From positions 505,710 to 540,777 of the forward strand of contig NZ_HF954537.1 in the NCBI RefSeq assembly GCF_000455225.1: DNA of 35,068 nucleotides. Reading direction: 5' to 3'. The position numbers and the translations under genes were made by a program. This document shows, in pieces, positions 1 through 35,068 of the stretch. Position 1 is the first letter of the stretch. Each line of letters opens with the position of its first letter. The notes below the pieces were generated by a model. The model searched no databases. It saw only the letters and a list, made by a program, of their open reading frames with translations, and was not told the origin of the DNA. Source of the stretch: Megasphaera massiliensis. GTDB lineage: Bacteria > Bacillota > Negativicutes > Veillonellales > Megasphaeraceae.

Positions 1-36
1 AAAAAATTCCGAGCAATCGGTTAGATCACTCGGAAT
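1..36 (-). terminator. Rho-independent terminator of the cobalamin operon
   Basis: On the minus strand an 8-bp perfect stem (ATTCCGAG at 29-36 paired with CTCGGAAT at 6-13) with a 15-nt loop is followed by a run of six T (positions 1-6). It lies 30 bp downstream of the cbiF stop and closes the operon that starts at exbB. Confidence 0.85.
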
Positions 37-54
37 AGAGACATCTGATGTTGG

Positions 55-87
55 AGGACGCTCCCCTTATGTTGAGGCGTCCTTTTT
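55..87 (+). terminator. Terminator-like hairpin on the plus strand
   Basis: AGGACGC (55-61) pairs with GCGTCCT (77-83) and is followed by TTTT on the plus strand. The right arm lies inside the last codons of cbiF, which is on the other strand. It could stop plus-strand transcription entering the operon. No plus-strand gene is visible upstream of it in this window. Confidence 0.35.
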
Positions 88-867
88 AAAATGGTCGCTG
101 TACTGCTGCGATTCGGGCTCGGCCTTACGGCAGGCGTGAGTAAAAGCCGGATGGTACAAGAGACTCCGGTCGTACGTATCGCCGAGGACCCTTCCGACGA
201 CGATGAGGGCCGTCTTCGAAACGCCGTACTGCTGCGCCGTTTCAGCAAGGGTCGCCACCGTGCAGGCATAGACTTTTTCATCGGGCCAGGACGCCTTGTA
301 GACGATGGCTGCCGGCGTGTCGCCGTCGTAACCGCCATGAATGAGCTCTTTTTGCAGGCCCTCTAACAGCGAGGCGCTGAGGAAGATGACCATCGTCGCC
401 TGATGAGCGGCGTAGTCGGCGATTTTCTGCTTGTCCGGAACGGGGGTCCGCCCTTCCATGCGGGTAATGATGACCGACTGGCTGATGCCGGGCAAGGTGT
501 ATTCGGCCTTCAGGGCCGCTGCGGCACCGCAGAAGGAACTGACGCCGGGGACGACGTCGAAGGCGATGTTTTTTTCAGCGAGGATATCCATCTGTTCGCG
601 AATGGCCCCGTAGACCGACGGATCTCCCGTGTGCAGACGGACCGTCATCCAGCCCAGTTTTTCCGCCGTTTCCATAGCGGCCATGACGTCTTCTAAGGTC
701 ATGGCGGCACTGTCTAAGATGACGCAGTCTTTTTTGGCATAGGTCAGTAATTCCGGATTGACCAGGGATCCGGCGTAAATGATTTGATCGGCCTGTTCCA
801 GTAAGGTCTTACCGCGGACCGTAATGAGGTCGACCGCACCGGGACCGGCACCGACAAAATGTATCAT
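67..867 (-). CDS. cbiF: Cobalt-precorrin-4 C11-methyltransferase (CbiF/CobM)
   Basis: This is a 266-aa SAM-dependent tetrapyrrole methylase that methylates C11 of the corrin ring during cobalamin synthesis in the cytoplasm. The N-terminal GAGPGAVDLITVRG loop, the LHTGDPSVYGA stretch and the DVVPGVSSF motif are hallmarks of the family, and the length is typical. The start ATG overlaps the cbiD stop by 4 bp (ATGA), which implies translational coupling. CbiD acts in the anaerobic pathway, so the cobalt-precorrin (CbiF) assignment is preferred over aerobic CobM. It is the last gene of the riboswitch-controlled operon. The remaining corrin-ring genes are not in the window. Confidence 0.93.
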   Translation of the reverse strand: MIHFVGAGPGAVDLITVRGKTLLEQADQIIYAGSLVNPELLTYAKKDCVILDSAAMTLEDVMAAMETAEKLGWMTVRLHTGDPSVYGAIREQMDILAEKNIAFDVVPGVSSFCGAAAALKAEYTLPGISQSVIITRMEGRTPVPDKQKIADYAAHQATMVIFLSASLLEGLQKELIHGGYDGDTPAAIVYKASWPDEKVYACTVATLAETAQQYGVSKTALIVVGRVLGDTYDRSLLYHPAFTHACRKAEPESQQYSDHFKKDAST

Positions 868-2000
868 CGAACTTCCCCTTTCTGATGGACGGCCAATAAG
901 TCTTTGGCCTGTGATGTATACCCGAGGACGCCGTAGACGTTGGAAAAAATAACGGCCCCGGTACGGATGGCACCGTGGGTGCGGGCCTCCAGATAGTGAT
1001 CGATTTTTTGGCAGACAGCTTCCATGACCGGCGTCAAAAGGCCGGCTTCAGAGAGAATCCGGACGGCTTCATCCGTAGTCAGGCTGTCGTAAATGGTTTT
1101 GGCAAGGTCGCGGGAGGCGCCGGCAAAGACGGCTTCTAAGGAAAGGAGCGTCGTCCGGCCGTCGGCATAGCGGGAATGGGTATTCATAATGCCTTGAGCG
1201 ACTTTAATCAATTTCCCGATATGGCCGATGAGGAGGACGTCGGAAAAATCTTTATAAACGGCATAATCAAGCATTTCACCGACGTAGTTGCTGATGGTGA
1301 CTCGCTGGCTGACGTCGAGGCCGAGTTCATCGCGGCTGAAATCGACGCCGTAGTTGCCAAAAAAGGCCAAGAGATGAGACTCTCCGGCGGCTCTTCGCGA
1401 ATCCATTTCGGTGTGAATAGTGTCGACCAGAGCCTGTTCGCTCATGGGATCGACGATGCCTGACGTCCCTAAAATGGACAGGCCGCCGACGATGCCGAGA
1501 CGGGGATTAAAGGTCTTTTGCGCCAAAATTTCCCCACCGGGAATGGAGAGCGTCAGCTTGAGACCGCCCGTGTAACCGCATTCTTTAGCAGCATCCGAAA
1601 GGGCCTCTTCAATCATGCGCCGCGGCACGGGATTGATGGCCCAATCGCCGACGGAACAGGCAAGGCCCGGTTTGGTCACGCGACCAATGCCGGGACCGCC
1701 TGCAACGACCATAGGGCCGGCCGTCTTTTCGACCGTGGCATAGACTAAGATGCCGTCGGTAATATCGGGATCGTCACCGCTTTCCTTGCGAATGGCGCAG
1801 GTTGCCGACGACGGGCCGAAGGAGATGTCTTCGGGCTGCAAGTGGAGCACTTCCCCTTTCGGCGTCGTAAGGGATACGGCATCGACGCGCTTTCCCGTAA
1901 GGACCATGACGGCTGCCGCCTTAGCTGCTGCCGCCGCACAGGATCCCGTCGTATAACCGCAGCGAAGCTTCTTTCCATCTTTTATCGTAAATAAATCCAT
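864..2000 (-). CDS. cbiD: Cobalt-precorrin-5B C1-methyltransferase CbiD
   Basis: This 378-aa protein carries out C1 methylation in anaerobic corrin-ring synthesis. The N-terminal CGYTTGSCAAAAAKAA segment is the diagnostic CbiD signature, and the GGLSILGTSGIVDPMSEQAL and GHIGKLIKVAQGIMNTHS segments also fit the family. The length matches the usual 360-380 aa. The ATG is preceded by AAAGGAGA at good spacing, 12 bp after the btuD stop. Its place behind the uptake genes links new corrin synthesis to corrinoid uptake under one B12-responsive leader. Confidence 0.95.
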   Translation of the reverse strand: MDLFTIKDGKKLRCGYTTGSCAAAAAKAAAVMVLTGKRVDAVSLTTPKGEVLHLQPEDISFGPSSATCAIRKESGDDPDITDGILVYATVEKTAGPMVVAGGPGIGRVTKPGLACSVGDWAINPVPRRMIEEALSDAAKECGYTGGLKLTLSIPGGEILAQKTFNPRLGIVGGLSILGTSGIVDPMSEQALVDTIHTEMDSRRAAGESHLLAFFGNYGVDFSRDELGLDVSQRVTISNYVGEMLDYAVYKDFSDVLLIGHIGKLIKVAQGIMNTHSRYADGRTTLLSLEAVFAGASRDLAKTIYDSLTTDEAVRILSEAGLLTPVMEAVCQKIDHYLEARTHGAIRTGAVIFSNVYGVLGYTSQAKDLLAVHQKGEVR

Positions 2001-2012
2001 GCCTGTCTCCTT

Positions 2013-2807
2013 TCAAGCCTCGCCGTCGGGCAGGACGTCTCTGGGCACGATGAAGGGCCGGCCGTCTTTCGTCCGGACAACTTCGGCGTCGATGGCAAAG
2101 ACCCGGCGCAGCCTGTCCGGTGTCAAGACGTCTTGCGGGGCCCCGGTCGAAACGATGGCCCCCTCTTTCATCATAAGCACTTCATCGGCATATTGGTAAG
2201 CCTGGTTCATATCGTGAAGGACGATGATCACCGTTCGCCCCCATGTTTCGTTAATCTCACGAAGGAGAGATAGAATCCGCAATTGATGGCGGACGTCGAG
2301 ATAGGTCGTCGGCTCGTCGAGGAGGAGAATGGACGCATCCTGAGCCAATAAGACGGCCAGCCAGGCCCGCTGCTGCTCGCCGCCGGAAAGGTGCTGCATG
2401 GCCCTTTTTTCATAGCCCCGAAGACCGACGGCGTCGATGGCACGATGAATGGCTGCCTGATCGTCCTTCGTCAGCGGCGACAAGAGCTTTCGATAAGGAA
2501 AACGCCCCATAGCCACTAAGTCGGCGACGGGCACGTCTTGAGGAAGGTCGTGAGACTGGGTCAAGAAGGCGATTTCCCGCGACAAGGCTTTACGCGAAAA
2601 GGACCGGACGTCGCGGCCGAAAAGGTCGATAGCACCGCCGGAAATAGGGATCATGCAGTTTATGGCTTTGAGGAAGGTACTCTTGCCGCAGCCATTGGGG
2701 CCGACGATGGCCGTAATCTTGCCCTTCGGAAGGGACGCCATCATATCGTGAAGGATGGTCTTGCCGCCCCGCTCGACGACGAGATGTTTGATGGTAATGG
2801 CATCCAC
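2013..2807 (-). CDS. btuD: Corrinoid/iron-type ABC transporter ATP-binding protein (BtuD/FecE family)
   Basis: The 264-aa ATPase of an importer for vitamin B12 or related corrinoids acts on the inner face of the cytoplasmic membrane. Walker A is GPNGCGKST (residues 36-44), the Q-loop glutamine is at about 84, the signature LSGGE is at 140-144 and Walker B ILLLDEP is at 160-166, followed by a conserved H-loop (VLHDMNQ). It lies 3 bp after btuC. The family also serves siderophores and heme. Corrinoid specificity is inferred from the upstream cobalamin riboswitch and the cbiD/cbiF neighbours. Confidence 0.92.
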   Translation of the reverse strand: MDAITIKHLVVERGGKTILHDMMASLPKGKITAIVGPNGCGKSTFLKAINCMIPISGGAIDLFGRDVRSFSRKALSREIAFLTQSHDLPQDVPVADLVAMGRFPYRKLLSPLTKDDQAAIHRAIDAVGLRGYEKRAMQHLSGGEQQRAWLAVLLAQDASILLLDEPTTYLDVRHQLRILSLLREINETWGRTVIIVLHDMNQAYQYADEVLMMKEGAIVSTGAPQDVLTPDRLRRVFAIDAEVVRTKDGRPFIVPRDVLPDGEA

Positions 2808-2810
2808 GGC

Positions 2811-3812
2811 TCACACTTCCTTTCGCAGGAGAAATAAGAAAAAGGGCGCTCCCAAGGAGGCGATGATGATGCCCACGGGAAGTTCCGCCGGTGCCAAGAG
2901 GAGTCGGGCTGCCGTATCGCTCAGAGTCACCGTCGCCGCTCCGAAAAGGGCCGCGCCGGGAATGATATAGCGGTAATCCGTGCCGATTAAGAGGCGCACC
3001 ATGTGGGGCACGATGAGTCCGACGAAGCCTAAGAGGCCGGCGACACTGACGGCACTGGCTGCGAGAAGGGCGGCAATGGCCGTAAGGCCCAGGCGGGCCC
3101 TTTCGACGTTGAGGCCCAGGCTGCGGGCCATGTCGTCACCGAGTTGGAGAAGGTTCAGGTAGTACGCGCCGATAAAGGCCAAGACGAAGCCGGCAGCAGC
3201 ATAGGGCGTAATGACGGACACGTCTTTCCAGCTGCTGGCCGCCAAGCCCCCGACCATCCACAATAAGGCACCGTGGACGCGGTCGCTGTAAAAGACGAGG
3301 ATTCCTGAAATGATGGCTCCCAGGAAGGCCGACACGGCGACGCCGGCCAAGATGATGCGGACGACCTTGATGCCGTCCTTCCAAGCCAAGAAGTAGATGG
3401 CTCCGGCAGCGGCCATGGCGCCGACAAAGGAGACGGGCGTCATCAAAAAGGCGTACGACGGGACGACGATGAGGACGATGAGGCCGAAGAGACCGGCACC
3501 GGACGAGATGCCGATGATATGGGGATCGGCCAGGGGATTTCGCATGACGGCCTGCAAAATGGCTCCCGACAGGGCCAAATTAGCCCCGACCAAAGCCCCC
3601 GTAAGGGTCCTCGGCAGACGGATGTTCCAAATGATTTGGTCCGTCGTTCCCCCGCCGGGCTGCCATAAACTTCGGACGACGTCCGACGCCGTAATGGCCG
3701 CCGCCCCCTGCATGACCGACAGCAAGATGCCGGCCGCCGCCAAGACGGCGAAGACGATGAGCATGAGCCAGCGCCAACCCGTTCGTTCCCGGCGCTGAAA
3801 AAATCTATTCAT
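2811..3812 (-). CDS. btuC: FecCD/BtuC-family ABC transporter permease
   Basis: This 333-aa polytopic inner-membrane permease has about ten hydrophobic segments. Family hallmarks include NIRLPRTLTGALVGANLALSG near residues 64-84, GLLGFVGLIVPHMVRLLIG and the ELPVGIIIASLGAPFFLFLL ending. It forms the transmembrane channel of the B12/corrinoid importer with BtuD and receives substrate from BtuF. The start overlaps the btuF stop by 8 bp. Specificity is inferred from the riboswitch and neighbours. Confidence 0.92.
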   Translation of the reverse strand: MNRFFQRRERTGWRWLMLIVFAVLAAAGILLSVMQGAAAITASDVVRSLWQPGGGTTDQIIWNIRLPRTLTGALVGANLALSGAILQAVMRNPLADPHIIGISSGAGLFGLIVLIVVPSYAFLMTPVSFVGAMAAAGAIYFLAWKDGIKVVRIILAGVAVSAFLGAIISGILVFYSDRVHGALLWMVGGLAASSWKDVSVITPYAAAGFVLAFIGAYYLNLLQLGDDMARSLGLNVERARLGLTAIAALLAASAVSVAGLLGFVGLIVPHMVRLLIGTDYRYIIPGAALFGAATVTLSDTAARLLLAPAELPVGIIIASLGAPFFLFLLRKEV

Positions 3813-4758
3813 GAGGAACCACTCCCGGATAGACTAAGTTTGCCATATACCCTACGGCCTTGGGATAGTCGAGGCCGGGATTGAGGAGGAAATACCGTTC
3901 GGGCAGGATATAGAAACGCCCCGATTGGACGGCTTTCAAGGAAGCCCAAGCCCGATTGCTTTCGATGTCGCCTTTGATGCGCTTTTCGATCTTGTCCGAC
4001 GATCCCATAGAAGTCAGGAAAATGACGTCGGGATTGGCTTCGACAAGGCTTTCCATACTGTAAGGAATGCGGTTATTTTCGCTTCCTGCCGGTGCCGCAG
4101 CGATGTTCTGCAAGTGAAGCAGGTCGGCAATGCCGCCGGCAATGCTGGTCGGAAGTTCCAGCGACACGGCACTGGGCGTGGCATGAATGATGGCAATGCG
4201 CAGGCCCTGTTTGGGCACAGCATCGGTGATGGCTTTAATTTCTGTATCGAGCTTTTCATCGACGGCTTTGGCCTGCTCTTCTTTGCCGTAGACCCGGCCC
4301 ATGACGTCCAGATTGTGTTTGACGTCGTCATAAGTCTTGGTGCGCAGCAAGATAACAGGAATGCCGCTGTCTTCGAGCTGGGCCGCCAATTTTTCATGGT
4401 GGTCCGTACTGCCGATGACGACGTCGGGCTCAAGGGCCGTCACTTTTTCCAGGCTGACGCTGTAGACCGGGCCCACGTCGGGCACGTCTTTATACTTTTC
4501 CGGAAGGGCTGCGTCTTCCGACTTGATGGCGGCCCTTCCAACGAGACTGCCGTCGAGGGCATCGGCAAAGTTTAGGAGCGACGTCGACAAGACGACGACG
4601 CGCTGCGGTTTCTGCGGCAAGGTAACGGATTTGCCCCGGTCATCGGTGATGACGGCATAATTTTCCCCGGATGCCTTTTCTTGAGACGTCCCTTGGGGAC
4701 CGCAGCCGGCCAGCAGGAACAGACAAAGGACGAGCAGACATAAGCCAAATTTTTTCAC
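3805..4758 (-). CDS. btuF: Periplasmic corrinoid-binding lipoprotein (BtuF family)
   Basis: This 317-aa substrate-binding protein has a lipoprotein signal peptide: positive MKK, a hydrophobic core, and lipobox LAGC with the lipidated Cys at residue 19. The rest is a class III periplasmic-binding fold (Peripla_BP_2), with an RVVVLSTSLLNFADAL start and the helix-backbone pattern of BtuF/FhuD proteins (VTALEPDVVIGS, LVEANPDVIFLTSMG). It captures substrate delivered through the outer-membrane receptor encoded just upstream and hands it to BtuCD. The gap to the receptor stop is 15 bp. Confidence 0.9.
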   Translation of the reverse strand: MKKFGLCLLVLCLFLLAGCGPQGTSQEKASGENYAVITDDRGKSVTLPQKPQRVVVLSTSLLNFADALDGSLVGRAAIKSEDAALPEKYKDVPDVGPVYSVSLEKVTALEPDVVIGSTDHHEKLAAQLEDSGIPVILLRTKTYDDVKHNLDVMGRVYGKEEQAKAVDEKLDTEIKAITDAVPKQGLRIAIIHATPSAVSLELPTSIAGGIADLLHLQNIAAAPAGSENNRIPYSMESLVEANPDVIFLTSMGSSDKIEKRIKGDIESNRAWASLKAVQSGRFYILPERYFLLNPGLDYPKAVGYMANLVYPGVVPHE

Positions 4759-4773
4759 AGTAAAAGCCCCCTC

Positions 4774-7182
4774 CTAGAATTTCTGACGGATCCCGACCTG
4801 CCAATTTCTCCCGGCAGCCGGATAGTTATGGTATAAATCGTAGCCGGCATTGTTGATGTTGGCCACTTTGACATACACGGTCGTGTTTTCATCGGGCGAA
4901 TAGGACGCGCTGCCGTTCCAGACGACGTAGGAATTGTTGCTGTAATACGTGTCGTTGCGCCCCGTTCCGGCCGTCACGTCGACGTTGGCCTGCCACTTGC
5001 CCTGATGGTAATGGAGACCGGCGCGGTAGCCGTTAGGCTGATTGTACGTTTCATCAAAGCCTAAGCCGTCTCCCGTATCGACTTTGGTGTGGATGTAGGA
5101 ATAGCCCAATTCATAATCCCACTTGTCGTTGATGGTCTGCTTGAGGGACAGTTCAAAGCCCCGTTTATCTTCTTCATTGAGGTTTTCCGGTTCCCGCGGC
5201 GTGACGGCCCGGTTCCAACGAATGACGTTCGCTAAATCACTGTGGAAGACGCTGCCTTCGAGAAGGGTCTTAGGCCCCATGCGATACTGGAATCCCAGGG
5301 TCTGAGTGTACCCCGTTTCGGGCTGCAAATCCTCATTGCCCATGGCCGTAATCTTGCCGCGGGACGTCGTCACATAGAACTGATCGTTCAGGCGCGGCGG
5401 CGAAAAGACGCGGCTCCACGACGCATAGACGTTGAAGTCGTCATTGGCCTTATAATTGACGGCCAACCGCGGCGTCTGGTGGACTCCGTACGTGCTGTTG
5501 TCATCGAGGCGCAGGCCCGGCGTGACCGTCAACTTCCCGAAAGTCATGGCGTCTTCGGCGTAAAAAGCCAGATTATGGCGTTTCTTGTCGATGTAATTGG
5601 CCTCGTAATTGGTGCCCATATCTTCCGTCCATTCGGCGCCGGCCGTGACGTGATGGGCGCCGAGGTGCCAGTTGTTCTGCCATTCAAAGCCCTGGGTGCG
5701 GGTAAAATAGTGGTTGGTCCAATAGGTCCGCTGGTAGTCGTTGAAGTAACGCAGGAACCCGGGCTGAGCCTCATTTTTCTTAAAATTATAGGTAAGGCTG
5801 TAATTATTGATGAGCCGCTCGATGGGCTTATTGGCACTGAGGTACCAGCCCGAGAGGCGTTCTTTTTGAAGGGCTTTCGGCAGCGACGACGAATAAGAAG
5901 CAAGGAAGGTCGAACCGTGGCCGTGATAATCCTGATGGTAAGCCTTAAAGGTCAACGACGTGCCGTCGGTCAAGTCCTGATCGAGGCGCAGGGACAAGGA
6001 CTCTTTGGCAATGTCGCCGCGGGACTTGTCGGCATTGAGGCCATTGGGAAAGGCGTAATACTTTCGCCGTTCCATGTCGCCGCTGATGAGCCAGCTGGTC
6101 TTGCCCGAACGGCCGCTGTTGGTCAGGGTGTAGCCGTGCATGCCCCACGATCCGGTGTAGGCATCGAGAGACGACTCGTTGCGGTCGCCCTTTTTGGTGA
6201 CGATATTGATGACGCCGCCCACGGCCCCGCTGCCGTAGCGGACGGAACCGCTGCCCTTGGTGACTTCAATGCGCTCAATAGCACCGACACCGGGGAGGTT
6301 TGCCAAATCGACGCTCCCCCGCCCGTAGCCCGATCCCTGGGCATTGGCCAGACTCTGACCGTCGACGAGGATCAAGACCCGGTCGTCACCGTTCAATTTG
6401 ACGTAGGACGAAATGCCCGGCACCATCTCATTGACGGTAACGCCCGTGACCCGCTGGAGGGCCTGCCGGACCGACGTATCGCGGTGTTCGTCCATCTCCT
6501 TGGCGGCAATGATGGTCGTATTTGATTGACTGGCCTGTACGGGAGGAATGGCGGGCTCTTTCGGTTCATTTACTTGGGCTTCCGATAACTTGTTAGGGAG
6601 TAAGGCCTTGACGCTGTCAAAAAAATTGGCAACTCCGTCGGGAACGTGAATGGATCCTGCCGGCGCCATAGGATCCTTCGTCCCGTGACCGGCCGCCCGT
6701 CTTCCCGAAGGCCCGGTCTTACCATGATGGTGACGCGGTCCTGATGTTTTTCCCTCAGGAGACGAAACGGGCTGACCGGAATTTCTCGCCGCTTCTGCCC
6801 TTCCTTTTTCGTCGGAAGATCCCTGTCGCGATTCATCGTTGGCGGCGGCATACGTAAGGGCGTCCGGCGTCAGGGGCGTCGCGTCGACAGTTGGCGTTCC
6901 TTCTTCGTTCGGAGCCTTATCCGACGTCGAGGATACGACTTCTTGTTCATCGTAATCGCCGCTTCCGTCGCGGCTGACAGCGTCCATCCCATCGGCATCG
7001 TTCCCACCGGCACCGGCCATATCGCCGGCATTATAAATCATGACGTCGGTTACATTGGGCTGACGCGAATAGTGCTGAAGGACCGTAAAGAAACCGCCGG
7101 CAGCCAGGCCGACATAGACGGCGGCGTGGAGGGAGACGGAAAATCCGGCAGCAATACGCCCTTTCTTCTTCCCCCACCTCAC
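4774..7182 (-). CDS. Hybrid TonB-anchor / TonB-dependent outer-membrane receptor (BtuB-like)
   Basis: The 802-aa protein has three parts. Residues 1-40 are a positively charged start plus one hydrophobic segment carrying SVSLH (S15, H19), equivalent to the S-x3-H motif of the TonB membrane anchor that contacts ExbB/ExbD. Residues about 45-215 are a Gly/Ser/Asp/Pro-rich, probably disordered linker. Residues about 220-335 are a receptor plug (RVLILVDGQSLAN, IERIEVTKGSGSVRYGSGA, GGVINIVTKKG), and about 340-802 form a beta-barrel ending in phenylalanine, the usual outer-membrane signal. No TonB C-terminal domain is visible. The start is GTG in a GTGA overlap with the exbD stop, the place where tonB normally lies. 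The riboswitch implies corrinoid uptake. A conventional reading, a long-signal receptor whose leader only resembles TonB, is possible but explains neither the linker nor the motif. Confidence 0.88.
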   Translation of the reverse strand: MRWGKKKGRIAAGFSVSLHAAVYVGLAAGGFFTVLQHYSRQPNVTDVMIYNAGDMAGAGGNDADGMDAVSRDGSGDYDEQEVVSSTSDKAPNEEGTPTVDATPLTPDALTYAAANDESRQGSSDEKGRAEAARNSGQPVSSPEGKTSGPRHHHGKTGPSGRRAAGHGTKDPMAPAGSIHVPDGVANFFDSVKALLPNKLSEAQVNEPKEPAIPPVQASQSNTTIIAAKEMDEHRDTSVRQALQRVTGVTVNEMVPGISSYVKLNGDDRVLILVDGQSLANAQGSGYGRGSVDLANLPGVGAIERIEVTKGSGSVRYGSGAVGGVINIVTKKGDRNESSLDAYTGSWGMHGYTLTNSGRSGKTSWLISGDMERRKYYAFPNGLNADKSRGDIAKESLSLRLDQDLTDGTSLTFKAYHQDYHGHGSTFLASYSSSLPKALQKERLSGWYLSANKPIERLINNYSLTYNFKKNEAQPGFLRYFNDYQRTYWTNHYFTRTQGFEWQNNWHLGAHHVTAGAEWTEDMGTNYEANYIDKKRHNLAFYAEDAMTFGKLTVTPGLRLDDNSTYGVHQTPRLAVNYKANDDFNVYASWSRVFSPPRLNDQFYVTTSRGKITAMGNEDLQPETGYTQTLGFQYRMGPKTLLEGSVFHSDLANVIRWNRAVTPREPENLNEEDKRGFELSLKQTINDKWDYELGYSYIHTKVDTGDGLGFDETYNQPNGYRAGLHYHQGKWQANVDVTAGTGRNDTYYSNNSYVVWNGSASYSPDENTTVYVKVANINNAGYDLYHNYPAAGRNWQVGIRQKF

Positions 7183-7592
7183 GGCTGAGCCCCACTGTCG
7201 GCGACGAGGCCGATGCGGTTCACACCGACTTTCTTAAAGGCATCCAACACGGCCATGACGCGACCGTAATCGACGTCTTGGTCGGCATAGAGGATGACGC
7301 TGAAAGCCTTGTCTTCCCCTTGCCGAGCCCGGGCCGAAGCCATGAGGGCCTCGCGATCGATTGCCTTGCCATTGAGCCACAGGGTACCGTCTTTTTTCAA
7401 GGTGACGGCATACTGGGATGACGGCGCGTCTTTTGCCTCGGCTGCCACGGGCAACTGGACGCCTAAACTGTGCATGTCCACCATGGATAAGGACGACATC
7501 ATGAAGAAGACCAAGAGGAAAAACATGATATCGATCATGGGGATGATCATGATGGAAGGCTTTTCAAAATCCCGTAATTGACGTAGCCGCAT
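7179..7592 (-). CDS. exbD: Biopolymer transport protein ExbD
   Basis: This 137-aa inner-membrane protein has one N-terminal transmembrane helix (about 13-35). It carries the conserved Asp of the family in IIPMIDIMFFLLVFFMM, the proton-coupling residue, followed by a periplasmic domain. With ExbB it forms the motor that energises TonB-dependent transport. The gene begins 1 bp after exbB and overlaps the receptor by 4 bp, so the motor and its hybrid client are probably made together. Confidence 0.95.
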   Translation of the reverse strand: MRLRQLRDFEKPSIMIIPMIDIMFFLLVFFMMSSLSMVDMHSLGVQLPVAAEAKDAPSSQYAVTLKKDGTLWLNGKAIDREALMASARARQGEDKAFSVILYADQDVDYGRVMAVLDAFKKVGVNRIGLVADSGAQP

Positions 7593-7593
7593 C

Positions 7594-8208
7594 TCACTGC
7601 CCTGCTTTCTGGTCCATCGTTTCCATCGCCGAAAAACACAGCTCCATGTCGGTAATGATCCGGTCGAGGCGCTGAGTAAAATAAGAATGAATAATCAAGG
7701 CCAAAACAGCGACGCAAAGGCCGAAAGCCGTGGCAATGAGGGCTTCGCCGATACCGCCCGTAATGGCGATAGCCTGTCCGGACTGGACGTTAAAAACACT
7801 GAAGGCGCGGATCATGCCGCTGATCGTCCCGAGAAGTCCTAAGAGGGGCGCCAAGGTGACGATGACGCTCAAATAATAGAGGTGACTCCGAAGGCGGGAC
7901 ACGAAAATCCCCGACTGCATTTCGACAAAGGCCTTCCATTCAGTCCCTCCCTGACCGTCAAAAACTTCGGTCAACATGAGGGGCAGCCCGCCGGAACTGT
8001 CGGCTGCAAGGGAGCGCGCCGCTTCCGTCTTATGGACTTTCATATAGGTATAAAAACGATTGGCAAAAGCCTTGCCGGCATCCATCTGGGTAAAAAACAT
8101 GGCCCTCTCAATGCCAATATACACCGCAAAGAGGGAGCAGGCCAATAACAGATACATGACCGGACCGCCTTGCTGAAACAACTGAAAACCATTGATCATC
8201 GCTTCCAT
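7594..8208 (-). CDS. exbB: Biopolymer transport protein ExbB (MotA/TolQ/ExbB family)
   Basis: This is about 204 aa with three transmembrane helices: MYLLLACSLFAVYIGIE, a middle segment VIVTLAPLLGLLGTISGM, and GEALIATAFGLCVAVLAL. The GE of the last segment matches the conserved glutamate of ExbB helix 3. It forms the pentameric stator around ExbD. The ATG at 8206-8208 is chosen because AGGAAAGGGG lies just upstream. A TTG 36 bp further up (8244) is in frame, but that extension would contain the ribosome binding site. It is the first gene after the riboswitch terminator. Confidence 0.93.
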   Translation of the reverse strand: MEAMINGFQLFQQGGPVMYLLLACSLFAVYIGIERAMFFTQMDAGKAFANRFYTYMKVHKTEAARSLAADSSGGLPLMLTEVFDGQGGTEWKAFVEMQSGIFVSRLRSHLYYLSVIVTLAPLLGLLGTISGMIRAFSVFNVQSGQAIAITGGIGEALIATAFGLCVAVLALIIHSYFTQRLDRIITDMELCFSAMETMDQKAGQ

Positions 8209-8261
8209 GGTACGAATAAACCCCTTTCCTGTAAGGACCTGCAAGAGAAGGGCTGCAAAGA

Positions 8262-8290
8262 TAAAAGGACCGTCGTATAGACGACAGTCC
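8262..8290 (-). terminator. Riboswitch expression-platform terminator
   Basis: On the minus strand a 10-bp stem (GGACTGTCGT with ACGACGGTCC, one G-T pair) with loop CTAT is followed by TTTTAT. It lies between the cobalamin aptamer and exbB, so B12 binding most likely controls premature termination of the whole operon. Confidence 0.85.
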
Positions 8291-8339
8291 CCGAATATGC
8301 TCCGTACAATCTCCTTCCCATCGCTCGCAGGTCTATCGG

Positions 8340-8505
8340 TGATTATCCGTCAGGCAGTTCTTCTGGCTTGGTTTCATAGCCAAAGCTGCGCCTTCCCATA
8401 CAAAAACGTACAGTGACATCATGCAGCCTGGCTCCACCTCACAGCGGCGGGACCGCGCCGGAATTGAACCGGCTTCTCTATTAAGTCTGAGACACCTGAC
8501 CTATT
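8340..8505 (-). promoter_or_regulatory. Cobalamin riboswitch
   Basis: On the minus strand the segment carries the B12 box AAGCCAGAAGAACTGCCT (8352-8369), which closely follows the rAGYCMGgAgaCCkGCcd consensus. It also has a GCCGGTTCAATTCCGGC hairpin followed by GCGGTCCCGCCGCTGTGA, matching the aptamer core. High adenosylcobalamin should favour the downstream terminator and shut off uptake and synthesis genes. Confidence 0.92.
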
Positions 8506-8511
8506 CATTAT

Positions 8512-8540
8512 ATTATATCGTTTTTACTATAGCATGACAA
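8512..8540 (-). promoter_or_regulatory. Sigma-70-type promoter of the cobalamin operon
   Basis: On the minus strand TTGTCA (8535-8540) and TATAAT (8512-8517) are separated by exactly 17 bp, placing the start just ahead of the riboswitch. Confidence 0.8.
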
Positions 8541-8682
8541 ATAGAAGACTGTCAACGAAGGGCCTCATGAGAAGAAAAGTTGAAAAAGGGCAGAAAAACA
8601 TTGTCATAAGCAAGCCTTAACACATGTACTCATCAGGAGTGCGATGCAAACAGGTAGACATTTTCATCTATATAGTCGAGTT

Positions 8683-9238
8683 TTTTCAATCCACGCACTC
8701 CGAAGAGTGCGACAACGGATCATTATGGCAATCAATTGCTACTCATTGTTTCAATCCACGCACCCCTAAGGGTGCGACTTACAAGCCAGACTCCGTTCTG
8801 TACTTTTTTATGTTTCAACCCACGCACCCATGAAGGGTGCGACGATATCTTTCGTACTCTTATATCTATCTCTATATGTTTCAATCCACGCACCCATGAA
8901 GGGTGCGACGCTTCTTCAAGCAGCCGTTGCCGATATTCGCCGGGTTTCAATCCACGCACCCATGAAGGGTGCGACGATTAATCCATACCTCTGAACGTCG
9001 TCATCAATGGTTTCAATCCACGCACCCATGAAGGGTGCGACGAGTACGTGCCCTGAGGGTAGTAGCGGCGCACGGGGTTTCAATCCACGCACCCATGAAG
9101 GGTGCGACGCGGCGATTGCCCGTATCTATCGGCCAGGCTGTGTTTCAATCCACGCACCCATGAAGGGTGCGACGATAAGAGTATAAAGTATAGAGCTATA
9201 AGAGATGTTTCAATCCACGCACCCATGAAGGGTGCGAC
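8683..9238 (-). CRISPR. Type I-C-like CRISPR array, 9 repeats, 8 spacers
   Basis: Repeats of 31-32 bp start at 8683, 8748, 8812, 8879, 8944, 9010, 9077, 9142 and 9207, with spacers of 33-35 bp. In the minus direction the repeat begins GTCGCACCC and ends GTGGATTGAAAC, the type I-C pattern. The six repeats at 8879-9238 are identical. The three at the low-coordinate end vary progressively, which marks that end as the old trailer and the 9239 side as the leader. No cas gene is in the window. Repeat 8683 keeps a perfect stem (GCACTC/GAGTGC) despite its changes. Confidence 0.97.
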
Positions 9239-9586
9239 AGCAAAAGTGTTTTCTTACAGTCACTTTTGTTTGCATCTATGGGGATAGGCCCCCACAGACA
9301 CGTTTTTTCTTACTCGTATAGGGGATTTACTCAAATTTCCCCGGCTTTCATCATGATTTTTAATCGACAAAAAGAATGTTCACTATACTTTGGCACTGCG
9401 TACGTTTTCACGGCATGCTTTCCGCCATAGATTTATATGATTTCCTATGCTCCGAGCATCCCCCGGCTCAATGGTTATTTCCCGTTACTTTTAATTTCAT
9501 TATAGCACCATTTTACTTAAAACCATAATATCGTCCCGCCGCGTCCATAACGCCCTTAAGGCTGCAATCCTAATTTTTCCAACCAT
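9239..9586 (-). promoter_or_regulatory. Probable leader of the I-C array and gene-free spacer
   Basis: This AT-rich gene-free stretch lies on the conserved-repeat side of the array and is the expected position of the leader. The 40 bp next to the first repeat contain an inverted repeat (CAAAAGTG near 9241 with CACTTTTG near 9262). No coding sequence with a ribosome binding site is visible. The exact leader length cannot be set from sequence alone. Confidence 0.5.
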
Positions 9587-9632
9587 AAAAAATGGACGCG
9601 AGCGACTATTTCTCACTCTCGTCCATTTTTTT
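9587..9632 (-). terminator. Intrinsic terminator, potentially bidirectional
   Basis: AAAAAATGGACG...CGTCCATTTTTTT forms an imperfect long stem with A/T tracts on both sides. It lies 18 bp after the ferredoxin-domain gene stop and also separates that operon from the CRISPR leader. Confidence 0.8.
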
Positions 9633-9649
9633 GTACGTTAACCCGCCTC

Positions 9650-10657
9650 TTATCCGAGGGCCGCTTCCAAGGCCTCACATTTCGAGGCAATCATTTTTTC
9701 AACGTTCTTTCGATAATCGTCGATGATCCAGCCCAGGACTTCTTCGTAATATTCATCCATATCCATCAGGTAAATGGTGTCCAGGATATCCTTTTTAAAA
9801 TCGCCTCCCATACCGATATCGTAGTCATAGCAATACCGGGTTACGTTGTGCAGCACGCCTTTGAAAATCCGGCCGGCTTCCACTCGTTCCATCTCGTCGG
9901 TATCGATACACCGTTTATACCAGGCTTCATTGGCATAGGGGTCCTGTCTCATTTTCCGGTCGACCTTGGCGCCCCATTTGATGGGATTATAGTCTTTGAA
10001 GCAATCGATATACTGCGTCGGCAAGACGTTCCAGGTGCAAAAATCTTCCGGCAGGTCACGATCTCCCAAGGCGTCGGCTACGCGGTCCGCCGTATCCTGC
10101 AAAATGGCCTCGAACTGTTTATTCCACTTGGCATACATCCCTTGTTCCGACCCATCGAAGAAGGGGGCAATTTTATCGGCCCCATATTGGCTGAGGACCT
10201 CCATGGCATATTGCTCGATGCGGCCGTAATTTCTCCGATAAAACTCGTTCCACGCGGCATCGCGTGCGGCCGAACTGCTCTTATATTCATAATAATGAGT
10301 TCCGTCTAAGTAATCGTAGTCGATGTCGAAGGCATATTTTTCCTTGTCAAAGTCATAGTCGGAAGACGTCGGACCGGGAATCTCGATACTCGATAAGGCC
10401 TTCTTCAACTGTTCGACAATCGCCTGTGTTCCCACGTCGCGTAAGGATGTTGCCTGAATATCGCGGAGCTCAATGGCCTGTTCCGGACAGAGTTCGACCA
10501 TTTCCTGAGCCGCTGCGAGAACCTTGGGGTCCTCGATCTTCCCGCTATGTTTTACGCGGGCCTTGCCGTCCGAGCCTTCGGCAATATAGTCCGAAAAAGC
10601 AAGGCACGTCCCACATCCCGTGCATTTTTCCGCATCGATTCGTAATCGTTTCATCAT
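9650..10657 (-). CDS. 4Fe-4S ferredoxin-domain protein with unknown C-terminal region
   Basis: This is about 335 aa. Residues 3-60 form a single-cluster ferredoxin: CTGCGTC gives Cys 12, 15 and 18, and the fourth ligand is in ELCPEQAIEL (Cys 57 then Pro). The remaining roughly 270 residues are charged, rich in Tyr, Asp and Trp, with no membrane segment or signal peptide, and I do not recognise the family. An electron-transfer role is inferred from the cluster only. The second in-frame ATG (10657) is chosen because TAGGAG lies 6 bp upstream; the first ATG is too close to it. It is the last gene of a three-gene operon, 9 bp after the membrane-anchored coiled-coil gene. Confidence 0.8.
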   Translation of the reverse strand: MMKRLRIDAEKCTGCGTCLAFSDYIAEGSDGKARVKHSGKIEDPKVLAAAQEMVELCPEQAIELRDIQATSLRDVGTQAIVEQLKKALSSIEIPGPTSSDYDFDKEKYAFDIDYDYLDGTHYYEYKSSSAARDAAWNEFYRRNYGRIEQYAMEVLSQYGADKIAPFFDGSEQGMYAKWNKQFEAILQDTADRVADALGDRDLPEDFCTWNVLPTQYIDCFKDYNPIKWGAKVDRKMRQDPYANEAWYKRCIDTDEMERVEAGRIFKGVLHNVTRYCYDYDIGMGGDFKKDILDTIYLMDMDEYYEEVLGWIIDDYRKNVEKMIASKCEALEAALG

Positions 10658-10666
10658 CGTCATCTC

Positions 10667-11461
10667 CTAACCTGTCTTTTTCACAGCCTCGGCGTATGCC
10701 TTCCCCAAGCGGATGGTCGTCATGATTTCTTGGGCAAGCTGCCCGTCTCTCGTTACCACCGGCGCATCAATTATCTTTTTCAAAGCATCGACTACATTCA
10801 TACAGGTCATCAAAACGTCCCGATCCTCCCGGGTGTAACGATCCGGGTCACTGCCTCGTTCTTCGATCAAGGCCTCAGAAGTCCGAATTGTTTTGGCCAG
10901 CAGCAGGTTCAGCCCGGCGATGACCGAAGAAATCGTTTCACACTGACCGATCATGATATCGATGGCTTTGGCGATATTTTCCGCCTGACCGTAGACCACG
11001 CCGGCCGCCCGCAGCTGCTTCACCGACTCAGCGCGAAACTGCTCGGCGTCGTCTAACAGCGACCGGCCCAGCCCGCCTTTCAAGAGGGACATCATCACCT
11101 CGGAATCGGTACATTGGCCCTTGGGAATGATGGCCATCCGCTGCAGACCATCGACGTAGTCTTTTTTCAAAGGGATAAGGGCTAATTCCCCCTTCCGTTT
11201 CTCGGCCTGGAAATCAATTTCGATGATCTGCTGATAGAGATCCACAAAGCGGCGGAAATTAGAAAGGGTCCCCCATTTTCGTTGAACGATGCGCTCTAAG
11301 GCCGCCTCTAATTCCTGCGATTTCTGCCTCACCAACAGCCGGGCCTCCGTTTCTCGTTGAAAGGCCTTCATCATGCGTCGCCGCGAATCTTCGTCCATGT
11401 TGCAGGCCTTATTCAAGTCATAAATAAATTTCCCTACTATCAGCGCCGCGATTGGCCACAT
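10667..11461 (-). CDS. Unknown protein with N-terminal hydrophobic segment and coiled-coil-like helices
   Basis: This 264-aa protein is not recognised. Residues 1-15 (MWPIAALIVGKFIYD) could be a short membrane anchor. Residues about 25-65 are highly charged and helical (RRRMMKAFQRETEARLLVRQ), followed by further amphipathic helices. The start is well supported by AAAGGAGG 8 bp upstream. It lies 33 bp after the 178-aa gene and 9 bp before the ferredoxin-domain gene, so it may hold that redox protein at the membrane, but this is only inference. Confidence 0.7.
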   Translation of the reverse strand: MWPIAALIVGKFIYDLNKACNMDEDSRRRMMKAFQRETEARLLVRQKSQELEAALERIVQRKWGTLSNFRRFVDLYQQIIEIDFQAEKRKGELALIPLKKDYVDGLQRMAIIPKGQCTDSEVMMSLLKGGLGRSLLDDAEQFRAESVKQLRAAGVVYGQAENIAKAIDIMIGQCETISSVIAGLNLLLAKTIRTSEALIEERGSDPDRYTREDRDVLMTCMNVVDALKKIIDAPVVTRDGQLAQEIMTTIRLGKAYAEAVKKTG

Positions 11462-11494
11462 GGCCCCAACCTCCTTTTTATCATGCCCTTCACG

Positions 11495-12031
11495 CTAAAG
11501 GGTAAAGCCTTTTCGGTCCTTAGAATCAAAATATCGATCAAAGGCATCTCGATTTCTAAAGCAACATTCCTCGTCAAAATAATCCAAAATTCGATCCAAA
11601 CCGGCAAAGATCTCATCGCCATCGTCGGCTAAGGCCGATTCCAACATCTGCTCAAATCCCAAATGGAAAGCCTCATATTGGCGCCCCTTTTCCGCTTCAT
11701 CCACGGCGTCCAGCCATTTCTCCAGCTCTTCCAGCACGACTTCCATGGCCTCCGTCAAGCGCTGAAAGGAAGCCAAATCCTCTTCAGACGCGGTTTCCAC
11801 GAAATCATGAATCGCAGCCACAAGATCTTCCATCAAGTCGTCCTCTGCGCCGCGCTCCATGCCGGCGTCATGAAAGTTCCCGTCGAGAACCTTCAAATTG
11901 CCTTCACGCGGCTGCCCACTCCCATCCGAAGTACGCTCTTTCGTATCTCCCACGATATGCATGGTAACCATCTCCCCCTGTGTCTTGTCAGTACCCTTCA
12001 AAGGAATATGTCTCTTCCGTTCCATATCCAT
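11495..12031 (-). CDS. Unknown acidic helical protein
   Basis: This 178-aa protein is not recognised. The first 60 residues are polar and probably disordered. Residues about 64-178 are acidic and helical (EDDLMEDLVAAIHDFVETAS, EEDLASFQRLTEAMEVVLEE). The start is backed by GAGGTGA 4 bp upstream. It is the first gene of the operon that ends with the ferredoxin-domain gene, and a promoter element shared with the 17439-17906 gene lies about 130 bp upstream. Confidence 0.7.
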   Translation of the reverse strand: MDMERKRHIPLKGTDKTQGEMVTMHIVGDTKERTSDGSGQPREGNLKVLDGNFHDAGMERGAEDDLMEDLVAAIHDFVETASEEDLASFQRLTEAMEVVLEELEKWLDAVDEAEKGRQYEAFHLGFEQMLESALADDGDEIFAGLDRILDYFDEECCFRNRDAFDRYFDSKDRKGFTL

Positions 12032-12159
12032 AGAATCACCTCATCTCAAAATACACCTCTACCAATGAGTCCCCATGCGCCAGCCTCTCGATACCCATCG
12101 CACCTCTCAACAATCGGTAGCCGCATCATGCCGACGCCCAAAGGACTCGCTCCTTTCTT

Positions 12160-12193
12160 TCAATTATACAGAACTTCCCTGACAGAATATGTC
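12160..12193 (-). promoter_or_regulatory. Shared promoter/operator element, copy 1
   Basis: On the minus strand this reads GACATATTCTGTC, six variable bases, then GTTCTGTATAATTGA. It contains a -10 box TATAAT (12163-12168) and the imperfect inverted repeat GACA-N5-TGTC where the -35 box should be. It is identical at 30 of 34 positions to 17961-17994. The poor -35 match suggests a regulator or an alternative sigma factor. Confidence 0.65.
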
Positions 12194-12208
12194 ATGGCTC
12201 ACAAAAAT

Positions 12209-12285
12209 TATCTTGCCTCCTATACATCCCATTTCTCCCGGTCTCATAAAGCATTTACCCCTCATCGGGCGCAAAAAAAGACTCG
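12209..12285. repeat. 77-bp direct repeat, copy 1
   Basis: It matches 14716-14792 at 73 of 77 positions in the same orientation. The two copies bracket the decayed CRISPR array and the ATPase/TOPRIM gene pair. The right end of the copy is the T-tract and left arm of a terminator. Confidence 0.85.
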
Positions 12286-12306
12286 CCCCTTCAAAAGGCA
12301 AGTCTT
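12273..12306 (-). terminator. Intrinsic terminator after the decayed CRISPR array
   Basis: On the minus strand AAGACTTGCC pairs with GGCGAGTCTT (one mismatch) and is followed by seven T. It would stop transcripts from the ATPase/TOPRIM pair that read through the decayed array. Confidence 0.75.
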
Positions 12307-12342
12307 CTCTTCGTTCTGTTATCTCCTATTTTTACTTCAATC

Positions 12343-12507
12343 GTTTTAATCCACGTGCCCCATGCGAGGCGCGACCATGGCCTGTAGCTCACCGATAACG
12401 ACCGAACCGTTTCAATCCGCGTGCCCCGTGAGAGGCACGACATCTCTCTCCATTGAATATGTATGCCGGGTTGATGCTTCAATCCACGTACCCCTAAAAG
12501 GCGCGAC
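12343..12507 (-). CRISPR. Decayed type I-C-like CRISPR array, 3 repeats
   Basis: Three diverged repeats (12343-12375, 12409-12441, 12476-12507) are separated by spacers of 33 and 34 bp. In the minus direction each starts GTCG and ends close to GGATTGAAAC, but no two are identical. The stem changes are partly compensated (for example GTGCCTC/GGGGCAC in the middle repeat). The array lies just downstream of the TOPRIM gene. No leader or cas gene is visible. Confidence 0.82.
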
Positions 12508-12544
12508 ATATCATTTCAAATCATCGGTGCAGAAAGTCCGAATC

Positions 12545-13246
12545 TCATGTTTCATCCGATGACGAGAGTTCTATGAGGGCCTTTTTCAAAAAACCCAGGG
12601 CCGGACTGGAAAAATCAAAGCACTTTGCGCGAGCCGCTTCTCCAATCTTCATACCTACGAAGCGATCGGTCCCTGAAAAATAGGCGTGCAATTTATTTTT
12701 ATGAGCTGTCCGCAAAGAGGTTCCCCGTTCATGTTCAACTGTATATAAATAAGAATTAGATAGCGTCAATAAATCTTCCCCTGAAAATTCATTAGGGTTT
12801 TCTTTTAAAATCTGGCAGCACAAGTCTTCTAAAGTACCGTCACAAAAGTCTCCCTCAGTAGTTTTACCCGGCAGGAGTACAAAGCCGAAGCATATGCCGT
12901 CAGGATTTTGAACAAATTGCCCGTCCAGCGGAATATCAATCCCGAAAGCCGCATTCATACTCTTCTGAAGGGATTGGGCCGCATTGACAGCACTGGCTTC
13001 GGCATCTCGTATAATCAGAAATCCTTGCATATGATCATAATGCTCTACGGAGTGGAGGACACGCAGCTTCCTTTGCAATTCTTCATTTCCACCCAAATTG
13101 ATAATATTGAAGGTATCCGGAACCACTTTGCCTTCAACAAGATGGGACACATAGCAGCGCAAAAAAAGTTCTTCATCCCGGCCTTCACACAAGATGACAT
13201 GGGGAATCTTCGGTATAAGTTTTATGGAGTCGCCCTTTTTAGGCAT
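12545..13246 (-). CDS. TOPRIM/DUF3226-like nuclease-type protein, partner of the AAA ATPase
   Basis: This is about 233 aa. A TOPRIM-like pattern is visible: HVILCEGRDEELF (Glu 21, Asp 24) followed by GFLIIRDAEAS (Asp 81, Glu 83). These acidic positions bind metal in OLD and AriB-type nucleases. The second ATG (13244-13246) is preferred because GGAGGTG lies 7 bp upstream, leaving a 1-bp gap after the ATPase stop. Gene order and pairing resemble the ATPase/TOPRIM pairs of PARIS-type or split OLD defence. Family assignment to DUF3226 rather than DUF4435 is from recall and uncertain. Confidence 0.75.
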   Translation of the reverse strand: MPKKGDSIKLIPKIPHVILCEGRDEELFLRCYVSHLVEGKVVPDTFNIINLGGNEELQRKLRVLHSVEHYDHMQGFLIIRDAEASAVNAAQSLQKSMNAAFGIDIPLDGQFVQNPDGICFGFVLLPGKTTEGDFCDGTLEDLCCQILKENPNEFSGEDLLTLSNSYLYTVEHERGTSLRTAHKNKLHAYFSGTDRFVGMKIGEAARAKCFDFSSPALGFLKKALIELSSSDET

Positions 13247-13247
13247 A

Positions 13248-14342
13248 TCACCGCACCTCCAATTCCGCATCTAGTGCCACTTCCAGTTCATCACCGGAGA
13301 AGGCATAGGCTTTTCGCCCTTTGTCAGAAACGCTGAGACGTTGATAACTAAGAGCCTCCAACTGATTCAACGCTTTCATCACAGCAACAGACTGTCGCAA
13401 AATATCGGCATTGTGGGTCGTAATCACTAGTTGGCAATGAATGCCTAAGGCCGCTTCGTACAAGGCGCGTAAAACCTTCGGATAGACGCTGTAATGGAAT
13501 CCGTTTTCGATTTCGTCGAGCAGCACAATCCCATTGGGGCTGGTCAAGATAATTAACAACAAATTCAGCGCCTTATTGATTCCATCGCCCATATAGGTAA
13601 TCGGCATTTTCATGCCATCGGCTAAGGTAACATACACATAAGGAAGGTTGTTTTCTACCAAAGTCATAATATCTGAAATCCGCCCGTCAAAGAGGCGTAA
13701 GACAGCCAATAAATCCTCTTTCCGTCCGTCTAAGATAAACTTACCGACCCATTCGGCAATCGCCCCGTTATCTGGAATATACAGATTTCTATAAAAGCTT
13801 ACCTTCACAAAAGATGCATAATCTTTTTTTGGATTATCAGAACTAGGCATATTACGAATCTGTGTATTTTCGAAAGAGTATCTTCCCTGAATAGTCTGAT
13901 TCTCTTCGGTATGCGTATACTCTAAGGCAAAAAAGTAGTGATCCAAATCCTGCAAAGCATATCCTTGCTTAAAAATACCAGACACAAGCTCAGTATTAAT
14001 ATCAAGGCTGACATTTTCATCAGGGACTTTCTTCATCGTCAATACCGATGTTTTGCCGTTATCTTGCTCTACCGACAACGAAAATTCATCTGTTTTCTCA
14101 AAATTGAAAAACAAGGGATTCCAAATCCGTTCCGGTGAGGGTAATTGCCCATTACTGCTGCGGCTAGCAGCCAATGCTGAAAAAACGTTCCCATTCCAAT
14201 AGCTAAACGACAAAAAAATAGCTTCCAAAATCGCGGACTTCCCGGAATTATTCCGTCCGCCCAGCAGCGTAATCGGGGCCAACTTGGTCACCGACAAATC
14301 CTGAAAACACCGGAAGTTATGTATATTCAGTGTTGTAATCAT
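13248..14342 (-). CDS. AAA15/21-type (OLD-like) ATPase
   Basis: This is about 364 aa and SMC/ABC-like. It opens MITTLNIHNFRCFQDL, typical of these ATPases. Walker A is GGRNNSGKS (residues 28-36), an ABC-like signature region MGDGINKAL follows, then Walker B GIVLLDEIENGFHYSV and the sensor-like VITTHNADIL. Such ATPases with a TOPRIM partner act in phage defence (PARIS AriA, OLD, Gabija GajA). The second in-frame ATG (14342) is chosen because the family begins there; an ATG 18 bp upstream is possible. A -10 box TATAAT lies at 14387-14392. Confidence 0.88.
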   Translation of the reverse strand: MITTLNIHNFRCFQDLSVTKLAPITLLGGRNNSGKSAILEAIFLSFSYWNGNVFSALAASRSSNGQLPSPERIWNPLFFNFEKTDEFSLSVEQDNGKTSVLTMKKVPDENVSLDINTELVSGIFKQGYALQDLDHYFFALEYTHTEENQTIQGRYSFENTQIRNMPSSDNPKKDYASFVKVSFYRNLYIPDNGAIAEWVGKFILDGRKEDLLAVLRLFDGRISDIMTLVENNLPYVYVTLADGMKMPITYMGDGINKALNLLLIILTSPNGIVLLDEIENGFHYSVYPKVLRALYEAALGIHCQLVITTHNADILRQSVAVMKALNQLEALSYQRLSVSDKGRKAYAFSGDELEVALDAELEVR

Positions 14343-14361
14343 ATTTTCACCCGCTTCCATA

Positions 14362-14715
14362 TTAACATTCCCGTAGTGATGACACTATTATATTTATTTT
14401 AACATATTATGATACGCTTTTAGCATAATTTTCTAGTTTTATGTGGGTACATTTTTTTTGAGTTTATACGTATGTGTTTATAATCGCTATCACGCTCTTC
14501 CCTCAAGATTATTATCCATACCCTATGCGATGACTAATGGCAACTGATTGATTCACTCATCCTGCCAATCTATTGCATAGCAAATTATTTACTAACCCGT
14601 ATTTATCTCCACCCTAGATTTAATAACTACAACATATATTAAAATATAGTTGAACTACATAACTTCATGGCATATGTCAATGGCGTCGCTAGCTTCTCAT
14701 TTCGTGCCTAAAGCC
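14362..14715. other. Gene-free AT-rich spacer
   Basis: I see no gene here. The stretch contains a plausible -10 box for the ATPase gene (14387-14392). It becomes similar to the 12180-12208 region only near its right end, before the 77-bp repeat begins. Confidence 0.5.
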
Positions 14716-14792
14716 TATCTTGCCTCCTATACATCCCATTTCTCCCGGTCCCATAAGGCATTCGCCCCTCATCGGGCGCAAAAAAAGACTCG
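14716..14792. repeat. 77-bp direct repeat, copy 2
   Basis: It matches 12209-12285 at 73 of 77 positions. It runs into a terminator-like inverted repeat that is split by the 52-bp element at 14802-14853. Confidence 0.85.
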
Positions 14793-14801
14793 TCTTCAAA
14801 A

Positions 14802-14853
14802 TGAACCACCCCTTAAAGTTAGATTTTTAGGTCCAACTTTAAGAGGCAGTTCA
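14802..14853. mobile_element. 52-bp MITE-like palindromic element, copy 1
   Basis: The ends TGAAC and GTTCA and the inner CTTAAAGTT/AACTTTAAG arms make an imperfect inverted repeat around ATTTTTAGG. It is flanked on both sides by AAAA (14798-14801 and 14854-14857), a likely target duplication. The related sequence near 12292-12300 shows the uninterrupted site. The ends resemble IS3-family (IS150-like) terminal repeats, so it may be a non-autonomous derivative. No transposase is present. Confidence 0.8.
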
Positions 14854-14929
14854 AAAAGACAAGTCCTTTTATACTCTGTCATCCCTTATTCGTTTTCATA
14901 TAAGCACCTCTCATGAGGGACGTCCCGGC

Positions 14930-15667
14930 TTACTTTGCACAAGAGGCGATAATCAGGCAGATAACTGCAAAAGCAACCACTCGCGAAAGCCAAGGCTTTC
15001 TTTTTGGTTCATCAGGTAAGCCTTTGAAATTGGGATCTTTCACTTGAGCCAATAATCGCCTGACTTTCTCACCATCCGCATCGTCAGGATCAACAAAGGT
15101 TAATGCTCTTTCTAAAAAAGGAATGGCTTGCTTCTTGTCGTGGGTATACGTATAGGCAATGCCAAACTGATAGTAGACCCAAAAAGCAGGCTTCAAATAT
15201 TCCATTCTTTTATGCGACGATTTTTCTATATATTCAATAAACTTGTCCTCCTCGCGAAGGAACATGCCAAAAAAGTTCTTTAGCGAGCTCTGATTGCTCT
15301 CTTCATTCCCCGCTTCAAATTGAAAATTGTCGGCAAACACTTTTAACAGCCATGCGGCATGATTATGCAAGTCCTCAGCGTAGGCGTTAACGCAGTACTC
15401 TTCTTCGTTGTCAAGAAACACCTCATTTTCAAAGGGGTCACCAACTTCCAACAGGAAGTCATAGGTCTCACGTTGATATGGATTGGCCAGTTCACTATAG
15501 GCCTCCTGCAGCAAGGCCATCTTTTTTTCTGCCTCAGCCCGGGGAAGAGAGGTCGTATCGGGATGATACTTTTTGGCTAAGGCAAGGTAGGCCCGGTGAA
15601 TCTCTTCCGTGGATGCCTTGGGGTCAACACCTAAAAGCTCGTAATAATTCTCCATATAATCAGACAT
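14930..15667 (-). CDS. J-domain protein with TPR-like region and C-terminal membrane anchor
   Basis: This is about 245 aa. Residues 5-70 are a DnaJ J-domain: YYELLGVDPKASTEEIHRAY, the HPD motif in KKYHPDTT, and the QEAYSELANPYQRETYD end. The middle part is helical with a TPR-like YYQFGIAYTYTHDKKQAIPF segment. A C-terminal hydrophobic stretch (VVAFAVICLIIASCA) could be a tail anchor. It lacks the zinc-finger and C-terminal domains of true DnaJ, so it is probably an Hsp70 recruiter. The ATG at 15665-15667 follows AGAAGGTG and is preferred over an upstream in-frame start. Confidence 0.85.
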   Translation of the reverse strand: MSDYMENYYELLGVDPKASTEEIHRAYLALAKKYHPDTTSLPRAEAEKKMALLQEAYSELANPYQRETYDFLLEVGDPFENEVFLDNEEEYCVNAYAEDLHNHAAWLLKVFADNFQFEAGNEESNQSSLKNFFGMFLREEDKFIEYIEKSSHKRMEYLKPAFWVYYQFGIAYTYTHDKKQAIPFLERALTFVDPDDADGEKVRRLLAQVKDPNFKGLPDEPKRKPWLSRVVAFAVICLIIASCAK

Positions 15668-15758
15668 GCCGAGTAACACCTTCTTTCGAACAAAAAGACG
15701 ATTGACTTCCCCCCTATAAGTCTGAATACGATTCCCCGCTTCCAAAAATGCCTCTATC

Positions 15759-15908
15759 TCAAGCGCTGTTTTTTACCTTCTTATAGCCTCGGGTACTCAA
15801 ATACCCGATTCCCAAAATCACGCCAATTTTTACCACCGTTTTTACGATCTTCGGGAGCATAAATCCAAACCCAAAACCGATCATCCGACGCATCGTTATC
15901 TTCTTCAT
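15759..15908 (-). CDS. Small membrane protein of unknown function
   Basis: This is 49 aa. It begins MKKITMRRMIGFGFGF and carries one hydrophobic segment (IVKTVVKIGVILGIGYL) between basic residues. The start is set by GGAGGGTGA just upstream. It lies about 90 bp before the J-domain gene on the same strand. A longer in-frame reading up to 16004 lacks a ribosome binding site. Confidence 0.6.
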   Translation of the reverse strand: MKKITMRRMIGFGFGFMLPKIVKTVVKIGVILGIGYLSTRGYKKVKNSA

Positions 15909-16216
15909 CAGCTTCACCCTCCTATGGTTGAAAAAGAATGGTATCCTAATTATCGCGATTACGCGAATAGTCATTGCGTAACGAAAAGAAAATTGAGGCC
16001 CCAAACGTCCCCGTCAGAAAGTATTTCCGCTTCCCCTTAATATGATTCAGAACATCCTTTTATGGGTTTTAAAATACCCGCCTTCCTCAGTCCTAGAAAT
16101 TCGCTCACAGTCTGCCATTCACATCTTGCCGAATACGCATCCTCAAAGGCACCTTCACTTTTTCTTTCGCATTCCCGGACAGTTTGGCCGCCGGCCCACC
16201 GCAGCCATCGGAAATC
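15909..16216. other. Gene-free spacer between the small membrane protein and the Sel1 gene
   Basis: I see no convincing gene, terminator or promoter in these 308 bp beyond the ribosome binding site of the 49-aa gene. Confidence 0.4.
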
Positions 16217-17467
16217 TTATGTTCCTTTCACCTCAGAAGTCTTTATCTCGGCTAAGGCCTGCCGTACGAGTTCCTGCAGTTCTTCATCGAACTCGTAATC
16301 CATGGCTGCTTTTTTATACCATTTTATGGCTTGTTCACGATCTTGTTCGACGCCGGTACCGTGACGATAACAGTTGCCCAACTGACAGGCTGCCCAAGGG
16401 TTGAGGAATTCACGTTCCACCGCTTTTCGATACCAGGCAACGGCTTTTCCATAGTCTTGTTCGACGCCTTCTCCGTGATAATAACAGTTCCCTAAATGAT
16501 ATTGTGCCACATCATAACCTTGGTCGGCTGCTTTTTGGTACCAGGCGGCAGCTTTCCGGTAATCCTGCTCGACGCCCTTCCCTTCATAATAGCAGAGCCC
16601 TAACTGATTCTGCGCACTGTCATGGCCTTGGTCGGCTGACTTTTGGAACCAAGAAAAGGCCTGCTCGTAATCGCTGCCGCACATTTGTCCCAAAGTGAAT
16701 TGTGCGCCGGGACTTCCCAGGTCAACGGCCTCCCGATAGAAATAAGCGTACCATTTAGCATACATCCAGTCCTGCGTAGTCTCATACCGGCCGCAGAAGA
16801 CCTCACCGACATCGTCTCGCCACAACGCAATTTCAGCAGCATCGTCGATCGTATGGAGCCTCAAAAAAAGGGTGAACGGCTCCTGGGAAGAAGAAATCTC
16901 TTTTGCCATCTCGCGATTACAGGGAATATGAACCCGGGTATCGGCCAACAATAAATTTTCAAAGATCGGTCTTGCATAATCGCAAAAAGCCCAAATATAA
17001 AAGGGCAGCCTCTCCGTCTCGGCATCATAGTCATCGGGGACAGCCTTAGCGCAGCCAAAGGGCAGCAAAGGCATGCGGCTGATCCTTTCATCATAGGCTT
17101 CCTCCGTTTCATAAGGAAAGGGATCCCAACAGAGAGGCTGAACGGCAAGCAACTCGTCGCCATGCTTCAGATACACCCGGCTGTAATCACAGCAGACCTC
17201 ATCGTCATACATCATCAACTTTGCCACCAAATCCCCGTCGATGACCGTATCATCGCTCACGCCGGTCACATAAAAAGCTTCGACAGGCGAAAATTGGATA
17301 TCGGGATTATGATCGATATGGTATCGCAAGAAACAGTTGTCCGTATACCCGTCGCCGTCCAGAGGGGGATTAAGAATGGCGCAGCCGATATACACGGGCT
17401 CCATAGCCTTTATCCGCTGCCGGAAGGCACTTGGCGTTTCAAAAACCCGGCGGGACAGGGACGGCAC
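16217..17467 (-). CDS. Sel1-repeat protein with unknown N-terminal region
   Basis: This is about 416 aa. Residues about 245-400 contain four Sel1-like (SLR) repeats, for example [19 protein letters not shown] and [19 protein letters not shown]. These are helical solenoids used for protein-protein contacts. The N-terminal 240 residues are acidic and aromatic-rich and I do not recognise them. There is no signal peptide, so a cytoplasmic role is likely. The start is GTG, inside the 3' end of the preceding gene (29-bp overlap), with no clear ribosome binding site. An in-frame ATG at residue 22 is the alternative. Confidence 0.8.
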
Positions 17468-17906
17468 CTGCCGCGACGCATCCAGTGACCTCGGACGGCC
17501 TTTCTCCCTGTTCCAAATAGCGGCTCACAGCGGGGACATCAGCGGGTAAAAAGTCTTCCGGCCTGTAGGATTTCCCCTTATACAGCCCATAGGCTACCGT
17601 CAGGATCAACAACCGGGCCAAGCACGACGGCACATCCCCATCCTCCCGGCCATAGGGCTCGATCATACGGCGAACCTCATGGAAATGGCGGCTCAAGCCT
17701 TGATCCACGAACTGATTTTCTTCTAATTCATTGATGCCCTGAAACAAATTCAGATAGGCAGCCCCTAAATCATGAATCATCCATCTCATGGCCCGGCGCA
17801 TCTCATCCATGGCCTCCTTAGCCTCGGAAGCCTGCTCAGCCCAGACGCAGCAATCATATAAACGGGGGAAATCATGCTCCAAAAAACGAAATCTCGATAC
17901 CGTCAT
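17439..17906 (-). CDS. Unknown protein resembling the N-terminal region of HsdR (DUF4145-like)
   Basis: This is 155 aa. The opening [20 protein letters not shown], followed by a helix with repeated Arg/Ala, resembles the DUF4145-type helical segment at the N-terminus of type I restriction HsdR proteins. The later [13 protein letters not shown] and [12 protein letters not shown] fit that helical layout. The resemblance is by eye and weak. There are no nuclease or helicase motifs. It heads the cluster with the Sel1 and J-domain genes and has the shared promoter element 55 bp upstream. Confidence 0.6.
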
Positions 17907-17960
17907 AACCCTATCCTCCCCATTGGCGAATTTTTCACGAATTCCATGGCTGTTATAAGA

Positions 17961-17994
17961 TCAATTATACAGAACCACCACGACAGAATATGTC
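17961..17994 (-). promoter_or_regulatory. Shared promoter/operator element, copy 2
   Basis: On the minus strand GACATATTCTGTC, six variable bases, then GTTCTGTATAATTGA. It matches 12160-12193 at 30 of 34 positions, with the differences confined to the central six bases. Confidence 0.65.
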
Positions 17995-18190
17995 CCTGTC
18001 AAATATTCAGCTTACCTGATAGCCCTTTCTTTACACCCGGTTCAATCGATCATACCTTTCCTATCTGTCATAAAAAGCCTTGCCCCATGAAAAAGCAAAT
18101 CTCAATGTATGCTCCGGAGCGCCTCCATTTAGGACTGACAACCATCATTTCACCCTTCCCCGTGAATCAATAGAATAACCCAAAATATAC

Positions 18191-18237
18191 AAATGCCGGT
18201 ACCGGGCATCACAAAACAGATGCCCGTACCGGCATTT
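18191..18237. terminator. Long hairpin downstream of CRISPR array A
   Basis: AAATGCCGGTAC (18191-18202) and GTACCGGCATTT (18226-18237), with inner GGGCATC/GATGCCC, form a stem of about 19 bp with one bulged C and an 8-nt loop. It lies just past the trailer end of the array. The T-tract is short, so termination is plausible but not certain. Confidence 0.5.
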
Positions 18238-18279
18238 CTCATGCACTCTTCATTTTTGCGCCTAGCAGCATACCGGCCC

Positions 18280-18934
18280 CTATTGATAGAATCCTTTTCC
18301 AAAAAAATGTAACGGTCTTGTTAGTATGGCTGACCAAACTTGTTTGGCGGTTTCAGTCCCCTTACGGGGATTTTGGTAATGTAACGTCGCTGGCTCCGTA
18401 CATTAATCTGGCTCGCGTATTGCGCGTTTCAGTCCCCTTACGGGGATTTTGGTAATGTAACCCTATCTCCCAGTACCCGCTCCCAAAGTGGGTTCACAGG
18501 CGATTTTTTCAAACCTCCGCATTACCTCAACTTATCTCAAGTATACGTTTTCCACCAAGTATTGTCAAACAACCGCAAGATCATCCCGCAAAGCTCCCTA
18601 GGAGCAGCCATAACAGCAGTCCCGAAGATGATAGTACCGTAACCAACATTGCTGTACATCATTAATAAATAGTTTCTACGATTTCAGTCCCCTTGCGGGG
18701 ATTATGGTTCTTAACTCCGGGCTAAGATTCCAGTAACACGAAAGCTGAAAGATGGGTTTCCGTCCCCTTACGGGGATTAAGGTTCTAAACTTCGTTAATG
18801 CTCGTATGGTTCAGGCGCTGCACATTGAGTTTCCGTCCCCTTTCGGGGATTATGGTTCTTAACTCTCCCAGCTTGCAAGGTACTTATTCAAACATATTCG
18901 TTTCCGTCCCCTTACGGGGATTGAGGTTCTTAAC
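18280..18934 (-). CRISPR. CRISPR array A (second repeat family)
   Basis: Clear repeats are at 18350-18385, 18426-18461, 18681-18715, 18756-18790, 18829-18863 and 18900-18934 (35-36 bp), with spacers of about 36-40 bp. A decayed repeat ends at 18313. In the minus direction repeats begin GTTAAGAACC or GTTACATTACC and end GGGGACGGAAAC or GGGGACTGAAAC, giving an ACGGAAAC-type handle. The gap 18462-18680 contains one strongly decayed repeat (about 18614-18641). Repeat variation rises toward low coordinates, so the leader is at 18935. No cas genes are nearby. Confidence 0.93.
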
Positions 18935-19022
18935 AGCACCCCTTACAAATGGCTTAACTACGCCGTCGAAAATGGCATTTGCGGGGCGGATTTTATTTTC
19001 CGCCTTCTTCTGTTTTTTCGCT
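18935..19022 (-). promoter_or_regulatory. Leader of CRISPR array A
   Basis: This 88-bp non-coding segment lies between the DUF4065 stop codon and the first repeat. It is clearly related to 20502-20599, which occupies the same position beside array B (shared GCGGGGCGGATTTTATTTT on the plus strand). Conservation beside two arrays of the same family supports leader function. Confidence 0.75.
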
Positions 19023-19583
19023 TCAAAAATCATCACACGCTGCATTTTCATCCCATTCCTGAGGAAGAACTAGGTATCCGTCTTTATCTCTATACCCTAC
19101 AAAGTCTGTTTCTTTATAAGGAATGGTGAATTTTGGGATGGGCGGCTTACTTGTAAAGAAGGTTTTAATCTCTTCTTTCGATATTTTAGCGTGCTTATCA
19201 CCATTTTTGTGTGCTGCAGTCCATGGTGACTGTACCTGACGCGACAAAGCAACGAGTGCCGATGTAGAAAACTGGCCATAGTAGCTCAAGACATCAAACA
19301 AAACATCTTTTTCCTGTTCAGAAAACGTGTCCTGATATCCAACACCGTCTTTTATCGGTTCTCGTCCAAATTCTTTATAGGTCCGATAGACAGAAGGAAC
19401 CACCGGGCCATAATCCCAAGCTTCCATATCCTCATCAAAAAGAGGCTTTCCTAACTGCCGTAAACATTCTCCCTGTGCAAAATACAGGAGCTTATTCACT
19501 CGCATGTTGGTCATCAAATCGTCTGTGGGGATCGTATTGGCAATATTGATAAAAAACCTTGCCACCTCAATAGCCTGTACCAT
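19023..19583 (-). CDS. Panacea-domain (DUF4065, SocA-like) protein
   Basis: This is 186 aa. The layout fits DUF4065/Panacea: VARFFINIANTIPTDDLMTN, then the characteristic NKLLYFAQGECL, then EAWDYGPVVPSVYRTYKEFG. Family members include SocA, a proteolytic-adaptor antitoxin, and neutralising partners in many toxin-antitoxin pairs. No separate toxin gene is visible next to it. The start at 19581-19583 is set by GGAGGGGAG; the two ATGs further up lie within or before that site. An extended -10 (TGGTATAAT) lies near 19683. It ends exactly where the CRISPR A leader begins. Confidence 0.88.
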   Translation of the reverse strand: MVQAIEVARFFINIANTIPTDDLMTNMRVNKLLYFAQGECLRQLGKPLFDEDMEAWDYGPVVPSVYRTYKEFGREPIKDGVGYQDTFSEQEKDVLFDVLSYYGQFSTSALVALSRQVQSPWTAAHKNGDKHAKISKEEIKTFFTSKPPIPKFTIPYKETDFVGYRDKDGYLVLPQEWDENAACDDF

Positions 19584-19786
19584 GTTCTCCCCTCCTGTTC
19601 GTTCCATCAAGATTCTTTAAACCTTACTAGACCATCATAGATTATAACAAAACACAAGCCATTAACACCTTTTCTAAAGTCATTATACCATTTTTTTAAG
19701 GAGTCACATTACATCCGGGGATTGTGTTTCTTAACGACTGGATGAGTTGCCCGTATGATCCACACCTCGATGAGTTTCCGTCCCCT

Positions 19787-19830
19787 ATTTATTAGCTCCT
19801 TTCTTACCAAGAAAGGAGTCCAAGTAGGTC
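19787..19830. repeat. Palindromic insertion in a CRISPR repeat, copy 1
   Basis: 44 bp replace the two or three loop bases of the repeat. The core is CTCCTTTCTT-ACC-AAGAAAGGAG, a perfect 10-bp inverted repeat. Confidence 0.8.
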
Positions 19831-19986
19831 CGGGAATTATGGTTCTTAACATCAAAAAGAGCGAACGGACAACCGTGCGCGTCCATATGGGGTTTCCGTC
19901 CCCTTACGAGGTTTAAGGTTTTAATGATGAAAGCTTCCCAGTGGTCGTAGACTTGGCAGCGCGGGTTCCGTCCCCTTGCGGGGATT

Positions 19987-20023
19987 CGCTGCATTAGATT
20001 CTTTCTCACAAAGAAAGGAGTAT
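19987..20023. repeat. Palindromic insertion in a CRISPR repeat, copy 2
   Basis: 37 bp lie between the repeat half ending GGGGATT and the final TTAAC. The core TTCTTTCTCACAAAGAAAGGAG is related to copies 1 and 3, with one arm degenerate. Confidence 0.75.
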
Positions 20024-20447
20024 TTAACTCGGCGGCGTGTTGTCACCCTTTCCCAATGTGTGACGAGTTTCCGTCCCCTTTCGGGGATTCAGGTTCTAAA
20101 CACAGGAACGAGACAGTTTATGACGCCGCTCAAAATCGGTTTCCGTCCCCTTTCGGGGTTTTAGGTAATTAACGTTCGGTCACGAAGTAGAAGTATGGGT
20201 TTCTCCGTATAAGTTTCCGTCCCCTTGCGAGGATTGTGTTTCTTAACGTCGGAACTTTGTTCCGTCAAAGGTATCAAGACTGAATAGTTTCCGTCCCCTT
20301 TCGGGGTTTAAGGTAATTAACCTTGATATAATATAATCAAGGTAAGGGACAGAAAGTTTCCGTCCCCTTTCGGGGATTATGGGTCTAAACTGTATTCCAA
20401 AAGGAGGAATAATAATGTTAATAAAGTTTCCGTCCCCTTGCGGGGTT

Positions 20448-20495
20448 CCTTACATAAACTCCTTTCTCACCAAGAAAGGAGCTTGTTCAATCGTC
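20448..20495. repeat. Palindromic insertion in a CRISPR repeat, copy 3
   Basis: 48 bp split the leader-proximal repeat of array B. The core CTCCTTTCTC-ACC-AAGAAAGGAG is nearly identical to copy 1, and the sequences outside the core differ. Confidence 0.8.
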
Positions 20496-20501
20496 CTTAA
20501 C

Positions 20502-20599
20502 AGCCTCTTACAAATGACTTCGTTACACCATCGAAAAGGCCATTTGCGGGGCGGATTTTATTTTTCGGCTGTTTTCTGCTTTTTCGCTGAAATTAGCTT
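20502..20599 (-). promoter_or_regulatory. Leader of CRISPR array B
   Basis: This 98-bp non-coding segment is homologous to the array A leader, and like it lies between the 3' end of a DUF4065 reading frame and the first repeat. Confidence 0.75.
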
Positions 20600-20640
20600 T
20601 CAAAAATCCTCAAAGGCTGCCATTTCATCACATCGGGGCT
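20600..20640 (-). pseudogene. 3' relic of a second DUF4065 (Panacea) gene
   Basis: The minus strand encodes DEMAAFEDF then stop, matching DENAACDDF then stop of the intact gene at 19023, at the same distance from the repeat-family leader. The rest of the gene is missing. A TGGTATAAT extended -10, like that of the intact gene, remains near 20680. Confidence 0.65.
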
Positions 20641-20796
20641 AAATGGTATAAAATCCATGAATCTATTCATATTATACCATATTTTTGAAGTCCCTTGTCG
20701 TATATTGAAATACTTTCCGACGATGCCGTCGCTATGAAGCACTTTTCTTTAAAAGTTCTCCCTGAAAAAGAGGTCCTCCCGACATTTGTCCAAGCG

Positions 20797-20830
20797 AAAA
20801 AAGAGACTCGCCCATCAAAAGGCAAGTCTC
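20797..20830 (-). terminator. Intrinsic terminator
   Basis: On the minus strand GAGACTTGCC and GGCGAGTCTC form a stem with one mismatch, followed by six T. It lies 19 bp after the 88-aa gene and is related in sequence to the terminator at 12273. Confidence 0.8.
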
Positions 20831-20848
20831 CTGTATTCCCCACCATCC

Positions 20849-21115
20849 CTACTTAGGAATGGCAATATGATATTGTTCATTCATGGCCGGATCGGGCTGG
20901 ATCTCAATTTTGATGTTCCGTGAGATAAGGCCGTGTTTATAGAGGGTCCGGCTGATATTCCCACCCATATACATAGGATGAGGCCAGTTATCGCGGTTAT
21001 CTCCTTTGGGCACGCGAAGGACCATTTCGGTTTTGCCTTCACGGTCAGCCGCTTGAATCTGTTCAATCAAGTTATAATCGATTTCATAGCAAATAGACGG
21101 CAGCACATATTTCAA
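20849..21115 (-). CDS. Small protein of unknown function
   Basis: This 88-aa, mixed alpha/beta-looking soluble protein is not recognised (MKYVLPSICYEIDYNLIEQI at the start, KIEIQPDPAMNEQYHIAI near the end). There is no signal peptide or membrane segment. It lies 42 bp after the polytopic membrane protein gene on the same strand and before a terminator, so it is probably the last gene of that transcript. Confidence 0.6.
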   Translation of the reverse strand: MKYVLPSICYEIDYNLIEQIQAADREGKTEMVLRVPKGDNRDNWPHPMYMGGNISRTLYKHGLISRNIKIEIQPDPAMNEQYHIAIPK

Positions 21116-21157
21116 TATAATCTGCCCATTCCTCTTTATTCACAGGCTACTCATCAA

Positions 21158-22513
21158 TTACTTATTTTCTACACGAACACTTTGAATAGTCCGCAATCCA
21201 AAATACTTGGCAACACCTGTATTTAGCCAATGCTTGTTTTGATTCTTTGGCTTAATATCATCTAATCCATAAGTAGCACAGAATTTATTTTTAGGAAAAA
21301 TTGGATTTACATAGACATCTAGATTTCCTTTATCTTTTTCTATTTTTATTATCTTTTGATTGTCATTCCATTGAGCTGCATAATCATTAATCCCGTTTTT
21401 TGCGTCACTATAAAAAGTAATACAGCCCAAGAAGAGGATACACATTATCAAAAATTTTATTTTCCGGATTTCCAGAGTCTGATTCCATTGTTCATAGAGA
21501 ATGCCTGAAGCAATGATCATCAGCATAACCGGGCCGAAAAAGACCCTATGATCAATTCTCCCTATTACACTAAAGGCAATCGAAGAAATAACAGCTCCTA
21601 AAAAGATAATAATGGCAGTTTCTTTTTTTATTTTTATACTACCAACTAATAATATGACAAAAAGAATAACTAGAAATAGCGTAGCTGCAGGATCGAATAA
21701 TGCCCAGATATTTTTCAATACCATATTAGCTATATGGAAAGGTGAATGTGAATGCTTTTCAAAAGCAAATCGAACGAAGTTTCCCGGAGCTAACCATAGT
21801 ACTAAAGATCCTAAAACAAGCCCAATCCCCCCGGCATAAGCAAAGCTAGGAATCTTTTTAAGTTTCGATCTGTAGATATACATATATCCAGCAACTATCG
21901 CAACTAAGCCAACCGAAACATTTTCATTAGACCATCCAGCAAAAATTCCTAGAACAAAAACAAAACATATACTAATAGGATGATTAATTTTTTCATCTAG
22001 GTTAACCTGGTAACTTCTCCATATTCCTAGAAACAGTAAAGGCAAAAGAGACGCCCACATATAATTTGCCGATCCAGAAATCCAGAGAATGTCCTGCCCA
22101 AATGCAGGAAGGCAGAGAAGCAAGGAAAAATGAATAAAAACAAGTATAACCGGATCAAATTTCCATTTTCCCAGAATATTCCATTGCATTAATACTAATA
22201 AAATCATGTAGCCAATAGTATTGATAATATCAAAAATATTTTTAGGAATCATTAAAAATGCCTGAGCAAATATTTCTCCCCATACGCGACCACCCCAATG
22301 AAGGTAAAAGTTTTTCCCATGCTGAAACATATCATTCAACCCCTGCATATTCATCGCAGCTTGAGATTTAAGTAAATCATCTACTACCCACGGAGTAGGT
22401 CTATTTAACTTAAACATCATTACTGAAATTAAAATGAACAGAATGATATAAGTTACCCTCCTTATAAAATCATTCCCGTCAATTTTATTTTCAAATGTTT
22501 CATTAATTCGCAC
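21158..22513 (-). CDS. Polytopic membrane protein, DUF6056-like / GT-C-like
   Basis: This is 451 aa with about ten or more hydrophobic segments. An extracytoplasmic-type loop after the first helix contains TPWVVDDLLKSQAAMNMQGL, an acidic pair in the position where GT-C glycosyltransferases carry catalytic acids. The family resembles DUF6056 proteins of cell-surface glycan loci, from memory. Together with the GtrB-like gene directly upstream it may transfer a lipid-linked sugar outside the membrane. The GTG start is preceded by AGGAGG 10 bp upstream. It is more AT-rich than the neighbouring glycosyltransferase, suggesting separate origins. Confidence 0.7.
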   Translation of the reverse strand: MRINETFENKIDGNDFIRRVTYIILFILISVMMFKLNRPTPWVVDDLLKSQAAMNMQGLNDMFQHGKNFYLHWGGRVWGEIFAQAFLMIPKNIFDIINTIGYMILLVLMQWNILGKWKFDPVILVFIHFSLLLCLPAFGQDILWISGSANYMWASLLPLLFLGIWRSYQVNLDEKINHPISICFVFVLGIFAGWSNENVSVGLVAIVAGYMYIYRSKLKKIPSFAYAGGIGLVLGSLVLWLAPGNFVRFAFEKHSHSPFHIANMVLKNIWALFDPAATLFLVILFVILLVGSIKIKKETAIIIFLGAVISSIAFSVIGRIDHRVFFGPVMLMIIASGILYEQWNQTLEIRKIKFLIMCILFLGCITFYSDAKNGINDYAAQWNDNQKIIKIEKDKGNLDVYVNPIFPKNKFCATYGLDDIKPKNQNKHWLNTGVAKYFGLRTIQSVRVENK

Positions 22514-22624
22514 TATTCTCGTTCCTCCTGTTCAATGCCTTATCTAAAACTATAAACTAAAAATTCGATAATTTTTCTTTATAGGAATTCATTTAGCTAC
22601 CTTATTACAGCTATAAAATTGGAA

Positions 22625-23641
22625 TTACTTGCTGTATTTACAAACGTCCCTAACCTTATCCTGATTCATGACCCGGTCACCATTGACGTCCTGCACCAAA
22701 TAAAGAGGCCGGAATTTGCTTTCATTGAAGACTCGTCCCAGGTATTCCCCAATGATGCCCAGGAAGGAGAGCTGGACGCCGCCGATGAAGAGGATGATTG
22801 AAATGAGGGACGGATAGCCCGGCACGTCTTCGCCAAAAAGAATCGTCCGACCGATAATAAACAACATGTAGATCATGGCAATAAAGGCCAGGAAAATACC
22901 GACATAGGTTGCAGCCCGCAAGGGCGCCGTGGTAAAGCTGGTAATGCCTTCGATGGCCAAGTTGAGGAGTTTCCAATAGTTCCATTTCGTCTTGCCGGCA
23001 GCCCGGGCGTCACGGTCAAAGAGGATTTCCTTCTTTTCAAAGCCAATCCAGCTGAAAAGGCCTTTATTGTATCGCTGAGATTCACGCATCATCCGCAGGG
23101 CGTTCAAACACTGGCGGTCGAGGAGGCGAAAATCACCGACGTCACGCTGCATGGGCGCATTAGACAGTTTCTGAAGGATCGTATAAAAGGCATGGGACGA
23201 CCATTTCTTGAAAAAGGTTTCCCCGGCACGGCTGCGCCGTTTAGCACTGACGTCCTGATAGCCCTGTTCCCACCAATGAATCAGTTCGGGGATGAGTTCC
23301 GGAGGATCCTGCAAATCGGCATCCATGATGATGGCCGCATCACCGGTCAAATAATCGATACCCGCCGTCATAGCGATTTCCTTGCCGAAATTACGGGACA
23401 AATTGACGTACGACACGCGGTCATCCTTCTCCCGCAGCTCGTGCATGATCGAGAGGGTCCCGTCCTTGCTGCCATCATTGACAAACATAAACTGGAAATC
23501 ATAAGACGGAATCCCGTCAATGACAGCTGCCGTACGACGATAAAACTCCCGCAAAACCGCCTCTTCATTGTAACAAGGCACTAAAATTGAAATCAATAAT
23601 TTTCCATTGCGTTCATCCAACTCATTCATTTCTTCAGCCAC
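22625..23641 (-). CDS. GtrB/DPM1-like polyprenol-phosphate glycosyltransferase (GT2)
   Basis: This is 338 aa. The N-terminal GT2 domain has ISILVPCYNEEAVLREFY, VNDGSKDGT (nucleotide binding) and IIMDADLQDPPELIPEL (DxD-like). Two C-terminal transmembrane helices follow (VGIFLAFIAMIYMLFIIG and LISIILFIGGVQLSFLGII, with GEYLGRV). Such enzymes load a sugar onto undecaprenyl phosphate at the inner membrane face for flipping and transfer. The start is GTG, with AGGAAAGGG 8 bp upstream. Confidence 0.9.
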   Translation of the reverse strand: MAEEMNELDERNGKLLISILVPCYNEEAVLREFYRRTAAVIDGIPSYDFQFMFVNDGSKDGTLSIMHELREKDDRVSYVNLSRNFGKEIAMTAGIDYLTGDAAIIMDADLQDPPELIPELIHWWEQGYQDVSAKRRSRAGETFFKKWSSHAFYTILQKLSNAPMQRDVGDFRLLDRQCLNALRMMRESQRYNKGLFSWIGFEKKEILFDRDARAAGKTKWNYWKLLNLAIEGITSFTTAPLRAATYVGIFLAFIAMIYMLFIIGRTILFGEDVPGYPSLISIILFIGGVQLSFLGIIGEYLGRVFNESKFRPLYLVQDVNGDRVMNQDKVRDVCKYSK

Positions 23642-23690
23642 TTATTGCACCCTTTCCTAATCGATACTTCCTCATCAGTCAAAATCCGGT

Positions 23691-23721
23691 AAAAAGCGAG
23701 TTCTACGGCATAGAACTCGCT
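23691..23721 (-). terminator. Intrinsic terminator after glf
   Basis: On the minus strand an 11-bp perfect stem (AGCGAGTTCTA with TAGAACTCGCT) has a 5-nt loop and is followed by TTTT. It separates glf from the GT2 gene. Confidence 0.85.
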
Positions 23722-23751
23722 TTCGCCTTCATAAAAAATTTACACCGTCAA

Positions 23752-24852
23752 TTATCGTCCCAAGACCTTATCGGCCATCTTCAAAGCACTTTCGACGGTG
23801 TCGTCCATATCGTAATACTTATACTCTGCCAGGCGGCCGCCGAAGATGACGTTCTGCTCTTTTTCGGCAAGGGCGGCATACTTTGCATAGAGTGCCTGAT
23901 TGGGCGCATCATTGATCGGATAGTAGGCTTCCTGGCCCGGTTCCCAGTCGGCCGGATATTCTTTGGTTACATAGGTTACGGGCTGGGTCCCGAATTCAAA
24001 GTGCTTGTGCTCAAGGATACGCGTATACGGCGTTTCCGCATCGGTATAGTTCATGACAGCCACACCCTGATGGTTTTCTTCTTCCAAGCGCTCCGTTTCA
24101 AAGCGAAGGCCGCGATATTCTAAACGGCCGAGCTGATAGCCGAAGTATTCATCGATGGGACCTGTATAGACGATGTTTTTGGCAATGCCTTCATAGTCGC
24201 TGCGCGAGGCATTATAATCGACGCCGGTCCGGACTTCAATGCCTTCTAAGAGTCCCTTGATGAGGACATTATAGCCGCCGATGGGAATGCCCTGATAGCG
24301 GTCATTGAAATAGTTGTTGTCAAAGGTATAGCGTACGGGCAGGCGTTTGATGATGAAAGACGGAATTTCGGTGCAGGGCCGTCCCCACTGCTTTTCCGTG
24401 TAGCCTTTGATGAGTTTCGTATAGATATCCGTTCCGATGAGGGAAATAGCCTGTTCTTCGAGGTTCTGAGGATCCGTGATTCCTGCTTCTTCCCGCTGCT
24501 GAGCAATCTTGGCCGCCGCTTCTTTCGGCGTGCGGACGCCCCACATCTTGGTGAAGGTATTCATATTAAAGGGAAGGTTGTACAATTCCCCCTTATAATT
24601 GGCCACCGGCGAATTGACGTAATGATTGAATTCCACGAACTGATTGACATAGTCCCACACGACCTTATTCGACGTATGGAAAATATGAGCGCCGTACTTG
24701 TGAATGTGAATGCCGTCCTTTTCCTCACAGTACACATTGCCGCCGACATAGTCGCGCCGTTCCAAAACAAGGCAAGACTTCCCGGCATTCGTCATCTCCC
24801 GGGCAAAAACAGCCCCAAACAAACCGCTGCCAACAATCAGATAATCATACAT
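23752..24852 (-). CDS. glf: UDP-galactopyranose mutase
   Basis: This 366-aa flavoenzyme converts UDP-galactopyranose to UDP-galactofuranose in the cytoplasm for galactofuranose-containing surface glycans. The FAD-binding VGSGLFGAVFAREM motif, LERRDYVGGNVYC, HKYGAHIFHTSNKVVWDYV and the TEKQWGRP segment are diagnostic. The length is typical. The ATG follows AGGAGG at good spacing. Confidence 0.96.
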   Translation of the reverse strand: MYDYLIVGSGLFGAVFAREMTNAGKSCLVLERRDYVGGNVYCEEKDGIHIHKYGAHIFHTSNKVVWDYVNQFVEFNHYVNSPVANYKGELYNLPFNMNTFTKMWGVRTPKEAAAKIAQQREEAGITDPQNLEEQAISLIGTDIYTKLIKGYTEKQWGRPCTEIPSFIIKRLPVRYTFDNNYFNDRYQGIPIGGYNVLIKGLLEGIEVRTGVDYNASRSDYEGIAKNIVYTGPIDEYFGYQLGRLEYRGLRFETERLEEENHQGVAVMNYTDAETPYTRILEHKHFEFGTQPVTYVTKEYPADWEPGQEAYYPINDAPNQALYAKYAALAEKEQNVIFGGRLAEYKYYDMDDTVESALKMADKVLGR

Positions 24853-24890
24853 AAAGCAAACCTCCTGTAAAAATACCGCATAATGATTTT

Positions 24891-24924
24891 ATTATACCAT
24901 ATGGCCCATTATCTAACCACCGAC
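24891..24924 (-). promoter_or_regulatory. Probable glf promoter
   Basis: On the minus strand TATGGTATAAT gives an extended -10 (TATAAT at 24891-24896), with a weak -35 about 17 bp upstream. Confidence 0.5.
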
Positions 24925-24941
24925 CATTTATCGGATAAACG

Positions 24942-24986
24942 CAAAAACACCTTGGATTTATGCTGATATTATTCATAAATCCAAGG
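24942..24986 (-). terminator. Intrinsic terminator after the sigma-factor genes
   Basis: A perfect 13-bp stem (24974-24986 with 24950-24962), an 11-nt loop and TGTTTTTG on the minus strand lie 22 bp after the region-4 reading frame. Confidence 0.88.
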
Positions 24987-25007
24987 CTTCTCTATATGTG
25001 ATTCAAC

Positions 25008-25280
25008 CTAACCAACCGGTCCTTTCTCTGTCATATGACGTCTCAACTTTGACAACCCCTGTTTTACTTGGTATCCGACACCGGCTTTGCTAAGGCAGTG
25101 TTCTTTTGCCAGCTGACTGTAGGAATCGCCGTCAATGACATGCTTCACAATCATCTCTCGATGAAGTTCCGGCAATATCTCTAAGGTCTGATCCAGCTCC
25201 AGGCTTATTTCGGTCTGCAAGTATTTATGTTCCGGGCAATAGCGTTCAGAAGCCAGTGCGTTTTCGGGTAAATCCGTCAC
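25008..25280 (-). CDS. Sigma-70 region 4-like half of a split sigma factor
   Basis: This is 90 aa. It contains a region-4 helix-turn-helix: LEILPELHREMIVKHVIDGD, then SYSQLAKEHCLSKAGVGYQV, then KQGLSKLRRHM. It would bind the -35 promoter element. The start is GTG in a GTGA overlap with the stop of the region-2 reading frame, with AAGGA 4 bp upstream, so independent coupled translation is possible. Equally, a shift of one base at an A7 run 25 bp upstream joins the two frames into one sigma factor of about 200 aa. Confidence 0.78.
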   Translation of the reverse strand: MTDLPENALASERYCPEHKYLQTEISLELDQTLEILPELHREMIVKHVIDGDSYSQLAKEHCLSKAGVGYQVKQGLSKLRRHMTEKGPVG

Positions 25281-25609
25281 GGTATCCTTATCAAAGATAT
25301 TTTTTTAATTTTTTTATGATAGCATGTATGCTGATACGTTTCGCGACGAAATTGATTATAAACCGAAGCTACCATCACTTTAGTCACGGACTCCGGCTGA
25401 TCCAAATCATACTTAAAAATGCACTGAAGGGCCCCCTGATACGCCGTAGAAAGGGCTTCACCAAAAGTCTGATAATAATCTTGATATTCCTCCTGATATG
25501 CCTTAGCCAGCTTACAGAGGAAGGGATCAAATTCCCGAATCACTTCTTCCATTGCCAAGGTATCGCCGCGTTGTGCCGCACGGACACAGTGTCTCAACTG
25601 GACCGTCAT
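25277..25609 (-). CDS. Sigma-70 region 2-like half of a split sigma factor
   Basis: This is 110 aa. It has helical region-2-like content (MEEVIREFDPFLCKLAKAYQ, YYQTFGEALSTAYQGALQCI, SVYNQFRRETYQHTCYHKKI), expected to contact core RNA polymerase and the -10 element. It ends shortly after two A7 runs. The ATG has AAGGAGTT at good spacing. It lies downstream of the DUF2922 terminator and is probably transcribed separately. Confidence 0.72.
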   Translation of the reverse strand: MTVQLRHCVRAAQRGDTLAMEEVIREFDPFLCKLAKAYQEEYQDYYQTFGEALSTAYQGALQCIFKYDLDQPESVTKVMVASVYNQFRRETYQHTCYHKKIKKISLIRIP

Positions 25610-25690
25610 ACAATCAACTCCTTACTTAAATTTTTTAGATTAGAAACACCCCTCACTACTTCCTCACATTTCTCATCAAAAATTCAGATA

Positions 25691-25728
25691 CGGAAAATAC
25701 CCTGAGCGGCACATGCCGCCCAAGGTAT
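25691..25728 (-). terminator. Intrinsic terminator after DUF2922
   Basis: On the minus strand a 15-bp stem with two G-T pairs (25714-25728 with 25697-25711) and a minimal loop is followed by TTTT. Confidence 0.85.
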
Positions 25729-25748
25729 CCCCCTGTATGCTGTCACGC

Positions 25749-25979
25749 TTATTCGAGCGTTTCGACTTTACGTGTTACGATCTGGCTGTCTTTCAAAGCC
25801 ATCAGGTTGCCGCCGTCGTCGGTCGCAAAGATTTTTGCATCGACGATGGCATTGGCTGCAGCATCGACGGTTGCTTTGTCCAGGTCTGCCTTCGGCGAAG
25901 CGATGGAATAGCTGACGTTCTTATTGATGCCGTCGACGAAGGTCAGGCGCAGCGTTTTCGTTTCCGATTTAATAGCCAT
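25749..25979 (-). CDS. DUF2922 family protein
   Basis: This is 76 aa. TKTLRLTFVDGINKNVSYSI, then the PKADLDKATVDAAANAIVDA helix and an IVTRKVETLE end, match the small DUF2922 family. The function is unknown. It is usually paired with DUF1659, as here, in Firmicute clusters with phage-like or YvrJ-type genes. The ribosome binding site AAAGGAGA is clear. It lies 50 bp after the DUF1659 gene. Confidence 0.85.
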   Translation of the reverse strand: MAIKSETKTLRLTFVDGINKNVSYSIASPKADLDKATVDAAANAIVDAKIFATDDGGNLMALKDSQIVTRKVETLE

Positions 25980-26029
25980 TTTCTTCTCTCCTTTCTGTTT
26001 AGATTTCCGGAAGACCCGAAGGCCCTTCC

Positions 26030-26245
26030 TTAGCCCGTGATCTCGTTTTCGACGACTTCACGGACGGTCACGATGGGATTTTCGTACAAGGTGCCGATTG
26101 CATCGACAGCCGTGATGACACTGGCTGCGTCGGCTCCGACGACGAGGTTGCGCATCAGTACCGATTTGCTCCGCGTTTCGCCGTATTCGTCCGGATAGGA
26201 CAAGACCAGCTTCAATTTGCTGGACACTGCACTGCGTTCTGCCAT
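26030..26245 (-). CDS. DUF1659 family protein
   Basis: This is 71 aa. KLKLVLSYPDEYGETRSKSV followed by a short Ala/Val-rich helix (AASVITAVDAIGTLYENPIV) fits DUF1659, the usual partner of DUF2922. The function is unknown. AAAGGAGG lies 8 bp upstream of the chosen ATG. It follows the amidase gene by about 65 bp. Confidence 0.85.
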   Translation of the reverse strand: MAERSAVSSKLKLVLSYPDEYGETRSKSVLMRNLVVGADAASVITAVDAIGTLYENPIVTVREVVENEITG

Positions 26246-26311
26246 GGTTCATGCCTCCTTTCTTTAAAAATTATGTGTGAATCGGGTATGCACCCGTTAC
26301 GTCAAACAAGG

Positions 26312-26863
26312 TCAAGCAGCTTCGCCCCAGAGGGCTGCCCCTTTCATCTGGACGGGGTACTGCATAATGCCCGTGGCAATGGCCCTGGCCGCGGCATCTT
26401 TATAGGCCTCGTAGCGGCGCCAGTCACAGTCGTTGTCGATGAAGCAGACTTCGACGAGGACAGCGGGCATCATGGTGCTGCGCAGGACGAAGAGCCCCGG
26501 CCGTTCTTTGAGGCCCCGGTTCGGGAGGTTCAAGACGGCTTTTAAGTTGGACTGGATACAGTGCCCGAGCATCAAACTTCCCGTAGAGCCCGAGATCAAC
26601 GTTTCCGTCCCGCTGGCCCTGCCGTTGAAGGCGTTGAAATGAAGGGAAATAAAGAGGTCGCAGTCTTCACTATTGGCCTCGTCACAGACGGCATAGAGAT
26701 TGTCGTTCTGTCCGAAGCGTACGGCAATACCGTTATCTTCGAGATAGGACATGACGAGGCAGGCCAATTCATAGGCTGCGTCACATTCCCTGAGGTCAAG
26801 GCGCGGATTGACGGCGCCCGAATCAAGCTGCCGGTCGTGGCCGGCGTTCACATAGACTTTCAT
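26312..26863 (-). CDS. N-acetylmuramoyl-L-alanine amidase (Amidase_3)
   Basis: This 183-aa zinc amidase cleaves the bond between N-acetylmuramic acid and the peptide stem of peptidoglycan. The zinc ligands and catalytic residues are visible: His 9 in NAGHD, Glu 26 in LRECD, His 75 in FISLHFNAFNG, and Glu 138 in VLVEVCFIDN. No signal peptide or binding domain is present, so export would need a holin-like partner, as for phage endolysins. The ribosome binding site is AAAGGAGC. Confidence 0.93.
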   Translation of the reverse strand: MKVYVNAGHDRQLDSGAVNPRLDLRECDAAYELACLVMSYLEDNGIAVRFGQNDNLYAVCDEANSEDCDLFISLHFNAFNGRASGTETLISGSTGSLMLGHCIQSNLKAVLNLPNRGLKERPGLFVLRSTMMPAVLVEVCFIDNDCDWRRYEAYKDAAARAIATGIMQYPVQMKGAALWGEAA

Positions 26864-26875
26864 AATGCTCCTTTC

Positions 26876-27091
26876 TTAAAACTCACTTCTCGTTCCGATT
26901 TCTACACTGGCTGTTTGGCCGCCGATGGCAATGCCCTGAATGGCCCGTTTCTTCACCGGGCAGGGACAGACGTCGGTCCGTCCGCATTCGGCATACGGCC
27001 TGATGGGAAGCAGGATGGCGCTGGCCCTTTGCAGGATGAAGATGAGTTTCCTCTTGTCGAGGTTTCGTAAGAAACGAAAGAGTTGGTTCAT
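26876..27091 (-). CDS. Small basic protein of unknown function
   Basis: This 71-aa protein is not recognised. It is basic in the first third (MNQLFRFLRNLDKRKLIFIL), with a CGRTDVCPCPVKK segment that has three Cys in the middle. Coding is supported by AAAGGAGATATT before the ATG and tight spacing to the amidase gene (12 bp) and the upstream phage-like gene (14 bp). Confidence 0.6.
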   Translation of the reverse strand: MNQLFRFLRNLDKRKLIFILQRASAILLPIRPYAECGRTDVCPCPVKKRAIQGIAIGGQTASVEIGTRSEF

Positions 27092-27105
27092 AATATCTCC
27101 TTTCT

Positions 27106-27636
27106 TTATGCAATTTTACGGATGACTAAGGTAATCATGCCGTTATCATTCAATTCCATATAGGTCCGGTAAGGACTTCCGGCCGCAATTTCAGACTCCC
27201 GGGTACTCATGCAGTTCATGATATCGAGGCAGTTACGCCTAGCTGTCGCTTCGCTGATATCGGGGAAGAACTGACGGGCAAATTCCATCACATGGGGACT
27301 CATGACGCCATATTCTTTGGGCCTGTTTTCCCGGATCCGATCCATGGTCTCCGTCACGCGCCGTTTCGTTTCCGGACTCATCGTCGTGGAGACAGGGGTC
27401 GCCTCGTAGACGCGGCGGTTCATCTCCTTTCGCATCTGCTGCCATTCGGCAACAATGTCGGCAAGGGACGGTGCAAATTTAAGGGATGAAACAATTCTTT
27501 TAGCCAAGGTCTCCGCCTGGGTCACCGATATGTCGGAGCCCAGACTTTCCTTCACCATTTCGATGAAGATGGGGTTTGTATTCTGGTTCGCCCCGTAACA
27601 CGCCTTCAACGTATTCATTAAAGTTGGGATAGCCAT
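27106..27636 (-). CDS. Phage-type replication accessory protein, possibly helicase loader
   Basis: This is about 176 aa and soluble. IFIEMVKESLGSDISVTQAE and LAKRIVSSLKFAPSLADIVA are helices that resemble the N-terminal regions of phage loader-type replication proteins, usually found after a replisome organiser as here. The similarity is by layout and position rather than a definite motif; no Walker A is present. The second ATG is chosen because AAAGGAAG lies 9 bp upstream. It overlaps the replisome organiser by about 137 bp. Confidence 0.62.
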   Translation of the reverse strand: MAIPTLMNTLKACYGANQNTNPIFIEMVKESLGSDISVTQAETLAKRIVSSLKFAPSLADIVAEWQQMRKEMNRRVYEATPVSTTMSPETKRRVTETMDRIRENRPKEYGVMSPHVMEFARQFFPDISEATARRNCLDIMNCMSTRESEIAAGSPYRTYMELNDNGMITLVIRKIA

Positions 27637-28507
27637 GGAATTCATCTTCCTTTCGTTTGCCGCGCATGGGTCGTCCGTTGCTGTTCTTCAAAATGGCGGC
27701 AATGTAGTTAATATTATTGACCTTGTTTTCGTGAGCCATCTCAATGGCCGTACAAGTGGATTCGCTGCCCCACATGTTTTCCAAGGTGATCAATCGATGT
27801 GCAAAATCGCCCTGCATGGGCCCAAAGAGATTCTGATAGGTCTGTACCGAGGCATAGCCCTTCACAGCCTTCGGCGTCGTCACAGCTTCGCCTGTAAGCC
27901 GTTCCGGTTCCGATTGGGACTCTTCCCCTTCATCAGTAGCAGGAAGCGCTTCCAGCGGCATTTCACCCGTCTTTTCAGCTACGACAGTATCTTCGACGAG
28001 CTTTGTGATGGGCAGGGCAACCGGTTCTTCTTCCGGAGTATCCGAATGTTCTTCACCGGAAGTCTCGACGATGGGACTTTCTTCCGGAAGGCCTTCTTGT
28101 TGAGCTTCTTCTTGAGCCAAGCGCTGCCTCTCACGATAGCGGCGAACCCGTTCATTGGTCTGCTCCCTTCGCCTCTCATCTCGATGAAAGCTTTGCAGTT
28201 CATCCCAGATGATAATTCGGATCATCCCTTTTTCGTCGCGTTCGATGAGGTCGACCTGCTCTAATGCCTTCAAGCCATTTTCAATAAAAGGCTGACGGCG
28301 GTGCAGGCTCTTGGCAATGAGCTGCGTCGTAAGGGGCTCGGTCTCCGACACGTAAATCTTACCGTCGTCATTGACCATCCCGGCCATATCCTTTAAGAAG
28401 AACCATAAGACAATGTACGAATCGCCGTTGGGAAGATTCATCAAATAAAGAATACGGGGATCTAAAAAGAGTCCTACTTTCGTTTTCAGCCATTGTAACT
28501 TTTTCAT
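27500..28507 (-). CDS. Phage replisome organiser N-terminal domain protein
   Basis: This is about 335 aa. The N-terminal winged-helix domain, residues about 1-115 (MKKLQWLKTKVGLFLDPRIL, then NGDSYIVLWFFLKDMAG), is typical of the phage_rep_org_N family that binds the replication origin. A long acidic, Glu/Pro-rich linker follows (about 150-230), then a DnaD-like C-terminal part (YQNLFGPMQGDFAHRLITLE, NVNYIAAIL-type helix). The start is set by GAGGTG 6 bp upstream. It is the first gene of the phage-like cluster. Confidence 0.82.
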   Translation of the reverse strand: MKKLQWLKTKVGLFLDPRILYLMNLPNGDSYIVLWFFLKDMAGMVNDDGKIYVSETEPLTTQLIAKSLHRRQPFIENGLKALEQVDLIERDEKGMIRIIIWDELQSFHRDERRREQTNERVRRYRERQRLAQEEAQQEGLPEESPIVETSGEEHSDTPEEEPVALPITKLVEDTVVAEKTGEMPLEALPATDEGEESQSEPERLTGEAVTTPKAVKGYASVQTYQNLFGPMQGDFAHRLITLENMWGSESTCTAIEMAHENKVNNINYIAAILKNSNGRPMRGKRKEDEFHGYPNFNEYVEGVLRGEPEYKPHLHRNGEGKSGLRHIGDPGGDLG

Positions 28508-28786
28508 TGCCAGCACCTCTTTTTTCTTCTTGGGGAATGTCTTTCGAAATTACCCCTCTACTATACTAGTACAAAAAAAATGCAAATCGTCTAAAGTTTT
28601 TTTCAAACTTTTTACGAAAAGCCTCGATTTTTCACTTCTTTTATTTCGTTTTTTTCCATATTTCATCCGGTTTTACATCTTTTCCTATTTATACATTCTG
28701 AGTGGTAATTTTTACATCCAAAAACCTAAAGTTTTCTGAACTTTCAAAAATCCGCAAACTAATACATTTGTCTTTCACAGAAATAC

Positions 28787-28829
28787 AAAAAAAGTCCCTT
28801 TCCGGAAAAAATCACTTCCAGAAAGGAAC
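28787..28829 (-). terminator. Intrinsic terminator
   Basis: On the minus strand a 13-bp stem with two G-T pairs (28817-28829 with 28794-28806) is followed by seven T. Confidence 0.75.
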
Positions 28830-29231
28830 TTTACGAAAGACAAAAAAGAGTACAAAAGCCTCAAAAAATGATGACCATAAAATGAACCCCGACACATCAA
28901 ATCCAATCGATCAAAAAAAATCAACCCGGCATAATTTTACCTGTCCTCATTTATCTCATCATCTTTTGTCTCTGATTATTTTATCTTAATCTTGTCTTAT
29001 GTATATTGTCTTATCTTTTCTCCTCTTATCTCTCTTCTTTTCTATTCCTATACGTAACGCGTTACATCACGAGTTCAATTACTGCTAATCCCCTTGATAA
29101 GCCGCATCATTAAGCCAATTTTCGAATAATCAAAGTCTGCGTTAATTAACTATTATGATTCAATTATCGGGATATATCAAGAAATAACCATAATTAATCC
29201 AATGAGCTTCAATCGTTTCGTAAATAGGTAC

Positions 29232-29265
29232 AAAAAAGATGCCCATAGCCTAAGCCACAGACATC
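29232..29265 (-). terminator. Intrinsic terminator after the acyltransferase relic
   Basis: On the minus strand GATGTCTGTGGC pairs with GCTATGGGCATC with several wobbles and is followed by six T. It is related in sequence to the terminator at 32808. Confidence 0.7.
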
Positions 29266-29304
29266 TCAAATGCTATTTCAACAATATAAATTAAAAAAAT
29301 TCAC

Positions 29305-29614
29305 TTAATTTATCGTGCAAACTCTCCTTAATACGCTGTAAGTTTTTCCTGAAATACTGACTATTCTTTTTACAACAAGATGCAAAATAAATGCACCTAT
29401 GATAATTCTAAAAAGGGTCAATAGCAGCAGACCTAACGCCACCCAAGGATTTGATGGATTCCAAATTTCCAGCATATAGAGAATAACCACATGCTGCAAC
29501 AAAAATATCTCGTACGAAATACTGCTAATCCAAGTAATCACCTGATTCAACCCCTGAATATTCATAATCTTTGAACCAAGAGTAAAAAGAACAAGAATAA
29601 AAGTACTCCAGTAA
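29305..29614 (-). pseudogene. C-terminal fragment of an acyltransferase_3 (OafA-like) membrane protein
   Basis: About 103 residues remain. ISSISYEIFLLQHVVILYML followed by a last transmembrane helix (LTLFRIIIGAFILHLVVKRI) matches the end of acyltransferase family 3 proteins, which O-acylate surface polysaccharides and are normally 330-380 aa. The fragment begins exactly at the 52-bp element at 29615-29666, and no upstream part of the gene is visible past it. It is therefore a relic in a former glycan locus. Confidence 0.8.
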
Positions 29615-29666
29615 TGCACCGCCTCCAAAAGTTATATTTTTAGGTTCAACTTTAGAAGACGGTTCA
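29615..29666. mobile_element. 52-bp MITE-like palindromic element, copy 2
   Basis: It matches 14802-14853 at 41 of 52 positions over the same length, with the central ATTTTTAGG intact and AACTTT/AAAGTT arms. It sits at the break point of the acyltransferase relic. No clear target duplication is visible. Confidence 0.75.
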
Positions 29667-29766
29667 AATTACAAGGAGATTCTTCCTTAAAATCGACTAT
29701 GGACCAACTTTATCAAATACGAAAAAACTATGGAATTTACGAAGCTAAAGAGATGGATGGATAAAA

Positions 29767-31197
29767 TTACTTAAGATAATTATTTTGAAAAAACTTTATT
29801 TTATCACTTAATTTATCATTATTAGATATACCATATAAGGATTTTACCCTACCTCTAATTTCTTCCAATAAATCTAAAACCCCTTCTGATGTAATATTAG
29901 ATTCAAGATAGCCTAACATTTCTGCAAACTTCTTTTGGCATAAAGAAAATTGTAACTTACTCTTTATTAATTCATCCGTAAAAGAAATCAATGCAATAAA
30001 TGATTGCTTTGCATCAAAATTTTTAATTAGTTCAATATAAATAGGGTTCGCAGCCCATGCTTCTCCACTCCCATTAGTCAAGAATACAGACACTATTACC
30101 TTTACATATTGGAAATTCATTTGTGGAGGAATCGTACCATGATCACCTACTACAGCACGCAATTGTCGTGCAAAAGAAGGTTCATTATAAAAATTATTAA
30201 AACTATTATGAGCCATCATCAAATTGTCTAAAGACATTTTGATGATGGGAGCTTTTACCGTATCTGGCAAATAAGACATTCCTCCCACAACTTCTAAAAA
30301 TCTCTTTGCCTCATTTTTAGTTTGGTTATCTCCATTTGCCAAAAATGTTGCATATCTAATACCAAAATCCGATTTTACTTCTTCAGATATTATTTTCCAT
30401 AATTCAGGTGCTAAATTATTTATATTACTCCTTGTCTGTTGATTTGTTTTTTCGTCAATGTATATACCAAAAAAACCTTTTGCCAATGCATCAGCTTTTT
30501 CAATACTTAATTCGGTAAAAAATGGAATTATCATTGAAGCTTGCCTATCATCGATCACTTCAGATTTAATATTTGCTAATAGTTGACCAATTTTAATCTG
30601 TATATTTGATGGTGGGGTTGCAATTACTTCTTTGATACAGGTCTCTAACCACGAAATTAAATTTAACCCCGTTAATTCTGCCTGGTTAGGATGTGCTGCA
30701 CTTGCCCAATTCCTCATATAGCGTATAAAATCTAAATGCTTATACCCGAATTGTGTAATCAAACCAATTTCCAAGGCCCCCTTAATTAAATCAAAATCAT
30801 CTAACTTCAATAAATCTTCTGGTGAAGTAAATTGTTTTCTTCTCTCATCACTTATTACAACATCATAGAAGTACCTAATATCTCCGTTTACCACTCTGAT
30901 TCTTAATTGTTTAATCGTCTCATCCCACAAATAATTCAATGCTGCATCAAATAAACCTGTCGATACTGCAACAAAAAACTTAGACAAATAATATGATTCC
31001 TTAATCAACTCAGTATTCATCCTATCTATAACAAATGGAAGATTTGCTATTGCAATTTTTCGTTCGTCCAACGAAGACAAAACATTATCTGTCGGTAACC
31101 CTACTTCATGTAAAACTGATAAATACATACCATTTGAATCTTGTATAATTTGTGACATCTTACTCTGATTGTTTTTAATTGATAATTCAGTTTCCAT
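29767..31197 (-). CDS. Large HEPN-like protein of a putative abortive-infection module
   Basis: This is 476 aa. An all-helical N-terminal part (about 60-200) includes DFIRYMRNWASAAHPNQAEL with Arg 162 and His 169 spaced R-N-x5-H, fitting the R-x4-6-H motif of HEPN ribonucleases. The roughly 270 C-terminal residues are also helical and I do not recognise them. The start is set by AAAGGAGAG and overlaps the end of the AbiJ-like gene by 11 bp, so the two are coupled. The gene is AT-rich compared with its surroundings. A toxin or RNase role is inference. Confidence 0.72.
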   Translation of the reverse strand: METELSIKNNQSKMSQIIQDSNGMYLSVLHEVGLPTDNVLSSLDERKIAIANLPFVIDRMNTELIKESYYLSKFFVAVSTGLFDAALNYLWDETIKQLRIRVVNGDIRYFYDVVISDERRKQFTSPEDLLKLDDFDLIKGALEIGLITQFGYKHLDFIRYMRNWASAAHPNQAELTGLNLISWLETCIKEVIATPPSNIQIKIGQLLANIKSEVIDDRQASMIIPFFTELSIEKADALAKGFFGIYIDEKTNQQTRSNINNLAPELWKIISEEVKSDFGIRYATFLANGDNQTKNEAKRFLEVVGGMSYLPDTVKAPIIKMSLDNLMMAHNSFNNFYNEPSFARQLRAVVGDHGTIPPQMNFQYVKVIVSVFLTNGSGEAWAANPIYIELIKNFDAKQSFIALISFTDELIKSKLQFSLCQKKFAEMLGYLESNITSEGVLDLLEEIRGRVKSLYGISNNDKLSDKIKFFQNNYLK

Positions 31198-32488
31198 AAA
31201 ATTCTCTCTCCTTTAAAGATTTTTTTAGCAATATAGATATTAAAGATAAGCATCTTTTATAAAAATATTCATAATATAAATCGTTTGAAATATCTATTTT
31301 ATTCTTTTCATGATGTCTTATTCGATATGAGTTTCCTATATCAGTCAATGCTTTAAATTCAATAGCAAACATTTCTTTGATATGTTCATTTCCATAACTT
31401 ATATCATCAATGATTTTTTCTGCTGATTTTTTCTTATCCAAAGTAGGATAATAATAAGTTTTAATTCGTTCAAAAGCATCCCATATTTTTTCAACAGCGT
31501 AAGAGTACTCCCCTTTTCTATACAAGTCATCCGCCGTTGCAATTAACTCTTCAATACCTGCTTCACCAATTCTTATAGAAGAATCAAGTTCTATTTCTTT
31601 ATTATTGGTTGAATGTATTTCTCCACTCTTAAGTTTTATACCAATATCATTCAATTTAAAGATAGTATTTATTTCTTTTTCAAATTTTTCATATTCAGTA
31701 ATATTCCTACTAAAACTTTCAATAACATCGAATATAGTTACTGGTGAACTTCCCTCCTGAAAATCCTTAAATGCTTTTATTTCAACAAGTTCTTTACCGA
31801 CATAATGTTTTGGTATATAAAATTTATTAATATCTTCTAAAACATACTCACTACTACGTTTTGTATAATGCCAGTTAGTTTCATCTGTTAAGTAAAATAC
31901 TTCATTATACTCATCCATCACTTTAAAAAGTTGATATCTCACCACATTAGGAAGCTTAATCCTAATTTTTTTATTTATTATAAGATGTTTATTTCTTTCC
32001 GAAAAAGGGATATACATAACTGGCTTCACTCTATATATTTTCCAGCTAAAGACATCTCTTCCAGACAATTTGCTGGTGGCAACTATCTCATACCCATCTT
32101 CCCTTAGTAAAGCATTTATTCTTTCTAAATATCTTTCCCAAACTCCATTTTCAACCCTCACTTCTGGATGAAATACTTCACAAATAAAGTTAAGCAAAAT
32201 ATTATCTTCACCATCAAGCAGTTGAAATCTTTCATCCTCGAATATCCAATCGTCTGGGTAATCGCCATTATGTGTGTGCATTATGATTTCTTTTTCTGCA
32301 TTATCAACTCTTGAATCTTTACTTTCCCAATCTGCTAAGTTATACAATCTTTTCAAAAATTCAACAATATCAAGTCGACCATAATAAGGGTAAACTATAG
32401 CTTCTGGTATTAACCAATTATCTTCTGTTATTCCATTTTTAAATAAATCAAAAATATCTCGTCTCGTAACACCTGTAATTTTATTCAA
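31187..32488 (-). CDS. AbiJ N-terminal-domain-4 protein with HEPN-like C-terminus
   Basis: This is 433 aa. Residues about 5-155 match the AbiJ-NTD4 layout: TRRDIFDLFKNG, YYGRLDIVEFLKRLYNL, DWIFEDERFQLLDGEDN, then LREDGYEIVATSKLSGRDVF. This domain is known from abortive-infection proteins. The C-terminal helical part ends with GNSYRIRHHEKNKI (389-394 RIRHHE), as in AbiJ HEPN-type tails. The start is TTG, with GAGGAG 8 bp upstream; the nearby ATG is out of frame. It sits between the XRE regulator (17 bp away) and the large HEPN-like gene. Confidence 0.82.
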   Translation of the reverse strand: MNKITGVTRRDIFDLFKNGITEDNWLIPEAIVYPYYGRLDIVEFLKRLYNLADWESKDSRVDNAEKEIIMHTHNGDYPDDWIFEDERFQLLDGEDNILLNFICEVFHPEVRVENGVWERYLERINALLREDGYEIVATSKLSGRDVFSWKIYRVKPVMYIPFSERNKHLIINKKIRIKLPNVVRYQLFKVMDEYNEVFYLTDETNWHYTKRSSEYVLEDINKFYIPKHYVGKELVEIKAFKDFQEGSSPVTIFDVIESFSRNITEYEKFEKEINTIFKLNDIGIKLKSGEIHSTNNKEIELDSSIRIGEAGIEELIATADDLYRKGEYSYAVEKIWDAFERIKTYYYPTLDKKKSAEKIIDDISYGNEHIKEMFAIEFKALTDIGNSYRIRHHEKNKIDISNDLYYEYFYKRCLSLISILLKKSLKEREFYGN

Positions 32489-32505
32489 AACATGATCTCC
32501 TCATA

Positions 32506-32712
32506 TTAAATTTTCACACATTCTACTATTTCCTCAATATCACAATCTAACGCATTACAAATTCTAAGCAAAACGTCCGTAGTCACATTTTGCCCATTCT
32601 TCATTTTGTAAAAGGTGCTTTTACTTACTTTTGCTTTTTCCATCAAGTCATTGTTTGTCATATCTAAATCAATCAGTTTTTTGAATAATCTTTTATAACT
32701 GAAAGTCCTCAT
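32506..32712 (-). CDS. XRE-family (Cro/CI-like) HTH regulator
   Basis: This 68-aa protein is a single helix-turn-helix: DLMEKAKVSKSTFYKMKNGQ, then VTTDVLLRICNALDCDIEEI. It is probably a repressor of its own AT-rich operon. The ATG follows GGAGGATA. A -10-like TATAAT cluster lies at 32742-32753. It heads the operon with the AbiJ-like and HEPN-like genes, as is common for defence modules kept silent until infection. Confidence 0.9.
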   Translation of the reverse strand: MRTFSYKRLFKKLIDLDMTNNDLMEKAKVSKSTFYKMKNGQNVTTDVLLRICNALDCDIEEIVECVKI

Positions 32713-32807
32713 TCTTATCCTCCGCTTAAGAAAACCTTATTGATTATATTATATCACAAAATGTCCTTTTTTCATGAATATATTCTCTTTAAACGAACTT
32801 TCTCAAA

Positions 32808-32841
32808 TAAAAAGAATGTCCATAGTCTAGACCACGGACAT
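32808..32841 (-). terminator. Intrinsic terminator after the flippase gene
   Basis: On the minus strand ATGTCCGTGGTC pairs with GACTATGGACAT, with a T-rich tail. It lies about 55 bp after the flippase stop. Confidence 0.75.
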
Positions 32842-32896
32842 CTAAAAAGTTACCTATAAAGTTATTCATTTATCAAAACTATCGCTTATAAAGAAT

Positions 32897-34303
32897 TCAA
32901 TTTCCCCGAATCATAGCTATCGTACGTTTTACCTGTTTACGTTGGAGGAATATAAAAGATAAATACGCTCCACCGTAGATAATCATGCAGAAAACATTAT
33001 CAAAGAACCAGCCACTAGCCGTAAAAATGCCACACATAACAAGATCACTCAAAATATCTGTACGCAGATTCATCTGGAGAAGATAACTGATAAAATACTC
33101 AGCAAAACAACACTGAAAGGCATAAATGCCAACTATAGAAAGGACTGTCAAATTCAAATCATGGGCAATCTGCACAGTAAAAAAAGTCACTACCAGGGAT
33201 ACGAGGACGCTGACCACATTAATCTTTAGCATCAACGCTTCCTGGCGCATGCTTTTCAAATAGGTATTGATGAGAAGGCTTAATTTACTGTCAAAAACGC
33301 ATACCGGGAACAATACACTCATATAAATCAAACTGTCAGCATATTGCGGCAGCCACCAGGCCAAAAGAGATTTTAACGGATAATATCCAATCAAGGTCGC
33401 AAATAAAACGATATCCAAGCTGGTTCTGATAGACTTATACGCCGAAGCACGCCGGTCTTCATCCATGCGCTTGATGATGGGGAAAAAGACAACACTAACC
33501 GAAGTGATAAATACCATGAGAAAATTAGAAATGCCTAAGGTCAGTGATACACGGCCAAACGTAGCCACATCCCATCCTACGGAAATGCCATAGCGAACAA
33601 TACCTATAATCAACAGGCTGGCAATATTGGCTAACATTAATTTACTGCCTACAGTCAGATTTTCTTTTGCCTCCTCGATAATCTGTCCGAGTGAGTAAAA
33701 TCGGGGGACCAAAAGACTACGGCACAGATAAATACCAATGACAGTAAGGCTAATAGTGGAAAACAACTTCGCATAATACATATATCGAAATTCATTTCGA
33801 TGAAGCACTAACAAAAAGAAACTAACACCCAAGAAAAACACAACTCGTTCCGTTAATAAAAACTTCGCATAGTCCTTGATATGATTAGTAATCTGTAAAA
33901 TAAAGTTACAGAGATTCGTAAAGTTAATAAAAGGTGCCAACCATACAGCACAAATCAGTGCCAACTTTTTCATAGGGTCATCTACAAATAGTTCCCCCAA
34001 AACAGTAAAAAAAGCTGCTAAGAAAAGTTGTAAAAAAGTGATTCCATAAAATTGTCCAGCAAAAGTTTTTTGGTCTAATTCTTCAAATTGTTTTCCGGCA
34101 TAGCGCAAGTAAATACCATCTTCCCAGCCAAAATGTAAAAAACCTAGATAAGAAAAATAAAATAAAAAGAGCTGCCAAAGGCCATAATCATTGACACTAA
34201 GAAACTTTGGAACGAACATAACCATAAAAACGGAGACACAAAGGGATATGAGATTCGCTCCAAAAGAATATGAGATATTTTTTAAAATTTTAGTACGTTC
34301 CAT
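32897..34303 (-). CDS. Wzx-type polysaccharide flippase (MOP superfamily)
   Basis: This is 468 aa with 12 or more hydrophobic segments. The start ILKNISYSFGANLISLCVSV followed by FVPKFLSVNDYGLWQLFLFY is typical of the O-antigen/polysaccharide exporters that flip lipid-linked repeat units across the inner membrane. The length is in the family range. It follows a glycosyltransferase gene on the same strand with a gap of about 100 bp, as in O-antigen or capsule clusters. Confidence 0.88.
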   Translation of the reverse strand: MERTKILKNISYSFGANLISLCVSVFMVMFVPKFLSVNDYGLWQLFLFYFSYLGFLHFGWEDGIYLRYAGKQFEELDQKTFAGQFYGITFLQLFLAAFFTVLGELFVDDPMKKLALICAVWLAPFINFTNLCNFILQITNHIKDYAKFLLTERVVFFLGVSFFLLVLHRNEFRYMYYAKLFSTISLTVIGIYLCRSLLVPRFYSLGQIIEEAKENLTVGSKLMLANIASLLIIGIVRYGISVGWDVATFGRVSLTLGISNFLMVFITSVSVVFFPIIKRMDEDRRASAYKSIRTSLDIVLFATLIGYYPLKSLLAWWLPQYADSLIYMSVLFPVCVFDSKLSLLINTYLKSMRQEALMLKINVVSVLVSLVVTFFTVQIAHDLNLTVLSIVGIYAFQCCFAEYFISYLLQMNLRTDILSDLVMCGIFTASGWFFDNVFCMIIYGGAYLSFIFLQRKQVKRTIAMIRGN

Positions 34304-34402
34304 TTATGTTCCTATACCTCAAATATATTAAACATTAAAAATAACAACGAATTTTTCCTCTAAAAATAGAATAGTGAAAAAATAATTTCATTATTACTTT
34401 TT

Positions 34403-35068
34403 TTATTTTCCAATATGATGATATGTTGAATAAAAATAATATTTTGATTTATAAGCCTGTTTTCTTTTTAAGACCTCTTTCATTGATTTATTGATAGATA
34501 TGGCAGAGTTATGAAAATAAGATATGTCGGTATTAATAATCATTTTATAATTAGAATCTAGAAGCTTTTTACCTAAAATTTGCTCTTCAAAATATAAAAA
34601 GATATTTTCGTCTAATCCTCCCAGTTCTTTATAGACATTTGCATCAATAGCAAACAAGGATCCTGGTAACCATTCTACATCTATAATACCTTCATTTGGA
34701 TTAACACAAGGTCCCCTAAATGGGATAATGTGCTTTAAAAGAAAAGTACATTCCATAATTTCTTGCCAATATGTATATGTGCATCGAGTCATAATTTCAT
34801 GATATGGTAATTTCATATATCCTGTTGCAGCTTGAGCATGCTGCTTTTGCATATCAAAAACTATCTGTTTCAAAAAAGCTTCCGTATATTCCACATCAGG
34901 ATTAGAAATAAATAAAATATCAATATGATAATTATTCATTAAATACCATGCACCATAGTTATTTCCGTATGAATATCCTTTATTTTGATTGGTTTGGATT
35001 ACATCAATATTACCCCCTGCAAGTCCCTTTAGTTTATCAAAAGACCCATCTGAAGAAGCATTGTCTAC
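34403..35068 (-). CDS. GT2 family glycosyltransferase (partial at window edge)
   Basis: The reading frame stays open to the right edge, giving at least 221 aa without its N-terminus. The visible order is GT2-like: VDNASSDGS (nucleotide-binding), NKGYSYGNNYGAWYL, FISNPDV (DxD position), WLPGSLFAIDANVYKELGGL and DENIFLYFEEQILGKKL. This resembles rhamnosyl- or galactofuranosyl-type transferases of surface glycans. With glf at 23752 in the same locus a galactofuranose product is conceivable, but specificity cannot be read from sequence. Confidence 0.85.
   Translation of the reverse strand, partial: VDNASSDGSFDKLKGLAGGNIDVIQTNQNKGYSYGNNYGAWYLMNNYHIDILFISNPDVEYTEAFLKQIVFDMQKQHAQAATGYMKLPYHEIMTRCTYTYWQEIMECTFLLKHIIPFRGPCVNPNEGIIDVEWLPGSLFAIDANVYKELGGLDENIFLYFEEQILGKKLLDSNYKMIINTDISYFHNSAISINKSMKEVLKRKQAYKSKYYFYSTYHHIGK

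Follow-up and report, generated by a model that had tools for sequence, protein, structure and literature searches.

The operon and its fused receptor gene

The stretch of DNA analyzed here (the window) comprised 35,068 nucleotides of Megasphaera massiliensis contig NZ_HF954537.1. Toward its start lies an operon ordered as a cobalamin riboswitch followed by exbB, exbD, a fusion gene, btuFCD, cbiD, and cbiF. The fusion gene joins a TonB-type membrane anchor to a TonB-dependent receptor. Features are given in window coordinates, with residues numbered along the fusion protein.

8336..8514 (-): cobalamin riboswitch (RF00174, 109.5 bits), upstream of exbB
7594..8244 (-): exbB (Pfam MotA_ExbB); start codon uncertain, homologues aligning mostly from about residue 13
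7179..7592 (-): exbD (Pfam ExbD), overlapping the fusion start in GTGA
4774..7182 (-): fusion gene (TonB anchor, linker, plug, and barrel), 802 codons, with intact orthologues in four further genomes
7066..7155 (-): uncharged hydrophobic stretch of the TonB-type membrane anchor, residues 10 to 39, aligning with free TonB anchors of the family
7126..7140 (-): S15-x3-H19 motif of the anchor
7030..7053 (-): D-box-like strand VTDVMIYN, residues 44 to 51, at the ExbD-binding position of TonB
6529..7029 (-): low-complexity linker up to the plug, residues 52 to 218
6538..6702 (-): pre-plug segment, residues 161 to 215, conserved among five fusions and with no counterpart found in free TonBs or free receptors
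6211..6537 (-): plug domain (Pfam PF07715), residues 216 to 324
4777..6138 (-): beta-barrel, residues 349 to 802, BtuB/Cir-like (PF00593 match at 349 to 776)
3805..4758 (-): btuF-like gene for a substrate-binding protein of corrinoid/iron/heme type, under every NCBIfam cut-off and named by context
2811..3812 (-): btuC-like permease gene, best match BtuC, under the cut-off
2013..2807 (-): btuD-like ATPase gene, under the cut-offs among the matches listed and named by context
864..2000 (-): cbiD, cobalt-precorrin-5B methyltransferase (TIGR00312, over the cut-off)
67..867 (-): cbiF/cobM, precorrin-4 methyltransferase (TIGR01465, over the cut-off)

The fusion gene (window 4774 to 7182, minus strand) was a single open frame from a GTG start to the stop, with phenylalanine as the last residue. 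Compared to Pfam at E ≤ 1, the predicted protein contained only a Plug domain (residues 216 to 324) and a receptor barrel (residues 349 to 776), both over the cut-off; a TonB C-terminal domain was not found with PF03544 at that threshold or with TIGR01352. The frame check and Pfam therefore bore out the initial annotation, which had described an uninterrupted 802-codon frame with a complete plug and barrel, a terminal phenylalanine, and no TonB C-terminal domain, and its GTGA overlap with exbD was confirmed by the coordinates. The long disordered linker of about 175 residues that it had proposed was likewise found, with approximately 180 residues separating residue 39, at which the uncharged helix ends, from the start of the plug (residue 219). 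Residues 61 to 218 consisted of 78% A, G, S, P, E, D, K, Q, R, and T. Homology to free receptors began at QSNTT (residues 219 to 223), the plug start. AlphaFold2 models of four fusions (the window and three related loci) had a mean pLDDT of 27 and were set aside as evidence on the fusion.

The pre-plug segment (residues 161 to 215, window 6538 to 6702) was shared among the fusions as an HVPD.VAD-like sequence for which no relatives were found. In profile comparisons of this segment with the family TonBs and four free-receptor N termini, nothing but the QSNTT plug start was matched.

Among 23 NCBIfam families, the receptor part of the window protein was most similar to TIGR01779 (B12 receptor), at 159.5 bits and below the cut-off of 599.7. 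The fusion profile aligned to BtuB structures over residues 212 to 787, and Cir scored slightly higher, in separate pieces. The receptor part thus appears to be a corrinoid receptor of the BtuB type, controlled by a cobalamin riboswitch, with corrinoid as a putative substrate supported by the riboswitch and the neighboring genes. Each of the eight related loci scanned, of which four are fusion loci, carried the riboswitch. A CRISPR-like array with at least nine repeats at a spacing of 65 to 67 nucleotides (window 8681 to 9239) adjoined the riboswitch.

Distribution and origin of the fusion

Intact fusions were found in 5 of 17 family genomes (G000, the window genome, and G001, G003, G007, and G010), all within a genus of 15 members, and the other four proteins were 87, 71, 72, and 68% identical to that of the window. 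Four further members of the genus (G006, G008, G009, and G012) and one of a sister genus (G015) carried exbB-exbD followed by separate tonB and receptor genes; the fusion thus occupies the slot in which relatives carry tonB, as had been proposed. G016 contained exbB-exbD-tonB and then a receptor start at the contig end, and exbB-exbD, a TonB, and a receptor were all present in G011. In G002, G004, G005, and G014, a receptor was found without a neighboring exbBD-tonB in the stretches fetched, and G013 (82% complete) had no receptor match. The orthologous receptor, btuF, and btuC of G014 (L045:5087-8988, minus strand) were each split over two frames, by decay or assembly error.

The separate operons of G006, G008, G009, and G012 encode homologues of the anchor and the receptor, arranged as in the fusion, but differ in having two genes, a TonB C-terminal domain, and, in three of the four, a TonB-box-like motif. 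As in the fusion operon, btuFCD, cbiD, and cbiF followed in G006, G008, and G012 (the G009 contig ends), and the riboswitch was present in all three of these operons, which were those scanned. In a receptor tree of 14 sequences (leaving out the receptors of G014 and G016, the latter truncated where its contig ends, and L052, the second receptor of G012), the five fusions formed one side of a branch with support of 98/97, which is consistent with a single origin.

A class-wide search of 380 genomes with the anchor profile produced matches in 222 genomes at E ≤ 1. Among the matches listed at E ≤ 1e-4, only the five fusions sat in frames longer than 360 amino acids; matches were listed to an E value of about 0.07, and divergent anchors would escape such a search. 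Four weaker matches among those listed, in frames longer than 500 amino acids, contained no receptor by eye. Three of these (G078, G177, and G064) were transporter-like rather than anchor-receptor fusions, and the fourth (G305) resembled a large surface protein in its first 300 and last 200 residues and was also rejected. The co-occurrence of anchor, linker, and barrel in one protein, which the initial annotation had raised for Negativicutes, was found in five genomes of one clade of one genus and, among the matches listed, nowhere else in the class.

Conservation of the anchor and components of the Ton system

In an alignment of 11 anchors (five fusions and six free TonBs), S15, H19, V47, and Y50 were invariant, which upheld the reading of the N terminus as a TonB-like helix with S15 and H19. 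The tonB of G011 was left out of the TonB alignments and profiles. By eye, the window protein partly followed the alternating D-box pattern given in the available portion of PMC10907165. When a profile of the six family TonBs was compared to the fusions, the match started at the anchor and ran on into the linker as far as position 161 to 170 of 261, with the C-terminal domain unmatched; the homology of the fusions to the TonB linker is weak, since the linker part is of low complexity.

Among 10 fusion pairs, residues 1 to 36 were 67 to 97% identical, compared to 75 to 92% for the receptor, with the anchor below the receptor in 9 of 10; residues 37 to 55, including the D-box-like strand, were 42 to 95% identical. 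In 28 pairs of free receptors (leaving out that of G011), which are more diverged as a set than the fusions, the first 25 residues were 12 to 56% identical, compared to 42 to 82% for the receptor, and the closest pair had 44% identity at the N terminus and 82% in the receptor.

TonB and its receptors usually make contact through the TonB C-terminal domain and the receptor's TonB box. By eye, a TonB box followed the signal peptide in the free receptors. With one regular expression, written after inspection of some free-receptor N termini, TonB-box-like motifs were detected in 20 of the 26 free receptors searched, several of them near-copies of each other, and in none of the five fusions, in which a longer stretch was searched. 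The free receptors were taken from loci L010 to L034 and L050 to L052, leaving out the G014 receptor L016 (broken N terminus) and frames shorter than 450 amino acids. The fusion is thus without both sides of the TonB-receptor contact, having neither a TonB C-terminal domain nor a recognizable TonB box.

Two fusion genomes, G003 (a 170-contig draft) and G007 (one contig), each contained one Plug, that of the fusion, one ExbD, and one ExbB. No TonB C-terminal domain was found in either genome by PF03544 (E ≤ 1) or TIGR01352 (E ≤ 10), and the family TonB profile (E ≤ 10) matched nothing but the fusion. G001 and G010 each had three plugs, two ExbDs, and one free TonB, located in the region of other receptors. 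In the window genome there were four plugs, two strong ExbD matches, and a third ExbD match under the cut-off. Next to the second exbBD pair of this genome, and after it, lies a tonB-like gene (L050:12959-14083, minus strand) that encodes an SLVIH anchor and is interrupted by a stretch of N; Pfam found no domain in the readable part. A free TonB is therefore likely in the window genome, and the lack of a detected TonB C-terminal domain there was not used as evidence, because of the interrupted gene. Three of the five fusion species probably own a free TonB. At L050:7171-9060 (minus strand), another receptor gene of the window genome was broken by a stop (one TGA; two frames).

If the N terminus were a signal peptide, or if the linker were cut after export, the mature protein would be a conventional barrel of the outer membrane that carries a long, disordered N-terminal tail. 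Signal peptidase might accept the small residues (LAAGG) of the helix, and the linker is rich in disorder. The best 19-residue hydrophobicity of the fused anchor (1.6 to 1.9) was closer to that of free-receptor N termini (1.1 to 2.0) than to that of free TonBs (2.1 to 2.6), and the length of the uncharged stretch (30 residues, compared to 28 to 35 in TonBs) was the only TonB-like trait in this comparison. However, a similar LAA(G/S)G stretch occurs in four of the six aligned free TonBs, the four invariant residues are kept in every anchor, and in its degree of conservation the anchor almost matches the receptor, whereas the N termini of free receptors do not. In G003 or G007, moreover, a cut receptor would lack a recognizable TonB box and would have to be driven without any detectable TonB C-terminal domain, yet exbBD is retained. 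At the level of sequence, hydrophobicity alone does not decide the matter, and the conservation of the anchor argues against an ordinary signal peptide; cleavage is regarded as unlikely.

Dependence of the fusion on a free TonB in trans, from another ExbBD-TonB set, is less probable still. The free TonBs of G001 and G010 and the interrupted tonB-like anchor beside the second exbBD of the window genome would be in keeping with it. Against it stand the five fusions without a TonB-box-like motif and the two genomes, one of them a single contig, in which no TonB C-terminal domain was found.

The covalent chain could also be real but serve mainly as a static membrane-to-membrane tether or as an aid to assembly, in which case pulling would not drive transport. 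Such a chain would, by inference, physically join the membranes; however, in the window as in each of the four other fusion loci, the fusion is accompanied by exbB and exbD, the transporter genes, and the cobalamin riboswitch, and little weight is given to this reading.

Evolutionary rates were compared as NG86 dN/dS in five fusion pairs, in which several dS values exceeded 1 and are rough. The ratios were 0.05 to 0.18 for residues 2 to 60, 0.06 to 0.19 for the plug, 0.08 to 0.14 for the barrel, 0.11 to 0.35 for the pre-plug segment, and 0.32 to 0.70 for the variable linker (four computable pairs). The same uninterrupted layout in five genomes, together with the low ratio at residues 2 to 60, places the architecture beyond chance. 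An assembly or sequencing error (including the indel considered in the initial annotation, which the intact fusions in five genomes exclude) or a decaying chance fusion, which the window genome by itself could not exclude, has a negligible probability given those genomes and the low dN/dS in anchor, plug, and barrel.

Proposed mechanism and relation to known systems

Judged from sequence and gene context, the gene probably encodes a single-chain, trans-envelope, self-energized corrinoid receptor pulled by ExbBD via a covalent tether. That the motor pulls the plug through such a tether had been suggested in the initial annotation, and the suggestion is supported by the position in the tonB slot, the kept anchor, and the lack of both a TonB C-terminal domain and a recognizable TonB box. 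It is also supported by the two genomes without a detectable TonB C-terminal domain, in which the fusion is the sole TonB-dependent receptor.

We infer that the full-length chain resides in both membranes, with an uncleaved anchor, contact with ExbBD, transmission of force, and a corrinoid substrate. The N-terminal helix would remain in the inner membrane, docked on ExbB through S15 and H19, and the strand right after it would be held by the ExbD dimer, like the D-box of TonB. A linker of about 150 to 185 residues would span the periplasm and enter the first plug strand of the outer-membrane BtuB-type barrel. The proton-driven ExbBD motor would then pull the linker, which is the plug's own N terminus, and partly unfold the plug, and the bound corrinoid would pass to the btuFCD-type transporter. 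A covalent cord would make both the TonB C-terminal domain and the TonB box dispensable, and neither was recognized in the fusion. A stretched residue measures 0.31 to 0.34 nm and the periplasm approximately 20 to 25 nm; fully stretched, a linker of roughly 150 to 185 residues could reach approximately 45 to 60 nm, more than the periplasm.

Individual steps have precedents in the portions of the cited papers that were available. The TonB anchor contacts ExbB and the D-box of TonB is bound by the ExbD dimer (PMC10907165), and TonB(H20A) is inactive (PMC11658791). In BtuB, force applied via the Ton box unfolds approximately 50 plug residues, about half of the plug, and preventing plug unfolding lowers B12-dependent growth (PMC5413942).

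The fusion resembles TonB of exbB-exbD-tonB operons in its position after exbD, S-x3-H anchor, strand at the D-box position, and long disordered linker but is without the C-terminal domain and runs on into a receptor. With BtuB (TIGR01779) it shares the plug and barrel, the cobalamin riboswitch, and btuFCD-type genes; it differs in scoring under the cut-off, in having no recognizable TonB box, and in being joined to a motor anchor. In the available part of PMC12204202, motor-driven force transducers of the vWA type likewise combine an SHLS-type anchor and a disordered linker with a cargo other than the TonB C-terminal domain, beside motor genes. Those transducers end in a soluble vWA domain, whereas the cargo of the fusion is the outer-membrane receptor itself. 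The parts are already known, and no report of a natural anchor-receptor fusion of this kind was found among the open-licence PubMed Central articles listed.

How TonB energizes outer-membrane receptors, whether by pulling, rotation, or repeated binding and release, is unsettled. It is quite likely that the fusion represents a natural one-polypeptide transporter across both membranes, with an inner-membrane motor anchor, an outer-membrane gated barrel, and no contact between a TonB C-terminal domain and a TonB box. ExbB, ExbD, and the fused receptor would then make up the entire Ton system of two species, with the conserved pre-plug segment as a new element at the site of the former contact. 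If so, binding and release at that contact would not be indispensable, and force on the N terminus of the plug may suffice. The fusion would provide a motor-to-receptor chain with fixed coupling, usable for structural and single-molecule work, and it prompts the question of how a single polypeptide comes to be exported and assembled into both membranes. It also suggests when such chains can arise, in that a cell that has few receptors has no need of a shared TonB.

Long receptor frames of another kind were also observed. Plug-bearing frames of 1,490 to 1,850 amino acids were present in several genus members. A frame of 1,667 amino acids (L051:7429-12432, minus strand) contained a plug and receptor barrel at residues 62 to 874, followed by approximately 790 residues that had a subthreshold match to a porin family (PF16930, E = 2.4e-4) toward their end; this chain may comprise two barrels.
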